A DNA stretch of 64,000 bases, taken from assembly GCF_028369105.1 (NCBI RefSeq), contig NZ_JAQNDO010000001.1:10014501-10078500 (forward strand), written 5' to 3'. The notes below the pieces were generated by a model. That model ran no database searches. It was not told the DNA's origin and worked only from the letters and a program-made list of their open reading frames with translations. Shown piece by piece: positions 1-64,000 of the stretch (position 1 is its first letter; the number at the start of each line of letters is the position of its first letter). Both the position numbers and the translations under genes were made by a program. This DNA comes from Polyangium mundeleinium (GTDB lineage Bacteria > Myxococcota_A > Polyangia > Polyangiales > Polyangiaceae).

Positions 1-1291
1 CTTCCTTCACGTCGACCTTGACCATCCAGCCCTTGAGCCCGTCCGGATAGAACTGCTCGTCCCAGGTCGTGTAGAGCCCGCTCGTGAAATAGATGCGCTT
101 GCCGTCGCGGCTCACCTCGACCATCTGCGGCGCGCCCGTGAGCGGCCCGCCCGAGCGCGGGTGCGGCGTGCGCCGCGCGATGCCGCCGATGTGCACCGAG
201 CCCACGTGCTTCGGCTCGTGCGGGTTCGACACGTCGTACTGGCGCAGCTCGCCCGTGCCCCAGCAGGAGACGTAGAGGTACTTGTCGTCGAGCGAGAGGT
301 TGATGTCCGTCACGAGCGGCGGCACCGCGCCAAAGCCCTTGAGCAGCGGCGGCAACTGGTCCGCGGACGCAGGCTCGGCCGGGATCGTGATCACCTTCTT
401 GATCGCCCAGCGCTCGCCTTCGCGGTACCAGAGCCAGACCGAGGCCGAGAGGTCCGCGACGCTGATGACCACGCCCATGAAGCCCCAGGCCTTCGTGGGA
501 TCGTGCGCGGGGCGCAGCTCGAGGGCCATCTGGTGCTCGTCGCCGATATCGAGCGCCTGGACGTGCTTGCGGCGGCGCAGATCCCACACGTGCAGCCGGT
601 GGCCGTACTTCTTGCCGAGGAGCAGTTCGGGGACGACGCCGTCCTCGATCATCTTCGGCGTGCCCCACTCGCTCGAAATCAGGGTGTCGTGGCCGAGGTG
701 CCACCAGAAATCGTAGTGCAGGTACTGCGGGCCGCGGTCGATCTCCCAGCGGCCGAGCACGTCGAAGCTCTCGCAGTCGAGCATGAAGATGCCGCCAGGG
801 CCCTCGCCCGCGGGATTGCCGAGCGCCGAGACGTAGATGCCGTCCGGCCCGCAGTGCAGCGTGTGCGGGCGCGAGTAGCCGGTGCGCGAGGCGATCTCGT
901 CGGCCTCGATCGTGCGGACGAGCTTGGGCCTGCGCGGATCGAGCTTCGTGTCGAAGATGTAGATGCGCGACGAACGCAGGGCCGGGAGCATCAGGTAACG
1001 GCGCTCGACGTGGGGGTGCGGCGCGTAAGGGCAAAGCGCGGCGCTGCACGCGTTCCAGCCGGAGTGGTGCAGCTCGTCGCCGAAGTTCGGCACCTCGGCG
1101 AGCGCGATGATCTGGCTGTAGGTGGGCGACCGCGGATCGAGGTCGACCGTGGCGAGGCCGTCGCGGAGCGGGTTCGGGCGTCCGAGCACGGCGTTCGCGT
1201 CCGGGGCGGCGACGTAGGCGAACCGCTCGCGCGGCGCGTCCATGGCCATACGCGGCGACGGATAAAACGTAGGATCGGGTCGGAAGGGCAT
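1..1291 (-). CDS. Selenium-binding protein 1 family / methanethiol oxidase, 3' end cut by window edge
   Basis: The reverse strand stays open from an ATG at 1291 to the window edge (430 codons seen). The family is usually about 460 residues, so only the last 30-40 should be missing. Characteristic stretches are visible: an N-terminal PRERFAYVA, then DELHHSGWNACSA (the conserved HSGWN-x-CS segment holding the metal/selenium-associated Cys), SRPHTLHCGPDG, LHYDFWWH, SSEWGTP and SLDDKYLYVSCWGTGELRQYD. These belong to SBP56/SELENBP1, a beta-propeller whose characterised members oxidise methanethiol to formaldehyde, H2S and H2O2. No signal peptide is seen. It is divergent from the lipoprotein gene at 1350, with 58 bp between starts, so the two promoters share a short interval. 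The identification is firm; the substrate in this organism is inferred. Confidence 0.9.
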   Translation of the reverse strand, partial: MPFRPDPTFYPSPRMAMDAPRERFAYVAAPDANAVLGRPNPLRDGLATVDLDPRSPTYSQIIALAEVPNFGDELHHSGWNACSAALCPYAPHPHVERRYLMLPALRSSRIYIFDTKLDPRRPKLVRTIEADEIASRTGYSRPHTLHCGPDGIYVSALGNPAGEGPGGIFMLDCESFDVLGRWEIDRGPQYLHYDFWWHLGHDTLISSEWGTPKMIEDGVVPELLLGKKYGHRLHVWDLRRRKHVQALDIGDEHQMALELRPAHDPTKAWGFMGVVISVADLSASVWLWYREGERWAIKKVITIPAEPASADQLPPLLKGFGAVPPLVTDINLSLDDKYLYVSCWGTGELRQYDVSNPHEPKHVGSVHIGGIARRTPHPRSGGPLTGAPQMVEVSRDGKRIYFTSGLYTTWDEQFYPDGLKGWMVKVDVKE

Positions 1292-1349
1292 GGCTTCTCC
1301 GGGGAGACGGCCCGAGGATAAGGCCATGTCGTACTTCCTTGAAAGACAA

Positions 1350-2438
1350 ATGATACGCGAAACCCTGCTGGTCCTATCGCTGATTGGCGCGGCGGGCTGC
1401 GGGCCGAGCGTCGCCGTCGATTCGTCAGCGCACGTCACGCCGCCGATCGAGCACATTCCAGATCCGGCCGAGGAGGACACCTGCGCGCAGGGGGAGGTGG
1501 TCACGATCGCCACGATTCACGACCCCGCGGGCCTCGCGCTGGGCGAGGGAAACCTCTTTTTCACGGATGGGGGCGATCTCTACGGTTGCGACGGGGCCGT
1601 GGTTGCGGTCTCGCTCGCAGGCGGCGAGCCCGTGGCCCTCGCCAGCGAGCTCTGCGCGCCGAATCGAATCGTGTACGCGGATCGGGCGCTCTACTGGGCC
1701 AGCCATTCGGGGTACGTCGCGCCGAACGGCCGCGTCACACGTTTCTCGCTCGAAGATGGCACCAGGGAGGACCTCCTCGTGGGGCTCGTCTCCCCGAACG
1801 CGATCGCGGTCGACGGGAAGTACGTTTACGTGGGCGAGCTCGTCACGTACGAAAAACTCCAGAGCCCGGGGCGGTTGCTCCGGCTCGATCGCGCGACTCA
1901 CGAGACCGTCGTGCTCGGTGAAGCCCCCGGCGGCGTGGCTGGCATCACCTTCGACGCTAAATATGTGTACTGGACCGGATCCGTCGGATTCTTGAACGGC
2001 AAAGAAAATCACGACAGCAGCGTGTGGCGGGTCCCGAAGGAGGGCGGCGAAGCGGTCCAGCTCATGGGGGGTTTGGCGTGGCCGTTTGGTTTGTCACGGG
2101 TAGGCACGCGCGTGGTCTTCGCCCATAGCCACGACGGGGAGATCGTTTCGATGGACGCCCATGGCGGCGAGCCGCAGGTGCTCGCCGACGGCCTCGCGTA
2201 TCCGAACGACGTGGCCGTGGATGCCAAGGGCGAGGTCTTTTTTGGCTCCGGGGACGCCGTCGACGAGGGCCCCCAAGGCCTGTTCGCCGTTCCGCTCGAC
2301 GGCAGCGCCCCGCCGCGGCTCGTCGCGGGCGCCCTCGGATCGCCCGACCAGGTCGCCCTCGGAGCGACCTGCGTCTACTGGACCGAGAAGTACGTCGACG
2401 ATGATTTCAATGGTGTCGTCCGAAAAGCCCGGCGCTGA
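1350..2438 (+). CDS. Lipoprotein with repeated beta-propeller (NHL/YVTN-like) blades
   Basis: The preferred start is the ATG at 1350, which puts a lipoprotein signal (MIRETLLVLSLIGAAGC) at the N-terminus; an ATG at 1326 would add eight residues before it. The mature part is built of recurring 45-50 residue units with aromatic motifs such as ALYWASH, YVYVGEL, YVYWTGS and CVYWTEK, alternating with GEPVAL/GEAVQL strands. This is the pattern of myxobacterial six- to eight-bladed propeller lipoproteins that resemble NHL/SMP-30-type domains. No catalytic residues could be assigned. It probably sits on the outer membrane or its periplasmic face as a binding or scaffold protein. It ends 4 bp from the convergent gene at 2442. 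The function is unknown. Confidence 0.75.
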   Translation: MIRETLLVLSLIGAAGCGPSVAVDSSAHVTPPIEHIPDPAEEDTCAQGEVVTIATIHDPAGLALGEGNLFFTDGGDLYGCDGAVVAVSLAGGEPVALASELCAPNRIVYADRALYWASHSGYVAPNGRVTRFSLEDGTREDLLVGLVSPNAIAVDGKYVYVGELVTYEKLQSPGRLLRLDRATHETVVLGEAPGGVAGITFDAKYVYWTGSVGFLNGKENHDSSVWRVPKEGGEAVQLMGGLAWPFGLSRVGTRVVFAHSHDGEIVSMDAHGGEPQVLADGLAYPNDVAVDAKGEVFFGSGDAVDEGPQGLFAVPLDGSAPPRLVAGALGSPDQVALGATCVYWTEKYVDDDFNGVVRKARR

Positions 2439-2441
2439 AGC

Positions 2442-3515
2442 TCATCGCGCTGCCGCGCGGATCACCATCGCGCCACCCACCCCGCGCGCGGCCACCACGG
2501 TCATCCCCTCCCCCGCCACCGGCGCGTGAAGCTCACCGCCCTCCAGGCCCGCCACCACCGTCGCTTCCGCTGCGAGATCGGCGGGCTGTCGATGAAGCGT
2601 GGCGGGCCCGCCGCTGCGCCATTGCACCCATTCGATCCACGCACCCCGCGCCGTCGGCCGCACGTAAGGCTGCGCCGTCTCGATGTCCACGACCGACACG
2701 TCCGCCTCGCCGTCCTCGCGCACGCCCCCCACGACGAGCGTGTACGCGCTGAACTTCGGCTCCGGGTGCAGCGGCCCCCATTCGAGGTAGACCACGCGCT
2801 CGTCCGCGCCGAGCAACGGGAAGGCTTGTTTTCCGGGCCGCGCGCGGCGTGTCGTTCGCCCCGTCCCGCGCTCCATCACCACCACGTCCGCCGCGTCGGT
2901 CGCATTCTCGTCGAACCGGCCATCCACGTCCTCCGCGAAATCGGTGTATGCCACGTGCGTGCCGGAGACATCTGGGAATCGCTGCTGTCCGGGCCCGCTC
3001 GCCACGACCTCGGCAGAGGGTTTTCCCGGCGCGTAAAGAAAAACGTCCGTATCCCCCGCCTCGTCCGCCGAGAGCCAGCCCGTGAACGCCACCCCGTCCC
3101 CCGCCGCGCGTGGCTCTCCCGCGTGATCAAAAGCGCCCGTCACCGTCCGCGTCGCGCCCTCCGCGCGCACACGCACCACGCGCCGCCCCGCCTCCACGGC
3201 TTCCCACGCCACGACGCCACCGAAGGCAGTGGGCCTCCGCGGCGCCTCCGCCGCCGCCGCGAGCGTCTCCTCCGTGCCCCGCGCGAGATCCCGCGCCCGC
3301 AGCGATCCGTCCGGATGCACGTACACGAGCAGGCAACCGGCCATGGCGTGCGGCGCATACCCCAGCGTGTATCCGCTCCCCCCCGCGCCGTCCGTCGACG
3401 CGACCGCAATCCCCTCGGCCGCGGTCGCAGCGCAGCCGAGGGGCGCCGTTCCCTCCGCCTCCGCGCCGCACCCCGCGAGGAAAACCGCTCCGAACAACCC
3501 AAGCCATTTCCGCAT
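2442..3515 (-). CDS. Lipoprotein with TolB/PD40-like propeller repeats
   Basis: The ATG at 3515 is chosen because AGGGAT lies just upstream and it opens a clean lipoprotein signal (MRKWLGLFGAVFLAGC). A GTG at 3542, adjacent to the stop of the upstream gene, would add nine residues. The mature protein has repeated blade-like segments, for example GVVAWEA...RRVVRVRAEG, GVAFTGW...DTDVFLYAPG, HVAYTDFAEDVDG and RVVYLEWG. These follow the 'value, then VAY/VVY-W' pattern of TolB-type and PD40 propellers. It follows the kinase/sigma-54 activator gene on the same strand within 30 bp, so the two are probably co-transcribed. That suggests a surface sensor or target tied to the regulator, but this is inference from position only. 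Confidence 0.7.
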   Translation of the reverse strand: MRKWLGLFGAVFLAGCGAEAEGTAPLGCAATAAEGIAVASTDGAGGSGYTLGYAPHAMAGCLLVYVHPDGSLRARDLARGTEETLAAAAEAPRRPTAFGGVVAWEAVEAGRRVVRVRAEGATRTVTGAFDHAGEPRAAGDGVAFTGWLSADEAGDTDVFLYAPGKPSAEVVASGPGQQRFPDVSGTHVAYTDFAEDVDGRFDENATDAADVVVMERGTGRTTRRARPGKQAFPLLGADERVVYLEWGPLHPEPKFSAYTLVVGGVREDGEADVSVVDIETAQPYVRPTARGAWIEWVQWRSGGPATLHRQPADLAAEATVVAGLEGGELHAPVAGEGMTVVAARGVGGAMVIRAAAR

Positions 3516-3542
3516 TTCATCCCTGCCCATCACGCGCACCAC

Positions 3543-7913
<4,371 letters not shown>

Positions 7914-7932
7914 GGCGTTCGAGTCTACCCGC

Positions 7933-9336
7933 TCATTCGCCCACCGTGGCGCGTGTCTCGGCCGAGGTCACCGCCGCGAGGAACGGAGCGCCCCAGGAGG
8001 GCTCGGCGAGCAGGCCGAGGGCGCGGCGCAGGCGTGGCTCGGCGAACCTTCCGAGGCCGAGGAAGTGGGCCTTCGCCGCGGCCTCGGTCGCGGGATCCGA
8101 GAGGCCCTTCGCCGCGGCGACGTCGCCCGCTTCGAGGTCGGGCGTGATCACCTCGACGCGGATCATCATGACACGGGTCACGTGGTCCGGCGCGGGGTCG
8201 ACCGTGAGGGGCAAGGTCGCGTCGGTCCAGGTCTGTGGCGCGAGGTAAAACACCCGCAGGCCCGGGGTGCGGAACCATTGCCGCTTCCAGGTGGCCACCA
8301 TGGCGAGGGATTCGTCGTGGTAGAGGCCGGCGCCGTCGAGCGCGGTCGTGACGGCCTCGCCGAGGGCCTCGACGAACACGTCGAGCGTCTTGACCGCAAC
8401 GAGCGCCGGGGCTTCGAGGTCCACGGTTTGGCCGGGCAAGACGCCCGCGGGGACCACGGAGAACGCGCCGCTCGCCTCTCCCACGTTCACCACGAAGAGC
8501 GCCCCGAGCGCGTCGGGCAAGGTGTTTTCGACGCGGACCGTGTTCGCGGCCGCGGTCACGCGCGCGGGCGGCGTGAGGTTGCCGAGGCCACGATAAAAGA
8601 GGAACCGCTCGGCCTCCGGCGCGCCGCTCGCCGTGGGCACGGCCGTCACGCGCACCGCATTCGCGTCGACGGCGCGCGCGTGGCTCCACGTGAACGCGTC
8701 GAGCGAGGCCTCGGGCAGCTCCACGTCGGCCCCACGCGGCAGGATCTCCACCTCGCCCCAGTCGAGCAGCCCCTGCCCGACGGCGCCGTGTTTCTCCTGG
8801 CAGGTGGGCCCGTTCCAGGGAAAACTCGGATCGAGCACCGGATCGGCGTCCGCGAGGAGGTTCGGCACCGCGTTCGCCTTCGCCACCCACGGATAGAAGC
8901 TCGCCACCGCGGGATACCATTGCGTGAGCACGCCACTCGGGAACGCCACCTGCACGCGCGCCTGCATCGGTTTGTCCGAGTAAAAGTACGTGACGGGCGT
9001 CTCCATCTTGACGTGCACCGAGGTTGCGTCCGGCAGGGTGCCGGCGCGGATGCGGTCGTAGACGAAGCCCGGCAGGTCCTCCTCCTCGTGGTGCAATCCG
9101 CGCTGCAGCGAGCCATCCGAGCCCACGACCACGGTATCGGTGCCCCACTCGTGCACGACGAATCCCTTGCCCGCATACGCCGCCGAAGGATCGGTCGAGG
9201 GCTGGGGCGCGCCGGACGGGCTCCCCTCCCCCGGCGCGACGCCTCCGCCGGAGACGACCTCGACCGCACAGGCGGGGACGAGGGTGAGGACGAGGGGGAG
9301 CAACGCGACGCGGGAACCAAACGATTGCAGGGTCAT
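7933..9336 (-). CDS. Secreted lipoprotein of the 'HEWGT' type, function unknown
   Basis: The start is the ATG at 9336, giving a signal peptide with lipobox (LTLVPAC); upstream in-frame codons would bury the signal. The mature part opens with GFVVHEWGTDTVV and contains VHVKMETPVTYFYSD, VQVAFPSGVLTQWYP and a late FYLAPQTWTD segment. I recall proteins with an N-terminal HEWGT motif and a 'METPVLYFYS' strand from myxobacteria and planctomycetes, with no known activity. The C-terminal third (FLGLGRFAEPRLRRALGLL) resembles a helical repeat. Its start lies about 250 bp from the divergent histidine kinase gene, with inverted repeats between. About 467 residues. A role at the outer membrane is likely; nothing more can be claimed. 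Confidence 0.7.
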   Translation of the reverse strand: MTLQSFGSRVALLPLVLTLVPACAVEVVSGGGVAPGEGSPSGAPQPSTDPSAAYAGKGFVVHEWGTDTVVVGSDGSLQRGLHHEEEDLPGFVYDRIRAGTLPDATSVHVKMETPVTYFYSDKPMQARVQVAFPSGVLTQWYPAVASFYPWVAKANAVPNLLADADPVLDPSFPWNGPTCQEKHGAVGQGLLDWGEVEILPRGADVELPEASLDAFTWSHARAVDANAVRVTAVPTASGAPEAERFLFYRGLGNLTPPARVTAAANTVRVENTLPDALGALFVVNVGEASGAFSVVPAGVLPGQTVDLEAPALVAVKTLDVFVEALGEAVTTALDGAGLYHDESLAMVATWKRQWFRTPGLRVFYLAPQTWTDATLPLTVDPAPDHVTRVMMIRVEVITPDLEAGDVAAAKGLSDPATEAAAKAHFLGLGRFAEPRLRRALGLLAEPSWGAPFLAAVTSAETRATVGE

Positions 9337-9413
9337 GGATGGCCTCCGCGCTCCCCCGAGCAGGGCACGTGCCACACGGAAATGCCTGTACTTTCGCGCG
9401 TTCGCGCGCCGCG

Positions 9414-9577
9414 AACTGGGAACCAGTTCCCACCACCGATGGCAACCGGTCGCGGCGGGTTGCCAGTCGGGGTTCCCGAGCGTGCGCCGTCAAGAAGCCC
9501 CTGACCTCCGCCTTCCTCCCCTACTCATTGCCCCGAACCGTTAGGTCAGTTACGCTGGCTTCCCATTCGGGGTTCCC
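9414..9577. promoter_or_regulatory. Cluster of palindromes and a spaced repeat in a divergent promoter region
   Basis: Between the lipoprotein start (9336) and the kinase start (9591) lies a perfect palindrome aactgg-gaa-ccagtt (9414-9428), an inverted repeat tggcaacc...ggttgcca (9440-9465), and two identical 11-mers tcggggttccc at 9467-9477 and 9567-9577, exactly 100 bp apart. The hexamer gggaac/gttccc recurs in both orientations. This is the sort of arrangement expected for operators shared by two divergent genes, but no regulator can be named. Confidence 0.4.
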
Positions 9578-9590
9578 ACGGATCAGGGTC

Positions 9591-12500
9591 ATGCGTGTAC
9601 CGTTGGTCCCCTCGTACGGAGGGGACTTTTTGCAAGATTGTCAGGAGGAGCTCGCTCGTCGCCCGTCCAGGCAGCCTGATCACGCGGCCGAGAACCGCGC
9701 CCTCGTCGAGCTCGCCGAGGCGCTGACCGGACCCCCGGAGGCCATTCTCCCGAAGCTCGTCGAGCTCGCCCTTTCCCTCTGCCAGGCCGACTCGGCCGGC
9801 GTGAGCCTCCTCGAAACCGAAGGCGACGAGGAGGTCTTCCGCTGGCACGCCCTCGCGGGAGCCGACGTGGACCTCCTCGGCACGGTGGTGCCCCGATACG
9901 AGAGCCCTTGCGGCATCGTCGTCGACCGCAACGCCACGCTGCTCTTCCGCAACCCCACCCGTCACTTCACGAACGAACGCGTGCCCGACCTGGGGGTCGT
10001 CGAGGCGCTGACCGTCCCGTTCCACGACGGCGACAAACCCGTCGGTACGGTCTGGGTTTTCACGCGTAGCGAGACGCGCCAATTCGACCGCGAGGACGCC
10101 CGGATTCTCACGAGTTTGTCGCGGTTCGCCGGCAGCGCCACGAAAGCCATCACCCTGTCCGAGGAGCGAAAACGGGCGAACGAGGCGCTCCGCGCGAGCG
10201 AAGCAAGGCATCGATTCTTCGCGGACCTCGCCGCCGCCACCCAGCCGCTCGCGGACCCCGACGAGATCATGGCCACGACGGCCCGCCTCCTCGCCGAGCA
10301 CCTCGGCGCCGACCGCTGCGTGTATGCCGAGGTCGAGGACGAGCGTACGTTCGTCATCACGGGCGACCACACGCGGGGCGTCCCGAGCATGGTCGGGCGG
10401 TGGCCTTTGGCCGACTTCGGGGCCGCATTCGAGCGTGCCATGCGGGCGAACCAGCCGTACGTGATGGACGACGTGGATCAAGATCCGCGGGCCGGGAGCG
10501 ACCTGTCGGTCTATCGGGCGGCGAGGATCCAGGCCGGCATCGGCGTGCCGCTGCACAAGACCGGCAAGTTGATCGCGTTGATGGCCGTCGATCAGGCGAC
10601 GCCGCGACACTGGACGCCCGAGGAGGTGGAGCTCGTCCGGCTCGTCGTGGGCCAGTGCTGGGAGGCCCTCGAGCGGGCCCGGACGGCCCGCAGCCTGCGG
10701 CAGCGGGAAGAGCGCCTCGGATTCGCCGTCGAGCTCTCCGGGATCGGCTTCTGGCATTGTGATCTGCCGTTCGACGAGCTGAGCTGGGACGAGCGCGTGA
10801 AGGAGCATTTCTGGCTCGCGCCCGACGCGCCCGTGACGATCGGCACGTTCTACGAGCGCATTCACCCGGACGATCGGGCGCGGACGCGGCAGGCCATCGA
10901 GACGTCGATCCACAATGGAACGCCGTTCGACATCGATTACCGGACGGTCGATCCGCGCACCGGCGCGCTCAAATGGATCCGCGCGCTCGGCGGGACGGCC
11001 TACGGGCCGGACGGGGTGGCCAAGCGCTTCGACGGGGTGACGGTCGACGCGACGGTCCGCAAGCTCCACGAGGAGCGGCTCGGGCGGCTGCTCGAGCGGG
11101 AGCGCGAGCAGGCCCGGCTGCTCGAACAGGTGGCCGACGCGGCGCTCACGATTCACGCGTCCGCGTCGCTGGACAGCGTGCTCCGGGTGATCACCGAGGA
11201 AGCGCGGCGCATCATCGGCGCGCACCAGTCGGTCACCACCCTGATAAACGCCAATGACGGGTCCCTATTGGTCAGCGCCACGTCCCTGTCGTCGAAGTAC
11301 GAGGCCTTCCGCACGTACGATGTGGTGCCGACGGGCAAGGGCATTTACGGGCTCGTCAGCCAGACGAACCGCCCGATGCGGCTCACGCAGGACGAGCTCG
11401 TGTCGCACCCAGCATGGCGAAACTTCAGCGGTGAGGCGGGCCGGCACCCGCCGATGCGAGGCTGGCTGGCGGCGCCGTTCATCGGGCGGAACGGGAAAAA
11501 CCTCGGCTTCATCCAGCTCTCCGACAAGTACGATGGCGAATTCACGGAGCAGGACGAGGCCATTTTGATCCAGCTCGCGCACATCGCGTCCGTGGCGATC
11601 CAGAACGCGCGGCTCTACGATGAATTGCGGGATCAGGACCGGCGCAAAGACGAGTTTCTGGCGACGCTGGCCCACGAGCTCCGCAACCCGCTCGCGCCGA
11701 TCCGGACGGGCCTGTCGCTCCTGCAAATGGCCCGCGACGAGGCGCAGGGGCAGCGCATCCGGGCGATGATGGAGCGGCAGGTCGGGCACATGGTGCGGAT
11801 GGTGGACGATCTGCTCGACGTCTCGCGCATCACGCGGGGCAAGGTGGAGCTGCGCAAGGAGCGGGTGGAGCTCGGGACGGTGCTGGAGAGCGCGCTGGAG
11901 ACGAGCCGCCCGCTGATCGAGGCGGCCGGGCACGAGTTTTTGGTCTCGCTGCCGACCGAACCGTTATGGCTCTCGGCGGACCCGACGCGGCTCGCGCAGG
12001 TCCTGGCGAACCTGCTCAACAACGCGGCGAAATACACGCCGGCGGGGGGCCGCATCCGGCTCGTCGCGGAGCAGGAGGACGTGCACATGGTCGTGCGGGT
12101 GGAGGACACGGGCGTGGGCATCCCGGCGGAGATGCGGACGAAGGTGTTCGACATGTTCACGCAAGTGGGCCGCTCGATCGACCGGGCGCAGGGAGGCCTG
12201 GGAATCGGTTTGACGCTGGTGCGGCGGCTCGTGGAGCTCCATGGGGGGACGGTGGAAGCCACGAGCGAAGGTCCGTCGCGAGGTTCGATTTTCACGGTCC
12301 GCCTGCCCCTCGGGATCGCCGAGGAGACACCTGCCAAGGGCTCGGGCGGCGATCTGCCGGGCAAAGGAGCGGCTGGCGGCCTGAAGGTGCTGGTGGTGGA
12401 CGACAATGTCGACGGCGCGGAGAGCCTGGCGGAGCTTTTGCAGCTTTCGGGACACACGACCGAAGTGGCGCACACGGGGCCGTCGGCGCTGGTCGCCGCG

Positions 12501-12758
12501 CGCGCGTTCGAGCCGGACGTGGTCTTTTTGGATATCGGTTTGCCGGGAATGACGGGATACGAGGTGGCGCAACGGCTGCGGACCGAGGAGGGCTTCGGCC
12601 GGCTGGTGCTGGTGGCGCTGACGGGCTGGGGGACGGACGAAGATAGGCGGCAAGCGCGCGAAGCGGGATTCGATTACCACCTGACGAAGCCGGTGGACCT
12701 CCAGGAGGTGCAACGGATCGTGGAAGCGGCGGGGGCGAAGAGGAAGCGGGTGGCTTGA
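9591..12758 (+). CDS. Hybrid sensor histidine kinase, GAF-GAF-PAS-GAF-HisKA-HATPase-REC
   Basis: The start is taken at the ATG at 9591; the frame is open upstream, but that sequence runs through the palindromic promoter region. The 1055-residue product has no membrane segment. In order: GAF about 40-195, GAF about 205-365, PAS/PAC about 375-500 (GFWHCDLPFDELSWDERV, then WIRALGGTAYGPDG), a third GAF about 520-680, HisKA with phospho-acceptor His695 in LATLAHELRNPL, and HATPase (NLLNNAAKYTPAGG; DTGVGIP; GGLGIGLTLVRRLVELHGG). A C-terminal receiver about 930-1045 has phospho-acceptor Asp981 in VVFLDIGLPG, an acidic VVDD pair and a conserved Lys in LTKPVDL. It should autophosphorylate on cytosolic cues and pass the phosphate to its own receiver and then to an unlinked phosphotransfer or response protein. 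No partner regulator is adjacent. Confidence 0.92.
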   Translation: MRVPLVPSYGGDFLQDCQEELARRPSRQPDHAAENRALVELAEALTGPPEAILPKLVELALSLCQADSAGVSLLETEGDEEVFRWHALAGADVDLLGTVVPRYESPCGIVVDRNATLLFRNPTRHFTNERVPDLGVVEALTVPFHDGDKPVGTVWVFTRSETRQFDREDARILTSLSRFAGSATKAITLSEERKRANEALRASEARHRFFADLAAATQPLADPDEIMATTARLLAEHLGADRCVYAEVEDERTFVITGDHTRGVPSMVGRWPLADFGAAFERAMRANQPYVMDDVDQDPRAGSDLSVYRAARIQAGIGVPLHKTGKLIALMAVDQATPRHWTPEEVELVRLVVGQCWEALERARTARSLRQREERLGFAVELSGIGFWHCDLPFDELSWDERVKEHFWLAPDAPVTIGTFYERIHPDDRARTRQAIETSIHNGTPFDIDYRTVDPRTGALKWIRALGGTAYGPDGVAKRFDGVTVDATVRKLHEERLGRLLEREREQARLLEQVADAALTIHASASLDSVLRVITEEARRIIGAHQSVTTLINANDGSLLVSATSLSSKYEAFRTYDVVPTGKGIYGLVSQTNRPMRLTQDELVSHPAWRNFSGEAGRHPPMRGWLAAPFIGRNGKNLGFIQLSDKYDGEFTEQDEAILIQLAHIASVAIQNARLYDELRDQDRRKDEFLATLAHELRNPLAPIRTGLSLLQMARDEAQGQRIRAMMERQVGHMVRMVDDLLDVSRITRGKVELRKERVELGTVLESALETSRPLIEAAGHEFLVSLPTEPLWLSADPTRLAQVLANLLNNAAKYTPAGGRIRLVAEQEDVHMVVRVEDTGVGIPAEMRTKVFDMFTQVGRSIDRAQGGLGIGLTLVRRLVELHGGTVEATSEGPSRGSIFTVRLPLGIAEETPAKGSGGDLPGKGAAGGLKVLVVDDNVDGAESLAELLQLSGHTTEVAHTGPSALVAARAFEPDVVFLDIGLPGMTGYEVAQRLRTEEGFGRLVLVALTGWGTDEDRRQAREAGFDYHLTKPVDLQEVQRIVEAAGAKRKRVA

Positions 12759-12795
12759 GCCGGGGGCGTAGGGCGCGGTCCGCCGCGGCTCGTCG

Positions 12796-13251
12796 TCACG
12801 GGTCGCCGCGCGCCGCGAGCTCGCGCCTGCGTTTGTCGATCCAGGCGCGCGCCTCCGCCTCCGTGCCGAAGGTGACGAGCGGAGGGGCCTTGGGTTGAAG
12901 CAGCGACGTGGCCTTGTCGACGAGCGTCACGGCCATGCGTTGCCGGAAGGTCCCATTGAAAAGCACCATGCCCTTGTTTTCGGGCCGCACCGGCGTCTTG
13001 GCCGCGCGCGTGCGCGCCTCCGGGGTGATGGCGCCGAGGCGCCCGAGATCGACGAGCCAGAACACGTGCGCGAGCCCGCTCGTGTCGCAGAGATGCGCGA
13101 ATGCATCAAAGAAGGCGGCGATGTCTTCCTCGGCGAGATCTCCCGCGACGCGGATGAAGACGATGCCCGCGCTCTCGCACCGATACGTGTGCCCTCCGGT
13201 GTGGTGCCAGCCGTCGGAGCCGGAATCGTTCGTCGAGAGGTCCGGGCGCAT
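12796..13251 (-). CDS. Small STAS/SpoIIAA-like protein
   Basis: The start is the ATG at 13251 (151 residues); longer frames exist but read across the next promoter. The chain runs GHTYRCESAGIVFIRVAGDLAEEDIAAFFDAF, then HVFWLVDLGRLGAITPEARTRAA, and ends in TFGTEAEARAWIDKRRRE. This is the beta-alpha order of SpoIIAA/STAS-like domains that myxobacteria carry as stand-alone proteins, in which the central strand VFWLVDLG precedes the alpha helix. It is soluble and probably a protein-interaction module in signalling. Neighbours are the hybrid kinase, convergent 37 bp downstream, and a lipoprotein gene divergent about 100 bp upstream. No obvious phospho-Ser/Thr site was identified. Confidence 0.6.
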   Translation of the reverse strand: MRPDLSTNDSGSDGWHHTGGHTYRCESAGIVFIRVAGDLAEEDIAAFFDAFAHLCDTSGLAHVFWLVDLGRLGAITPEARTRAAKTPVRPENKGMVLFNGTFRQRMAVTLVDKATSLLQPKAPPLVTFGTEAEARAWIDKRRRELAARGDP

Positions 13252-13355
13252 GAGCGTGGGGAAATAACACGGTCTTCCCGCGCCAGGGAAGGAATCGCCC
13301 GCGGCCGCAGTCCCCGGTTGACGCGAGCGTGTTTGGACGACTACCGTCCTCGGGC

Positions 13356-13832
13356 ATGCACCATTTGTCCTCCTGGCTCCTCGTGGCATCCCTCTTCGTC
13401 ACCGGGTGCGCGGCGAGCGCCGGCCCCGGCAAGACGGCGGATTCCGAGGGCGAGAACGACAAGGTCAAAGAATGCAACGCCGTCATCGAGGTGATCAACG
13501 GCGGCATGCAGAAGCTGAACAAGTCCCAGAACGAGACGAAGGATGCGCCTGGCACCGAGCAGCTCCGCGCGCTGGCCGACGTGATGGACAGCGTCGGCCG
13601 GGATATCGAGGCCGTGCCCGTGACGCAGCCCGAGCTCGTCCGGAAGGTGGCCGATTACCAGGACATGGTACGCACCACCGCAAAAGCCGCGCGAGACCTG
13701 GCGCGTGCCATCGAAGCGAAGGACGCCCGCGGGGCCAATGCGGCGACGTCCGCGCTCAGTACGGCCGTGAAGCGGGAGTCGCCGCTGGTCGACGACATCA
13801 ACGCCTACTGTCAATCCGGCACCGGAGGTTGA
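13356..13832 (+). CDS. Small helical lipoprotein
   Basis: The ATG at 13356 opens a canonical lipoprotein signal (MHHLSSWLLVASLFVTGC), which decides the start over the in-frame codon at 13329. The roughly 140-residue mature part is charged and predicted helical: KVKECNAVIEVINGGMQKLNKSQ, then ADVMDSVGRDIEAVPVT, MVRTTAKAARDLARAIEAKDA and ending NAYCQSGTGG. It has the look of small coiled, peptidoglycan- or envelope-associated lipoproteins common in myxobacteria. No enzyme motif is visible. Two Cys apart from the lipidated one (KECN and AYCQ) could form a disulfide. Confidence 0.75.
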   Translation: MHHLSSWLLVASLFVTGCAASAGPGKTADSEGENDKVKECNAVIEVINGGMQKLNKSQNETKDAPGTEQLRALADVMDSVGRDIEAVPVTQPELVRKVADYQDMVRTTAKAARDLARAIEAKDARGANAATSALSTAVKRESPLVDDINAYCQSGTGG

Positions 13833-13883
13833 TTCTCCACGCAACGTCGACAGTCGCGTAGGTACGTACTACCGTTTTCCGGC

Positions 13884-14540
13884 ATGCATACCGTCCGGTT
13901 CTACTTCGACGTCATCAGCCCCTACGTTTGGCTCGCATGGACGCAGGTGCCCGAGGTCGAGGCGCGCACGGGCGCGCGCTTCGACCTCCAGCCCGTGCTG
14001 TTCGCGGGGTTGCTTCAGGCAAACGGGAACAAGGGCCCCGCGGAAATCGCGTCGAAGCGCGTCCACCTGCTGCAGGACGTGGCGCGCTGGGCGATGACGT
14101 TGAAGCGTCCCTATGCAGGTCCGCCGGCGCATCCGTTCAATCCCCTGAAGGCGCAGCGCATGTGCGCGGCCCTCGACGATCCGGACGCGCGGCGCCGCCT
14201 CGCCGGCGCGTTGATCGTCGCGACCTGGGAAAACGGCCGCGACTTGATGAACGACGCCGAGCTCCGCGCCATCGCCGACGACGCGGGCCTCGACGGCGCT
14301 GCGCTCCTCGCCGCCACCGAGGATCCCGCGGTGAAGGAGCGACTCCGGAAGAACACCGAGCACGCGCTCGCCGAGGGCGTCTTCGGCGTGCCGACGTTCC
14401 TCGTCGACGACCAGATTTTTTGGGGCAATGACCGGCTCGGGTTTCTGGAGACGTACCTCGGCGGGGGTCTTCGTATCGACAAGTCCGAGCTTGCGGAGCG
14501 CCTCGCGCGGCCGCGTGCAGCGGACCGCAAGAACGTGTAG
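13884..14540 (+). CDS. 2-hydroxychromene-2-carboxylate isomerase family (DsbA-fold, kappa-GST-like)
   Basis: The 218-residue product begins VRFYFDVISPYVWLAW, matching the family hallmark 'FYFDxxSPYxxLA' in which Ser is the glutathione-activating residue. It continues with PVLFAGLLQANGNKGPAEIASKR and ends with ALAEGVFGVPTFLVDDQIFWGNDRLGFLE, the thioredoxin-fold GVFGVPTF cis-Pro loop and the FWGNDRL signature. Family members use glutathione to isomerise 2-hydroxychromene-2-carboxylate in naphthalene-type degradation, or act more broadly as kappa-class glutathione transferases. No aromatic-degradation genes are nearby, so a detoxification role is as likely. Cytoplasmic, and of normal family length. 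Confidence 0.9.
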   Translation: MHTVRFYFDVISPYVWLAWTQVPEVEARTGARFDLQPVLFAGLLQANGNKGPAEIASKRVHLLQDVARWAMTLKRPYAGPPAHPFNPLKAQRMCAALDDPDARRRLAGALIVATWENGRDLMNDAELRAIADDAGLDGAALLAATEDPAVKERLRKNTEHALAEGVFGVPTFLVDDQIFWGNDRLGFLETYLGGGLRIDKSELAERLARPRAADRKNV

Positions 14541-14543
14541 CGC

Positions 14544-15011
14544 TCACTTCACCAGGCCGAGGCGAAGAAGCAGGAGGAAGGCGCGCTCCATCCACGTGAG
14601 GTCGGGGGACACGTGAAGGGAACGTACGGTCACCCGGCCGTCCCTTGGGGGGTGACTCGCGAATGCATGGAGGGCAGGCTGGTCGGTGGTTCGTGTTCGA
14701 AACGTCACCTCACGTGGGTCCCAGTCGCTCGATTGAAGGGCCTGGACGAGGTCGGGCTGATCCGTCAGCAACGTGAATCGATAGGAATCCCAGAACATGT
14801 CCGCCCAGCGGCAATCGGTCAGTTCGGCCACGCGGATTCCCCGCCATTGCACGAACCAGCCCTCGTCGCGCCCGTAGTTTGCCGCCACGGCGCGCGCCCT
14901 CCGCCATCGGTCCGGCGGGTCTCGTGGGCTGTCCGCGTGCGACTTCCGGTAGGGATTCATGTCCGTCGAGCGCCTTTGGCTTGCTGCGGTTTCAATGTCT
15001 GCCCACGTCAC
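14544..15011 (-). CDS. Hypothetical protein
   Basis: Convergent with the isomerase gene, with only 3 bp between stops. The start is uncertain: the frame opens with GTG at 15011, but an ATG at 14960 (MNPYRKSHADSP) is at least as likely and gives 138 residues. The product contains WFVQWRGIRVAELTDCRWADMFWDSYRF, then two strands rich in TDQP, and a basic hydrophobic tail ERAFLLLLRLGLVK. No known domain is recognised. The WRGxRVAxLTDxxWxDMFWDSY pattern looks like a real conserved family rather than a chance frame. Soluble, with no signal peptide. Confidence 0.55.
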   Translation of the reverse strand: MTWADIETAASQRRSTDMNPYRKSHADSPRDPPDRWRRARAVAANYGRDEGWFVQWRGIRVAELTDCRWADMFWDSYRFTLLTDQPDLVQALQSSDWDPREVTFRTRTTDQPALHAFASHPPRDGRVTVRSLHVSPDLTWMERAFLLLLRLGLVK

Positions 15012-15092
15012 GCGCGACGGCCGCGTCGATGTGACGTGTCGGAGTCTGCTCCGAGCCCCGGAGGGACCGCAACCCGTTTCTCTGGGGCCCGG

Positions 15093-15992
15093 TCATTGCG
15101 GCGATGCGAAGAGGCGCTCGATCGCCGCGCGCCCTGAGCGATCGAGCCAAGCGTCGAACGTCAGGAGGCCGGGATGGAGCCGCCGCAAGGCATCGATGTC
15201 GGCATCGCCCGTCGCCACGCCCTGGTCGACGAGCTCGACCAGGCGGCGCAGGACGGGATTCGCCTCCAGGAACGCCGCGGGGAATCGCGCGTACGAAATG
15301 GATCGACCCGTCGCTCGGGAGATGCGCTCGGCGAGGCCGCGCCCGCTGATCCGATCGCCCGCGAGATCCAGCGTCCGGCCAACAAACCTCGCAGGCTCCA
15401 CGAACGCGCGGGCCACGAGCTTTCCGATGTCCTCGACCGCGATGAGCTGCATCGAGTCGTCGGGCCGCACGAAAAAGATGAGCTCGCCGCGCGAAAGCCC
15501 GAGGAAGGGCACGAGCAGGAACTCCATGAACGCCACCGGCCGCACGATCGTCGCCGGGATGCCGAGCGAGCGGATGTGCTCTTCGATCCGGTGCTTGCTC
15601 TCGAAATGGCCGACGCCGGTCCCGGCGCGGAGGCCACCGACCGACGTGTAGACGAGGTGCTTCACGCTGGCGGCGTACGCCGCGTCCGCGACGCTGATGC
15701 CGAGGCGCAGCTCGTCGTCGTCGGTGATGCCGTACTCGGGCTGGCCGGAGCTCGGCTGAATGCTGAAGACGCCGTAGGCGCCGCGCGCCGCGGCGTCGAG
15801 CGACGCCCGATCGCGGAGATCGCCCTGGACGAGCTCGACGCCCGCCTCCGCAAGCGCGCGCGCCTTCTCGCTCGCGGGCTCGCGCACCAGCGCGCGAACA
15901 CGGAAGCCCTCGTCGCGAAGGGCCCGCGCCGTCGAGCCCCCCTGCTGCCCCGTCGCCCCCAGCACCAGCACCGTCTCGTCCCGCTTGGTCAT
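15093..15992 (-). CDS. NmrA-like NAD(P)-binding protein
   Basis: The ATG at 15992 is preceded by AGGAGG at good spacing. The 299-residue product starts VLVLGATGQQGGSTARALRDEG, the Rossmann nucleotide-binding GATGxxG motif of the NmrA/atypical SDR family, followed by VRALVREP, VQGDLRD, AYGVFSIQ and KHLVYTSVGG. It lacks the YxxxK catalytic pair of true SDR dehydrogenases; instead HFESKHRIEEHIRSLGIPATIVRPV is typical of NmrA proteins, which sense NAD(P) redox state or reduce quinones. It is transcribed away from a TetR-type gene, with a perfect palindrome between them (16022-16036). That layout usually means the TetR protein represses this gene. The TetR copy here is broken, so the gene may be constitutively expressed. 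Confidence 0.85.
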   Translation of the reverse strand: MTKRDETVLVLGATGQQGGSTARALRDEGFRVRALVREPASEKARALAEAGVELVQGDLRDRASLDAAARGAYGVFSIQPSSGQPEYGITDDDELRLGISVADAAYAASVKHLVYTSVGGLRAGTGVGHFESKHRIEEHIRSLGIPATIVRPVAFMEFLLVPFLGLSRGELIFFVRPDDSMQLIAVEDIGKLVARAFVEPARFVGRTLDLAGDRISGRGLAERISRATGRSISYARFPAAFLEANPVLRRLVELVDQGVATGDADIDALRRLHPGLLTFDAWLDRSGRAAIERLFASPQ

Positions 15993-16021
15993 GGCAAGGA
16001 ACCCTCCTGGCACCCCCGAAA

Positions 16022-16036
16022 CGGAGGTATCCTCCG
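16022..16036. promoter_or_regulatory. Perfect palindrome, likely TetR operator
   Basis: cggagg-tat-cctccg is a perfect inverted repeat with a 3-bp centre, flanked by aaa on the left and gttt on the right so that dyad symmetry almost continues. It lies 30 bp upstream of the NmrA-like start and 12 bp upstream of the TetR GTG, where binding would block both promoters. Size and position fit a TetR-family operator. Binding by the neighbouring TetR protein is inferred. Confidence 0.65.
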
Positions 16037-16047
16037 GTTTGCTAGCT

Positions 16048-16552
16048 GTGAAGAGAGCGACGTCAAAGACGGCGGCGGCCGAAGCGCCGAAGGAGCTCCG
16101 CGCCGACGCGCAGCGGAACCGGGAGAGGCTGCTCGCGGTGGCGGACGAGGTGTTCTCCGAGCGCGGCGCCGACGCCTCCCTCGAGGACATCGCGAGGCGC
16201 GCGAAGGTCGGGATCGGCACGCTGTACCGGCACTTCGCGTCGCGCACGGCGCTGCTCGCCGCCGCTCGTGCTTCACGCGAGCATGTACCGCGGACTCGCG
16301 GCGTCGCTGGGCGTGGTCCTTCAGAACGGGACGAGCGGGTGCGTCGCGACGACGGCGGCGGGACGTGACCTGCTGTTGCGCGCGCAGGCGGAGGGCGAGA
16401 TCCGGCGGGACGTGGACTTCGAGGACGTGGTCTGCATGGCAGCGGCGATCTCGCTCGCGTCGCAAGGGGAAAGCGACACGCGCCGCATTCGGCGGCTCGT
16501 CGGGATGTTCGTCGACGGGCTCCGCGCGCCGGCAGGGCGCTCGGCTTCGTAA
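16048..16552 (+). pseudogene. TetR-family regulator, internal deletion plus frameshift
   Basis: The N-terminal half reads from a GTG at 16048: RADAQRNRERLLAVADEVF, then DASLEDIARRAKVGIGTLYRHFASRTALLAA, a complete TetR helix-turn-helix. At about 16262-16275 this frame turns into nonsense. The family's C-terminal ligand-binding half resumes in another frame with MYRGLAASLGVVLQ, LLLRAQAEGEIRRDVDFEDVV and RRLVGMFVDGLR, ending at 16552. Compared with intact relatives, which have about 40-45 residues between the helix-turn-helix and YRGLAAS, that segment is missing, so this is a deletion joined out of frame rather than a single-base slip. The product would bind DNA at most as an unregulated stub. 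It is divergent from its presumed target, the NmrA-like gene, with the operator-like palindrome still intact. Confidence 0.8.
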
Positions 16553-16572
16553 AACCCCGGCGACCTCGTCGC

Positions 16573-17526
16573 TCATCTCCCCACGTCGCGGCGCACCAGC
16601 GAGCGGCGCAAACCTTCCTGCAGGGTCGCGAACGTGCATACGTTCTCGAATCCGAGGTCATCGTCCACCAGCGTGCGCGCCGTCTCCGTGGAGATGCCGA
16701 CGACCATGCATTGCGCCCCCAGCAATTCGGCGGCGCGCACCGCGTCGCGCAGATACCGCGCCGCGTCCGCGTCGAGGACCGGCACGCCGGTCACGTCGAG
16801 GATGACCTTCTCCGCGCTCGCCTCCACGATCGACTGGAGCAGGACCTCGAGGATACGCGCGCCGCGTGCCGCGTCGATACGGCCGATCAGCGGCAGCGCG
16901 AGGATGCCCTTCCAGATCCTGAGCACGGGCGTGGACAGCGCGGCGATCGCCTCCTGCTGCTCCTCGCTGAAGCGAAGCTGCTCCGCGAGCTCCTCGGTCC
17001 GCATGGCAACGGCCGCCTCGAGCTGCTCCTTCTGCTGCCGCAGCTCCTCCTCCGAATGCTTGAGCTCGCCGATGTCGAAATGGAGCTGCACCACCTCGTG
17101 TACCTCCCCGCTCGCGCCCTTGACCGGGTGAAGCGTCGAGGCCACCCAGCGAACACTCCCATGTTCAACGGCGTCGTTCTCGCGCGGATCGTACCGGATG
17201 GTGGGCAACCGTGTTGCCTTTCCCTCCAGAAATGCCTGCTCGATGCGATGCATGAACCCCTGGGCGGCGACCTGGGGATCTTTCAGCAGCCTGTAATCGG
17301 CGGTTTGATCGAGATTCGTGTGCCAGAGCTGCTCCCAGCCAGAGTTTACCTCCTTGGTGCGGCTCTCGGGATCGTAGACCTGGACGCTGACGACGCCTCC
17401 GTCGAACAGGGCTTGGTAGCGCCGCGCTGGGATTTCCAGCTCGGCAACACGCCGTCGCAACGACGCGTTCTCGCGCGCGAGCTCCTCGATCACCTGCTCG
17501 GCGTCAACGGGTTGTCGGTGGTTCAT
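16573..17526 (-). CDS. PAS-STAS protein, RsbR-type stressosome/partner-switch component
   Basis: The start is the ATG at 17526 (317 residues). Order: an N-terminal coiled segment (VIEELARENASLRRRVAELE), a PAS/PAC domain about 35-150 (YQALFDGGVVSVQVYD ... HFDIGELKHSEEELR), a coiled linker about 155-190, and a STAS domain about 197-310. The STAS part carries both threonines that RsbR-type proteins have phosphorylated by RsbT: Thr246 in ILDVTGVPVLD and Thr285 in STETARTLV. In known systems such proteins build the stressosome and release a kinase when the sensor domain is triggered. No RsbS or RsbT homologue is in this window. It is divergent from a second STAS protein at 17979 whose STAS domain is closely similar, suggesting a duplicated output module with different sensors. 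Confidence 0.88.
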   Translation of the reverse strand: MNHRQPVDAEQVIEELARENASLRRRVAELEIPARRYQALFDGGVVSVQVYDPESRTKEVNSGWEQLWHTNLDQTADYRLLKDPQVAAQGFMHRIEQAFLEGKATRLPTIRYDPRENDAVEHGSVRWVASTLHPVKGASGEVHEVVQLHFDIGELKHSEEELRQQKEQLEAAVAMRTEELAEQLRFSEEQQEAIAALSTPVLRIWKGILALPLIGRIDAARGARILEVLLQSIVEASAEKVILDVTGVPVLDADAARYLRDAVRAAELLGAQCMVVGISTETARTLVDDDLGFENVCTFATLQEGLRRSLVRRDVGR

Positions 17527-17978
17527 TCTCGGGCATTCACGACGGCCTCGTGGCCGTGCCAGCATTGCCGGGAATACGATGCCAGCGGCGGGCGAGTTTT
17601 ATGTGCACCACCCGGGACAACGCAAGCGGAAAGAACCAGCCGCATGGCTCGTTAGCACCCAAACGCTCTGCCCATGATTGCGGCGCTCGTCGCGCGTAAG
17701 CCCGGCGCAGCGGGGACCGTCCTGCTCGAATTCACGATCGCGGCCCACATCATCCATCGATGGAATCGTCGGAGACGTTCCGAGCGCGCTCGAATACGAC
17801 AATCGCTTGACGCGTATTCGTAAAAGGGTGCTGTCGATGGCATTCGCTCCGCGTGCGCCAGAGTTCCGTCTTCGACGCCACAGCCTTTTTTCCGAAAGGA
17901 ACGTCGGAGCTCTTGTATCCGGCAGACGACCCGGGCACCATCACAAACGCGGGGACATCGACAGGAAGGGGGACTGCG
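17527..17978. promoter_or_regulatory. Divergent intergenic region between the two STAS genes
   Basis: These 452 bp lie between two divergent starts and hold no convincing gene. A 10-bp palindrome ccatcgatgg is at 17754-17763, and a TTGACG hexamer that could serve as a -35 element for the rightward gene is at 17807-17812, without a clear -10. A strong ribosome site (aggaaggggg) precedes the 17979 start. Confidence 0.4.
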
Positions 17979-18938
17979 ATGGATCGACGCTTGGTTATCG
18001 GTCTGGGCTTGGCCGCTGCGCTCGTGGTGTATCTGTTGCCTACGTTGTCGCCCGTGGTCGGGTGCGTACGGTCGGAGGTGTGGCCAGGAACGTTGATTGG
18101 CCTCCATGGGATCGCCGATTTCGTGATCGCATTCTCGTACGCGTGGATCCCCCTGAGCCTCCTCGAGTTGTGGCGCGCTCGGCGTGACATCCCCGTCAAC
18201 TGGACCCTCGTCTGCTTCGCGGCCTTCATCGTGCTGTGCGGTCTGGGGCATGCGCTCGATGTCCTCGTGGTCTGGAAGCCCCTCTACTGGCTGACGGGCG
18301 AGGTGAAGGCAGCCACGGCGCTCGTATCCATCGCGACGGCCGTGCTGCTGCGTTACCGGGTCCTGCCGCATCTGCTCACGATTCCGAGCCTCGACGAGAT
18401 CCACGCCGCGACGAAACGAGCCGAGCGGGAGGCCGCGGCGGCAAACGCTGCGAGCGCGGAGCTCGCGAAGGTCAACGCGGCCCTCCTGTCGCAAACCACG
18501 GAGCTCCAGGAGGCCATTCACCGAATCCGGTGTCAGGATGCCGCCATCCGGGAGCTCTCGACCCCGGTCCTGCCCCTGCACGATCGCGTCCTTTTGTCCC
18601 CGATCATCGGGACCCTCGACAGCCCACGCGCGTGCCAGCTCGCCGAGGACATGCTCTCTGCGGTGCGAGACCACCGCGCCGCCGTGGTCATCCTCGACCT
18701 CGCGGGCGTCGCCGTGATGGACGCGGCGGTCGCGGCAGCGCTCCTCCGGATCGTCGACGCCATTCGCCTGCTGGGAGCGGCCTGCGTGATCACCGGTATC
18801 CGCCCGGCGGTGGCGCAGACGATCGTGACGCTCGGGATCGACCTGTCCGCGGTCGCGACCCGCGCGGACGTCCGCGAGGGCCTGCAATACGCCATGAAGT
18901 TCGTCGATCGGCGTGCCACGGCGAGCGGGGCGGCTTGA
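17979..18938 (+). CDS. Membrane STAS protein with an ethylene-receptor-like N-terminal domain
   Basis: The ATG at 17979 with aggaaggggg upstream sets the start (319 residues). Four hydrophobic helices lie at about 5-27, 37-62, 73-97 and 105-127. Helices 2 and 3 match the copper/ethylene-binding pocket of plant and cyanobacterial ETR1: Asp47, Tyr54, Ile57, Pro58 and then Cys87 and His91. Their spacing is identical to ETR1 D25, Y32, I35, P36, C65 and H69, within ADFVIAFSYAWIPLSLLEL and FIVLCGLGHALD. A coiled coil (about 140-185) leads to a STAS domain (about 195-305). There the first RsbR threonine is replaced (Ala242 in LDLAGV) and the second is kept (Thr281 in AQTIVTLGID). The likely role is a membrane sensor feeding a STAS partner-switch. 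Ethylene-type domains normally front histidine kinases or cyclases; ethylene or copper binding is inferred from residues only. Confidence 0.87.
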   Translation: MDRRLVIGLGLAAALVVYLLPTLSPVVGCVRSEVWPGTLIGLHGIADFVIAFSYAWIPLSLLELWRARRDIPVNWTLVCFAAFIVLCGLGHALDVLVVWKPLYWLTGEVKAATALVSIATAVLLRYRVLPHLLTIPSLDEIHAATKRAEREAAAANAASAELAKVNAALLSQTTELQEAIHRIRCQDAAIRELSTPVLPLHDRVLLSPIIGTLDSPRACQLAEDMLSAVRDHRAAVVILDLAGVAVMDAAVAAALLRIVDAIRLLGAACVITGIRPAVAQTIVTLGIDLSAVATRADVREGLQYAMKFVDRRATASGAA

Positions 18939-19040
18939 TCGCGCCACGTATCGTCACGAGCGAACAAGGAACGGGAGCAGAGTCCGACTCGTTCACAAAA
19001 GGTCGCGCGCTTCCCCCCGCCCATGCCCTAGCATCGCGTC

Positions 19041-19661
19041 ATGCGTGGCCCCCACCTGGTCGCTCTTTCCCTCCTTCTCTCCGTGGCGGGGCTCTGCTGC
19101 GGCCCGAGCCGCGCCCGTTTCGCGCCGCCCGAAGGCGCGCCCGAGCCGCCGGAAGGCGCGGGCTGGTTCTGCGCGCATGCCATCACGCCGCATGACGTCT
19201 CGTGGTGCAAACGAAAGCGCGACGCGTGCGAAAAGTACCACAAGCGCATGATCCAGGCGAAGCGCGAGTTCCTCGAAGTGCCGGAGCGAGCCCCGCATTC
19301 CTCCCGCATGCGCCCTGAAACCGCCCCCGTCGCCGGCCCGGGAGGAGGCGACGACGAGCTGCCCGAATCCGAGGAGCCGCCGGTGCCGGAACCCCCTTCG
19401 CAGGAGCTGGAGGGCATCTGCGAGCTCGATCCCAGCGCATGCCCGAGCGTATCGCCGCGCAGCTCGGTCCCCACCTATTCGAACTGCGCCCCTCGGCCGA
19501 ACGCGTTCTGCACGGCCTACTACCACGAGTTCAATTTCTATCGCCGCGACAAGGAGAATGAATGGCGCCATTTCTGCGCGGAGACCCGGGAGGCGTGCGA
19601 GGCATGGCGCGAGGATTGGCACCTGCACCTGGTGAAACGTCCGTGCGAGGAGGTGCGCTGA
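19041..19661 (+). CDS. Secreted Cys-rich protein with duplicated Cys module
   Basis: The product begins with a signal peptide (MRGPHLVALSLLLSVAGLCC); the Cys pair is not a canonical lipobox, so ordinary secretion is as likely as lipidation. The mature part holds two copies of one module separated by a Pro/Glu-rich linker. The first reads GWFCAHA...WCKRKRDACEKYHKRM and the second AFCTAYY...WRHFCAETREACEAWREDW. Each has three Cys in C-x(n)-C-x5-6-C spacing next to a basic/aromatic helix. No function is known. The duplication and paired cysteines suggest a small disulfide-stabilised envelope protein. Confidence 0.65.
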   Translation: MRGPHLVALSLLLSVAGLCCGPSRARFAPPEGAPEPPEGAGWFCAHAITPHDVSWCKRKRDACEKYHKRMIQAKREFLEVPERAPHSSRMRPETAPVAGPGGGDDELPESEEPPVPEPPSQELEGICELDPSACPSVSPRSSVPTYSNCAPRPNAFCTAYYHEFNFYRRDKENEWRHFCAETREACEAWREDWHLHLVKRPCEEVR

Positions 19662-19748
19662 GCCACGGCCCGGCCGCCCGAGATTTTTTCCGGAGCGACC
19701 GATGATTTTTCGTCGCGGGCCCAGTCTACGGGGAACAAGGAGTCCACG

Positions 19749-20549
19749 ATGACGACGGGTACGCGCAAAACGCACGATTTCTGCTGGATCAACCTGATGA
19801 CCCCGGAGGCCGAGCGCGCGCGCGCGTTCTTCGGGACGCTCTTCGGCTGGACGTACCGCGAGATGCCGGGCGTCCCCGGCGGTCAGCTCATCCTCGTCGG
19901 CGACCGCACGGCCGGCGCGCTCATGGATCTTTCGGCGGCGAACATGCCGCAAGACATACCGGCGCACATCGGCGTCATGGTGAAGGTCGAGAGCGTCGAC
20001 GCCGCCGTCGCGAAGGTCGCCTCGCTCGGCGGGAGCGCCGAACCTGCGTTTGATGTGCTCGACAACGGCAGGATGGCCATGTGCACGGATCCGAACGGCG
20101 CCGTCTTCTCCGTGTGGCAGCCGAAGAAGCAGGACGGCATGGACGTCGACAGCCACGCGCCCGGCGCGCCGAGCTGGTACGAGACGCTCACGAGTGACCT
20201 GGGCCGAGCGACCTCGTTTTACGCGGCGCTCTTCGGCTGGACGCTGGAGGACCAGTGTCCGGTGCCCGGCATGACGTACACGCTCTTCAAGCTCGACAAG
20301 GTCCCCGTCGGCGGCGCGATGCAGCTCATGCCGGAGCACATGGGGGACGTCCCGCCGCACTGGGGCACGTCCTTCGCCGTCACCGATGCCGACGCGACGG
20401 CGCGCCTCGCCGTGGAGCTCGGCGCGACGCTCTGCATTCCCGTGTCGGAACTCGCCGGGGTCGGGCGCTTCGCCTTGCTCAAGTCGCCACAAGGCGTGTC
20501 GTTCCACATCGTCGAATGGGCGTCCTTCCCCGACGGCGCAGGGAGCTGA
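19749..20549 (+). CDS. Tandem VOC-domain protein (glyoxalase/bleomycin-resistance fold)
   Basis: AAGGAG lies 8 bp before the ATG. The 266 residues contain two VOC halves. The first begins HDFCWINLMTPEAERARAFFGTLFGWTYREMPG and ends NGAVFSVWQPKK. The second begins PSWYETLTSDLGRATSFYAALFGWTLEDQ and ends PQGVSFHIVEW. Each half has the beta-alpha-beta-beta-beta order with the repeated 'FY/FF...LFGWT' helix and a C-terminal strand. Family members bind metal and act on small hydrophobic or electrophilic molecules, or simply bind them. Substrate cannot be told from sequence. Cytoplasmic. It is convergent with the NAD(P)H-binding gene, 27 bp apart. Confidence 0.88.
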   Translation: MTTGTRKTHDFCWINLMTPEAERARAFFGTLFGWTYREMPGVPGGQLILVGDRTAGALMDLSAANMPQDIPAHIGVMVKVESVDAAVAKVASLGGSAEPAFDVLDNGRMAMCTDPNGAVFSVWQPKKQDGMDVDSHAPGAPSWYETLTSDLGRATSFYAALFGWTLEDQCPVPGMTYTLFKLDKVPVGGAMQLMPEHMGDVPPHWGTSFAVTDADATARLAVELGATLCIPVSELAGVGRFALLKSPQGVSFHIVEWASFPDGAGS

Positions 20550-20576
20550 CATCCGCGTTTTCGACCCGCCGCGGTC

Positions 20577-21425
20577 TTACTGAAACGCCTTCCCGTGGCT
20601 CTTCAGCCAATCGTCGAAGGTCCGGGCCTTGCGCCCGAGGAGCTGCTCGACGGTCTGTGTGATCCTCGCCCCATGCCCGGCCTTGACCATGGCGTGTGCT
20701 TCGAGGAGGGCACGAATGAACACCTCGGGAAGCCCCGCCTTCACCATTCCCTCGCGGGCTGCGGCCTCGGGCACGTCGACGAACTTGAGGGGCCTCCCGA
20801 TCGCCGCGCTGATCTTCGCCACCTCCTCCGCCGCGCTCAGCGCCTCCGGCCCGGTGAGCACGTACGACGTCCCTTCGTGCCCCGGTGAGATCAGCACCTT
20901 CACGGCGACCGCCGCGATGTCGTGTGGGTCGATCGGCGCCGACTTTCCGTCGCCCGTCGGCTGAAACACCGCGCCCTGGCTCTTGATCGAGCCGACCCAA
21001 TGGAGCGTATTCGACGCGAAGGCCCCCGGCTGGAGGATCGTCCAGGCGAGCCCCGATGCTTTGATCTTCGCCTCAGCCTCGATGTGCCACTGGCCAATCA
21101 GCGTCGCGAACGGCTCGACGACGGTCGACGATGAAAGCATCACGATATGCTTGACGCCCGCCTTCTTCGCCGCGTCCGCCGCATTCCCTGCGAGCGCCAG
21201 CAGGTCGCCCCCCGCGAAGACGACGAACGCTTTGTCCACGCCCGCGAACGCAGTGTCGAGCGTCTCGGGTTTCGTGAGATCGCCCTTTACGACCTCGACC
21301 TTGCCGCCGAGCTCTCCGAGCTTGGCCGGGTCGCGCACGAGCGCACGGACCTTCTGACCCGCCTCGACGAGCTGCGCGAGCACCGCGCCGCCCACATTCC
21401 CTGTCGCTCCGGTCACGAGAATCAT
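20577..21425 (-). CDS. NmrA/QorB-like NAD(P)H-binding oxidoreductase
   Basis: The ATG at 21425 gives a 282-residue protein starting MILVTGATGNVGGAVLAQLVEAG, the Rossmann GATGxxG motif. It is followed by VRALVRDPAKL, VVKGDLTKPETLDTAF, KHIVMLSSS, WHIEAEAKIKASGLAWTILQPGAF and DIAAVAVKVL. This is the pattern of QorB/NmrA-type quinone reductases and 'NAD(P)H azoreductase'-like proteins. The usual SDR Tyr-Lys pair is absent. The C-terminal FDDWLKSHGKAFQ tail is typical of the group. It probably reduces quinones or electrophiles, or senses redox state. It is not in an operon. Confidence 0.85.
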   Translation of the reverse strand: MILVTGATGNVGGAVLAQLVEAGQKVRALVRDPAKLGELGGKVEVVKGDLTKPETLDTAFAGVDKAFVVFAGGDLLALAGNAADAAKKAGVKHIVMLSSSTVVEPFATLIGQWHIEAEAKIKASGLAWTILQPGAFASNTLHWVGSIKSQGAVFQPTGDGKSAPIDPHDIAAVAVKVLISPGHEGTSYVLTGPEALSAAEEVAKISAAIGRPLKFVDVPEAAAREGMVKAGLPEVFIRALLEAHAMVKAGHGARITQTVEQLLGRKARTFDDWLKSHGKAFQ

Positions 21426-21724
21426 CGCCGCTCCCCTTCCTGGTGCATAGGGTGGAGCCCTGGCTAGCACCCCATTCTCCCACCCCTCGGCCCCGCCTCC
21501 AACGAACCGGAATCTTTCCATTCGCTTGTCAGGGCCGCGTTGCTCGTCACGGAACACGCCGACGCCACATTGTCGCGCGTCTCCACGTGGAAAGCCTGCA
21601 TGTGCGGGCCTACGGCGGCACCCCGATGGCCCCTCGGCGCGGCGGCTCTATTCGATCGGCCGATGCAAAGGGTCGAGCCGCCGCGCCAGCGGTCCCGTGC
21701 CGGCGCCTGACGGGAGGGAGAACC

Positions 21725-23572
21725 ATGAAAAAACGAGCGATTCCAACGCCGCAGCGCGAGATCCTACCCCTACCGGATCGCCCCTATGTGGGTCCGTTGC
21801 CGTACGACACCAAGGACCCGGACGCGGAGTTCCCGCCGATCGAAAGGATCCGGCCTCCCGAGGGGGCTCCCAACATCCTTGTCGTGCTGCTCGACGACGT
21901 CGGCTTTGGTGCGACAAGCGCATTCGGCGGGCCTTGCCGCACGACGACCGCCGAGCGGCTGGCCGCGGGTGGGCTGAAATATACCCGCTTCCACACGACC
22001 GCCTTGTGCTCGCCCACGCGGGCCGCGCTGCTCACGGGGCGCAACCACCACAGCGTCGGCATGGGCGTGATCACCGAGCTCGCCACGACCGCGCCCGGCT
22101 ATACCACGCGCATCCCGAACACCGCGGCGAACATCGCCAAGATTCTCAAATACAACGGATACGCGACCGCCCAGTTCGGCAAATGTCACGAGATTCCCGT
22201 CTGGGAGACGGGCCCCGCCGGCCCCTTCGAGCGCTGGCCCACGCACAATGGCTTCGAGACGTTCTACGGGTTCGTCGGGGGCGAGACGAACCAGTGGTTC
22301 CCCGAGGTCTATGAAGGCACGCGGCGGATCAAGACGCCGGACGATCCTGCCTACCACTTCATGCCCGACATGACGGACAGGGCCATCGCATGGATCCGCA
22401 CCCAGGCGGCCCTCGCGCGGACACCGTTCTTCGCCTACTTCGCGCCGGGCGCCGCGCACGCCCCGCACCACGTGCCCAAAGCGTGGGCCGACCGATACAC
22501 GGGGCAATTCGACGAGGGCTGGGACGCGCTGCGCGAGCGCATCTTCGCCCGGCAAAAATCGCTCTTCGTGATCCCGGAGGACGCGAAGCTCACGCTGCGG
22601 CCCGCGGAGATTCCGGCCTGGAACGACATGCCGAAGGCTCTCTTGCCCGTGCTCGCGCGACAGATGGAGGTCTATGCCGGATTCCTCGAATACACCGACC
22701 ACCACGTGGGCCGGCTCCTCGACGCGCTCGTCGAGCTCGGACTCCTGGACGATACGTTGATCCTCTACATCCTCGGCGACAACGGCGCCTCGGCGGAGGG
22801 CACCCTCCAGGGGACGTTCAACGAGATGATCAACTTCAATGGCATGTCCGCGCTGGAGACGCCCGAGTTCCTGGCGGCGCGCATCGACGAGCTCGGCGGG
22901 CGTGCCGCGTACAACCATTACGCCGCGGGCTGGGCGCACGCCCTCGACACGCCGTACCCGTGGGTCAAGCAAGTCGCCTCGCACTGGGGCGGCACGCGCA
23001 ATGGCATGCTCGTCCATTGGCCCGCGAAGATCGCCGCCCGGGGCGAGCTACGCGCGCAGTTCCACCACGTCATCGACGTCGTCCCGACCTTGCTCGAAGC
23101 CGCCGGGCTCCCCGCGCCGGTGATGGTGGAGGGCGTGCAGCAAAAGCCGCTGGAAGGCGTGAGCATGCTCTACTCGTTCGACGACGCCGCGGCGCCGGAC
23201 AGGCACGTCCTGCAATACTTCGAGATGGTCGGCAACCGCGGCATCTACCACGAAGGCTGGACCGCAGTGACCAAGCATCGCACGCCCTGGGAGCTCGTGG
23301 GCGAGGCTGTGGTCTCGTTCGACGACGACAAATGGGAGCTCTACGACACGACGCGGGACTGGACGGAGGCGGAGGACCTCGCGGCGCACTTCCCCGAGAA
23401 GCTGCACGAGCTCCAGCGTCTCTTTTTGATCGAGGCCGCGCGCCACGACGTCTTGCCGCTCGACAACCGAGGCCTCGAACGCGTCGCCGAGGAATCCGGG
23501 CTGCCGCGGATCGTCCACGGCACGTCGCAATGCCTGTTCGACGGCATGGAGCTCAACGTGCAGCGGTCCTGA
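21725..23572 (+). CDS. Arylsulfatase, catalytic domain; reading frame ends early
   Basis: The start is the ATG at 21725 after GGGAGGGAG. The N-terminal half is a complete type I sulfatase: ILVVLLDDVGFGATSAFGG binds the metal. ALCSPTRAALLTGRN is the sulfatase signature, whose Cys must be converted to formylglycine by FGE. Later come GKCHEIPVWE, DNGASAEG and HVIDVVPTLLEAAG. No signal peptide is obvious. Relatives are about 780 residues with a C-terminal beta domain. Here the frame stops at 23570-23572 after 615 residues, but the missing domain follows immediately in the -1 frame. The sum, 615 plus about 168, is the expected family length. It hydrolyses sulfate esters; substrate unknown. See the next entry. 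Confidence 0.88.
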   Translation: MKKRAIPTPQREILPLPDRPYVGPLPYDTKDPDAEFPPIERIRPPEGAPNILVVLLDDVGFGATSAFGGPCRTTTAERLAAGGLKYTRFHTTALCSPTRAALLTGRNHHSVGMGVITELATTAPGYTTRIPNTAANIAKILKYNGYATAQFGKCHEIPVWETGPAGPFERWPTHNGFETFYGFVGGETNQWFPEVYEGTRRIKTPDDPAYHFMPDMTDRAIAWIRTQAALARTPFFAYFAPGAAHAPHHVPKAWADRYTGQFDEGWDALRERIFARQKSLFVIPEDAKLTLRPAEIPAWNDMPKALLPVLARQMEVYAGFLEYTDHHVGRLLDALVELGLLDDTLILYILGDNGASAEGTLQGTFNEMINFNGMSALETPEFLAARIDELGGRAAYNHYAAGWAHALDTPYPWVKQVASHWGGTRNGMLVHWPAKIAARGELRAQFHHVIDVVPTLLEAAGLPAPVMVEGVQQKPLEGVSMLYSFDDAAAPDRHVLQYFEMVGNRGIYHEGWTAVTKHRTPWELVGEAVVSFDDDKWELYDTTRDWTEAEDLAAHFPEKLHELQRLFLIEAARHDVLPLDNRGLERVAEESGLPRIVHGTSQCLFDGMELNVQRS

Positions 23573-24078
23573 ACATCAAGAATCGCTCGCACGTGATCAC
23601 GGCGGAGGTCGAGATCCCGGCCCCGGGCGCCCGTGGGGTCATCTTCGCGCAAGGGACCCAGTTCGGAGGGTATGCGCTGTATGCCCCCGAGGGACGGCTG
23701 AAGTATGTCTACAACTTCCTGGGGCTCGAACATCATGCCGTCGAGGCAAAGGATCCCCTGCCGCCCGGCAAGCACGAGGTACGCATGGAGTTCGCCTACG
23801 ATGGCGGTGGGCTCGGCAAAGGTGGCACAGCGTCCCTCTTTCTCGACGGGGAGAAGGTCGCCGAGGGGCGCATCGAGCGCACGGTGCCGGTGATCTTCTC
23901 GGTCGACGCATCGGCGCACGTCGGCGACAAGTGGGGCTCCCCGATCGCCCCGGACCTCGCCGTGGCGGGCAATCGATTCCAGGGCCATGTCGCGTGGGTA
24001 CGAATCGAGGTGGCTCCGGAGGAGGGAGAGCGGGTTTCCCCCGAGGATCTGCTCAAGGTCGCCATGGGCACGCAATGA
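23570..24078 (+). pseudogene. Displaced C-terminal domain of the arylsulfatase
   Basis: Directly after the sulfatase stop the expected C-terminal domain is readable in another frame: NIKNRSHVITAEVEIPAPGA, FAQGTQFGGYALYAPEGRL, YNFLGLEHH, VRMEFAYDGGGLGKGGTA and HVAWVRIEV, ending at 24078. This is the standard tail of the roughly 780-residue arylsulfatases. It has no start codon or ribosome site of its own. The break falls at cggtcctg (23564-23571). Adding one more 'gtcc' restores ...QRS-VLNIKNRSH in frame, so loss of one copy of a 4-bp tandem repeat would explain it. It is either a real mutation or an assembly error. Confidence 0.8.
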
Positions 24079-24093
24079 GCAGCTCCGGGGCGC

Positions 24094-24987
24094 CTATTCG
24101 TCGACGACGTGGATCGGGATCCATTCGAATTCGGTGACGCCAGCGCCCTGGAAGATGCGCCAGACCTTGGGGGTGACGAGGAACCAGGGGTACGGGAAGA
24201 GAGCGTCGCTCACGTCGCCGTTGAACCTCGGCTCGCCGAACCATTCCCAGGTGAGGTTGACGTCCTGCATATCGGCGAGGTCCGCGGCGCGGTAGACGAG
24301 CCGGGTGGGCTGCTCGGCCGTACCGGTCACTCCGCTTCGTCCGCATGCGCAATGCTTGTCCCGGATGACGCCGGTCGATTGGGGTGACGTAGGAGGCAAA
24401 GTCTTGTTGGCGCACAATTGCCGCCAGGGAAGCTGGAAACGTACCTGGTTCTCGAACGCTGCGAAGACGCCTCGAAACGAGAGTCCCGTGATGCCGCTCG
24501 ACGCGAGTTGCCCCGCCAGCCGATCCTCGACGATGAGGTCACTGTAGTACGTGGACGCGGCGCGGCGCCCTTCGAGCGCGCTCAGCTCCTCGCCATTGAC
24601 GAGCAGCGCGGAGGTTTGCCGCGCGCCGGCTCCGCAGACCTTGCAGGCATCCGTGACGTCATACCTCGTGCCCACCCGGGGGCCGCCGAATATCTCCAGT
24701 TCGGGTTTCGGATCGATGAGGAGCAACGGCGCTGCATCGAGCTCGGCATCGGTGAAGAGGTCTCTTTTCCAGACCACGCGCCTCTCGCCGTGTTGCTCGA
24801 GAAGCCGGAGCAGAATGGGCAGGCGCTCGTCGGTTTCATCAAGCGTGACCCATACGTCGACCGCTTGTGGACCGAAACCTTCCCTCACCTCGGCCACGTC
24901 GGGTCCACATCGGGCAGGCAAAAGCACCGCATCGGCCCCGCCAGGAATGCGGTGGCCATAGAAGAACACACGAACTTCGGTTTTCAT
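24094..24987 (-). CDS. Double-CXXCG-type immunity protein (SitI6-like)
   Basis: The 297-residue cytoplasmic protein carries a zinc-knuckle-like CKVCG in its middle and a second cysteine cluster HCACG later. The rest is aromatic and acidic: FGGPRVGTRYDVTDACKVCG, GLSFRGVFAAFENQ, RAADLADMQDVNLTWEWFG. This matches my memory of the Myxococcus paralogous double-CXXCG family, named as SitI6 immunity proteins of the Sit kin-discrimination systems. The second cluster reads C-x-C rather than C-x-x-C. It starts 24 bp after the stop of the secreted toxin-like gene upstream, on the same strand, the usual toxin-then-immunity order. Its role as the antidote is inferred from order and family resemblance. Confidence 0.75.
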   Translation of the reverse strand: MKTEVRVFFYGHRIPGGADAVLLPARCGPDVAEVREGFGPQAVDVWVTLDETDERLPILLRLLEQHGERRVVWKRDLFTDAELDAAPLLLIDPKPELEIFGGPRVGTRYDVTDACKVCGAGARQTSALLVNGEELSALEGRRAASTYYSDLIVEDRLAGQLASSGITGLSFRGVFAAFENQVRFQLPWRQLCANKTLPPTSPQSTGVIRDKHCACGRSGVTGTAEQPTRLVYRAADLADMQDVNLTWEWFGEPRFNGDVSDALFPYPWFLVTPKVWRIFQGAGVTEFEWIPIHVVDE

Positions 24988-25011
24988 GTCCTCGTCTCGT
25001 TGTGTCTCGAT

Positions 25012-26379
25012 TTACTTCACGAAAAAGGGCTTGATGGCCTCGATCCAGTGGGGATCGTCCACATACGCATCCTGGTAATGTTTCCAGAGTTCTTTCACGT
25101 CGCGGACATTGGGTGTCAACTCCTTCAGCCTCTTCGTGATTTTCTTGTGGTTCGCCTCTGTCAAGATCACCGAGGGGATCTTGTCAAACTCTTTCGTGAG
25201 TCCCCACCTGCCGGCCATCGCCTTCTCCAGGAGGTGATGTGCCTGGTACGAGCCGCCGAGGTTCTTCGTGAACTGGCTCATCACCTCGTACGCGCCGATA
25301 GCTCCGTTCTGCTCCAGCGCGGCCGCGATGTCCACGCCGTACTGTTTGGCCAAGAGCTCCGCCGTCTCCTTGGACAGCTCCTCGGCCCCCTGGAGGATGA
25401 GCGGTGCCTTCTTCGCGCACGCCTCCTCCAGCTTCTTCGCGAACTTCTCGGCCTGCCCGACGAGCACCGCAGACGCGACCTGCGTGATCGCCGCCGCGGC
25501 CTGGACGACGGCGCTATCGACACCGTCCTCGTTATCGCCGCCGATGATGCCGAATCGCTTGCCGTCCTTGCGCGCGAGGTCGTGATGGAACTCGCCGTTC
25601 AGCATCGCCGAGGCGATCGTCAACTCGCGGACCATTCGCTCGATCGGCGTCAGGGCCTTGTTTTTGCCGGCCCCATCCCCCTTGCCCGTGCATCCGTCCT
25701 TCGTCTGCTCGCACGGGACCGCGCTCACGAGCGGTCGCCCTTGCCGATGTTGAAGCTCCGGCAGCGCCCCGCCCCGATCCACCATTGTGCATTGCTCGTC
25801 GACGCACTTCGGCGGGTGCACCTCGTCCCGCTTCGGCAAGGTGGACGTCGACGGCAAAAGCGGCTCGTTCGAGAGCACACCCTGCGGCGGAGGCGGCGAG
25901 GCCCGCGGCTTCTCTGGCGGACGCTCCGGCCTCTTCTTCGCGCCGAATGGGATGACGTTGGCTTGCTCGTCTTTTTGAACCGGCGGAGCCTTCGAGCCCT
26001 CGGATGCCTTGGCCGGCGCCGCTTCCTTCTTCTCTTCGGGCGGCGCCTTCTTTTCCTCCTTCGCCTTCGCTGGTTCCGGACGCGGCGGCGGCGGGCACTT
26101 CAGCTTGTTGTACGGGATCGGTAAAAGCCGGACGCTCTCGGGCGCCACGTAAGGGTCGTAGATGTAAACGGCATGCCCCTGGGCCTTCTGCGCGAACTCC
26201 ACGTGGCTTTTGGTGGTCCACACCGTCGCCGCCCCCAGGTCATAGGCCCACTGGTTCACGCCGGGCGGGACATTCGGTGGCTTGACGCAGACGCGGAACG
26301 TGAGCGCACGCGCGACGCTCGGCGCGCACAGGATGAAGAGGATCAGCAGCAAACACCAGGCGAAGACGCGACGACGCAT
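25012..26379 (-). CDS. Secreted polymorphic toxin with C-terminal HNH/AHH-like nuclease
   Basis: The start is the ATG at 26379, which opens a signal peptide (MRRRVFAWCLLLILFILCAP, cleavage likely after SVARA). About 455 residues: a short N-terminal domain (FRVCVKPPNVPPG, ATVWTTKSHVEFAQKAQGHAV), a long Pro/Lys/Glu-rich linker (about 100-200), a helical middle, and a C-terminal toxin segment. That segment has GGSYQAHHLLEKAMAG followed by IPSVILTEANHKKITKRL, the paired-His then N-H pattern of the HNH/EndoVII superfamily. The layout, with a secreted conserved head, variable linker and nuclease tail followed by a cysteine-knuckle immunity gene, matches myxobacterial contact-dependent toxins. No true lipobox was found, unlike SitA lipoproteins, so its export route may differ. 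Confidence 0.75.
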   Translation of the reverse strand: MRRRVFAWCLLLILFILCAPSVARALTFRVCVKPPNVPPGVNQWAYDLGAATVWTTKSHVEFAQKAQGHAVYIYDPYVAPESVRLLPIPYNKLKCPPPPRPEPAKAKEEKKAPPEEKKEAAPAKASEGSKAPPVQKDEQANVIPFGAKKRPERPPEKPRASPPPPQGVLSNEPLLPSTSTLPKRDEVHPPKCVDEQCTMVDRGGALPELQHRQGRPLVSAVPCEQTKDGCTGKGDGAGKNKALTPIERMVRELTIASAMLNGEFHHDLARKDGKRFGIIGGDNEDGVDSAVVQAAAAITQVASAVLVGQAEKFAKKLEEACAKKAPLILQGAEELSKETAELLAKQYGVDIAAALEQNGAIGAYEVMSQFTKNLGGSYQAHHLLEKAMAGRWGLTKEFDKIPSVILTEANHKKITKRLKELTPNVRDVKELWKHYQDAYVDDPHWIEAIKPFFVK

Positions 26380-26499
26380 CGGCAGCCCCCTCGGTAAGCA
26401 CGCGTCCTCCCAGCCACCCCCGCGGCGGTGAGCAGGAACATGCGTCGGATTTTGCTCTGGATGCCGGCAAATCACGGCATGAAAGCAGGTTCGAGCTTT

Positions 26500-26768
26500 C
26501 GGACGTGCGCAAACCCCGCGACGGCCTCCCGGCGCCTCGTTCGGACATGCTCGAACGATGCACAGGAAGTGGTGTCAATCACGTTTGAAAATGTCCGAAC
26601 GATGCACAGGAGCCCCGGCGGGGTGTTCGGACGTGCGTGAGGGCACCGGCAGCGTCGGGCGCGACGGTTTTCGGATTCCGAACGGCGTCGCGCTCGTCCT
26701 GTGCGGAGTTCGGACGGGGCGAGGGGTGGGGTTTGGGGGCTCCTGTGCATCGTTCGAGCATGCTCGAA
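26500..26768. repeat. Cluster of direct and inverted short repeats
   Basis: A 16-mer cgaacgatgcacagga occurs at 26552-26567 and 26596-26611 and, inverted, at 26741-26756. The inverted copy matches the first over about 22 bp including its left flank, and the second over 21 bp including its right flank. A perfect 16-bp palindrome ttcgagcatgctcgaa sits at 26753-26768. A second motif, gttcggac(a/g)tgc or close variants, appears near 26507, 26540, 26625 and 26708, and inverted near 26593. This is clearly non-random and lies at the end of a frameshifted gene. The repeat type is not recognised. Confidence 0.7.
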
Positions 26769-27266
26769 GACGGGATCCGGTTCTCGGGGCAGAATTTACC
26801 AGCGACAAAAGCGAGGTTTCGGCGTTCAGCCCTCGTTCCCCGCGCCGCCGCTCTCGCCGGCGCCCTTCTTGGCGCTGCGGGCTCCTCGCGGAGCTTCGCC
26901 TCGGTGATCTCCCCGGCGGTGCCCTTCTGAAAGACGTTCTTGTACACGGGATTGTCGCGGCTCCGCATGGCGGGGCCGTTCAAGAGGGCATCACTCACGC
27001 CCATGATGCGCAGGTCGAGAATGACGTCCCGAATGCCGAACTGCGCGCGGAGCTTCGTCGCGGCCCTGCGCGCGGCTCGCTCCGTCACGACAGCGCCCCC
27101 CCAGCCCATCCGCGGCCGCCGTGACGATGGCGTCCGCCTCGACAATGGCCGCGCGCTGCGCCGCCGTCAGCGTCTCCGCATCGGCCCACCCCTCCACGGC
27201 GCCGCGGAAATGGTCGGTGTGCTTTTCGTATACCTCGCTCGATGCATTCACGTCGGGGGTTTGCAT
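26579..27266 (-). pseudogene. Conserved myxobacterial hypothetical protein, frameshifted and running into repeats
   Basis: Reading starts at the ATG at 27266 (MQTPDVNASSEVYEKHTDHF, then TLTAAQRAAIVEADAIVTAAADGLGG). At a run of seven C on the plus strand (27096-27102) the frame must change to continue as AVVTERAARRAATKLRAQFG, VILDLRIMGVSDALLNGPAM, NPVYKNVFQKGTAGEITEAK. Removing one base of the run restores one frame. From memory, intact relatives continue for several dozen residues after EITEAKLREEP with a helical tail. Here the sequence changes character after about RNLAFVAGK and enters the repeat cluster, so the 3' end looks replaced. The function of the family is unknown. Confidence 0.65.
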
Positions 27267-27471
27267 GTCGTGAATCCTCTCTGACCGCGGTGAGATGCCG
27301 CGGGGGGCAAATGTGCAAGAGAGGCTACGGTCCAGCGGACACAAGCGTCAATGGCGCAGGCGCAGGCGCGGAAAGCGGAGCTCCGCGCGATGTGGAAGGA
27401 CACGGTTGCCCGCCGCGCGACAAGCGTGCTACGCCCCCGGTGAGGTGGAAATCCTGGTTTCGTTGTCCTGA

Positions 27472-28533
27472 ATGCCCATGAGCCGAGCCGCGATCCTCGA
27501 AGCGTCCCTTCTCCCCGCGCTGGCCCTCTGCGCCGCGGCTTGTCGGGAGCCCCCCCGCCACGGTTCGCTCGTGGTTCCCGCTGTCAGCGCGACCCCGGCT
27601 GTTTCACCGGACCCGGCTACGCTCTTCTCCGGCAAACTCGCTGCCGATCAACCTTCTTCCAGCGGACGGGCCGATCTCGACGGCGACGGCGCAGAGGACT
27701 GCTGGGAAGCGCAGTATCGAGGTGGCAGCGGCTCAGGGGGAGAACTCCTGAAGATCGAATCTCCATGCGGTGGGCCGGCGTCCACGATCGACACGACCTC
27801 GTCATTCGGCCATTTCCTGTCGTTGACGGCGCTGCCGCCGGCCATCGGCGCTCGCCCCCGCCTGGTCGAGGGGGTCATCGACCTGCTTTATGGCCGCGCG
27901 CATTTGCGGCAGCTCGGGGATTCGGGCAACGGGACGATCGACGGCTCCTTCCATCGATTGCTCGACGACCACCTCAGCTTGCCTGGTCCGGAAAGCCCGC
28001 CCTTCGCCCAGATCGGCAAGCACACGCCGGTCTGGACTCCCGGCCCTCCGGCGCTGCCCCCCAGCCAGGTTGTCGTGCTCTCGAATCCCGCGTATCGCCC
28101 CCTCGCTTCCTCATTAAAGCCGGCCGAGGACCTCCCGCCGGCCTCGCCTTATGCGCTGCTCGCCTACCATGCCCACAATCATCATGGGTTGAAGCAGGTT
28201 GCGCGCTGCGGCCCGCGCTCGGTGTATACGACCGATCATGGGGTGATCGTCCACGACACGGACAGGGGCGCTTCGAGCTGGGTTTTTGTCTCCACGGGTG
28301 TGACCAAGCTCCGGCACCCGAGCCTCGGACGGGTCGTCTGCGCAGCCGAACTGGTCGCGGCCGATCGCCACATCGGCGACGGCGCGCGGGAGCTCGTCGT
28401 CACCGAGCCCCGGACAGGCCGCTACGGGCGAATCCCGCTGGAGGGGCCCTGGTCGCTCGACGAACGGGCGCTCACGGTCGGCGAGGAGACGTACGCGATC
28501 GAGGACGTGGTGCGGGCGCTCTCGCGTCCGTGA
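27472..28533 (+). CDS. Lipoprotein with FG-GAP-like calcium motif
   Basis: The start may be the ATG at 27472 or 27478; both give a signal ending ALALCAAAC with a lipobox. Near the N-terminus of the mature chain is GRADLDGDGAEDCWEAQY, a DxDxDG loop like the calcium-binding motif of FG-GAP/VCBS propeller repeats. Then come TSSFGHFLSLTALPP and a long C-terminal region including CGPRSVYTTDHGVIVHDTD and ETYAIEDVVRAL. No enzyme motif is seen. Probably an outer-membrane or periplasmic lipoprotein. Single gene, flanked by a broken gene and a convergent hydrolase gene. Confidence 0.65.
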   Translation: MPMSRAAILEASLLPALALCAAACREPPRHGSLVVPAVSATPAVSPDPATLFSGKLAADQPSSSGRADLDGDGAEDCWEAQYRGGSGSGGELLKIESPCGGPASTIDTTSSFGHFLSLTALPPAIGARPRLVEGVIDLLYGRAHLRQLGDSGNGTIDGSFHRLLDDHLSLPGPESPPFAQIGKHTPVWTPGPPALPPSQVVVLSNPAYRPLASSLKPAEDLPPASPYALLAYHAHNHHGLKQVARCGPRSVYTTDHGVIVHDTDRGASSWVFVSTGVTKLRHPSLGRVVCAAELVAADRHIGDGARELVVTEPRTGRYGRIPLEGPWSLDERALTVGEETYAIEDVVRALSRP

Positions 28534-28578
28534 TCGGAACGGATGGGCCCGTCTGCGCCCGAGGCCCCCGTCCGCTTG

Positions 28579-30108
28579 CTACGGCTTCCTCGTCCCCTCG
28601 ACGACCATCCCCCCCCCGTCCACGGTCATCCCGGTCGCCTTGCCGCCTGCCTCGCGCTTGAACGTCACGCGCCAGCCGAGCGTTCCCATCACGAACTCGG
28701 TCTCCGACTGCGGGATGAGCTCCTCCTTGGGGAGCCTCGGCGCACGCATCATGAGGCGCCCGCCCTCTTGCGTCACCTCCGCCGTGCCGCTCGGAATGCC
28801 CGGGCCGAACTGCAGCCTATAGCTGCCCGCGACGCCGGCCGCCGACGCCGCGCTGAGCTCGATGGCCGTCACGCGCATCGGCGCGCTATCCGGCCAGCCG
28901 TACTCCGCGGCCAGCGCGAGCAGGAGCTCTTCGAGCAGGGACTGCCCGCCTTCTTCGTTGTTCGTCATCACCACCGCGCCCGCGCCGATCTCCGGGTACA
29001 TCGTGACGTGGCAGACGAACCCCACGGTGGAGCCGCCGTGCCCGAACTGCAGCGAGCGACCGCTCCCGCTGATATAGGGCCCGAGCCCGTACTCGCCCTT
29101 CACCTTCGTAAGCATCTGCTCGGCCGTCGCCTGCGAGAGCAGCGCCTTGGACCGCCCGGCGCGCGCGTCGGCGATCGCGATTGCCCACCGGGCGAGATCG
29201 CTCGGCGTCGTCCAGAGCCCGGCCGGGGCCATCTCCGGATATACGTGCCACCCGCCGGGGATCATCTCGCCCTCGCCGAGGTGGGCGCTGGCCGCCTCGC
29301 CCGCGCGCGCGGCGGGCAGCGGCAGCTCGAAGGTGCTGTGGGTCATCCCGGCCGGCCCGAGCACGAGCTCCTGCATGAGGGCAGGGAAGGGCTTGCCGGT
29401 GACGTCCATCATGAGGAGCTGCATCACAAGCGTCCCGCCGCTGGAGTAGCGCGAGATCGAGCCCGGGACGACGTCGACGTGCACCGGCTCGGTGTTCGCC
29501 GGAGCCGTCCCGTTCAGGATCTGCGCGAGCGTCGGGATCGGCTGGTTCCGCTCGTAGCCCGGGAAGCCGTACATGGTGAGCCCGGCGGTGTGGCTGGCGA
29601 GCCGGCGGAGGGTGACCTTCTCCTTCTCGGTGTGCTCGTTGTCGGGCACCTTCCACGTGGTGAGGTAGCGGTTGACGTCGGTGTCGAGCTCGAGCGTCCC
29701 GCGCTCGACGAGGCGGAGCATCGCCGTGGCGGCGACGGGCTTGCTGATGGACCCGGCCTGGAAGAGCGTGTCGGGCGTGACCGCGTCCTTCGGGTCGGCC
29801 GAGCCGGCCGTCTTCACGCCGGCGCCGCGGGCCCACGCGATGCGCCCGCCCTCGATGACGGCGATGCTGACGCCGGGCACGTGGTGGTGGGCCATGCGCT
29901 CTTCGAGCGTCCAGCGGACGGGCGGCCGGCCGGCGATCTCGACGAGCGGGCGCAGGCCGCGGAGCACGTTGGCGACGTGCGGCTCCTGGGCGGCGCTCGT
30001 CGGGCCGGCGGCGGAGCTTGCGGTCGACGTGGTTTCGGGTGGGGGGAGGGCGTGCTGCGCACATGCGCTCAGGGCGAGCGCGAGGGTGAGTTGAGCAAGT
30101 CGACGCAC
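28579..30108 (-). CDS. Serine hydrolase of the beta-lactamase/class C family, lipoprotein
   Basis: The GTG at 30108, preceded by AGGAAGG, opens a lipoprotein signal (VRRLAQLTLALALSAC). The 509-residue protein has the class C-type fold: VPGVSIAVIEGGRIAWARG, then the catalytic SxxK in FQAGSISKPVAATAML. A tyrosine motif RYSSGG stands where Y-x-N is usual, and FGHGGSTVGF supplies the third H/K-x-G box. A C-terminal beta-barrel-like region (about 400-509) with GSYRLQFGPG and GGRLMMRAP resembles the lipocalin-like tail found on many of these esterases and peptidases. The likely activity is as an esterase or D-amino-peptidase in the envelope; there is no reason to call it a resistance enzyme. Confidence 0.88.
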   Translation of the reverse strand: MRRLAQLTLALALSACAQHALPPPETTSTASSAAGPTSAAQEPHVANVLRGLRPLVEIAGRPPVRWTLEERMAHHHVPGVSIAVIEGGRIAWARGAGVKTAGSADPKDAVTPDTLFQAGSISKPVAATAMLRLVERGTLELDTDVNRYLTTWKVPDNEHTEKEKVTLRRLASHTAGLTMYGFPGYERNQPIPTLAQILNGTAPANTEPVHVDVVPGSISRYSSGGTLVMQLLMMDVTGKPFPALMQELVLGPAGMTHSTFELPLPAARAGEAASAHLGEGEMIPGGWHVYPEMAPAGLWTTPSDLARWAIAIADARAGRSKALLSQATAEQMLTKVKGEYGLGPYISGSGRSLQFGHGGSTVGFVCHVTMYPEIGAGAVVMTNNEEGGQSLLEELLLALAAEYGWPDSAPMRVTAIELSAASAAGVAGSYRLQFGPGIPSGTAEVTQEGGRLMMRAPRLPKEELIPQSETEFVMGTLGWRVTFKREAGGKATGMTVDGGGMVVEGTRKP

Positions 30109-30371
30109 AGGGGCACCTTCCTGGTCAGGTGAAGGGGGGATGAGGCGATAGGAGCGCAAGCGGGGGCGAATGTTCCGCGCGTGAGAGCATTTTCAATCGC
30201 TCCCGGAACGTCCCGTACGTCGCGTACAGCAGCGCCTCCCGCCTGTTTGCCCCACAGGCTACGGGGACACTCGACGGTAGAAGTCTAGATTGGTTCGTCG
30301 CGGGAGAACCTACGATCCGCCGGGAATGGGGCCAGGGGCATCGCAATGGGCGCGGCGATCCAGGGCATGCG

Positions 30372-30402
30372 GGCGGGCCGCCCTGGGGAAGGACGGCCCG
30401 CC
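30372..30402. terminator. GC-rich hairpin
   Basis: ggcgggccg (30372-30380) pairs perfectly with cggcccgcc (30394-30402) around a 13-nt loop. It sits 9 bp beyond the stop of the leftward four-helix-bundle remnant (30411). A U-tract is absent, so termination activity is uncertain. Confidence 0.45.
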
Positions 30403-30410
30403 TTGTGGGT

Positions 30411-30578
30411 TCACGAAGCGCGGCGGTAGACGAGGCGGGCGAGGGTGGCGATGACGTGGGCCATTCGATCGAGCACCGCGGGATGGACCGTTTCGATGTA
30501 GCGCATGGCCTGGGCGACCTGGACGCAGGCCATCACTTCCCGCGCCGATCCGAGGGCTGTGGAGTAGCGCTGCCGTTT
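30411..30578 (-). pseudogene. C-terminal remnant of a four-helix-bundle (S23-type) protein gene
   Basis: The last 55 codons of a leftward frame read KRQRYSTALGSAREVMACVQ, then VLDRMAHVIATLARLVYRR. This matches the second half of 'four helix bundle' proteins (the S23/23S-intervening-sequence family), whose intact members are about 120-130 residues with the RYxxALGSAREVxACLxVA segment in the middle. Upstream of 30578 the similarity stops abruptly and the sequence becomes the start of a different, rightward open frame, so the N-terminal half has been lost. No start codon in the matching part is convincing. Confidence 0.6.
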
Positions 30579-30603
30579 GTGTAAGCCGTTGACCTCTGAC
30601 CCC

Positions 30604-30867
30604 ATGGTGGTTCTGGAGGGAACGGTGCGGATTCGGCCACGAATGGCGAAGGGGTCTGTGACGGTCTGGGCTGATGCAGAGAACGCGAAGGGGCGCTTCT
30701 GCGCGTGTGGGTGCGGGGGGCGGATCAAGGTGCTGCCGCAGCACTGGAAGCGGGGGATCCCAAAGTACCTGGTCCGGCACTACTTTCGGGCGCAGACGAC
30801 GGAGGAGGCTGTGGAGAGGGGGCGGCGCTCCGGGGTCGCGCGGAGGCGAACTACGTCCGGTACGTGA
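30604..30867 (+). CDS. Small protein with Cys-rich knuckle, possible HNH/homing-endonuclease fragment
   Basis: From the ATG at 30604 the frame encodes 87 residues. The core GRFCACGCGGRIKVLPQHWK, followed by RGIPKYLVRHYFR, is a C-x-C-x-C-G-G-x-I...H...GIPxY...H pattern. I associate it with the zinc knuckle found in front of HNH or intron-type endonucleases. The rest is basic. It begins where the four-helix-bundle gene is truncated, which suggests a small insertion. It could equally be a decayed fragment; expression is not assured. Confidence 0.4.
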   Translation: MVVLEGTVRIRPRMAKGSVTVWADAENAKGRFCACGCGGRIKVLPQHWKRGIPKYLVRHYFRAQTTEEAVERGRRSGVARRRTTSGT

Positions 30868-31060
30868 GCATCCGTCGGTTCGTGGCGCGAGTTCCGGCAA
30901 AAGGCTGCAAGAGCCGGAAATTTACGATGCTGAGGCGGGTTCCGCTCCGCGAGCGCACCAGTCTTCCGATATCGCCACCTCCCTCGCGCAGCATCTTCGA
31001 CAAAGTTTGACCAGGGCGTCACGTGGCTTGTCTCAGACGGCGCCGTGGTGCCGGGGACAG

Positions 31061-31966
31061 TCATGGTGCGCGCTTGAACGTGTACTTTGCGGGTTTCGCT
31101 TTGGAGGGCTGGATAAGCTCCTTAAGCTTTGCCTTGTCATCTTTTCTCGCGGTTATGCCAAACCATCGTGCAGACAAATTGTTGCCGTCACGACGAAGCA
31201 GTATAAAAGATGACTCAGGTGATTGCTTCAAGATTTCTGCACGCAACGATGGTTGAAAGCCCAGAAATGCAAGTGTCGCCTCATCGTTTGCCCGAGTTAG
31301 CTTGAAGTCGTCTCCTTCTCTGCTGAGCGTCGATGTGCGCGTCGCTAGGGCACTGCCTCTTTTTTCGGTCCACTCACAGGTTGTCTTCTTGCACGAGATC
31401 CGAAATCGATCGTCTGGTTCAAACGACTCCCAGTCACCACCCAGCGGATCGAGCGCGCGTTCCACCGTAGCCTTGTACGACGGTCTTGTAACTTCCTTGC
31501 GGCTGATCGCGTCGCCATCGCGAGTAAACCATAGTAACGCGCTGCTTTCCCAATCGAACAGCAAGCCGTCTGGACTGGCCGCCTTTAGTTGCGGCGTCCA
31601 GAGCGCATTAATGAGTACGCTATCAATATCTTTGCCTGCCCCCAAATATGAAACGCTGTTCAGTACCTTCGAGCCTTCGGCATTGACAAATATTCGCACA
31701 TCAACAAGGACGCCCTGATTATCTTTCTCGAAGAGATCCTTTCGGATGACGGGCTCAAAGCTGCTAATTTGTTTCTGGACCGCGCTTTCGATCGCCTTGT
31801 CCTGCAAATACTTCATTACACCCAGCAGCCAGCCGGCTCGCTCTTCATTTCGTTCTTTTGTTTCCTGTGTCTGCGCAACCACGTAATCAGACGGGATCAG
31901 TGCTGCCACGAGCATAGCGAAGGAGATCCCGCGAATGAACCTACGATCACCTTGCATGGCGCTCAT
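31061..31966 (-). CDS. Secreted hypothetical protein in AT-richer DNA
   Basis: The 301-residue product opens with a signal peptide (residues about 9-31, ISFAMLVAALIPSDYVVAQ). The mature chain has strands such as GVLVDVRIFVNAEGSKVLNS (a TonB-C-like 'VxVxVxxxGxV' flavour) and CKKTTCEWTEKRG with two close Cys. It ends in a basic tail. Base composition is plainly lower in GC than neighbours (about half G+C by eye) and codons end in A/T far more often, which points to recent acquisition. No family was recognised. It is flanked by gene remnants on one side. Confidence 0.65.
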   Translation of the reverse strand: MSAMQGDRRFIRGISFAMLVAALIPSDYVVAQTQETKERNEERAGWLLGVMKYLQDKAIESAVQKQISSFEPVIRKDLFEKDNQGVLVDVRIFVNAEGSKVLNSVSYLGAGKDIDSVLINALWTPQLKAASPDGLLFDWESSALLWFTRDGDAISRKEVTRPSYKATVERALDPLGGDWESFEPDDRFRISCKKTTCEWTEKRGSALATRTSTLSREGDDFKLTRANDEATLAFLGFQPSLRAEILKQSPESSFILLRRDGNNLSARWFGITARKDDKAKLKELIQPSKAKPAKYTFKRAP

Positions 31967-32038
31967 ACTACCATACTCCGCCCGGCTGTGCCGACGCGGG
32001 TCAGGTGAACACGCTTACGTCGAGGCCCGCGGGCCTAC

Positions 32039-32254
32039 TCATCGGACGGCGCCTTTGGCCATGGTGATCAAGACGCGCGCCGCATCGCACAGCCGCTCGG
32101 GTCCTTCCGGGTCCGGCGCGCCTTCCAGCGGTTCGCATGCCCAGCAGCACAGTCCGTCTTCCTTTCGGACGCGCCGGAGCGTTCCAATCGCTCGCCCTCG
32201 CAGCTCGACCCGATAGCCGAAGGCGATCCCTCGGAACCTCACGAGGCGACTCAC
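32039..32254 (-). CDS. Small protein translationally coupled to the gene upstream
   Basis: The 71-residue frame begins at a GTG (32254) that overlaps the stop of the preceding gene as GTGA, a typical coupling signal. That is the main reason to believe it is expressed. It is basic and contains one CCWAC cluster (GLCCWACEPLEGAPDPEGPE) that might bind metal. No family is recognised. Its job is presumably tied to the protein encoded just upstream. Confidence 0.5.
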   Translation of the reverse strand: MSRLVRFRGIAFGYRVELRGRAIGTLRRVRKEDGLCCWACEPLEGAPDPEGPERLCDAARVLITMAKGAVR

Positions 32255-32979
32255 ACGGGAACCCGCAGCTCGACGTGGGTAACGCCCTCGCGGAGAATCT
32301 CCGCCATCGGGTCCCCCGTTCTAGCCTGCACCAGCATCACGACGCCCTGCTCTTCGAGACGGACGAGCGCCGGGAGGATCATGCGCTCGTACGGAAGGTG
32401 CGGGAGCTTCTCGCGCAACCGAGCAACAGAAACCCGGCCGTCCTTGTCAGGACGCAGCCGTGAGAGCGCCAGATGGGTGACGAAGTTCGTATAGGCGGCT
32501 TCCCCCTCACGCCGGGCAGCCAACGCCTCGCGAGCCACCTCGATCGCCGCCCTCTGATACAACGGTGCCGCGAGCACGACTTCGAGAAGCAGAAACTCGC
32601 CGTGCTCGTGATCTGCGATGTTTCCGAACGAGACGCCCGTCACCTCCCGCGAACGCGGCGGAGGAACGGGCGGGAGCCGTTCGGACACGCGCGTCCCACC
32701 GAAAAAGGCGTCCGCCACAGCATTCCAGAACGACGCCCATCCAGCCTTCAACCGCAACCAGAGCGGCAGCGCCGGAGCCCCGACGATCGTATCGCGAACG
32801 GCCACGAGGGGCTTGGTAAGCGTCTGCCGATCGTGGACGACGGCGCCAGTCGGCGTGCTCGCCAGTGCAGCCATCCCGGCGCCGCCGTCCACGATCGGCG
32901 ACTCCTGCCAAACAAGCGTTGCGTCGTCCTCGTCATCCCCCGTCGGAACGGGCGTAGGTCGGTCTTGCTGGGCGAGCAT
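32251..32979 (-). CDS. Hypothetical soluble protein
   Basis: The ATG at 32979 has GGAGAT at good spacing upstream and is preferred over the codon at 33009. The 242 residues start with an acidic, disordered-looking segment (TPVPTGDDEDDATLVWQES) and continue with a hydrophobic patch (LPLWLRLKAGWASFWNAVADAFF). They end in a helical domain (YQRAAIEVAREALAARREGEAAYTNFV, KLPHLPYERMILPALVRLEEQGVVML) that looks like a winged-helix or adaptor fold. No signal peptide. Its stop overlaps the next small gene (GTGA). Confidence 0.6.
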   Translation of the reverse strand: MLAQQDRPTPVPTGDDEDDATLVWQESPIVDGGAGMAALASTPTGAVVHDRQTLTKPLVAVRDTIVGAPALPLWLRLKAGWASFWNAVADAFFGGTRVSERLPPVPPPRSREVTGVSFGNIADHEHGEFLLLEVVLAAPLYQRAAIEVAREALAARREGEAAYTNFVTHLALSRLRPDKDGRVSVARLREKLPHLPYERMILPALVRLEEQGVVMLVQARTGDPMAEILREGVTHVELRVPV

Positions 32980-33009
32980 GACGCGATCTCCTTCCGAATG
33001 AAGGCTCAT

Positions 33010-33526
33010 CGCCCGAGGACGAGGCGTGCGCGCACCATTCCGCTTTCACGCAGACCTGGCCATTACCATGACGCAGTCAGGCGCGCGCCCGCGCCCCGTC
33101 CCCGAGCGACGAGCAACGGAAAAACCTCCCCCTCCCGGGCCGATCGCGGGTGCCTTTCCTGACCAGGCGCGCGAGCAGGCGTCCCAAGCCGAAACCGGCC
33201 CGGGAAGGGTGAGGCTGGGGGTCGTTTTATGCCCAGACGCCCCCAGCGAGCCCGCCTGCACAAAAGCGCATGCAGGCTCGCTGCGAGCGTCGAGGTTCCA
33301 TCGCCCCTCACATGGATATTGGCCGCACGCCGATCGCGGTGACAGCGAAGCGCGAGATTTTTCTGGCGAGACCCGGCGACCTACTCGATCGAGACTCCTG
33401 TCCGACCGACGGCCGCAGGCGCGCTCGACCTTCGTTGCCCCCGGGCAAACATCTCCGGGCCGCGCACGCCAGCTTTCGACCTCGACGCCCTTCCCAGGAC
33501 AAACCTGTTGAGCTACCTTCGCGGGC
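33010..33526. other. Intergenic stretch without a convincing gene; one imperfect hairpin
   Basis: About 500 bp with no frame that looks like protein. An imperfect inverted repeat spans 33244-33283 (ccagcgagcc...tgca, loop, tgca...ggctcgctgg-like right arm) with a 4-nt bulge and no U-tract. Promoter elements for the flanking genes could not be picked out. Confidence 0.4.
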
Positions 33527-33733
33527 GTGGACTTTCGCCTCGACGCTACCTCGCTGCGCCTGGTGTGGACCGTCTTTCCAGGCGTGGAGCTTGTTGCCTA
33601 CCAGATCGGAGGAGCGGTCGCGGTCTTCTACATGCTCCGTCCGTGCGACGTTCCGATCCGGACGTGGAACCTCGCCGAGGTTCTCGCCAAGCGCGATGCC
33701 ACCGGGCTCGCCCTCACGGTCGGGGAGGCGTAG
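33527..33733 (+). CDS. Possible small protein
   Basis: A GTG-started frame of 68 residues has a protein-like pattern of alternating hydrophobic strands (LRLVWTVFPGVELVAYQIGG, AVFYMLRPC, WNLAEVLAKRDATG). No family or ribosome site supports it strongly, and it could be spurious. It lies between two leftward operons. Confidence 0.35.
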   Translation: MDFRLDATSLRLVWTVFPGVELVAYQIGGAVAVFYMLRPCDVPIRTWNLAEVLAKRDATGLALTVGEA

Positions 33734-33772
33734 GAGCCTCTCGGCAAAGTTCGCGATCGTATCCGTCGCGAC

Positions 33773-34924
33773 CTACTCGACGATCCAGTGCGACCTGCGG
33801 CAGCAGAACGTGATCGCGCTGCTCTTGTTCGGCGACGCGGATCCCTTCGGCACCCCGCCGGAGCTCGCGCACGTGCCGTGAACGTACTTCGCGCCGGTGA
33901 CCGCCTTGGCTCCGATGGCGCGCCCGGGGGGCAGGATGTCGGTGCACTTCTCCCCGGTCGACGCCAGGCTGGCGTTCTCGAACTCCGATGAACACGCCCC
34001 ATCGTCGTAGAGCCGAAGCGATCCCATGCACGCGCTCCCCACGGGCGCCCCGCACTCACACGCCTCGCAGCCGCGATCATCGATCGGCTCCTCGGGGTAC
34101 ATCTCGTGACGCTCGTGGTTGTAGTTGTCCGGGCACGGCTCCAGCACGCCCTGGCCGTGCACGCAGGAGAGATAATCGGGGCCGGGATCGGCCACGCAGT
34201 ACCTCTTGATCGCGCTTTCACCGCACGTGTCGTCGTTCGTGTTCGCCATGCACGCGAGCGCGCCGAGCTTCCACTCTCTCTTCGTGGTGAACGAGGGCGC
34301 GACGCTCTTCGGTGCGCAGGACTCACTCGTTGGACCAGGGAGCGCCGAGGCCCGCACGGACTGCGCGCAGAACTCACCGCCGCACGATGCACCGGCCGGG
34401 AGCGCGTTCGCGCTCGTGCACGACCCGTCCCATCCCGCGGGCCCGCTGAACGGTAGCGATGCGGCTACGCCCTCTGCACACGTTCCAGCGCGGATCTCGA
34501 TCGTCTGCGGCGGCCCGCCTTCACACGTCCCCTCCGAGGGCTCGCACGCGCACGCCTCGCACTCGGCCGGGGGCGCGATGAGCTCGTCGAAGAGGCGAAA
34601 CTTCTCGTTCGGCACGTTGCTCGGGCAGAACTTCGGGAGCGCCTCCGGTTTGTCGAACCTGACCGAGACCGGAACCTCGCTCCAGTAGCCCGCGCCGCCG
34701 CTCGGCACGGGCACGCAAGCCTCCATGCAGGTGCCCATGGACTGCGGCCCCGGGCCCGGCGCCCCTGCTTCCGGCGCTGCGTCCGGTCCGGCATCGGCGC
34801 GCATCTGCGCGAGGCATTCCTCGGTAGGAAAGAACGAGTCGGGATTGCACTCCAGAGGGACAAAAGTATCTGGCGCCGAGCAAGCCCCTACGAACAGGAG
34901 GATCCCCGCTACTTTGACATTCAT
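33773..34924 (-). CDS. Cys-rich lipoprotein of the sigma/PEGA module
   Basis: The ATG at 34924 shares its A with the stop of the upstream gene (TAATG), so the two are translationally coupled. The signal MNVKVAGILLFVGAC ends in a lipobox. The 383-residue product is rich in cysteine, with motifs CMEACVP, CEACACEPSEGTCEGG, GCEACECGAPVGSAC and a C-terminal FCCRRSHW. The spacing suggests many disulfides in an exposed, modular protein. No enzyme domain is recognised. With the PEGA/beta-barrel protein and the sigma factor upstream it forms a three-gene module. I infer a surface-exposed component whose synthesis the sigma factor may control. Confidence 0.75.
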   Translation of the reverse strand: MNVKVAGILLFVGACSAPDTFVPLECNPDSFFPTEECLAQMRADAGPDAAPEAGAPGPGPQSMGTCMEACVPVPSGGAGYWSEVPVSVRFDKPEALPKFCPSNVPNEKFRLFDELIAPPAECEACACEPSEGTCEGGPPQTIEIRAGTCAEGVAASLPFSGPAGWDGSCTSANALPAGASCGGEFCAQSVRASALPGPTSESCAPKSVAPSFTTKREWKLGALACMANTNDDTCGESAIKRYCVADPGPDYLSCVHGQGVLEPCPDNYNHERHEMYPEEPIDDRGCEACECGAPVGSACMGSLRLYDDGACSSEFENASLASTGEKCTDILPPGRAIGAKAVTGAKYVHGTCASSGGVPKGSASPNKSSAITFCCRRSHWIVE

Positions 34925-36138
34925 TAGAATTCCCATCCACCACCGAGCTGCACGCCCAACATGATCGGCGGTTGCTCGGCGATGATCGTTGGACCAACCG
35001 CAATTTTGATACCGCTTGACAACCCCAGAACATCGGCCGCGGCTTGAATCGAAAAGGATCGGGTGATCTGAACCTTCGCGCCGACGCGCCCACCACCGCC
35101 AGGCTTCACGGCGGTCACGCTTAAAGGCTTGTAGCCTTCCGGAGAGCCGTTGATGTTGATGACACCCACATGCCCGAGCACGCAGCCAAAGAACCACCGG
35201 TAGTGAGCGCACGCGCTCACGAGCCCCCCGGCCGTCATGGCGTCGATCGGCCTGCCCTCCACACCCGACGTGAGCCACGCCGCGCGCCCCTCGATGCCGA
35301 GGGACACGACCTCGTTTGGCCTCAAACTACCGCCGAGCACCGCCCCCACTGCGGGCGCCCACGTGGCCACGCCAAACACCATGACTGGCCCCGCGCTGAT
35401 CGTGCCGCCGATCCCGCTCTTCTTCTCGTCGGTTACACCACCACGGATCGGATCCCGCTTCGGCAGCTCGTCGTCGGGCGGCTCCTCGACATTCGTCGCT
35501 GGATCGAGCTGACGCCGCCGAAGAAGCCGCTCCGGCGGATCGATCGGCGCGAACGAGGGTAGCGCACGCAGAGCCAGCGTGTAACGCAACGTCCCGCCCT
35601 TGATCGCCTTGAAATCGATGACCGCGTCCTCGAATCCCTTGAGCGTCGCCCGCAGCTCGTGCTCCCCGGGCGGCACAAAAAGAATGAACCCCGTATGGCC
35701 CTCGCGATTCTTGGGCAAACCATCCAGCGTGACGCGGGAATGCGGCTCGGATACGGTCACCTCGACGCGGCAAACCTGCGAGCGCGCGACGTCATACGCC
35801 GAAAGCCAGGCGTGTCGTTCGTCGGATGAAACATCCTGTCCACGCTCGATCGCGTCGAGCAGCAGATCCGCGGCCTGGATGGGGTTGCGCAGCTCGACGA
35901 GCAGAGCCCCGAGGCGCCCGCCTACGATGGGCTCTTCCTTGATCTTGAAGGCTTCGGCGTACGCCATCGCGGCTTCGGGCAGTCTCCCCGCTGCGCGCTC
36001 CCGGTCCGCCTTTGCGACGAGCGCCGCAAACCGTGCCGCCTGCACGGCATCGTCGACCACGGGCCGGGGCGCTTCCTCTGCGAGCGCAGGCGCCCCAAGC
36101 GTGAGAATGGCGGCAATGACGATACCAGACCGTACCAT
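34924..36138 (-). CDS. PEGA-domain protein with C-terminal outer-membrane beta-barrel
   Basis: A signal peptide (MVRSGIVIAAILTLGAPALA) leads into TPR-like helices (about 30-125: FAALVAKADRERAAGRLPEA, AAMAYAEAFKIKEEP). A PEGA-type domain about 128-195 follows (VEVTVSEPHSRVTLDGLP, PPGEHELRATLKGFED), and then a proline-rich linker. The last 150 residues alternate glycine-rich strands (ISAGPVMVFGVATWAPAVGA, GGGRVGAKVQITRSFSIQAA) and end in Gly-Trp-Glu-Phe, the terminal aromatic expected of an outer-membrane barrel. Its stop overlaps the next gene's start. It lies 66 bp downstream of the sigma-factor gene. A role as an outer-membrane anchor that displays or exports the partner lipoprotein is inferred. 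Confidence 0.78.
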   Translation of the reverse strand: MVRSGIVIAAILTLGAPALAEEAPRPVVDDAVQAARFAALVAKADRERAAGRLPEAAMAYAEAFKIKEEPIVGGRLGALLVELRNPIQAADLLLDAIERGQDVSSDERHAWLSAYDVARSQVCRVEVTVSEPHSRVTLDGLPKNREGHTGFILFVPPGEHELRATLKGFEDAVIDFKAIKGGTLRYTLALRALPSFAPIDPPERLLRRRQLDPATNVEEPPDDELPKRDPIRGGVTDEKKSGIGGTISAGPVMVFGVATWAPAVGAVLGGSLRPNEVVSLGIEGRAAWLTSGVEGRPIDAMTAGGLVSACAHYRWFFGCVLGHVGVININGSPEGYKPLSVTAVKPGGGGRVGAKVQITRSFSIQAAADVLGLSSGIKIAVGPTIIAEQPPIMLGVQLGGGWEF

Positions 36139-36204
36139 GCGGGTGAGCGTACCCGACCCGGGACAAACCTGTCAAGATGGACCAGACAAACCGCCGAGGG
36201 TCGC

Positions 36205-37140
36205 TTACCGGTTGCCCTTCGGAAGGAACGACATGCCCGAGAGGTCCACCACGAACGGAGGGCGGGTCACGGTCGGCGTGCGAGGACCACGGCCGACCGA
36301 TGGCTCTTTCGCGGGCTTGACGGCAGAGCCGAGCACGGGTTCAGGGGGAACTGCCGGCGGCGTGGGCTGCGGCATCTCTTGCACCGCGGCCACGATCGGC
36401 GCGCGATACCGGAGCCCGGTACGCGCGACGGGGCGCTCCGGCCCCGGCGCGAGGAGGAGCAGACCGATGATCACGCCAAGCGCGTTCCCTGTTGGGTGAA
36501 CGTAGCCAAAGAGCTTGCGGAACCGTTCGAGGCGGAGCGCGTGGTCTTCCCCGACCAGCCACAGAAAGGGCATGAAGTTGCGGAGGTCATCGCGCGAGAG
36601 ACCGCTTTTTTTGAGGAGGAAGGTCCGGGCGCGCTCGAGCCGCTTCTTCGCCAAGGCCTCCGAGATCCCGAGCTCCGCGGCGACCTCTTGGTGCGACCTC
36701 CCCTCGATGCCGACGAGCAGGAGCACCTCGAAGAACTCGGGGGGCAACTGTGCCATGGCCTTCGCGACCTTGCGCTGGACGTCGCGCCAGTGGGCGATGC
36801 GCTCGGGGGAGGCGGCCGGGGCGGGCGTGGATTCGGCCTCGCCGTCGTCCGGCGAAAAACGCGCGTCGTAGCGTCGCTTGGCGCGGTCACGGTCGCGAGA
36901 GACGTTCGCGGCGATCCCCAGCGTCCAGGCCCGGAGATCGCCGGCCTCGGGATCGTAGTTGTCGCGGCTCTCGACGGCCGTCGTGAGGACGTCCTGCGAC
37001 TTGTCCTCGACGCCGTCGTTGTTGTTCGCCCGCTTCCGGCGCTCCCCCGCGAGGAAGCGCTCTACGTCCGCACGCAGCTCGACGAGCCGGGCGAGGAACC
37101 CAGGACGGTCCCCTGGTTTGTCCTTCGGTCGGTTGCCCAT
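36205..37140 (-). CDS. ECF-type RNA polymerase sigma factor with C-terminal membrane segment
   Basis: The N-terminal 190 residues follow the sigma-2/sigma-4 plan. AGDLRAWTLGIAANVSRDRDRAKRR stands for region 2; AMAQLPPEFFEVLLLVGIEGRSHQEVAAELGISEALAKKRLERAR is a clear region 4 helix-turn-helix. Unlike ordinary ECF factors it continues for about 110 residues, with a hydrophobic stretch (ALGVIIGLLLLA, about 219-230) and a Pro-rich tail ending FVVDLSGMSFLPKG. The membrane-like segment could tether it, acting as a built-in anti-sigma; this is inference. It stands first in the three-gene leftward module, so it probably drives its own operon. No separate anti-sigma factor is seen. Confidence 0.8.
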   Translation of the reverse strand: MGNRPKDKPGDRPGFLARLVELRADVERFLAGERRKRANNNDGVEDKSQDVLTTAVESRDNYDPEAGDLRAWTLGIAANVSRDRDRAKRRYDARFSPDDGEAESTPAPAASPERIAHWRDVQRKVAKAMAQLPPEFFEVLLLVGIEGRSHQEVAAELGISEALAKKRLERARTFLLKKSGLSRDDLRNFMPFLWLVGEDHALRLERFRKLFGYVHPTGNALGVIIGLLLLAPGPERPVARTGLRYRAPIVAAVQEMPQPTPPAVPPEPVLGSAVKPAKEPSVGRGPRTPTVTRPPFVVDLSGMSFLPKGNR

Positions 37141-37239
37141 GTCTACTATTGGCCGCAGGGCGGAAGAGGTGACAGAAAAAATTTGTCAGCCGTGTCCAAC
37201 GCCCTCCGCGCGCTCAGCTCCTTCGGTTGCCATTGACAC

Positions 37240-37600
37240 AGCCCTTCCACCACCGCGATCTCCCCTCCCAGAACCGACGCGTCTCCTCCGCCCCCCGACA
37301 CCACGCCCACCGCGCCCTCGAGCTCTCCTTCCCCCGAGCGCTCCCTCTCCCCCCGCCGCCGACATCTCCCGATTCGGCGACCCCACGCACCCCTTTTCCG
37401 ACCGATACCCATCCTCCCCGGAACCACACGCCCCCTCCCGGCACAGGCGCCACCTCCCCCCGACGATCGACATCTCTCCTTCCCGGACCGATCCCTCTCC
37501 TTTCCGCTTCGACATCGACCCCTCGTCGATCGACGCGTCTCCTTCCCCCTACCGAGACCTGTCGCCTGCCCGATCGACCTGTCGCCGTGCACGTTTCCGT
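37240..37600. repeat. C/T-rich noncoding array of degenerate CGAC-N3-TCTCC units
   Basis: About 360 bp upstream of the 37686 gene is strongly pyrimidine-biased on the plus strand. Variants of a unit recur at irregular 20-25 bp steps: ccgacgcgtctcctccg near 37274, gccgacatctcccga near 37368, atcgacatctctccttcccgg near 37466, tcgacgcgtctccttcccc near 37529. No frame is protein-like. It may be a long leader, an RNA gene or a decayed minisatellite. Confidence 0.5.
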
Positions 37601-37685
37601 CGCTGACACGTTACATCGAAAACCGAACCGTCCAGTCTCACGCCCATCTCCAAAACGGAGCCAGCCTAGGTAGGGAGAACCCACC

Positions 37686-38198
37686 ATGAACGACGATACC
37701 GTAGTCAAATACACCGGACCCGCCCTGATCGATGCGCAGCCGATCAAGGACAAGCTCGTGGACATCAAGGGCGGCGACCTGCAGGGATACAAGCGCGAAA
37801 AGCCGGGGCTCCTGGAGGTGCTCGTGGAGCTCGCCTCCGCCATTCCCAGCCACGGCGACGCAGCCGGCATCCACCCCAACACCTACGATCAGATCGTGCA
37901 GACCACCGAGGTTCTCACGCATATCCGCGCGCTGAAGCCCGCCGCGGCCAAGCTGGTCGAGATCCTGAACGAGAGCGAGGTCTATTATGAGGACCTGCGC
38001 GAGGGGCAGATCATCCGTGTCGCCAAGAACGCCCTCGATACGGCCAAGCTCGAGAACAAACCCGGTATCCTCGCGAGCTTCGAAAAGACGATGAAGTACC
38101 GCTCGCAATACGCCGAGAAGGCCGCCGCCACGCGGCGCAAAAACGAAGAGGCCAAGGGCGACGCAGAGCCCGCAGCCACGACGACCTCCCCCGCCTGA
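37686..38198 (+). CDS. Hypothetical helical protein
   Basis: The start is the ATG at 37686 with GTAGGGAGA upstream, a strong ribosome site. The 170 residues form an apparently all-helical soluble protein: LLEVLVELASAIPSHGDAAG, YDQIVQTTEVLTHIRALKPA, VEILNESEVYYEDLREGQII, PGILASFEKTMKYRSQYAEK. It ends in an Ala/Thr-rich tail. No known domain is recognised. The start is about 80 bp downstream of the C/T-rich array, which could be its leader. Confidence 0.7.
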   Translation: MNDDTVVKYTGPALIDAQPIKDKLVDIKGGDLQGYKREKPGLLEVLVELASAIPSHGDAAGIHPNTYDQIVQTTEVLTHIRALKPAAAKLVEILNESEVYYEDLREGQIIRVAKNALDTAKLENKPGILASFEKTMKYRSQYAEKAAATRRKNEEAKGDAEPAATTTSPA

Positions 38199-38284
38199 CC
38201 CGATCCGCCCGACCCCTCCCGAGGCGCTGGCAATCACAGCCGCAACATGGCCCGGCCAAGCGCTCCCGCGCTTGATTGCCGTTC

Positions 38285-38506
38285 ATGCATTCGGAGGGGC
38301 CTCGTGCGTCCACACCATTACATTCACCCCTCCGGCGTATCGCCCTCGTCCTGGGGGCGATAGCCGCTCTCGCGCCGACGCTCGCCAGCGGCTGCGGAGC
38401 TCGGGCGGGGAATGTGTGCCCATGGGTAGCGCGGACTTTCGCAAAGAGGCGGTATCCGATGTGCGTGTGGACCGGCAGAGTGCATGATGCCGAAATTGAT
38501 CGGTGA
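38285..38506 (+). CDS. Small lipoprotein
   Basis: From the ATG at 38285 a 73-residue product has a charged N-region, a hydrophobic core and a lipobox (IALVLGAIAALAPTLASGC), followed by a short mature part with two more Cys (NVCPWVARTF, YPMCVWTG). The signal is convincing; the ribosome site is weak. A TTG at 38276 is in frame. Function unknown. Confidence 0.5.
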   Translation: MHSEGPRASTPLHSPLRRIALVLGAIAALAPTLASGCGARAGNVCPWVARTFAKRRYPMCVWTGRVHDAEIDR

Positions 38507-38781
38507 CGTGAAAGACACGGTTCCGCGCGTTTTCTGTTGTCAGCCCCCGCCTGATGCCCCCACGAAATGAGAATGGCGATCGGCGTCATGCTCGACGGTA
38601 CGCCGTGGGCCATTGCGCGTCGCGAGGCTGCGCCGAGCGTCGAGAGCACTCCGAGGGCTGCGCCGTCGAGCACGACGCCCGGTAAGCGTGGCGGAGCAGG
38701 CTCACAAAACTTGCTCTTCGGCGATCTAAACCAGCATTCTCCTCGGCCAGCGGTGGCCGAGCGAGGGGGGAGGGAGAGATC

Positions 38782-39492
38782 GTGTCGAAGGTCAACGTCT
38801 GGATCGAGGGGATGTTTTTCGCGTGCCTGACGATGGCGGTTGTCGCGTTTGGCTGTGCGAGCAATATCGAATATCCCCCGCTGAAACAGGCGCCGATCGT
38901 CGAAGGGCCACACGCGCCGAACAAAACCATCGCGCGCCTGCGATGGTGCGTCGAGGAGTACGGCGGAGACCTGGGTGGACGAAGCTTCGAGTTTGACTAT
39001 GACGTGAAGGTCGACGAAGAGGGGCGGGCGGTCTCTGTGAAGTCGGACGTGTACAATGCCAATTTCGATGGGTGCACGCGGGCGGCGCTCCGGGCGATGG
39101 AGGTGCCGCCGGAGCTTTTGCTGACGTGGATGTCGCGGCCGCTCGCTCGGGAAGACGGACAGACGAACGCGGCGCGGGGGCTCGCCGGCAATGTCCTCGT
39201 CATCGTGGGGGTGGTGGTCAAGCTGGCCCCCATCATCATCGAGGCGGCCGGGGTGACGATCGTGTTCATGATCGCGGTGGCGATCGGCGACGAGGTCATC
39301 GAGGCGACTCGGAGAAGGCCGCCGCCGAATCTGAATCGCTGCCTCGACGCCGCTGCGGGTGGTCCATATATATGGGAGGAGTTTTGTCGCTCGATCGGCG
39401 AGGGACATCACGGCAGCCCGTGCTGGGGAGAGGCCGAGGAGAGCGAACAACACAAGAGAGGCTGGTGTAATGAAAAGTTCGGGAGATGGTGA
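38782..39492 (+). CDS. Lipoprotein with membrane-active middle and Cys-rich C-terminus; candidate contact toxin
   Basis: A GTG at 38782 after GGGAGGGAG starts a lipoprotein (signal core CLTMAVVAFGC). Residues about 35-125 form a beta-rich region with a TonB-C-like look (FEFDYDVKVDEEGRAVSVKSDV, CTRAALRAMEVPPELL). A long hydrophobic stretch follows at about 138-172 (VLVIVGVVVKLAPIIIEAAG), and then a cysteine-rich tail (RCLDAA, WEEFCRS, SPCWGE, RGWCNEKFG). The compact C-x-FCR-x-CW-x-GWC tail resembles toxin tips of short myxobacterial lipoprotein toxins. It overlaps or abuts a cytoplasmic partner gene. The toxin role is inference. Confidence 0.6.
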   Translation: MSKVNVWIEGMFFACLTMAVVAFGCASNIEYPPLKQAPIVEGPHAPNKTIARLRWCVEEYGGDLGGRSFEFDYDVKVDEEGRAVSVKSDVYNANFDGCTRAALRAMEVPPELLLTWMSRPLAREDGQTNAARGLAGNVLVIVGVVVKLAPIIIEAAGVTIVFMIAVAIGDEVIEATRRRPPPNLNRCLDAAAGGPYIWEEFCRSIGEGHHGSPCWGEAEESEQHKRGWCNEKFGRW

Positions 39493-40006
39493 ACGCATGA
39501 AAGCCAAGTCGAAGACCCCTGTGAAAAACCTGCCGCCTTCGTGGATCGCCGAGCGTGAATACACGCGACTCGACGTACCGGGCCGGGTTGTCGTTCGCAT
39601 TGGGTGCCCGGAACCCGACCCCAAGAGCTCCCATGGAGACTGGAGATGCCCACTTCAAATCGAGGGGCTTGATCTGACCCAGATCGAAGACTTTCGTCGT
39701 GATAAGGACGCTCCGCTTTTCGCATACGGCGTCGACTCGATGGATGCACTGAAAAACGCGTTCCGTATCCTCCCCCTGCTCCTCAAAAGGCACGGCACCC
39801 CCCTTCGCTGGGACAAGACCCAGGAGGAGGCGCTTGGTTTCCCCGTACATGTGCCCTCGGGCTACGGGGTCGAATTTGATCGCCGGATGGAAGATGTGAT
39901 CAACGCGATCGACGCGGCGATCTTGGCGCGCATGCAGCCCATTTACGAGCGCATGGAACGTTACGAGGCTCGCCGCAAGGCGAGGAAGAAGCCGCGAACC
40001 GAATGA
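39470..40006 (+). CDS. Small cytoplasmic partner of the lipoprotein, DUF6968-like, candidate immunity protein
   Basis: The start may be the ATG at 39470 (AGAGAGG upstream, overlapping the previous gene by 23 bp) or the ATG at 39497, 4 bp after that gene's stop. The core VVVRIGCPEPDPKSSHGDWR, CPLQIEGLD, AYGVDSMDALKNAFRILPLL is similar to what I remember of DUF6968, small myxobacterial proteins often next to secreted proteins. The C-terminus is a basic helix. The tight coupling with a lipoprotein carrying a toxin-like tail suggests an antidote, but this is not shown. Confidence 0.55.
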   Translation: MKSSGDGERMKAKSKTPVKNLPPSWIAEREYTRLDVPGRVVVRIGCPEPDPKSSHGDWRCPLQIEGLDLTQIEDFRRDKDAPLFAYGVDSMDALKNAFRILPLLLKRHGTPLRWDKTQEEALGFPVHVPSGYGVEFDRRMEDVINAIDAAILARMQPIYERMERYEARRKARKKPRTE

Positions 40007-40074
40007 AGCGATGACCGCGGGATCAAGGGGATCACCTTGCCAGTCTCGTGAGTCCCGTGCCATCGAGCACGACC

Positions 40075-40104
40075 GCCCCCGCCCCCGCCCCCGCCCCCGC
40101 CCCC
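40075..40104. repeat. Perfect hexamer repeat, five GCCCCC units
   Basis: Five uninterrupted gccccc units fill 30 bp, about 70 bp upstream of the start chosen for the TPR protein. Such a tract is prone to slippage. The TPR frame is open through it, so a change in copy number would not alter that frame. Confidence 0.8.
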
Positions 40105-40175
40105 TCGCCCGCTTCCTGCCTCGACGCACCACTTCCTACCGCTCCCGCACCCGCTTCCGGTACACTCACCCCCCC

Positions 40176-42800
40176 ATGGTGGCCCCCTCCCCGCAGCCCG
40201 CCGTCGAGGCCGCGATTTGGCTCGCCTTCGCTCCCGGCGGCGGCCACTTCACCGCTGTCGCCGTCGGCCCCCACCACCTCCTCACCGTCGCCCGCGTCTC
40301 CGAAAGCGCCCCGCACGTAAAACTTCTCCGCGCCGGAGAACAGGTCCGCACCGCCGAGGTCGTGCAGGTCCTCCCGACCGAGGAAGGCGACCTCGCCGTC
40401 CTTCGTTGCGCCGAGGAACTCCCGCATGTCCTCCGGCTCATGCCTGCGGACGAGTTCCCAGACTTCGACCTCGACACCCCTGTCACCCTCGTCGGCTTCC
40501 GCGACAGCGTCGAGAACGCCCTCGCCAAGCGCGCCGTCGTCCTCCACTGGAGCAGCGTCTCCCTCATCGCCAGCGAGCCTGACGAGCCTCCGCCGCGCAA
40601 GTCCCAGCCCGACACCCTCCCGCCCCTCCCTCGCCTCCTCCAGGTCGTCCACGAGAACGAGGCGGGCGGGCCCATCCTCGACGGCCGCCAGCGGCTCGTC
40701 GGCATCGCGGGGCGCCTCGAAGGCGAGGGCGGCGTCGAGGGCCTCGTCACCACGATCAACCGCTTCTACGAGCACAACCGCAAGTGGAAGATCCCGCTGG
40801 GTCCGCCGGCTCCGCGTGTCGCCAAGGCGCCGACCATGGCGCAGTCCCTCGCCCTCATGCACCTCGTCGCGGCCCAGCACGAGGAGCACGAGGGATCGAG
40901 CCCCGCGGCGCTCGTCGAGCACTACCGCGCCGCCCTCCGCCTCGACGCCTCCTCCGGCGCTGCGCACCTCGGCCTCGCTTGCGCCAAGAGCGTCGCCGGC
41001 GAGCTCGACGAGGACGTCTTCCGCAGCATCGGCCGCGCGTGCGAGCTCCTCCCGGCCTCCGAGTGGTCGTCCGAGTGCGCCGATGCGCGCCTCGCGAACC
41101 TCCTCCGCTCCTCCAAGCACCTCCACGGCGTCGTCATGGCCCTGCGCGCCGACCTCAAGAAGGGTCGCTCGCTCGCCGAGTGGGCCGCCCTCGGCCGCGC
41201 CGTCGCCGACCTCGTCCATTCACCCGACGCCGAGGAGAGCGGCCGCCCGCGCCCACCCGAGAAGGCCGCCGGTCGCCTCCTCCTCTGGGCCGGGCAGCCT
41301 CGCAGCGTCATCTCCATTCCCTCGCGCGAGCAGCCCGACATCCTGCGCGCGGCCGCCTTCCTCCTCGTCGACCACGCCGAGCAGGCGCTCTTCTGGCTCG
41401 ACGATCCGCAGGAGGACGAGGAGGTCGAGTCGAGCCGCATGGAGACCACCCAGCAGCTCGTCCTCGCGCTCCGCTGGATCGCCCGCTGCCGCGAGGGCAC
41501 GTACGACGGCATGCTCTCGCGCGAGGTCGCCGAGAAGCACGGCGCCCTCCTCGGCAAGCTCATGCCCGGCGGCGACGTCTTCTCCTGGCACGCCCACGCC
41601 CTCGCCAAGGCGCACCACGGCGAGATCGAGAGCGGCATGGAGGACCTCGACCGCGCCATGCGCCTCCTCTCGCCCATGGCCTTGCCGGGCCGCTGGTCGC
41701 GCGAGTTCCCCGGCTTGCTCCCCACGTCTGCGCAGCTCGCCGCTGCGTTCGGCCGCGTCGTGCTCGAACAAGGCAAGGCCGAGCGCGCCCGCAAGGTGCT
41801 CGAAAAGCTGCCCATGCCGGCCTCGGACGACGCCCACGCCGCCGAGCTCGCGAGCGTCGAGAAGAAGCTCCGGGGGCTCGCCGGCGTCGGCACCGACGTC
41901 GAGGTCTCGCCCGACCGCGCTCTCCTCAAGGCCAGCCGCGAGGATCCACGCGCCGTCCGCCTCGCCCGCGTGCTCGCCTTCTTCGCCGAGGCCGACGTGC
42001 CGCGCGAGCGCCTCGGGGACCTCAGCGATGCGCTGCCCGTCCTGCTCAAGCTCGGCTTCTTGCGCGACGAGGCCGACGTCGTCTCGTACGAGTCCTCGTT
42101 CCGGACGCGCGTGCGCGACCTCCTCACGCCCGATCAACGCACGGCGGCCCTGCACGAGGCGCTCGACCTCCTGCTCATGGCCTACCTCGACGCGAACGCG
42201 CGCGAGCGCACCGAGCTCTGGCCGCACATCCAGGAGACCACGAAGACCGCCATCGAGCACGAGATCGAGCTCGTCCCCGCGGCGGAAGTCCTCGCCCGCG
42301 TCGGCAACCAGCGCGCGCGCGAGCTCTCGTATGCCGAGGCGCGCGATCTCCTCGAAAAGGCCCACGACCTCGGCAGCCGCGGCGCGGCGCCGGCCGATCT
42401 CTGCGCCGAGATCGACATGGATCTCGGCTGGGTCGAGGTCCTCTCCGGCTCGACGCAGCGCTCCCAGGAGCGCCTCGAACGGGCATTGAACTTTTACAAC
42501 GAAATGGCCATGACCTCGACCGGCGCGACCCCGCACCGGCGAATGGCGCGCATCCATTACAGCCTCGCGCGACTCGCCGTGAGCAAGAGTGATCGCGACG
42601 CCGCCTACATGAACGCGTGCCGCGCGCTGGAGGAGGCCGAACGTGGCTTCGAGCCGGGCACGCGCAAGGCCGTGCAGATCTACACGAGCCTCGCGCACCT
42701 CTTCATCGACCTCGGCGATCACCTGCGCGCGCGCAAAGCCACGGCGCGAATCTCCCCGCGCGAGCGCGAGACCCGGACCGATCTCGCGTTCGATTCCTGA
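40176..42800 (+). CDS. Degenerate trypsin-fold domain fused to TPR repeats
   Basis: The ATG at 40176 is preferred; the frame is open upstream but there encodes only a low-complexity Arg-Pro stretch. Residues 1-190 follow the trypsin-like (S1) order: GPHHLLTVARV, then EGDLAVLR, then NEAGGPILDGRQRLVGIAG. Two catalytic positions are lost: His of TAAH is Arg, and Ser of GDSGGP is Ala; the Asp region DLAVL remains. It should be a binding module, not a protease. Residues about 220-870 are TPR-like helical pairs (SSGAAHLGLACAKSVAGELD, AAFGRVVLEQGKAERARKVL, RMARIHYSLARLAVSKSDRD). It lies directly upstream of the DUF2169/VgrG genes and may be an adaptor or regulator of that island. 874 residues. Confidence 0.75.
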   Translation: MVAPSPQPAVEAAIWLAFAPGGGHFTAVAVGPHHLLTVARVSESAPHVKLLRAGEQVRTAEVVQVLPTEEGDLAVLRCAEELPHVLRLMPADEFPDFDLDTPVTLVGFRDSVENALAKRAVVLHWSSVSLIASEPDEPPPRKSQPDTLPPLPRLLQVVHENEAGGPILDGRQRLVGIAGRLEGEGGVEGLVTTINRFYEHNRKWKIPLGPPAPRVAKAPTMAQSLALMHLVAAQHEEHEGSSPAALVEHYRAALRLDASSGAAHLGLACAKSVAGELDEDVFRSIGRACELLPASEWSSECADARLANLLRSSKHLHGVVMALRADLKKGRSLAEWAALGRAVADLVHSPDAEESGRPRPPEKAAGRLLLWAGQPRSVISIPSREQPDILRAAAFLLVDHAEQALFWLDDPQEDEEVESSRMETTQQLVLALRWIARCREGTYDGMLSREVAEKHGALLGKLMPGGDVFSWHAHALAKAHHGEIESGMEDLDRAMRLLSPMALPGRWSREFPGLLPTSAQLAAAFGRVVLEQGKAERARKVLEKLPMPASDDAHAAELASVEKKLRGLAGVGTDVEVSPDRALLKASREDPRAVRLARVLAFFAEADVPRERLGDLSDALPVLLKLGFLRDEADVVSYESSFRTRVRDLLTPDQRTAALHEALDLLLMAYLDANARERTELWPHIQETTKTAIEHEIELVPAAEVLARVGNQRARELSYAEARDLLEKAHDLGSRGAAPADLCAEIDMDLGWVEVLSGSTQRSQERLERALNFYNEMAMTSTGATPHRRMARIHYSLARLAVSKSDRDAAYMNACRALEEAERGFEPGTRKAVQIYTSLAHLFIDLGDHLRARKATARISPRERETRTDLAFDS

Positions 42801-42860
42801 TTCGTTCACGCCCGGAACGCTTGTGGCCGCACGGTCGGTGCGTTTACCATCCGAGCCGCC

Positions 42861-43949
42861 ATGAATTTCGAGGCGCTCGTCGAGAACATCAGCTGGGCGA
42901 GCGTCGATGGCGAGACGATGATGGACCGTCACGGCCGTGACGTCGCCGTCGTCGTCGCCAAAATGGCCTACAAAGTGAGCCGCGAGGGCGCGGCGAGGCT
43001 CGCGCTCGCGCCCGTACGACGCGTGGACGAGGGGGACGGCGGCGGGGGCGTGCGTTTTCCCGCGGATCTCGTGGCCGATGAGAAACCCGGCACGGACGTC
43101 GGGCTCGTGGGCCTCGCGTATCCGCCCCCGCGCACGGCCGGGACCAAGGGGCGCGTCTATGCGTGGCTCCAGGTCGGCACGCTGCGCAAGGTCGTCGTGG
43201 TGCACGGGCCGCGCGTGTACGTGAAGAACTGGCGCGGCGCCGTCGCGCCCTCGGATCCCGCGCCGTTCGTCGAGCCAGTCCCCCTCCGCTACGACAAATG
43301 CCACGGCGGCCACGACCACATCTCTGGCGCGTTCGAACCCGCGAACCCCATCGGGATGGGTTTTTCCAGCCAGCCCACCCGCCTCCTCGGCGAGCCCGCG
43401 CCGCCGCTCGAACCGGCGTCCCTCGAGGAAGGCGGCGCCCCGTCGCACGCCTCATATGGCGCCTTCGCGCCGATCCCGGCGCACTGGGAGCCGCGGCGCT
43501 CGCGCATCGGCACGCATGACGCGGCGTGGGCGAAGGGCCGCGCGCCCGTGCGGCCGCGCGATTTTGATCCGATGCACCACGCCTGGTCGGTCCCGGGCCT
43601 GCACAGCGGCACGCCGCTCCTCGGCGACGAGCCGGTCGAGGTCGGCGGCGTCTTGCCGGACGGCGTCTGGCGCTTCCGTTTGCCCCGGTACGCCGTGCAG
43701 TTCGGCAGCCAGATCGACGGGCAAAAGGTGGCGTACGAGACCCACCTCGACGGGTTTCTGATCGATACCGAGACCCGCGCCGTGGAGCTCACGTGGCGGG
43801 CGTCGATCGTGCTGCCACGGAAATGGGAGCGGCTCGAACGGATCTACGTCCTCGGGGTGGGCACGCTCCCGGAGGACGTGATCCGCGACCCGAGCCGGAG
43901 CGTAGGGGCGGGACGGGCCGCGGATCCGGCGCACGCGAGGAGTGTGTAG
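42861..43949 (+). CDS. DUF2169 protein, T6SS accessory (adaptor/chaperone)
   Basis: The 362-residue protein begins DVAVVVAKMAYKVS and later has VPLRYDKCHGGHD, then NPIGMGF, and DGFLIDTETRAVELTWRA. These are the signatures of DUF2169, found almost only next to VgrG or PAAR-like genes and thought to help load effectors onto the spike. It lacks a signal peptide. It is followed after 3 bp by vgrG1, so the two are co-translated. This island encodes two further DUF2169 proteins (53179 and 58055), probably each devoted to a different cargo. Confidence 0.85.
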   Translation: MNFEALVENISWASVDGETMMDRHGRDVAVVVAKMAYKVSREGAARLALAPVRRVDEGDGGGGVRFPADLVADEKPGTDVGLVGLAYPPPRTAGTKGRVYAWLQVGTLRKVVVVHGPRVYVKNWRGAVAPSDPAPFVEPVPLRYDKCHGGHDHISGAFEPANPIGMGFSSQPTRLLGEPAPPLEPASLEEGGAPSHASYGAFAPIPAHWEPRRSRIGTHDAAWAKGRAPVRPRDFDPMHHAWSVPGLHSGTPLLGDEPVEVGGVLPDGVWRFRLPRYAVQFGSQIDGQKVAYETHLDGFLIDTETRAVELTWRASIVLPRKWERLERIYVLGVGTLPEDVIRDPSRSVGAGRAADPAHARSV

Positions 43950-43952
43950 GCC

Positions 43953-46166
43953 ATGAGCAAGAAAGCGTTGCGGATCGAAGTCTTCTTGAGCCTCGGCGAC
44001 GCCTCGTGGCCGGCTTTGCGGCTGCGCGTCGAGGAGGGGCTGAGCGAGCTCGGCGGGGCCTGGGTCGAGGTCGCCGTGGGCTCGGATCTCGACGTCGAGG
44101 AGCTGCTCGAAGAGCCGGCCACGGTCGTGATCTTGTGGGACGGGCAGGAAAAACGCCGGTTCTCGATGCAGCTCGCCCGCGGCCGCTTCCTCGACGAGAA
44201 GGACGGCCACCTGCACTACGAGCTCGAGCTGCGGCCCTCGCTCTGGTTCCTCGGCCTCGACAAGAACACGCGCAAGTGGCGCGACCAGCCCGCCGAGCCG
44301 ATCGTCTCGAAGGTCCTCGACGAGGGCTCGGTCCCCCACGCGTGGCGCACCACGCGCGCCTCGGCGTCGCAGCCGTACTGCGTGCAGTATCGCGAGACGA
44401 ACCTCGATTTCGTGTCGCGTATGCTGGAGTTCGAGGGTTTTTATTACAGCTTCGATCCCGACGGCACGATGATCATCGGCGACACCTCCTCGGCCTCGGA
44501 GGAGGTCTTGGGCGGCGCGGAGTTCGAGCTCATCGAAGCGGCGGGCGCGCTCTCGCACGGCGACTTCGGCGTCACCTCGTTCGAGCGCGGCGCGGTCGTG
44601 GGATCCGGCAAGGCCACGGTCAACGACCACAACTGGAAGACGCCGAAGCTCTCGCTCCTCGCCTCGGCCACGGGCGCGAAGGACACGCACCTCGAGGTCT
44701 ACGATTACCCCGTCGGGTATCGCGACGTGGGCACGGGCGAGATGCTGGCGAAGCTCCGGGTCGAGGCGCTCTGCGCGGAGAAGCGCTTCGTGGAGGGCAC
44801 GAGCACGGTCTTCGACTTCGCGCCGGCGCGCATCTTCTCGTTCACGCACGAGGAGGGCGCGAGCTTCAGCGGCCGCTACCTGCTCGTGTCCGTGGAGCAC
44901 GAGTACCGCGAAGAGGCGGGCGTCGCGCACTACGAGAACCGCTTCCGGGCCATCCCCGCGGACGTCCCGTTCCGCCCCGCGGTGAAGACGGAGCGCCCCG
45001 AGATCGAGGGCAACCACACGGTGATGGTGCGCGGCCCCGCGGGCGAGGAGATCCACACGGACGCGTACGGCCGCGCGAAGGTGCAGTTCCACTGGGATCG
45101 CGAGGCCAAGGGCACGGACGAGGACTCGCGCTGGATCCGGATGGCGCAGGAGATCTCGACCTCGATCGCGCTCGCGCGTGTCGGCTGGGAGATCAGCGTC
45201 GGCTACATCGACGGCGACCCGACGCGACCCGTGGGCTTCGCGCGGCAGATCAACGGGCAGATGGTCCCGATGTACAGCCAGCCCGCGTTCAAGAACCGGA
45301 TGACGATCCGCACGGAGACGTACCCGGGCAAGGCCGGGTTCAACGAGCTGCGCCTGGAGGACTCGGCCGGCTCGATGCACATGGACTGGCACGCGCAGAA
45401 GGACTTCAAGACCCTCGTCCAGCACGACCGGACCGAGACGATCGGCAACAACCAGACGGTGCTCATCGAGAGCAACTCGACCCGCACGGTCGAGAAAAAC
45501 CAGACGATCGACATCGGCGGCGATCAGACGCGGACCGTGGGCCGGCACGTCGTGCACAAGGTCAACGTGGACCGGAACCACACGATCGGTGGGGAAGAGA
45601 CCATCGACGTCACGCTCGGCGTCGAGACCTCCGTGATGGAGAACGACGTCGAGACGGTGGGCGGGACGCGCTTCACGCGCTCGGGCAACGACGAGACCGG
45701 CTCGATCGATCGCTCGGTCCAGAAGACGCTGACGCGGATCGTGGGCGGCTCGTCGATCTCGATGGCGGGCGGCTCGGTGGCCCACGAGGGCGGCGAGATG
45801 CTCTTCGAGTACGCCGGCGGGTCGAAGATCACGATCGGCCTGGAGGAGAGCGTCAAGCAAGCGGTGGCCGAGAACCTCGACACGTTCGTGAGCGGGTTCG
45901 ACCTGCGCAAGTCGAAGGGCGACATGAGCGTGTCGGCCAAGCAGACGACGGTGAACGTGCAGAGCTCGGCGTTTTTCCGGTCGGCGGAGCGCATGGAGCT
46001 CCGGAGCCGCGCGATCGAGCTCGTCTCGTCGGCCTCGATCGCGCTCCGCGCGGGCGCGCTCTCGATCGAGATGACGCCCGGCAACGTGACCATCACCGGT
46101 CCGCTCAAGCAGGAGAGCGAGACCAAGATCACCCTGCGCGGCAACCCCGAGAAGCTGACGCCCTGA
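43953..46166 (+). CDS. vgrG: T6SS spike protein VgrG (first copy)
   Basis: A 737-residue VgrG. The gp27-like half shows SQPYCVQYRETNLDFVSRML and EGFYYSF, the hallmark of the family. The gp5-like OB domain has GEEIHTDAYGRAKVQFHWD and PTRPVGFARQING. A needle of repeated short strands follows from about residue 490: DRTETIGNNQTVLIE, KNQTIDIGGDQTRTVG, NHTIGGEETIDVTLGVE. The chain ends shortly after the needle, so no fused effector domain is visible. It is the first of three adjacent vgrG genes and follows a DUF2169 gene by 3 bp. The VgrG trimer should sit at the tip of a T6SS tube assembled by proteins encoded elsewhere. Confidence 0.95.
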   Translation: MSKKALRIEVFLSLGDASWPALRLRVEEGLSELGGAWVEVAVGSDLDVEELLEEPATVVILWDGQEKRRFSMQLARGRFLDEKDGHLHYELELRPSLWFLGLDKNTRKWRDQPAEPIVSKVLDEGSVPHAWRTTRASASQPYCVQYRETNLDFVSRMLEFEGFYYSFDPDGTMIIGDTSSASEEVLGGAEFELIEAAGALSHGDFGVTSFERGAVVGSGKATVNDHNWKTPKLSLLASATGAKDTHLEVYDYPVGYRDVGTGEMLAKLRVEALCAEKRFVEGTSTVFDFAPARIFSFTHEEGASFSGRYLLVSVEHEYREEAGVAHYENRFRAIPADVPFRPAVKTERPEIEGNHTVMVRGPAGEEIHTDAYGRAKVQFHWDREAKGTDEDSRWIRMAQEISTSIALARVGWEISVGYIDGDPTRPVGFARQINGQMVPMYSQPAFKNRMTIRTETYPGKAGFNELRLEDSAGSMHMDWHAQKDFKTLVQHDRTETIGNNQTVLIESNSTRTVEKNQTIDIGGDQTRTVGRHVVHKVNVDRNHTIGGEETIDVTLGVETSVMENDVETVGGTRFTRSGNDETGSIDRSVQKTLTRIVGGSSISMAGGSVAHEGGEMLFEYAGGSKITIGLEESVKQAVAENLDTFVSGFDLRKSKGDMSVSAKQTTVNVQSSAFFRSAERMELRSRAIELVSSASIALRAGALSIEMTPGNVTITGPLKQESETKITLRGNPEKLTP

Positions 46167-46179
46167 AGGAGAACGCGCG

Positions 46180-48360
46180 ATGGAACTTGCATTCGCCGAG
46201 CTCGTCGTCACGGGGACCGAGGTGCGCCGCGTGCTCTCGCTCCGCGGGCAGGAGGCGGTCTCGACCCTGTTCCGGTACGAGGTCGAGGTCGAAGTGGAGC
46301 TGCCGCTGCCCGACGTCGACGTGGTGATCGGCGCGGAAGCGACGTTGACCCTGCGGGATCAGGCGCACAAGGAGCGCGTGGTCACGGGCGTGGTGGCCGA
46401 GGCGAGCGCACGGGCGCTCGACAACGAGCGCGGGCGAGCGACGATCGTCCTCCGGCCGATGATGTGGCGACAGTCGCTCGGCCGTGACTGCTACGCGTCG
46501 CAGGATGTCCGCGTGCAGGACGTCGTCGACGACGTGCTCGCCGACTACACGGGGAAATACCGCTGGGCGCTCACGCGCAGCTACCCGCGTTACCCCTACC
46601 GCGCGCAGTACCGCGAGGACGACTGGACCTACGTGAGCCGCCTCCTCGAGGAGGAGGGGATTTACTACTGGTTCGATCACGAGGCGGGCTCGATCACCGT
46701 CTTCTCGGACAACTCCACGGCCGCGCCGGAGATGCCGGGCGGCGCGCTCCTGCCGTGGGTGCGCGAGAGCGCGCTGCAGCCGAAGCAAGACGCGGTGACG
46801 CAGCTCGGATCGATGAGCTCCGCGTCGACGGGTCGATTCGAGGCGAAGTCGTACGACCTCAAACGGCCACTCGTGCCGATCAAGGCGAAGGCCGGCGCGG
46901 GCCGACACGAGGTGTACGACGCGCCGGGCGGCGGCACGGGGATGGAGGCGATCCTCGAGGTGCGGGTGCGCGATCAGCGCGACGCGGCCGTGGCGGCGCG
47001 GGCGGGCGTGATGGGGTTGTCGACGAGCGTGCGCCCCTTCCCCGGCGTCACGCTCGAGATCGACGGGCACCCGGTCGCCAAGATGAACGGGCGTTACCTC
47101 GTGACGCGCGTCGAGGTCGACGGGGACGAGCATCAGCCGTGCGACACGCGCTTCTGGGCGATCCGGGCCGAGGTCGCGTTCCGGCCGCAGCGGGTGACGC
47201 CAGAGGCGAAGCAGGCGGGGCTCCAGCTCGGGCAGGTGATCGGGCCCGACGGGCAGGAGGTGCATCCGGACGAGCTCGCGCGGGTGCGGACGATCCTGCA
47301 CTGGGACCGGCTCGGCCCGCGCAACGAGAAGGGCGGCACGTGGATGCGCGTGGCGCAGCGCGCGGCCCCTGGATCGATGCTCTTCCCGCGCATGGGCTGG
47401 AACGTCGCGACCTTCAACGAGGAGGGCGGCGTCGACGCGCCGAGCGTGATCTGGCGCATCCACGACGGCGAGCGCCTGCCCGAGTACAAGCTGCCCGGGA
47501 ACATGACGCGCGTCGTGTGGAAGACGGCGACGGTGCCCGCGGACGGGACGGCAAACGAGATCTACTTCGAGGACCGGATGGCCGCCGAGGAGATGTTCAT
47601 CAACGCCTCGCGCGACATGAACTACATCGTCCTCGATTCGCGCTGGGAGAGTGTCCAGAACGACTCCACGCGCACGGTCGCGGTGAACCACGACCTGACG
47701 ATCCACGCTTCGCAAGAGGAGCGCGTGATCGGCGATCAGCGGATCACGATCGGCGGCAACGAGACGCTGACGGTCTCGGGTCTGCGCATCAAGACGGTCT
47801 CGGCCAACGAGACGGAGACGGTGGGCGGCTCGCGGACGATCCGCGTGGGCGACGCGCACCGCACGTCCGTGAAGGGAGATCGCACGCTCTCCGTCGGCGG
47901 ATCGCTCATCGAGATCACGCCGAACAACATCAACCGGACGTCGCGCGACATGGTGACGGTCGTCGGCGGCAGCGTCGTCAAGGTCGCGAGCGAGGACGTC
48001 TCCGAGGTCGCGCGCAAGGACTCGGTGCAGGTCATCGGCGGCTCGAAGATCGAGGTGGCGAAGAAGGACCACTCTCTCGACGTGAACACGGCGTGGACCG
48101 AGGAGGTCGGGGGCTCGATCGTCTGCGTGTCGAACGAGAAGTACCTCGACAACGCCGACACGACGGCGAGGTGGAACGTCACGTCGGCGGTCGTCGGCAG
48201 CGCGCCCGTCGTGCACATCGAGGCGGTCGAGACCATCCGCTTCACGTGCGGATCGAGCGTGCTCACGATGACCACGGACGCGATCACGATCACGACCCCG
48301 AGCCTCGATTTGTCCGGCGCGACGTTCGACGCCGACAGCGGGATGATCGAGCACAACTGA
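46180..48360 (+). CDS. vgrG: T6SS spike protein VgrG (second copy)
   Basis: AAGGAGA precedes the ATG. The 726 residues carry the standard features: YRAQYREDDWTYVSRLLEEE, EGIYYWFDHE, then GQEVHPDELARVRTILHWD in the OB domain. A long needle of strands follows (VNHDLTIHASQEERVIGDQR, IGGNETLTVSG, ANETETVGGSRTIRVGD). The OB sequence diverges from copy one (HPDELARV instead of HTDAYGRA), so the copies are old duplicates rather than recent ones. No extra C-terminal domain. It lies 13 bp after vgrG1 and 10 bp before vgrG3. Confidence 0.95.
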   Translation: MELAFAELVVTGTEVRRVLSLRGQEAVSTLFRYEVEVEVELPLPDVDVVIGAEATLTLRDQAHKERVVTGVVAEASARALDNERGRATIVLRPMMWRQSLGRDCYASQDVRVQDVVDDVLADYTGKYRWALTRSYPRYPYRAQYREDDWTYVSRLLEEEGIYYWFDHEAGSITVFSDNSTAAPEMPGGALLPWVRESALQPKQDAVTQLGSMSSASTGRFEAKSYDLKRPLVPIKAKAGAGRHEVYDAPGGGTGMEAILEVRVRDQRDAAVAARAGVMGLSTSVRPFPGVTLEIDGHPVAKMNGRYLVTRVEVDGDEHQPCDTRFWAIRAEVAFRPQRVTPEAKQAGLQLGQVIGPDGQEVHPDELARVRTILHWDRLGPRNEKGGTWMRVAQRAAPGSMLFPRMGWNVATFNEEGGVDAPSVIWRIHDGERLPEYKLPGNMTRVVWKTATVPADGTANEIYFEDRMAAEEMFINASRDMNYIVLDSRWESVQNDSTRTVAVNHDLTIHASQEERVIGDQRITIGGNETLTVSGLRIKTVSANETETVGGSRTIRVGDAHRTSVKGDRTLSVGGSLIEITPNNINRTSRDMVTVVGGSVVKVASEDVSEVARKDSVQVIGGSKIEVAKKDHSLDVNTAWTEEVGGSIVCVSNEKYLDNADTTARWNVTSAVVGSAPVVHIEAVETIRFTCGSSVLTMTTDAITITTPSLDLSGATFDADSGMIEHN

Positions 48361-48370
48361 GGAGGACGCC

Positions 48371-48592
48371 GTGGCAACCGAGGATCCGCTTCGTTACTTC
48401 CTCTCGCTCGGGGGCACGACCTACCCCGTCAAGACCATCGCGGGCGAGGAGGCGCTCTCGCGGACGTACCGCTTCGAGATCACGCTCCAGGTCGAGCCCA
48501 CCGATCCGCTGGATCCGGACGCGTTGATCTTCACGGACGCCCGCTCACGCTCACGCGCGCCGCCGACGAACGGCGGATCCAGGGCGTGGTGA
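48371..48592 (+). pseudogene. N-terminal fragment of the third VgrG, cut off by a one-base frameshift
   Basis: A GTG at 48371 with GAGGAGG upstream starts the expected VgrG head (YFLSLGGTTYPVKTIAGEEA, RTYRFEITLQVEPTDPLDPD). After FTDA the frame goes wrong at ccc (48540-48542) and stops at 48590-48592. If one C is added, the reading passes straight into PLTLTRAADERRIQGVVTQIKR of the following frame. The combined length would then be 736 residues, matching the two sister VgrGs (737 and 726). Confidence 0.8.
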
Positions 48593-50580
48593 CCCAGATC
48601 AAGCGCGCCGCGACGCGCAAGGGCAACGCGGGCACGGGCAAGGTGACGCTCGTGCTCGAGCCGCGCCTCGCGACCACGAGGCACCGCGTCGACATCCGGA
48701 TCTTCCGCGACAAATCCGCGCCCGAGATCGTGGCCGAGGTGATCGGCGCGCACGGCGTGACCGTGGAGCCGCGGCTCGTGGGGTCGTACGTGAAGCGCCC
48801 GTACTGCGTGCAGATGCGCGAGTCGGACTTCGATTTCGCGGCGCGGCTGCTCGAGGACGAGGGGATCTTCTACGTGGTCGACGACGAGGGCCGCATGGTC
48901 CTCGGCGACTTCACGAGCGCGTACGTCGAGGGAGCGGGGACGCTCGCGTTCCACCACGACGCGGGGATGCACGAGAACCGCGACGCGGTCTTCGAGGTCG
49001 GCTGGGCGGGCCGCGCGACGCCGGGCAAGGTCTCGCTGCGCGACTTCAACCCGGAGCGACCGCGCCTCGACATGGACGTCTCGGCCAAGGGCCCGACCGC
49101 GTGGGGGCCCGAATGGTACGACTATCCGGGCGAGTACGAGCTGCCCGCGCAGGGCCAGGCCAAGGCGAACCTCCGGGCCGCGGCGCTCGCCTGCGCCAAA
49201 CGCCGCCTCGCAGGCCGATCGACGGCGGGGCGCATGGCGACGGGCACGATCTTCTCGCTCATCGATGCGCCCTCGGGGGTCACGGACGGCGAGTACGTGC
49301 TCACGAAGATCGCGCACGCGTGGGATCGGACCGCGTCTTCGTTCTCGGTCGCGTTCGAGGCGCTGCCTGCGGACATGGTGTATCGCCCGCTCTGCGAGAC
49401 GTACGTGCCGACCTTGCCGAACCCGCTCACGGGCTTCGTGACGGGCCCCGCGGGCGCAGACATCCACACGGATCCGTGGGGCCGCGTGAAGGTGCATTTC
49501 CCGTGGGATCGGCTCCAGCCGAAGGACGACACCTGCTCGCACTGGATCCCGGTCTTGCAGGACAACACGGGCCGCTCGTCGGCGATGCCGCGCACCGGCT
49601 GGGAGGTGCTCTGCCAGTTCCTGGAGGGTGATCCGGACCGGCCCGTCATCCTCGGCCGTGTCTTCAACGCGGCGGATCCCTTCCTCGAGGAGCTGCCGAT
49701 CCGCAAGATGCGCACGTCGCTCCACTCGCTGACCTCGCCGCGCTCGACGGACAAACCCTCGGGCTACAACATGATCCGCTTCGACGATCTGGCGGGCGCG
49801 CAGGAGATCCACGTCCACGCGCAGAAGGATCAGAACATCGTCGTCGCGAACAACCAGGACGAGAAGGTCGGCAACGTCGAGCAGCGGACCGTCAAGGGCA
49901 ACGAGGCGATCCGGATCGGCGCGAACGAGACCATCAACGTCACGGACGACAGCGCGTCGAAGGTCGACGGCAACCAGACCGTGAACATCGGCGGCAACCG
50001 CACCGCGACCATCTCGGCCTCGCAGACGGACACGGTCCACAAGGACCACACGATCACGATCGGCGGCTCACACCTGCGCGACACGCACACGGACGACAAC
50101 GTCGCGGTCGAGCAGAACATGACGGAGCTCATCGCCGGGCACGTCTTCGAGCAGTCCGGCCACACCAACGCGGTCACGGGCGGCACGACGTCGACGCTCG
50201 TCGTGGGCGGCTCGATCGTCGAGATCGGCAAGCTCAACAAGGCCGAGAACACGGAGAAGCTCCGCAACGAGTCCGTGGGTGGCCTCGCCTTCAGCAAGGC
50301 CGACGAGAAGCACACGTCGCGCGCCGAGGAGTCGCGCACGACGACCGTGACGGGCAACTACGCCGTCGTGTCGTTGAAGGAGCTGCTCCTCGCGGGCCTC
50401 GAACAGCTCCGCATCGAGTCGACGAGCACGACCCTCAACGCGCCCGAGATCACGCTCAAGGTCGGCGAGACCGAGATTCACCTGAAGAACGGCAGGATCG
50501 ACATGAAGGCGCCGAGCGAGATCACGATCGACACGCAGCAGGCGAACAACCTCGCGTCGACGACGTCGTCGCAGAACTGA
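48586..50580 (+). CDS. vgrG: T6SS spike protein VgrG (third copy), N-terminus lost to a frameshift
   Basis: The surviving 664-residue frame can start only at an internal GTG (48586) inside the gp27-like domain, without a real ribosome site. It holds the rest of a VgrG: RPYCVQMRESDFDFAARLLE, EGIFYVV, GADIHTDPWGRVKVHFPWD, PDRPVILGRVFNAADPF. A long needle follows (NETINVTDDSASKVDGNQTV, NIGGNRTATISASQTDTV). No fused effector is seen. If the frameshift at 48540-48542 is real, the trimer-forming head is missing and this copy is dead. If it is an assembly error the gene runs 48371-50580. It precedes the unknown and PAAR-like genes and probably delivered that cargo. Confidence 0.85.
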   Translation: MVTQIKRAATRKGNAGTGKVTLVLEPRLATTRHRVDIRIFRDKSAPEIVAEVIGAHGVTVEPRLVGSYVKRPYCVQMRESDFDFAARLLEDEGIFYVVDDEGRMVLGDFTSAYVEGAGTLAFHHDAGMHENRDAVFEVGWAGRATPGKVSLRDFNPERPRLDMDVSAKGPTAWGPEWYDYPGEYELPAQGQAKANLRAAALACAKRRLAGRSTAGRMATGTIFSLIDAPSGVTDGEYVLTKIAHAWDRTASSFSVAFEALPADMVYRPLCETYVPTLPNPLTGFVTGPAGADIHTDPWGRVKVHFPWDRLQPKDDTCSHWIPVLQDNTGRSSAMPRTGWEVLCQFLEGDPDRPVILGRVFNAADPFLEELPIRKMRTSLHSLTSPRSTDKPSGYNMIRFDDLAGAQEIHVHAQKDQNIVVANNQDEKVGNVEQRTVKGNEAIRIGANETINVTDDSASKVDGNQTVNIGGNRTATISASQTDTVHKDHTITIGGSHLRDTHTDDNVAVEQNMTELIAGHVFEQSGHTNAVTGGTTSTLVVGGSIVEIGKLNKAENTEKLRNESVGGLAFSKADEKHTSRAEESRTTTVTGNYAVVSLKELLLAGLEQLRIESTSTTLNAPEITLKVGETEIHLKNGRIDMKAPSEITIDTQQANNLASTTSSQN

Positions 50581-50588
50581 GGAACGCG

Positions 50589-51350
50589 ATGGCCCACACG
50601 AACTACGTCTATCGCATCCTCCACCGGCCGGCGTCGCACGCGCGCGCGCTCCTCAACGGCATCCCGATCTACGACCGGATCGTCACGGACAACGTCGCGC
50701 CGATCGGCCCCGTCACGCACTGGCTCGTCCGCGGCGAGAACACGATCACGGTGGAGCTCTCGCCCTCGCCGCGCTCGCCCCTCACGCCGGATCTCGGGCC
50801 GCATTTCGAGATCTCCGTGCGGCTCGCGGAGGATCTGGATCGCGCCGTCTTCACCTGGGACTACCCGAAGAGCATCTCCGCGCTGGGTTTGCCGATCGAT
50901 CTGCCCCTCGTGGGCGGCGGCGTGCTGCGCATCGACGACGATCTGCCCGATCCCGTGTATCGACGCGGCTCGCGCGAGGAGTTCCCGGCCGAGGGCACCG
51001 TCGAGCAACGCGCGGCCGTACAAGAACTCTACGACGCGTTCGCGACACGTGACGCCGGGCGCTTCGAGTCGGCGATGGATCTCAAGGTGAGCGAGTTCGA
51101 GCGTTATTATGGCCCGCAGCCTCTCTCGCGCGCCGAGGCCATGAAGCGGATGAACGAGCCGTGGCTCATGGAGCCCTTCGACGCGCACGACCTGCGCTTC
51201 GACCGCTACGTCGACGGCCGCGTCGCCTACGTGCGCCGCGCCTCCGGCAAGCCCGCGGTGCGCGCGCAGCACCGCGACGAACCCACGCTCGGCTGGGGCG
51301 CGAACTTCTACATGACGCGGCTCGATGGGCGCTGGCGCGTTTTCTGCTGA
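50589..51350 (+). CDS. Hypothetical T6SS-island protein, two-domain
   Basis: The 253-residue protein lies 8 bp after vgrG3 and 33 bp before the PAAR-like gene. Its N-terminal half (TNYVYRILHRPASHARALLN, VTHWLVRGENTITVELSPSP, FEISVRLAEDLDRAVFTWDY) looks like a beta-sandwich. The C-terminal half (VQELYDAFATRDAGRFESAM ... FYMTRLDGRWRVFC) resembles an NTF2/SnoaL-like fold. No signal peptide and no catalytic motif. Position between spike and PAAR-like genes suggests an effector-specific chaperone or an immunity protein; neither is shown. Confidence 0.7.
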   Translation: MAHTNYVYRILHRPASHARALLNGIPIYDRIVTDNVAPIGPVTHWLVRGENTITVELSPSPRSPLTPDLGPHFEISVRLAEDLDRAVFTWDYPKSISALGLPIDLPLVGGGVLRIDDDLPDPVYRRGSREEFPAEGTVEQRAAVQELYDAFATRDAGRFESAMDLKVSEFERYYGPQPLSRAEAMKRMNEPWLMEPFDAHDLRFDRYVDGRVAYVRRASGKPAVRAQHRDEPTLGWGANFYMTRLDGRWRVFC

Positions 51351-51383
51351 CGAACCGATCTCGAGGCGACGGAGGGACGAGCG

Positions 51384-53179
51384 ATGGGCGCGACCGTGAC
51401 GAACGAAGACCGCGGGGTCACGACGAAGACCAGCGAGCACACCGCGATGACGATCGGCCCGACGGACGTCTGCTTCGATCCGCCGAAGCAGAAGCCCGTC
51501 CCGCACATCAACCACGTGACGACGGACAAGGCCGTCGAGCACACACGTCTGGAAAGACCCTCTTCCAGAACGGCAACGTCGTGCGCGTGGGCGAGGCGAT
51601 CACGCCGAGCGATCCTGCGCATGGGGACTCGGGCGGCGGCGTCGTGAGCGGCACGTACCGCGAGGAGGCGCGGGCGACGAGCGGCTCGCCGGACGTCCGC
51701 GCCGAGGGCCTGCCACCCGCGCGGACCGATGATCCCACGACGCAGAACCATTCGAACACGACGGGCAAGATCCTGCAGGACGTGCCGCCGGAGCTGCTCA
51801 CGGACAACCCCGAGGAGTTCTTCAAGCGCTGCTCCTACGACACGTCGCAGATCAAAGGCGGTGACGAAGAGGCCCCGTTCGTCGGCAACATGCCGCAGAT
51901 CGACATCAAGCGCGGCGCCGAGATCAAGGTCGTGGCGAAGCGGAAAAACGCGAAGGTGCCCGACGCGCCGCCGGACTGCGTCCAGCCGCCGCACATGAAG
52001 TGGCTGCTCAGCCGATCGGGCGGTCTGACGGCGCTCGGCGCCGCGGTCCCGGAAAAAACGGGCGAGATGACGGGCGACGAGATCACGCTCGGCGAGGACT
52101 GGAACCCGCCCTATGGCGGCCCGATCGAGTTCTCCGGCGAGGCCACGCAGAACGAATCCGACGCGACGAGGCGCCGGCGCATCAACGACAAGAACAACTA
52201 CGCGCAGCAGAACGCGGCGGCGCGTGGCTCGTCGCGCGTCGAGAACCAGGACGGGCGGCGGGCGTACCAGCAGATCCAGTACGACAAACGGCTGGAAGAA
52301 TCGGCGCTGAACAACCTGCGCACGCTGGCCGAGTTCCTCTGGGCCTGGCGCGCGTACCAGAACCCGGTCCGGGTCCTGATCACCGGCAGCGCGTGCAGCG
52401 GCGGGGTCAGCTACGAGGTGCACTGCTATCCCGAGGGGGAGTTCACCTTCGAGATGCCGCTCGAGCCCATCATCCGCGTGGGCCGATGGATCAACCGCAG
52501 CCTCGAGACCGTCCAGCAGTTCGCGCGGCTCGGCCGGGTCGAGACCGAGGGCAGCATCATTGCCCCCGGCGACGACTTCAAGGTCGAGCTCCAGTTCAAG
52601 TGGGAGCCGGGCGAGGACGCGGACCTCTACCAGATGGTCCGCACCGCGGAGGTCAGCGTCAGCGGCCTCCTGTTCGAGCTGAAATTCGAGGCGAGCTGCC
52701 CGCTCACGAACTTCCTCGCCATCGTCCCGTTCGTCGGTGGCGTCGCCGCGAGCGCGGTCGGCTGGATCATCCAGCGCATGGGCGCCGAGGCGAGCATCGG
52801 GTTCGGCGTCGAGGTGAGCGTCTCCGCGGCGGCGTACATCTCGTTCAACTGGACGAAGGCGCGGGGCTGGAAGTGGGACACGGCGGGGGTGAAGCTGCCG
52901 GTCGAGGTCAAGATCTACGCCTTCATCCGCGTCCAGGTGCGTGACTGGCTGCAGATCGAGGGCCGGATCCAGGTCCAGGCGGAATGGGCGCTGCTCCTCG
53001 AAGCGAGCGACGCCGGCCTCGCGCTCAAATCGGACGACGGTGAGCTCAAGGCAGGGCTGACGGGCCTCATCAAGATCGACGTCTGGTTCTACAGCTACGA
53101 GCAGACCGGCGAGTGGTGGCCCGATTGCCTCAAGACTGAGTTCAAGAAGACCGACCTCGCAACCCTCATCAGCAACTGA
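51384..53179 (+). pseudogene. PAAR-like (DUF4150) T6SS tip/effector protein, frameshifted
   Basis: The ATG at 51384 begins ATVTNEDRGVTTKTSEHTAM, then IGPTDVCFDPPKQKPVPHIN, a DUF4150 PAAR-like head. After DKAVEHT the frame breaks at cacacac (51540-51546). Removing one AC gives EHT-SGKTLFQNGNVVRVGE and the rest of the domain, ending with the family's QNHSNTTGKI. The uninterrupted product would be 597 residues. The remaining 420 residues are unlike any domain I know: a charged linker, GGVSYEVHCYPEGEFTFEMP, a hydrophobic helix (TNFLAIVPFVGGVAASAVGW), then amphipathic beta strands to the end. A pore-forming or other effector activity is conceivable but not supported. Its stop overlaps the next start (TGATG). 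Confidence 0.8.
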
Positions 53180-54699
53180 TGCCCAAGGCCGCGCCCTTTC
53201 GCCGCATCCTCGTCGCGGAGTCGCCGGTTCGTCCCCCCGGAGAGCGCCACGCCAAACCCCTGCCCTGCCACGTCGGCGTGTTGCCCTGGACCGTCGATCG
53301 CAATTGGCTGACGGTCTTCGTCGTCGCCACGTTCCGCTTCGACACGAGCGCGGCGCAACGGCCGATCCCGCTCGAACCCGCGCCGCCGCGGCGCCTGCAG
53401 GCAGGCCCGAGCGCGCCCGGCGAGCCCGTGCGGATCGACGATTTCGTCCCCTTGCGCCTCGCGGTTGATCTGACGCTCGCGGGGCACGTGGAGATCGTCC
53501 CCATGCCCTCCGGCACGCTCGGGCCGAGCCTCCGGCCGCGCCTCGCCGAGGTCGGCCTCGGGAATCGGCGTCTCCAATTCATGGTGCAAGCGGACAAACC
53601 CGGGCGGATCCCGCTCCGGCCGCCGCATACGCAGACGCCGCACGGCCGCGCAATCGATCTCGGGCCGGAGGCCTGCCACGACGGCTCGAAGCACCATTTC
53701 CAGCACCCGGAGAAGTTCGACCTGAGCGTCTACCAGGCAGGGACGCCGGAGATTTCGTACGAGGTCGAAGAAGTGACGTCGATCCACCTCGCAGGGCTCG
53801 GGCCGGATCCCGCGGCGGCGTGGGAGATCGCGCTGCCGGCGTACGCGCCGCGCGCGCTCGTGGACTACAGCTCCGCGCGCGTGCGCCGCGGGGACGTGCA
53901 GCTCTTCGTCGATGGCGTCGCGATCGACCTGGATCAATCGACGGTCGACGTGACCTGGCGCGGCCTCGTCGAGACCACGGACCAACCGCACATCGACGTG
54001 GACCGGATCGTGATCGGCTGGGCCCCTCCGAAGCGCTGGAACGAGGACGCAGCGGGCGCGTGGGACGATGTCCTGCGGGAGCTGCCGCGCGGGCGGTTCC
54101 GCTTCGCGGCGGAGCACGAGGACGCGCGGAAGGGCGAGGATCCGCCTGCCCTGAGCCAAGAGGAGCTCTTGATGGCGCGTTACGAGACGTGGGGACACCC
54201 GAACGCGGCCGAGCCCGAGATGCGGCCGCACGAGGCTGCGCAAGTCGCAGCGGAGCTCGCCGAGCAGCGGTGGCCTCGCGGCGAGGTGATCGCGAAACAC
54301 GGCATCGACGAGTACACGTGGGGGATCGAGGAGCGCGCATGGGCGCAGCGGCTCGCGAGCGTGCGCGAGGAGGCCGACGGCGGGCCGAGCGCGGAGTACG
54401 TCCGGGCCTACCAGCGCGCCTCGCAGGCGCTCGCGACGCCACGGGAGGCCGAGATCACGGCCAAGGAGTTCGTGGCGATCGCGGCGAAGATGCGGCGCGA
54501 GGATCCGACGCAGGTGCTCGCGAAGGCAGGGCTCGGGATCGCGGCGTTCGGTCGGCTCGAACGGCGCTTCCGCGAGAAGGCAGCCGAGGACAAGGCGTTC
54601 GCCGCAGAACTCGCGCGCCTCGTGGCCGAGGAAGAGGCGCGCCGGGATGGGCCGAAGCTCAGCGAGGCCGAGACGAAGAACGAGGAGGGCCGCCGATGA
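53179..54699 (+). CDS. DUF2169 protein with C-terminal helical extension
   Basis: The ATG overlaps the stop of the PAAR-like gene (TGATG). The 506-residue product has an N-terminal DUF2169 core (LTVFVVATFRFDT, EVGLGNRRLQFMVQADKPGR, VDVTWRGLVETTDQPHIDVD). A long helical tail follows (RPHEAAQVAAELAEQRWPRG, KHGIDEYTWGIEERAWAQRL, KEFVAIAAKMRREDPTQVLA). The 'YGIDE/HGIDEYTW' segment recurs at the C-terminus of the DUF2169 protein encoded at 58055, so both share this tail. It is probably the loading adaptor for the PAAR-like protein just upstream. Its stop overlaps the next gene (ATGA). Confidence 0.8.
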   Translation: MPKAAPFRRILVAESPVRPPGERHAKPLPCHVGVLPWTVDRNWLTVFVVATFRFDTSAAQRPIPLEPAPPRRLQAGPSAPGEPVRIDDFVPLRLAVDLTLAGHVEIVPMPSGTLGPSLRPRLAEVGLGNRRLQFMVQADKPGRIPLRPPHTQTPHGRAIDLGPEACHDGSKHHFQHPEKFDLSVYQAGTPEISYEVEEVTSIHLAGLGPDPAAAWEIALPAYAPRALVDYSSARVRRGDVQLFVDGVAIDLDQSTVDVTWRGLVETTDQPHIDVDRIVIGWAPPKRWNEDAAGAWDDVLRELPRGRFRFAAEHEDARKGEDPPALSQEELLMARYETWGHPNAAEPEMRPHEAAQVAAELAEQRWPRGEVIAKHGIDEYTWGIEERAWAQRLASVREEADGGPSAEYVRAYQRASQALATPREAEITAKEFVAIAAKMRREDPTQVLAKAGLGIAAFGRLERRFREKAAEDKAFAAELARLVAEEEARRDGPKLSEAETKNEEGRR

Positions 54700-55700
54700 C
54701 CACGATGGGCCTCATCGCAGGCGTGGGGATGTCGACGCCGGTCGGGCTCGACGCGCGGCAGTCGGCGCTCGTGCTGCGCGCGCGCAAGCTCTCGCCCGGA
54801 AAAACCGGGCACCGGGATCGGCGCGGCAACACCATCGGGGACGTGCGCGCGCTCCGCATCGACGATGCTTGCAAAGGGCGCGAGCGGCTCCTCGAACTCG
54901 CGTGTCCCGCGCTCGTGGAGGCGACGCGCGGGATCGGCGCGGCGAAGGGTCCGATCCCGCTGTTCCTCTCGCTGCCGCCGCGACGCGCGGAGGAGGAAGA
55001 GCCGCTCGGGCCGGATTTCCTCGACCTCCTGGGCAAACGCGCGGGCGTGGCCATCGCCCTCGCAACCTCGGAGGCCGTGGTGCTGGGGCACGCGGGCTTC
55101 GCGGCGGCGCTCGCGCGGGGTCTTTCGGCGCTCGCGGCGCCCGGGGCGGGCCCGTGTGTGGTCGTGGGCGGCGTCGACAGCCACCACGATCCCGCGGTGC
55201 TCGCGGCGCTGGACAAGGAGCGGCGGCTGCACGCGGAGGGGGCGTGGAACGGGTTCATCCCGTCGGAGGCCGCGGCGTTCGTGGTGCTCGCGCGGCAGGA
55301 CGCGGCGCCGCCGATCGCGCGGGTGATCGCGGTCGCGACGGGGATGGAGCGGGAGGACGGGACGGAGATCGGCGAGGCCGCGACGGAGGTCGCGCTCCGC
55401 GTCGCGGGCGCGATGCGCGCGCCCGTGCCGTGGGTCCTGCCGGACGTGAACGGGGAGCGGCACCGCGTGAAAGAGTGGAGCTTCGTGCGCATCCGGAACC
55501 GATCGGCCTTCGACGAGGCCAAGACGATCGAGACGCGCCTCTACGACGAGCTCGGCGACGTGGGCGCGGCGAGCGGCGCCGTGCACGCGGCGTACGCGTG
55601 TATGGCGTTTCGCCTGGGGTTCGCCCCGGCGCCGGAGGCGCTCGTCACGCTCGCGTCCGAGGGCCCCGCGCGCGGCGCGTTTGCCGTGGGGGCGCCATGA
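54696..55700 (+). CDS. Ketoacyl-synthase-fold (thiolase-like) protein of the T6SS island
   Basis: Starts inside the previous stop (ATGA) and ends overlapping the next start (ATGA), so it is firmly inside the operon. The 334 residues open GLIAGVGMSTPVGLDARQSA like a beta-ketoacyl-ACP synthase, continue with GKRAGVAIALATSEAVVLGHAGFAAAL and CVVVGGVDSHHDP, and have FIPSEAAAFVVLAR, the equivalent of the GEGA segment. Where active enzymes have ACATS the sequence reads ALATS, so the nucleophile Cys appears lost. Such proteins occur beside DUF2169/PAAR genes. A structural or acyl-binding role is more likely than condensation. Confidence 0.75.
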   Translation: MTTMGLIAGVGMSTPVGLDARQSALVLRARKLSPGKTGHRDRRGNTIGDVRALRIDDACKGRERLLELACPALVEATRGIGAAKGPIPLFLSLPPRRAEEEEPLGPDFLDLLGKRAGVAIALATSEAVVLGHAGFAAALARGLSALAAPGAGPCVVVGGVDSHHDPAVLAALDKERRLHAEGAWNGFIPSEAAAFVVLARQDAAPPIARVIAVATGMEREDGTEIGEAATEVALRVAGAMRAPVPWVLPDVNGERHRVKEWSFVRIRNRSAFDEAKTIETRLYDELGDVGAASGAVHAAYACMAFRLGFAPAPEALVTLASEGPARGAFAVGAP

Positions 55701-57475
55701 TGCTCCAGGGTTTGCCCGGCACGACGTCGACGCGGCCGCTGCTCGAAGGCGTGAGGTCCGCGCTCGAGGACAGCCTGCTCGCGATCGCCGACCGTTCGGA
55801 CACGAAAGACCTCGCCGACACGCTCCGCGAAGGGATCGCGCTCCTGAGCCGCCTCGTCGAGGCCGCGCCGCGCGACGAGGACGCGCTCGAAGCCCTCGCG
55901 CGCACCGCGGCCGCGTTGAAGGCGGCACGCGAGCGGCTCCCGGTCGACGCGGTGGTGGGAAACCGCATCGAGGGCGCGGCGCGCTGGCTCGCAGACGCGA
56001 GCGAGCGCCTGCGCGGACGGCTGCCGGCGCGCGTGCTGGGGGCGGGCGCGGAGGCCGCCACGCAGCGCGAGGAGGTCGTCGCGAGCGTCGGGGTCCCGCG
56101 GGCGCACCCGGTCTTCGTGCCGCCGCCGCGGGTGCTCACGCGCGAGGAGGCGGCGTCCGTGGCAGGGGCGCGCGGGCGGGCCCTGCTCGGAGCGTCGCGC
56201 GGCGCTGCCGGGGACCTCGCGCAGATCCGGGCCATCGCGCGGGACTGCTTCGAGGACATCGCGAGCCTCGGCAGCCTGCGCAGGCTCTACGAACACGAGC
56301 CCTGGGTCGACGCCGGGCCCTTCGAGCAGCGCCTGCTCGACAACCTCGACGCGCTCGTCGCGCTCGAACGGCCGCTCGATCCGGCCGCGCCATCGCTCGG
56401 GCTCGTGGAGTCGCTCTTCGCGTACGCGATCGAGTGGGTCGTGCCCGATTTCGGCCGGACCTTCGCGCTCGCGTTCACGCTCTGCTGTCTCGACGCGGAG
56501 ACGGCGATGCGCTGGGTCGTGCTGGCGCTGCGCCGCTCGCACCCGCGGACGTACCCGGCGTTCGTCGACGCGTTCGCGCTCGGCTCGAACGAGGCGATCG
56601 ATCGCACCCTCGTCGAGCTCTGCCGCGAGGACGATCCCGCGATGGTCGAGGTCGCGCTCGAAGCGATGGTGCGCCGCGGCCGCGTGGACATGGCGAGCGC
56701 GGTGCTCCTCCTCATGCGGCCCTCGCCTTCGCCGGGCGTCCTCGACAAGGCGATCGACCTCGCGGCGCGTTTGCCCGCGCAGGCGGCCACGCCGCTCCTC
56801 GCGCGCCTGCTCGACAACGCGGACCTCGACACGACGGCGAGCGCGGCCGCGGCCCTCACCACGCTCGGTGACGCCCGCGGCCCGAAGCACCTCCGCGCGC
56901 TGCTCCAGCGTCCCCGCACGGAGGACTTCGCGACCTTGCGCGCGCGCCGCATCGCCCTCGAAGCGCTCTGTCTGCTCGGCAGCCCCTTCGATCGCAACCT
57001 CCTCGGCACCGAGGCGAGCCTCGATCGCGAGGGTTTGCCCTGGCTCGGCTGGCACGGGCACCCGGATCACGTGCCCGTGCTCCTCGAGGGCATCCGCCGC
57101 GCGGCTGCGAACGGAGCGTTCGACGAGGCCGATCGGATCGGGCGGGCCCTCGAGCGGATCGGCGGCGGCTCGGCGCCGCGGCCGGGCGCGCTCGCGGGCG
57201 GCGACTTCGAGGAGCGCCTGGCAGCGTGGCTGCGCGCGTTCGAGGAGCGGAGACCCCTCGACAACCCCCGCATGCGGTTTGGCCAGCCGTGGACGCCGTC
57301 CGCGATCGTCACGGAGCTCTCGGCGCGCGGCACACGCCAGGGCGAACGGCCGATCCTCGCGCGCGAGCTCGCGCTCGTGACCCGTCGGGCCGCGCATGTC
57401 GACGTCGCGGGCTGGGTCGTCGTGCAGGAGCGCGCCCTCGCGGCCGCCCGCGACGCCTTGCCCCGACAACCCTGA
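55697..57475 (+). CDS. HEAT-repeat protein of the T6SS island
   Basis: Starts at the ATG overlapping the previous stop (ATGATG; the second Met is equally possible). The 592 residues are almost entirely helical: LLEGVRSALEDSLLAIADRS, ALEALARTAAALKAARERLP, and in the C-terminal half HEAT-like pairs such as AVLLLMRPSPSPGVLDKAID, TPLLARLLDNADLDTTASAA and HVPVLLEGIRRAAANGAFDE. It resembles HEAT-type proteins encoded with DUF2169/PAAR genes. No catalytic motif. Likely a scaffold that holds other island proteins together. It ends 9 bp from the convergent DUF3540 gene. Confidence 0.72.
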   Translation: MMLQGLPGTTSTRPLLEGVRSALEDSLLAIADRSDTKDLADTLREGIALLSRLVEAAPRDEDALEALARTAAALKAARERLPVDAVVGNRIEGAARWLADASERLRGRLPARVLGAGAEAATQREEVVASVGVPRAHPVFVPPPRVLTREEAASVAGARGRALLGASRGAAGDLAQIRAIARDCFEDIASLGSLRRLYEHEPWVDAGPFEQRLLDNLDALVALERPLDPAAPSLGLVESLFAYAIEWVVPDFGRTFALAFTLCCLDAETAMRWVVLALRRSHPRTYPAFVDAFALGSNEAIDRTLVELCREDDPAMVEVALEAMVRRGRVDMASAVLLLMRPSPSPGVLDKAIDLAARLPAQAATPLLARLLDNADLDTTASAAAALTTLGDARGPKHLRALLQRPRTEDFATLRARRIALEALCLLGSPFDRNLLGTEASLDREGLPWLGWHGHPDHVPVLLEGIRRAAANGAFDEADRIGRALERIGGGSAPRPGALAGGDFEERLAAWLRAFEERRPLDNPRMRFGQPWTPSAIVTELSARGTRQGERPILARELALVTRRAAHVDVAGWVVVQERALAAARDALPRQP

Positions 57476-57484
57476 CGCAGGGAG

Positions 57485-57982
57485 CTAGTTGAGGCGCAGC
57501 ATGCGCCCGACGATCTTGTGCACGCCCTCGGCGCGCGAGAGGATCCGCTCGGCGTACGTCTCGACCTCGCCGATCGCGCGCAGCACCACGGCGGCCGTCT
57601 GCGCCGAGAGCGAGAGCTCTTCGCCGGCGTCGAGCGAGATGCGCTTCGCCTTGATCGTGTAACTCTCGGCGGCGTCCACGCCGGGCGTCGGCTGCGTGCG
57701 CAGCGCGCCGATCACCAGGAGCTCACCACCCTCCTGCTCCTCGACGAGCACACGCTCGTGCCGCGCGCAGGCGCCTTCCACGACCGTCGGATGGACCGAC
57801 GGATCGAGCTTCGCGGGCACGACCTTGGCGCCGATGCCGAGCATCACGCCGTCTTCGCGGACCTTGTGGACCTCGGCCGTGAACAACGCGGGTCGCGGGG
57901 CTGGTCCCGGCACGGGCTGGAGCCGCGGCCCCCGTTTCGCCGCTGCTGCTTCGATCCCGCGCACGTTGGTTGCACGCTTCAT
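57485..57982 (-). CDS. DUF3540-like T6SS accessory protein
   Basis: The 165 residues begin basic and then form an OB-like beta region (LFTAEVHKVREDGVMLGIGA, HERVLVEEQEGGELLVIGAL). They end in a helical tail SYTIKAKRISLDAGEELSLSA ... EVETYAERILSRAEGVHKIVG. The second half matches my memory of DUF3540, proteins of T6SS tip islands also carrying DUF2169 and DUF4150. DUF6484, another VgrG neighbour, is an alternative for the beta region. It lies 72 bp downstream of the leftward DUF2169 gene at 58055 and is probably in one operon with it. Confidence 0.65.
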   Translation of the reverse strand: MKRATNVRGIEAAAAKRGPRLQPVPGPAPRPALFTAEVHKVREDGVMLGIGAKVVPAKLDPSVHPTVVEGACARHERVLVEEQEGGELLVIGALRTQPTPGVDAAESYTIKAKRISLDAGEELSLSAQTAAVVLRAIGEVETYAERILSRAEGVHKIVGRMLRLN

Positions 57983-58054
57983 GGCTCCTCCAGAGACCTC
58001 GGATTCTATACGAATCCGCGGCGCCTTCGGATCGCTTCCTCGCGCCTGCCGACG

Positions 58055-60361
58055 TCAGGCGATCCCGCCGAGGGGCGGCGGCGCGACGCCCGGCGCCTTC
58101 GCGGCCTCGAACGCGGCGCAGAGAGCGAGCGCGAGATCACATCGGCCTTCCCGCGCCTCCCCCGCGAGCGCCTCCGCTTGCTGCCGCTCGTGCACCCGCC
58201 ACGCGACCTCGTCGATCCCGTACCGCGAGAGCACCTCGTGGAGGGCCGCCTGCGCCCCCCACAGGTCGACCTTGATACGCGCGTACCGCTCGACCGAGAG
58301 CTCGCCGCGCGCGGCGCCGACGCCTCCCGCCGAGGGCACGATGCCTCCCACCGAGGGCACGATGCCTCCCGCCGAGGGCACGATGCCTCCCGCCGAGGGC
58401 ACGATGCCTCCCGCCGAGGGCACGACGCTTCCCGCCGAGGGCACGATGCCTCCCGCCAAGGGCACGATGCTTCCCGCCAAGGGCACGATGCTTCCCGCCA
58501 AGGGCACGATGCCTCCCGCCGAGGGCACGATGCCTCCCGCCGAGGGCACGATGCCTCCCGCCGAGGGCACGATGCCTCCCGCCGAGGGCACGATGCCTCC
58601 CGCCGAAGGCGCGACGCCGCCCCCCAAATGCATGCCGCCGCCCGCCAAATGCATGCCGCCGCCCGCCAAATGCATGCCGCCGCCCGCCAAATGCATGCCG
58701 CCGCCCGCCAAATGCGTGCTCCCACCCGCCAAATGCGTGCTCCCGCCTTCCGAAGGCACGACGCCTCCCCCGGAAGGCACGAGCAGCGGGGAGGCCGCAG
58801 GGGTTGGGTTGCCGAACGGCAGCGCAGCATCGGGCTGAAGCTTCGGCTTCCGCTCGGTCGCCGGCTCGGGTTCCTCCGCGGCGGCGGCCGGCTCCGGGGC
58901 GCGGAAAGGCAACGCCGACGGCGCGGCTTGGCGACCGGGGAGGAGCGTCCCGGTCCCGTCGTCGCCCGGCGCGATCATGCCAGACGCGACGAACGGCAGC
59001 GTCGCAGCGGCCGCGGGCCTCACCGGGGGCACGAGCGTCTGCGTCCCGTCATCGTCGGGATCCATCGGCGGCGGCGCAGGGGCCGGCGCGGACGCGGACG
59101 CGGGCGCGGGGCTGCTCGTCGGCGCCTGGCGCAGCGGGGATCGCTGGAACGGCAGGGTCTCGAACCCCTCGGGTTTGCCCACGTTCCCGGTGGGCGTCAC
59201 CTCGTCGTCGTCCCGCGCGAACGAGAGCGGCGGACGCTCGCGGCGCGGCGCGGGCGGCGGCACGACAGGGGCGCTCGACGGCACGAACGGAACCGCGGCC
59301 GCAGGGTTCCGAGGCGCGCCCAGGGCGGGCATGGTCATCGTGCGCGAGGTGGGCCCCCGCTCCGGCGTCGCCTGGGCCGGCGCGACACGCAACGCCCCGA
59401 TCCCCCGCGTCGGCGCGACGACCACGACCCCTTCTTCCTTCGCGTGCCGCAGCGGCACCGCCGCGCGCCACGTCACGCTGCAGACCCCTCGATCCGTATC
59501 GATGAGCAGCGTATCCGCGCGCAGCCACACTTCCTGCGGGCTGCTCCCGCTCCGCGTCACCATCGCCCGTGGCCGCACGTCCTCGACCAACGCGATCATC
59601 CGCGGCTGCTCGGGATTCAGGTGTTCGAGGAGGATCTGCGCTTGCGCCGGCAGCTCGGTGATCTGCTGGTCCTTCGGGGCCGCGTTCCAGTACGACGCAT
59701 CCACGCCCGCGGGCAACGGCCGCTCGTGCCACCCCTCGTGGGGCCACGTGCTCCGGTGCGCGCGCAGGTGCTCCACGCGTGTCGGCCAGCGCGCCGCGAT
59801 CGGCCCGAGACCCACGGGCGGGACCTCCTGCGTCGGGCTTCGCAACACGTGGCTCACCGGCTCGAAATTCGGCGGATGCCCCGGCGCGTTCGCGTCCATG
59901 CTCGGCGGGATCCCCACGGGGTTCCACGACCTCGGCCCGCCCGCTGCCCGCATCCAGCGCAGGGGCATCCGCGTGAACGGCACGGCATCCGAGAGCCTGC
60001 CCTCCGGCAACCAGTAGCGGTCGCCGTACACCACGAGCGCCTTGTTCAGGGACCCGACCGCGAGCCGCGCGACGAGCGACGGCACGGCCTGGCCCTGGGG
60101 CGCCCATGCGTGCCCCACGACCATCACGTCCACGTGCCGCTTGAACGGCGCGAGATCATTCGGCAAGCGGAGGCTGCGCGGCGAACCGTCCTGCCAGTAG
60201 ATGTCCATCGTCTGCGGCGCGTCGGGCAACCCGACGAGCTCGCACGGCCCGTTTCGCAGCGCGTACGTCGCCTTGCAGACGACCGTCATCACGAAGGCGT
60301 CGGGGCGCGGCTGCCAGACGAGCTTCGCCACGGCGAGCGGAGGGGACGCGGAGACGTGCAC
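58055..60361 (-). CDS. DUF2169 protein with heptad-repeat linker
   Basis: GTG start at 60361. The first 350 residues are a DUF2169 domain (DAFVMTVVCKATYALRNGPC, SLNKALVVYGDRYW, TDRGVCSVTWRAAVPL). A Pro/Ala-rich disordered region then leads to two tandem heptad arrays: about six copies of GG(G/S)(M/T)HLA and about fourteen of G(G/S)(I/V)VPSA. After these an ordered tail VERYARIKVDLWGAQAALHE, RYGIDEVAWRVHERQQAEAL resembles the tail of the DUF2169 protein at 53179. The repeats probably act as a flexible tether between two binding ends. 768 residues. Convergent with the main island operon; the promoter region faces the kamD gene. Confidence 0.8.
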   Translation of the reverse strand: MHVSASPPLAVAKLVWQPRPDAFVMTVVCKATYALRNGPCELVGLPDAPQTMDIYWQDGSPRSLRLPNDLAPFKRHVDVMVVGHAWAPQGQAVPSLVARLAVGSLNKALVVYGDRYWLPEGRLSDAVPFTRMPLRWMRAAGGPRSWNPVGIPPSMDANAPGHPPNFEPVSHVLRSPTQEVPPVGLGPIAARWPTRVEHLRAHRSTWPHEGWHERPLPAGVDASYWNAAPKDQQITELPAQAQILLEHLNPEQPRMIALVEDVRPRAMVTRSGSSPQEVWLRADTLLIDTDRGVCSVTWRAAVPLRHAKEEGVVVVAPTRGIGALRVAPAQATPERGPTSRTMTMPALGAPRNPAAAVPFVPSSAPVVPPPAPRRERPPLSFARDDDEVTPTGNVGKPEGFETLPFQRSPLRQAPTSSPAPASASAPAPAPPPMDPDDDGTQTLVPPVRPAAAATLPFVASGMIAPGDDGTGTLLPGRQAAPSALPFRAPEPAAAAEEPEPATERKPKLQPDAALPFGNPTPAASPLLVPSGGGVVPSEGGSTHLAGGSTHLAGGGMHLAGGGMHLAGGGMHLAGGGMHLGGGVAPSAGGIVPSAGGIVPSAGGIVPSAGGIVPSAGGIVPLAGSIVPLAGSIVPLAGGIVPSAGSVVPSAGGIVPSAGGIVPSAGGIVPSVGGIVPSAGGVGAARGELSVERYARIKVDLWGAQAALHEVLSRYGIDEVAWRVHERQQAEALAGEAREGRCDLALALCAAFEAAKAPGVAPPPLGGIA
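58325..58747. repeat. Two adjacent 21-bp minisatellites inside the DUF2169 gene
   Basis: About fourteen copies of a 21-bp unit (gagggcacgatgcctcccgcc and near variants) are followed without a gap by six copies of a second 21-bp unit (ccaaatgcatgccgccgcccg and variants). Because the unit is a multiple of three, copy-number change keeps the gene in frame. Most units are identical, showing recent expansion. Confidence 0.92.
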
Positions 60362-60482
60362 GGCGTGAGTTTACCATCGCGCCGCTCGCTCGATGAGGCC
60401 TCGGATCACGCGCTCGGGCGCGGCTCTCCGGCCGAACCCTCGTCGTTGACAATCGGACCCATCCGCGCCATTTCCGAGCGCC

Positions 60483-62033
60483 ATGGCCAAGGTCCCCCTC
60501 GATCACGCGACCGTCGACGCGTGCCGCGCTGCGGCGGCCGCGATCGCCGACGACGTCCAGCGCTTCATCGACCGCCACACGACCGTCGGCATCGAGCGCA
60601 CGGTCGCGCGCGCCTATGGCGTCACGGGGGCGGATCCCGAGGGCACGCCGCTCGCGAACGCGCTCGTCGACCGCATCCACAAGGCGGGGCACACGGGCCG
60701 CGGCGTCGCCTACTTCCTCGGACGCGCGCTCCTCGAAGGCGCGAGCTCCGCGCAGGAGGCCGCCGAGCAAATCGCCTACGGCGGCGCCTCGCTCGACGTC
60801 GAGGGCGGCCCCACGACGCACGAATGCCTCGGCGCCCTGGAGCTCGAAACGCAGAAGGCGATCGCCCGCATCGACGAGGCCCGCAGCGCGCGCGAGCGGT
60901 TCAAGGCCCGCTTCCCTGCGGCCGAGCTCCCGCTCAAATACGTCATCGTCGCGACCGGCAACATCTACGACGACGCGGTCCAGGCCAAGGCCGCGCGCTT
61001 CGCGGGAGCCGACATCGTCGCGGTCATCCGCGCGACGGCGCAATCGCTCCTCGATTACGTCCCCGAGGGCCCGACGACCGAGGGATATGGCGGGACGTAC
61101 GCCACGCAGGAGAACTTCCGCATCATCCGCAAGGCCGCGGACGAGGCGAGCGACGAGACGGGCAAATACCTCGCCCAGACGAACTACTCTTCGGGCCTGT
61201 GCATGAGCGAGATCGCGTGGATGGCGGCGGTCGAGCGGCTCGACATGCTCCTCAACGACGCGATGTACGGCATCCTCTTCCGCGACATCAACATGGAGCG
61301 GACGTTCGTCGATCAATACTTCTCGCGCCGCATCGTGGCCCGCAGCGGGATCGTCATCAACACGGGCGAGGACAACTACCTCACGACGGCCGACGCGGTG
61401 GAGAAGGCGCACACCGTGCTCGCCTCGCAGTTCATCAACGAGGCATTCGCGCGGCGCGCGGGGCTCTCGGACGATCAGATGGGCCTCGGCCACGCGTTCG
61501 AGATCGACCCCTGGCTCGAGGACAGCTTCCTCTTCGAGGTCGCGCAGGCGCAGCTCGTCCGGCAGATCTTCGACAAGCATCCCATCAAATGGATGCCGCC
61601 CACGAAATTCAAGACGGGCGACGTCTTCCACAGCCACGTGCACGACGCGATGTTCAACCTCGCGGGCGTCATGACGCACCAATCGATCGAGCTCCTCGGC
61701 ATGTTCAGCGAGGCGATCCACACGCCCCTGCTCATGGATCGGTATCTCGCACTGAAAAGCGCGAAATACATCTTCGGCACGGCGAAGCACCTCGGCGACG
61801 AGATCCAGTGGAAGCCCGGCGGCATCGTGGAGCGGCGCGCGAAGGAGGTCCTGCACAAGGCGCACGAGCTCCTGGTCCAGGTGAAGGGCGACGGCATCTG
61901 GGACGCGATTGGCGGGGGCGCGTTCGGCGACGTGAAGCGCAGGCGCACGGGCGGCAAGGGCCACGCCGGCGTGGCGGCGCGTGACCCCGAGTATTTGAAC
62001 CCGATCCTCGACGAGCTCGAAGGAGGCCGCTGA
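60483..62033 (+). CDS. kamD: Lysine 5,6-aminomutase, alpha subunit
   Basis: The 516-residue protein matches the large subunit of D-lysine 5,6-aminomutase in length and in characteristic stretches: IERTVARAYGVTGADPEGTP, VIVATGNIYDDAVQAKAARF, ATAQSLLDYVPEGPTTEGYGG, TNYSSGLCMSEIAWMAAVER, MYGILFRDINMERTFVDQYF and SGIVINTGEDNYLTTADA. With the beta subunit and adenosylcobalamin plus PLP it moves the terminal amino group of D-lysine or L-beta-lysine from carbon 6 to carbon 5. The partner gene follows after 2 bp. Best known from lysine-fermenting anaerobes. Here no other fermentation gene (kamA, kdd, kce, kal) is in the window. Confidence 0.95.
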   Translation: MAKVPLDHATVDACRAAAAAIADDVQRFIDRHTTVGIERTVARAYGVTGADPEGTPLANALVDRIHKAGHTGRGVAYFLGRALLEGASSAQEAAEQIAYGGASLDVEGGPTTHECLGALELETQKAIARIDEARSARERFKARFPAAELPLKYVIVATGNIYDDAVQAKAARFAGADIVAVIRATAQSLLDYVPEGPTTEGYGGTYATQENFRIIRKAADEASDETGKYLAQTNYSSGLCMSEIAWMAAVERLDMLLNDAMYGILFRDINMERTFVDQYFSRRIVARSGIVINTGEDNYLTTADAVEKAHTVLASQFINEAFARRAGLSDDQMGLGHAFEIDPWLEDSFLFEVAQAQLVRQIFDKHPIKWMPPTKFKTGDVFHSHVHDAMFNLAGVMTHQSIELLGMFSEAIHTPLLMDRYLALKSAKYIFGTAKHLGDEIQWKPGGIVERRAKEVLHKAHELLVQVKGDGIWDAIGGGAFGDVKRRRTGGKGHAGVAARDPEYLNPILDELEGGR

Positions 62034-62035
62034 CC

Positions 62036-62791
62036 ATGGCGAAATGGCTACGCGCTTACGGGGACCGTGAAGGCGACGGGATGGTGCAGATGACCTTCAC
62101 GCTCGCGATCCTGCCCGGGGATCGCGCGCGGGAGGCGGCGAAGCGCTTCGCCGAGGCCCACGGCCTGAAAGACCCGCTCGTCACCACGATGGAGCAATGC
62201 TCGCAGCAGCACACGTATTTCGTGGCCTACGGGCATTCGGCGCACCAGATCGACGTCGACACCATCGACGTCGCCGAGCTCGCCGCGAAGCCGCTCTCCC
62301 GCGAGCAGGTCGAGGCCATGGGCAAGGAGCTCGGCCGCAAGATCGTCGTCGTCGGCGCGTGCACCGGCTCGGACGCGCATACCGTCGGGATCGACGCGAT
62401 CCTCAATTACAAGGGGTTTGCCGGGGAAAAGGGCCTCGAAAGCTACAAGTGCTTCGACGCGCACAACCTCGGCGCGCAGGTCGAGAACGTCGAGCTCGCC
62501 GAGCGCGCCAAGGCGCTCGGGGCCGACGCGATCCTCGTCTCGCAGGTCATCACGCAGCGCAACTGCCATAAAGAGAACGCGGCGGCGCTCATCGATCTCC
62601 TGAACAAGCAGGGCGTCCGTGACAAGTTCCTGCTGCTGCTCGGCGGCCCGCGCATCGACAACAAGCTCGCGCTGGAGCTCGGCTACGAAGGCGGCTTCGG
62701 CCCGGGCACGAAGCCTTCGATGGTCGCCGCCTTCGTGGCCGAAGAGGTCCTCCGCCGCGCCCGCGGCAAACAGGTGGATCCGAGGCGCTAG
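62036..62791 (+). CDS. kamE: Lysine 5,6-aminomutase, beta (cobalamin-binding) subunit
   Basis: Two base pairs after the alpha-subunit stop. The 251 residues contain the B12-binding signature D-x-H-x-x-G in CTGSDAHTVGID, followed by the Rossmann-type elements GADAILVSQVITQ and FLLLLGGPRIDN. The N-terminal part (MVQMTFTLAILPGDRAREAA ... CSQQHTYFVAYGHSAHQIDV) is the dimerisation and PLP-lysine-bearing region of the family. It supplies the cobalamin and, in characterised enzymes, the lysine that binds PLP. Its end overlaps the convergent esterase gene's stop by four bases. Confidence 0.95.
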   Translation: MAKWLRAYGDREGDGMVQMTFTLAILPGDRAREAAKRFAEAHGLKDPLVTTMEQCSQQHTYFVAYGHSAHQIDVDTIDVAELAAKPLSREQVEAMGKELGRKIVVVGACTGSDAHTVGIDAILNYKGFAGEKGLESYKCFDAHNLGAQVENVELAERAKALGADAILVSQVITQRNCHKENAAALIDLLNKQGVRDKFLLLLGGPRIDNKLALELGYEGGFGPGTKPSMVAAFVAEEVLRRARGKQVDPRR

Positions 62792-63630
62792 CGCAAGGCC
62801 GCCGCGTGGTGCTCCACGTGGTCGCGCATGAACGTCGCAATGAAATAATAGCTGTGGTCGTACCCCGGCTGCATCCGCAACGTCAGCGGATGCCCCGCGG
62901 CCTCGCACGCAGCGCGCAGCAGCTCCGGCTGCAATTCCCGCGTGAGGAATTGATCCGCGTCGCCCTGATCGATCAGGATCGGCAGCCGTTCCTTCGCCTC
63001 GCGCACGAGCTCCGTCGCGTCCCACGCCTTCCACGCCTCCCGGTCCGCGCCGAGGTACGCGGAAAACGCTTTTTCGCCCCAGGGCACCCGGCTCGGCGCC
63101 ACGATCGGCGAAAACGCCGACACCGATCGATATCGCCCCGGATGCTTCAGCGCGAGCACCAGCGCGCCGTGCCCGCCCATCGAATGCCCGAAGATCCCGC
63201 GCCGGTCCGAGAGCGCCGGCAGGTGCGCCTCCACGAGCCCCGGCAGCTCCTCCGCCACGTATTCGTGCATTCGATAATGCTTCGCCCAGGGCGCCTCCGT
63301 CGCGTCCACGTAAAACCCGGCGCCTTGCCCGAGGTCGTAGGCCGGATCGTCCGCCACGCCCTCGCCGCGCGGGCTCGTGTCCGGCGCGACCACGATGATC
63401 CCGTGCCGCGCCGCGTGCTCCTGCACGCCCGCCTTCGTCACGAAGTTCTGCTCCGTGCACGTGAGCCCGGAGAGCCAGTAGAGCACGGGGCAACGCCCGG
63501 ACTCGGCCTGCGGGGGCAGGTAGACGCCCACGTTCATGCTGCAGCCGAGCGCGCGCGATTCGTGCCGCAGCACCTTCTGGTGGCCGCCGAAAGAGCGGTT
63601 CGTCGAGACCTGGGTGAAGGGGTTCGTCAT
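62788..63630 (-). CDS. fghA: S-formylglutathione hydrolase
   Basis: The ATG at 63630 gives 280 residues, the normal length. SFGGHQKVLRHESRALGCSM and NVGVYLPPQ open the chain as in FghA/esterase D. The nucleophile Ser is in FGHSMGGHGALVLALKHPG, the Asp in LIDQGDADQFL and the His in MQPGYDHSYYFIATF. It hydrolyses S-formylglutathione to formate and glutathione, the last step of glutathione-dependent formaldehyde removal. The partner dehydrogenase is not in view. The methanethiol oxidase at the other end of the window would make formaldehyde, but 62 kb apart they need not be linked. Cytoplasmic. Confidence 0.95.
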   Translation of the reverse strand: MTNPFTQVSTNRSFGGHQKVLRHESRALGCSMNVGVYLPPQAESGRCPVLYWLSGLTCTEQNFVTKAGVQEHAARHGIIVVAPDTSPRGEGVADDPAYDLGQGAGFYVDATEAPWAKHYRMHEYVAEELPGLVEAHLPALSDRRGIFGHSMGGHGALVLALKHPGRYRSVSAFSPIVAPSRVPWGEKAFSAYLGADREAWKAWDATELVREAKERLPILIDQGDADQFLTRELQPELLRAACEAAGHPLTLRMQPGYDHSYYFIATFMRDHVEHHAAALR

Positions 63631-63698
63631 GGCGAGGGCGAGACTACCCGAGACCGCCCCCGCCACGCAATGCACGGCTCGGGGCCGCCGAAAATCGA

Positions 63699-64000
63699 TT
63701 ACTCCGTCCGCTCGATCGACACGCGCCACGCCTCCGCGTATCCCTTGCCGCCGAGCATGTGCTCGTACCGCGCCGGCCGAATCTCCCGCACCTTCCAGCC
63801 CGACGCGAACGCCGCCCGCAAGTCCGCCTCCGAGAGCCGCCTCGGCCCCTCCGCGCCCGGCTCCCGATCGCTCCATACGAGCGCGTGATACATGCTGCCC
63901 GGACGAACCACGTGCGCAAGGCTCGCCACGTATTGCGCCCGCATTCCGCTCCCGAACACGTGGAGCAGCCCCGAATCCAGCACCGTATCGAACGTCCGCC
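63699..64000 (-). CDS. Class I SAM-dependent methyltransferase, N-terminus beyond window edge
   Basis: The leftward frame is open to the window edge; the last 100 codons are visible. RTFDTVLDSGLLHVFGSGMR is the motif-IV-like segment (FDTVLDxGLxHVF) of small Rossmann methyltransferases, followed by YVASLAHVVRPGSMYHALVW (post-motif strand). The end, PARYEHMLGGKGYAEAW, resembles TPMT/tellurite-type methyltransferase tails. The substrate cannot be inferred. It lies 68 bp upstream of the S-formylglutathione hydrolase gene on the same strand. Confidence 0.75.
   Translation of the reverse strand, partial: RTFDTVLDSGLLHVFGSGMRAQYVASLAHVVRPGSMYHALVWSDREPGAEGPRRLSEADLRAAFASGWKVREIRPARYEHMLGGKGYAEAWRVSIERTE

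Follow-up and report, generated by a model that had tools for sequence, protein, structure and literature searches.

An ETR1-type sensor domain joined to an RsbR-type STAS domain in Polyangium mundeleinium, a candidate membrane-embedded stressosome input

A single gene with ETR1_N and STAS domains

The window, the 64,000-nucleotide stretch of Polyangium mundeleinium DNA analysed here (69% G+C, from a genome of 13.25 Mb), contains at 17979..18938 on the forward strand one open frame that starts with ATG and encodes 319 amino acids plus a stop, as established by ORF and translation checks. A Pfam profile search found ETR1_N and STAS domains together in this single frame: ETR1_N (PF25487; 100.2 bits, 8.2e-29; cut-off 27 bits) covers residues 39-134 (18093..18380, +) and profile positions 2-96 of 97, and STAS (PF01740; 55.2 bits, 6.9e-15; cut-off 22.6 bits) covers residues 197-290 (18567..18848, +). 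The initial annotation, made from the sequence alone, had proposed an ethylene-receptor sensor on a STAS output and had allowed that a profile search might prefer another four-helix family; the search preferred ETR1_N, and the two further families listed for the protein both scored below their own cut-offs. No HisKA/HATPase, PAS, GAF or Sulfate_transp domain was detected by Pfam in the frame. We regard the ETR1_N-STAS architecture of the 319-residue protein as close to certain.

Directly upstream lies the purine-rich stretch AGGAAGGGGG (17963..17972, +), which by its sequence is a possible ribosome-binding site. A simple coding score accepts the codon use of the gene, which resembles that of other genes, and the third-position G+C of its sensor (0.825), linker (0.851) and STAS part (0.882) compares with 0.845-0.91 in six other genes of the window. 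The divergent neighbour at 16573..17526 (-), part of the same locus, encodes a PAS-STAS (RsbR-like) protein.

A divergent sensor half that keeps the ETR1 pocket

Seven residues of the predicted sensor, D47, Y54, I57, P58, I84, C87 and H91, all carry their ETR1 number plus 22 (the ETR1 numbers Y32, I35 and P36 for Y54, I57 and P58 are those of the initial annotation, and Ile84 is what we take to be ETR1 Ile62). The annotation's observation that D47, Y54, I57, P58, C87 and H91 stand at the spacing of the plant receptor is therefore confirmed for every residue. By alignment, Cys87 (codon 18237..18239, +) and His91 (codon 18249..18251, +) correspond to the Cu(I) ligands Cys65 and His69 of ETR1. 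At each pocket site, the letter of the fusion is also the most frequent one across 83 aligned ETR1_N domains: D in 70, Y in 75, I in 73, P in 59, I in 74, C in 75, H in 78 and K (K110 in the fusion) in 62, with R in 13. Relatives thus mostly keep the Cys/His pair, whose absence from close homologues the annotation had named as evidence against its reading. According to the available parts of PMC6682694 and PMC11819568, binding in AtETR1 needs seven residues; C65, D25, H69 and K91 are named there, and the copper site of ETR1 is given in the accessible text of PMC12643061 as Asp25, Cys65 and His69. The AzoEtr1 counterparts are D35, C75, H79 and K98 (PMC11819568, as far as its available text goes), with the same Lys spacing, K110 being H91+19 in the fusion and K98 being H79+19 in AzoEtr1. 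Since both the residues and their spacing match ETR1 and AzoEtr1, the pocket is whole.

The surrounding domain has diverged. The PHGHC motif that precedes the first ETR helix in 12 of 15 aligned relatives is absent from the fusion, which has VVGC with a three-residue insert in its place, Cys29 aligning with the invariant Cys. In a careful tree, its ETR1_N domain forms a long branch (end branch 1.4 against a median of 0.26), and the sensor half matched no chain in a search of PDB sequences. With this divergence and the missing PHGHC, ethylene binding may have been lost; at the same time, the retention of the pocket residues despite the long branch suggests selection on the pocket.

An AlphaFold model, built from an alignment of three sequences (mean pLDDT 68.2, pTM 0.39) and too weak for pocket geometry, has helices at residues 3-23, 37-66, 73-98 and 107-132, then a long helix between sensor and output at residues 138-193 (18390..18557, +) and the STAS fold. 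The first is an additional N-terminal hydrophobic helix (17985..18047, +), recognized by hydropathy and modelled with low confidence. The annotation had described four N-terminal membrane helices and had suggested comparing a predicted structure with ETR1 models: four N-terminal helices are indeed modelled, at the low confidence given above, but only two of them (5-23 and 71-89) pass a hydropathy scan at a threshold of 1.7, and the overlay on the pocket is beyond what the model can bear. Four membrane helices are hence supported by the model, not proven, and the membrane location of the protein is a prediction from homology and sequence features.

From the conserved pocket, we consider Cu(I) binding by the predicted sensor likely, and ethylene as the signal of the protein to fall slightly short of an even chance. 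The sensor might instead bind Cu(I) or sense copper level, redox state, other alkenes or solvents, while still feeding a stressosome. Such a non-ethylene signal would sit well with a fast-evolving domain that has lost PHGHC and yet keeps the copper-site residues C87, H91 and D47; we nevertheless judge it rather unlikely, because the residues that serve ethylene binding outside the copper site (Y54, I57, P58 and I84) are kept too, and because P58, found in just 59 of the 83 relatives, is not retained automatically.

An RsbR-type output half

Compared with PDB sequences, the STAS half is closest to the RsbR of stressosomes (1.1e-27, gap-free over residues 183-312), followed by RsbS and then YtvA. 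Foldseek with the predicted model gave the same picture, with the Listeria innocua stressosome 7b0u first (E 7.4e-10) and RsbS and YtvA after it; the whole chains of 7b0u and the model fail to superpose (rmsd 23, TM 0.35-0.40), the STAS domain being the match that counts. The best NCBIfam match of this half is YtvA, at 78.8 bits far below the cut-off of 250. The RsbR-type STAS output proposed in the annotation is borne out by these matches together with the PF01740 score above cut-off.

At the two RsbR phosphosites, the PDB alignment places Ser215 (18621..18623, +) opposite T175 of Listeria RsbR and T171 of B. subtilis, and Ala249 (18723..18725, +) opposite T209 of Listeria RsbR and T205 of B. 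subtilis; the Ala at the second site sets the fusion apart from these RsbR proteins. Ser58 of SpoIIAA presumably aligns with RsbR T209, so Ala249, occupying the place of the SpoIIAA/RsbV serine, argues against a simple anti-sigma antagonist of the SpoIIAA/RsbV type. Listeria T175 is described in the accessible part of PMC6614362 as phosphorylated already without stress and as aiding the phosphorylation of RsbS by RsbT, while the available text of PMC3944199 has B. subtilis T205 used under extreme stress to damp the signal and signalling able to continue without RsbR phosphates at these sites. On this scheme, the fusion with its Ser215 and Ala249 could be primed, yet not damped at the second site. 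In the 97 STAS domains extracted from this genome, S/T occupies both phosphosites in 20, and 27 have neither S/T nor D/E at either site. In 24 of the 97, the first site is D/E; the sites are widely lost or replaced, and RsbR paralogues of fixed state may set a stressosome threshold.

Four contact residues of Listeria RsbR have been mutated (Q217, E220, T254 and R264, in the available part of PMC6614362). The fusion keeps T254 as T294 and has R257, D260 and Y304 at the places of Q217, E220 and R264, where the core RsbR of the same genome has K, K and Y.

Stressosome genes and other STAS proteins of the genome

The genome holds 98 STAS places, 97 of which were extracted as 85 proteins of 1000 residues or fewer and 12 larger ones. 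Among the 85, 58 match PAS_4 and one, the fusion, matches ETR1_N; it is also the single ETR1_N gene of the genome. A hydropathy scan of the region before STAS in the 97 proteins flagged six: the fusion, a SulP transporter and four proteins of 1547-1792 residues, which have one to four segments each (the best at 2.0) and include two kinase fusions. The Sulfate_transp-STAS combination of SulP type is found in another protein of the genome (L161). The fusion is the sole RsbR-type protein of ordinary size with hydrophobic segments among these 97. The twelve large proteins measure 1414-1792 residues (e.g., L155:4965-9605, L180:4926-10142 and L212:378-5354), and the three that were scanned share a protein kinase-AAA_16-GAF-STAS arrangement; such fusions may connect a Hanks-type kinase to the stressosome.

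On the reverse strand, some 400 kb from the fusion, lies a five-gene rsbR-rsbS-rsbT-rsbX-like operon (G000:C1:10432612-10435859; L108:4613-7860), encoding a PAS-STAS RsbR, an RsbS (8.8e-24 against solved RsbS), an RsbT-like HATPase, a SpoIIE-type phosphatase in the place of RsbX and a second HATPase. The RsbT-like protein had no match in the PDB at E 0.001, so it is named by its domain and gene order alone. The operon resembles the RSTX modules described in the available text of PMC9237108. Core partners for an RsbR-type protein are thereby present in this cell, as the stressosome-like wiring suggested in the annotation would call for, and together with the 98 STAS places they make a stressosome output plausible. 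On these comparisons, we consider the stressosome the probable output of the fusion protein.

The STAS half could also work outside a stressosome, acting by itself at the membrane, be it as a tether, as a decoy for RsbT or as a partner of some other protein. The rarity of membrane-linked STAS proteins invites this thought, given that below 1000 residues just the fusion and the SulP transporter, out of 97 proteins, show above-threshold hydrophobic segments ahead of STAS, as do the contacts R257, D260 and Y304, which differ from those of Listeria. We hold this to be unlikely in view of the gap-free match to the RsbR of solved stressosomes, the rsbRST-type genes in the same genome and the Listeria stressosome, which the accessible part of PMC6614362 describes as tethered to the membrane through Prli42.

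The domain combination is rare among the genomes examined

A contig scan with residues 1-144 recovered a single relative: a histidine kinase of a Hydrocarboniphaga MAG (near genomes possibly lay outside its scope). ETR1_N profile searches covered a sample of 377 genomes of the phylum of P. mundeleinium (25 with a match, 24 over the cut-off), 183 of its order (26 with a match) and 317 of its class (37 with a match), three sets that overlap, as well as a sample of 398 genomes of the phylum of the MAG (29 with a match, 28 over the cut-off) and 385 from the class to which one member of that sample belongs (27 with a match). In the order of the MAG (Nevskiales in the NCBI taxonomy), 54 of 85 genomes have relatives of the sensor half. 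ETR1_N domains are common in Cyanobacteria.

Outputs were read at 132 loci, 131 of which hold ETR1_N and amount to 129 genes, the MAG gene having been fetched three times; one gene read (L138) is below the family cut-off. A STAS domain in frame with ETR1_N occurs in 1 of the 129, the fusion itself, a count that leaves out 47 further ETR1_N places and in which 36 of the 131 frames run off the fetched locus, so that a STAS farther down would be missed. Within this scope, the annotation's view of the wiring as an unfamiliar one is upheld. Most of the other genes show kinase motifs and one shows GGDEF, as recognized by regular expression or by eye, and eight frames stop within 60 residues after the domain. 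Four ETR1_N proteins from the set of 385 genomes (L291, L294, L288 and L309) carry just 6-18 residues beyond ETR1_N, with no output domain in frame.

A search of viral contigs with the canonical ETR1_N alignment gave no match, and among 168 plasmid records with a match, none covered 80% of the fusion protein. No description of an ETR1_N-STAS fusion was found in the titles and abstract starts examined from the open-licence literature on ethylene receptor, STAS, stressosome and myxobacteria. Both halves belong to known families; it is their joining that is new among the genomes and literature examined, where it occurs in one genome.

A probable accessory gene in a variable locus

At 1e-20, 63-90 places per genome match the fusion protein in six genomes of the genus, including its own. 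The five others gave no full-length match among the matches listed; those listed outside its own genome are at most 50% identical and start at residue 111 or later, and therefore cover STAS and linker, not the pocket. An ETR1_N family search of these five found one domain, in a kinase of G292, and none in the other four.

In G466, which is 93% identical where it matches, the window is colinear over 13001-15078 and the match resumes at 18995; the 3.9 kb between (15079-18994), with NmrA, TetR, PAS-STAS and fusion genes, is absent. G467 has the order DsbA, PAS-STAS, VOC, NmrA and lacks both the fusion and the small gene at 19041. G367 and G369 retain the VOC-NmrA pair, and the contig of G369 also carries a PAS-STAS ortholog, about 25 kb away. 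From these comparisons, the fusion sits where genes are gained and lost. Within the window, 15985-16552 (+) holds a TetR-type regulator that is seemingly split, with TetR_N in one frame (15985-16368) and a TetR-like C-terminal part, recognized by eye, in another (about 16283-16552), either a pseudogene or a sequence error.

The sensor half groups with genes of its own phylum (26 rows, support 99/94) in the careful tree of about 100 columns, and its highest identity, 53-54%, is to a kinase domain from the order of the MAG. An origin of the sensor in the Hydrocarboniphaga MAG order is not shown by this tree and is not rejected by an AU test (p 0.345). The STAS half resembles RsbR and has no close partner, its best identity being 49-50%. 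Derivation of this half from the adjacent PAS-STAS gene is ruled out, at 37% identity, rank 81 of 96 and a place outside the nearest tree rows. The best explanation is an accessory gene of this species, which arose when an ETR1_N sensor was fused to an RsbR STAS output.

The same observations raise the prospect of a young, perhaps functionless fusion, one among the many RsbR genes that have been reshuffled in this genome of about 100 STAS places. The variability of the locus, seen in the gap of G466 and in the row of DsbA, PAS-STAS and VOC without the fusion in G467, the want of a full-length match among those listed in the five relatives and the seemingly split TetR-type gene nearby all fit such a history. 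We consider it improbable, since the frame is intact, is preceded by a stretch resembling a ribosome-binding site and has the codon use of other genes, and since the pocket residues are kept despite the long branch. An assembly chimera of two genes, to which occurrence in one examined genome alone might point, has a negligible chance of being correct, as the gene is a single open frame inside a 13.2-Mb contig, its flanks are colinear with those of a relative and neither half is more than 54% identical to any other sequence found.

A proposed membrane-embedded RsbR paralogue

We favour an RsbR paralogue embedded in the membrane, with a Cu(I)-binding sensor that would modulate the stressosome, and assign this reading as a whole a probability of about 0.5. 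In the proposed mechanism, Cys87 and His91 would bind Cu(I) within three ETR1-type helices and the extra N-terminal helix, and Asp47 and Lys110 would form the coupling pair. The packing of the helices in a dimer would change in response either to copper itself or to a copper-bound ligand, be it ethylene or a small alkene like it, and this change would run along the 55-residue helix to the RsbR-type STAS domain. The latter would be part of a stressosome, alongside RsbS and further RsbR paralogues, and would shift the hold on the RsbT-like switch kinase. Here we infer four things: copper and ligand binding, the dimer, the docking to the stressosome and the effect on RsbT.

One point against the mechanism is that the stressosome, a 60-mer, is cytoplasmic and may not accommodate many copies of a membrane sensor. 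Further points against it are the long-branch ETR1_N, the absent PHGHC, Ala249, the partly kept contact residues and the failure to find an ortholog. In its favour, exchanges of the sensor on RsbR are known, with globin, LOV and PAS domains in this place: the sensor of Vibrio RsbR is a heme globin (in the accessible part of PMC9237108) and that of YtvA a blue-light LOV domain (in the available text of PMC3944199). The fusion has the same order of N-terminal sensor, helix and RsbR-type STAS as RsbRA of B. subtilis, Listeria RsbR and the globin RsbR of Vibrio. Whereas the RsbR sensors in the literature are globin-like or LOV and those in this genome mostly PAS, its own is an ETR1_N predicted to lie in the membrane. 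Like YtvA (LOV-STAS), it would place a signal-binding domain on an RsbR-type STAS, the sensor being ETR1_N instead of LOV. In Listeria, by the available account in PMC6614362, RsbR and the stressosome are tied to the membrane by a separate mini-protein, Prli42; in the fusion, the sensor itself would be in the membrane.

On the sensor side, the closest known systems are SynEtr1 and AzoEtr1, which combine ETR1_N with PAS, GAF or cyanobacteriochrome parts and a histidine kinase. The fusion shares their membrane domain, ethylene-binding residues and Asp/Lys pair (PMC6682694 and PMC11819568, in their accessible parts), but differs in its STAS output without kinase, PAS or GAF, in its extra N-terminal helix and in lacking PHGHC.

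The membrane-embedded paralogue could, in a stronger form, be a true Cu(I)-dependent ethylene receptor that docks a stressosome at the membrane, with ethylene or other alkenes setting the release of the RsbT-like kinase. We advance this form tentatively, the odds being somewhat against it. To our knowledge, there is no ethylene receptor without a kinase or cyclase output and no RsbR with a membrane sensor of its own, so the protein would, if this held, be the first of either kind. An ETR1 sensor on an RsbR output would give a gas-switchable stressosome input and would show the ETR1 module driving outputs beyond kinases or cyclases. The signals of stressosomes are hard to define, and a sensor with a known cofactor, a binding assay and loss-of-function residues (C87 and D47) would help. 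If ethylene binds, environmental ethylene would be linked to stress signalling in this bacterium; if it does not, the protein tests how far the ETR1 fold drifts while holding copper.

Other genes of the window

The gene at 12796-13251 (-), about 5 kb away from the fusion, encodes a SpoIIAA-like protein (PF11964, 27.2 bits against a cut-off of 25). A 1456-residue fusion of protein kinase, TPR, sigma-54 activator and Fis HTH is encoded at 3543-7913 (-). At 42861-50580 (+), three VgrG-like spike genes stand in a row (43953, 46180 and 48586) beside a DUF2169 gene, a group suggestive of a type VI secretion spike/effector cluster.
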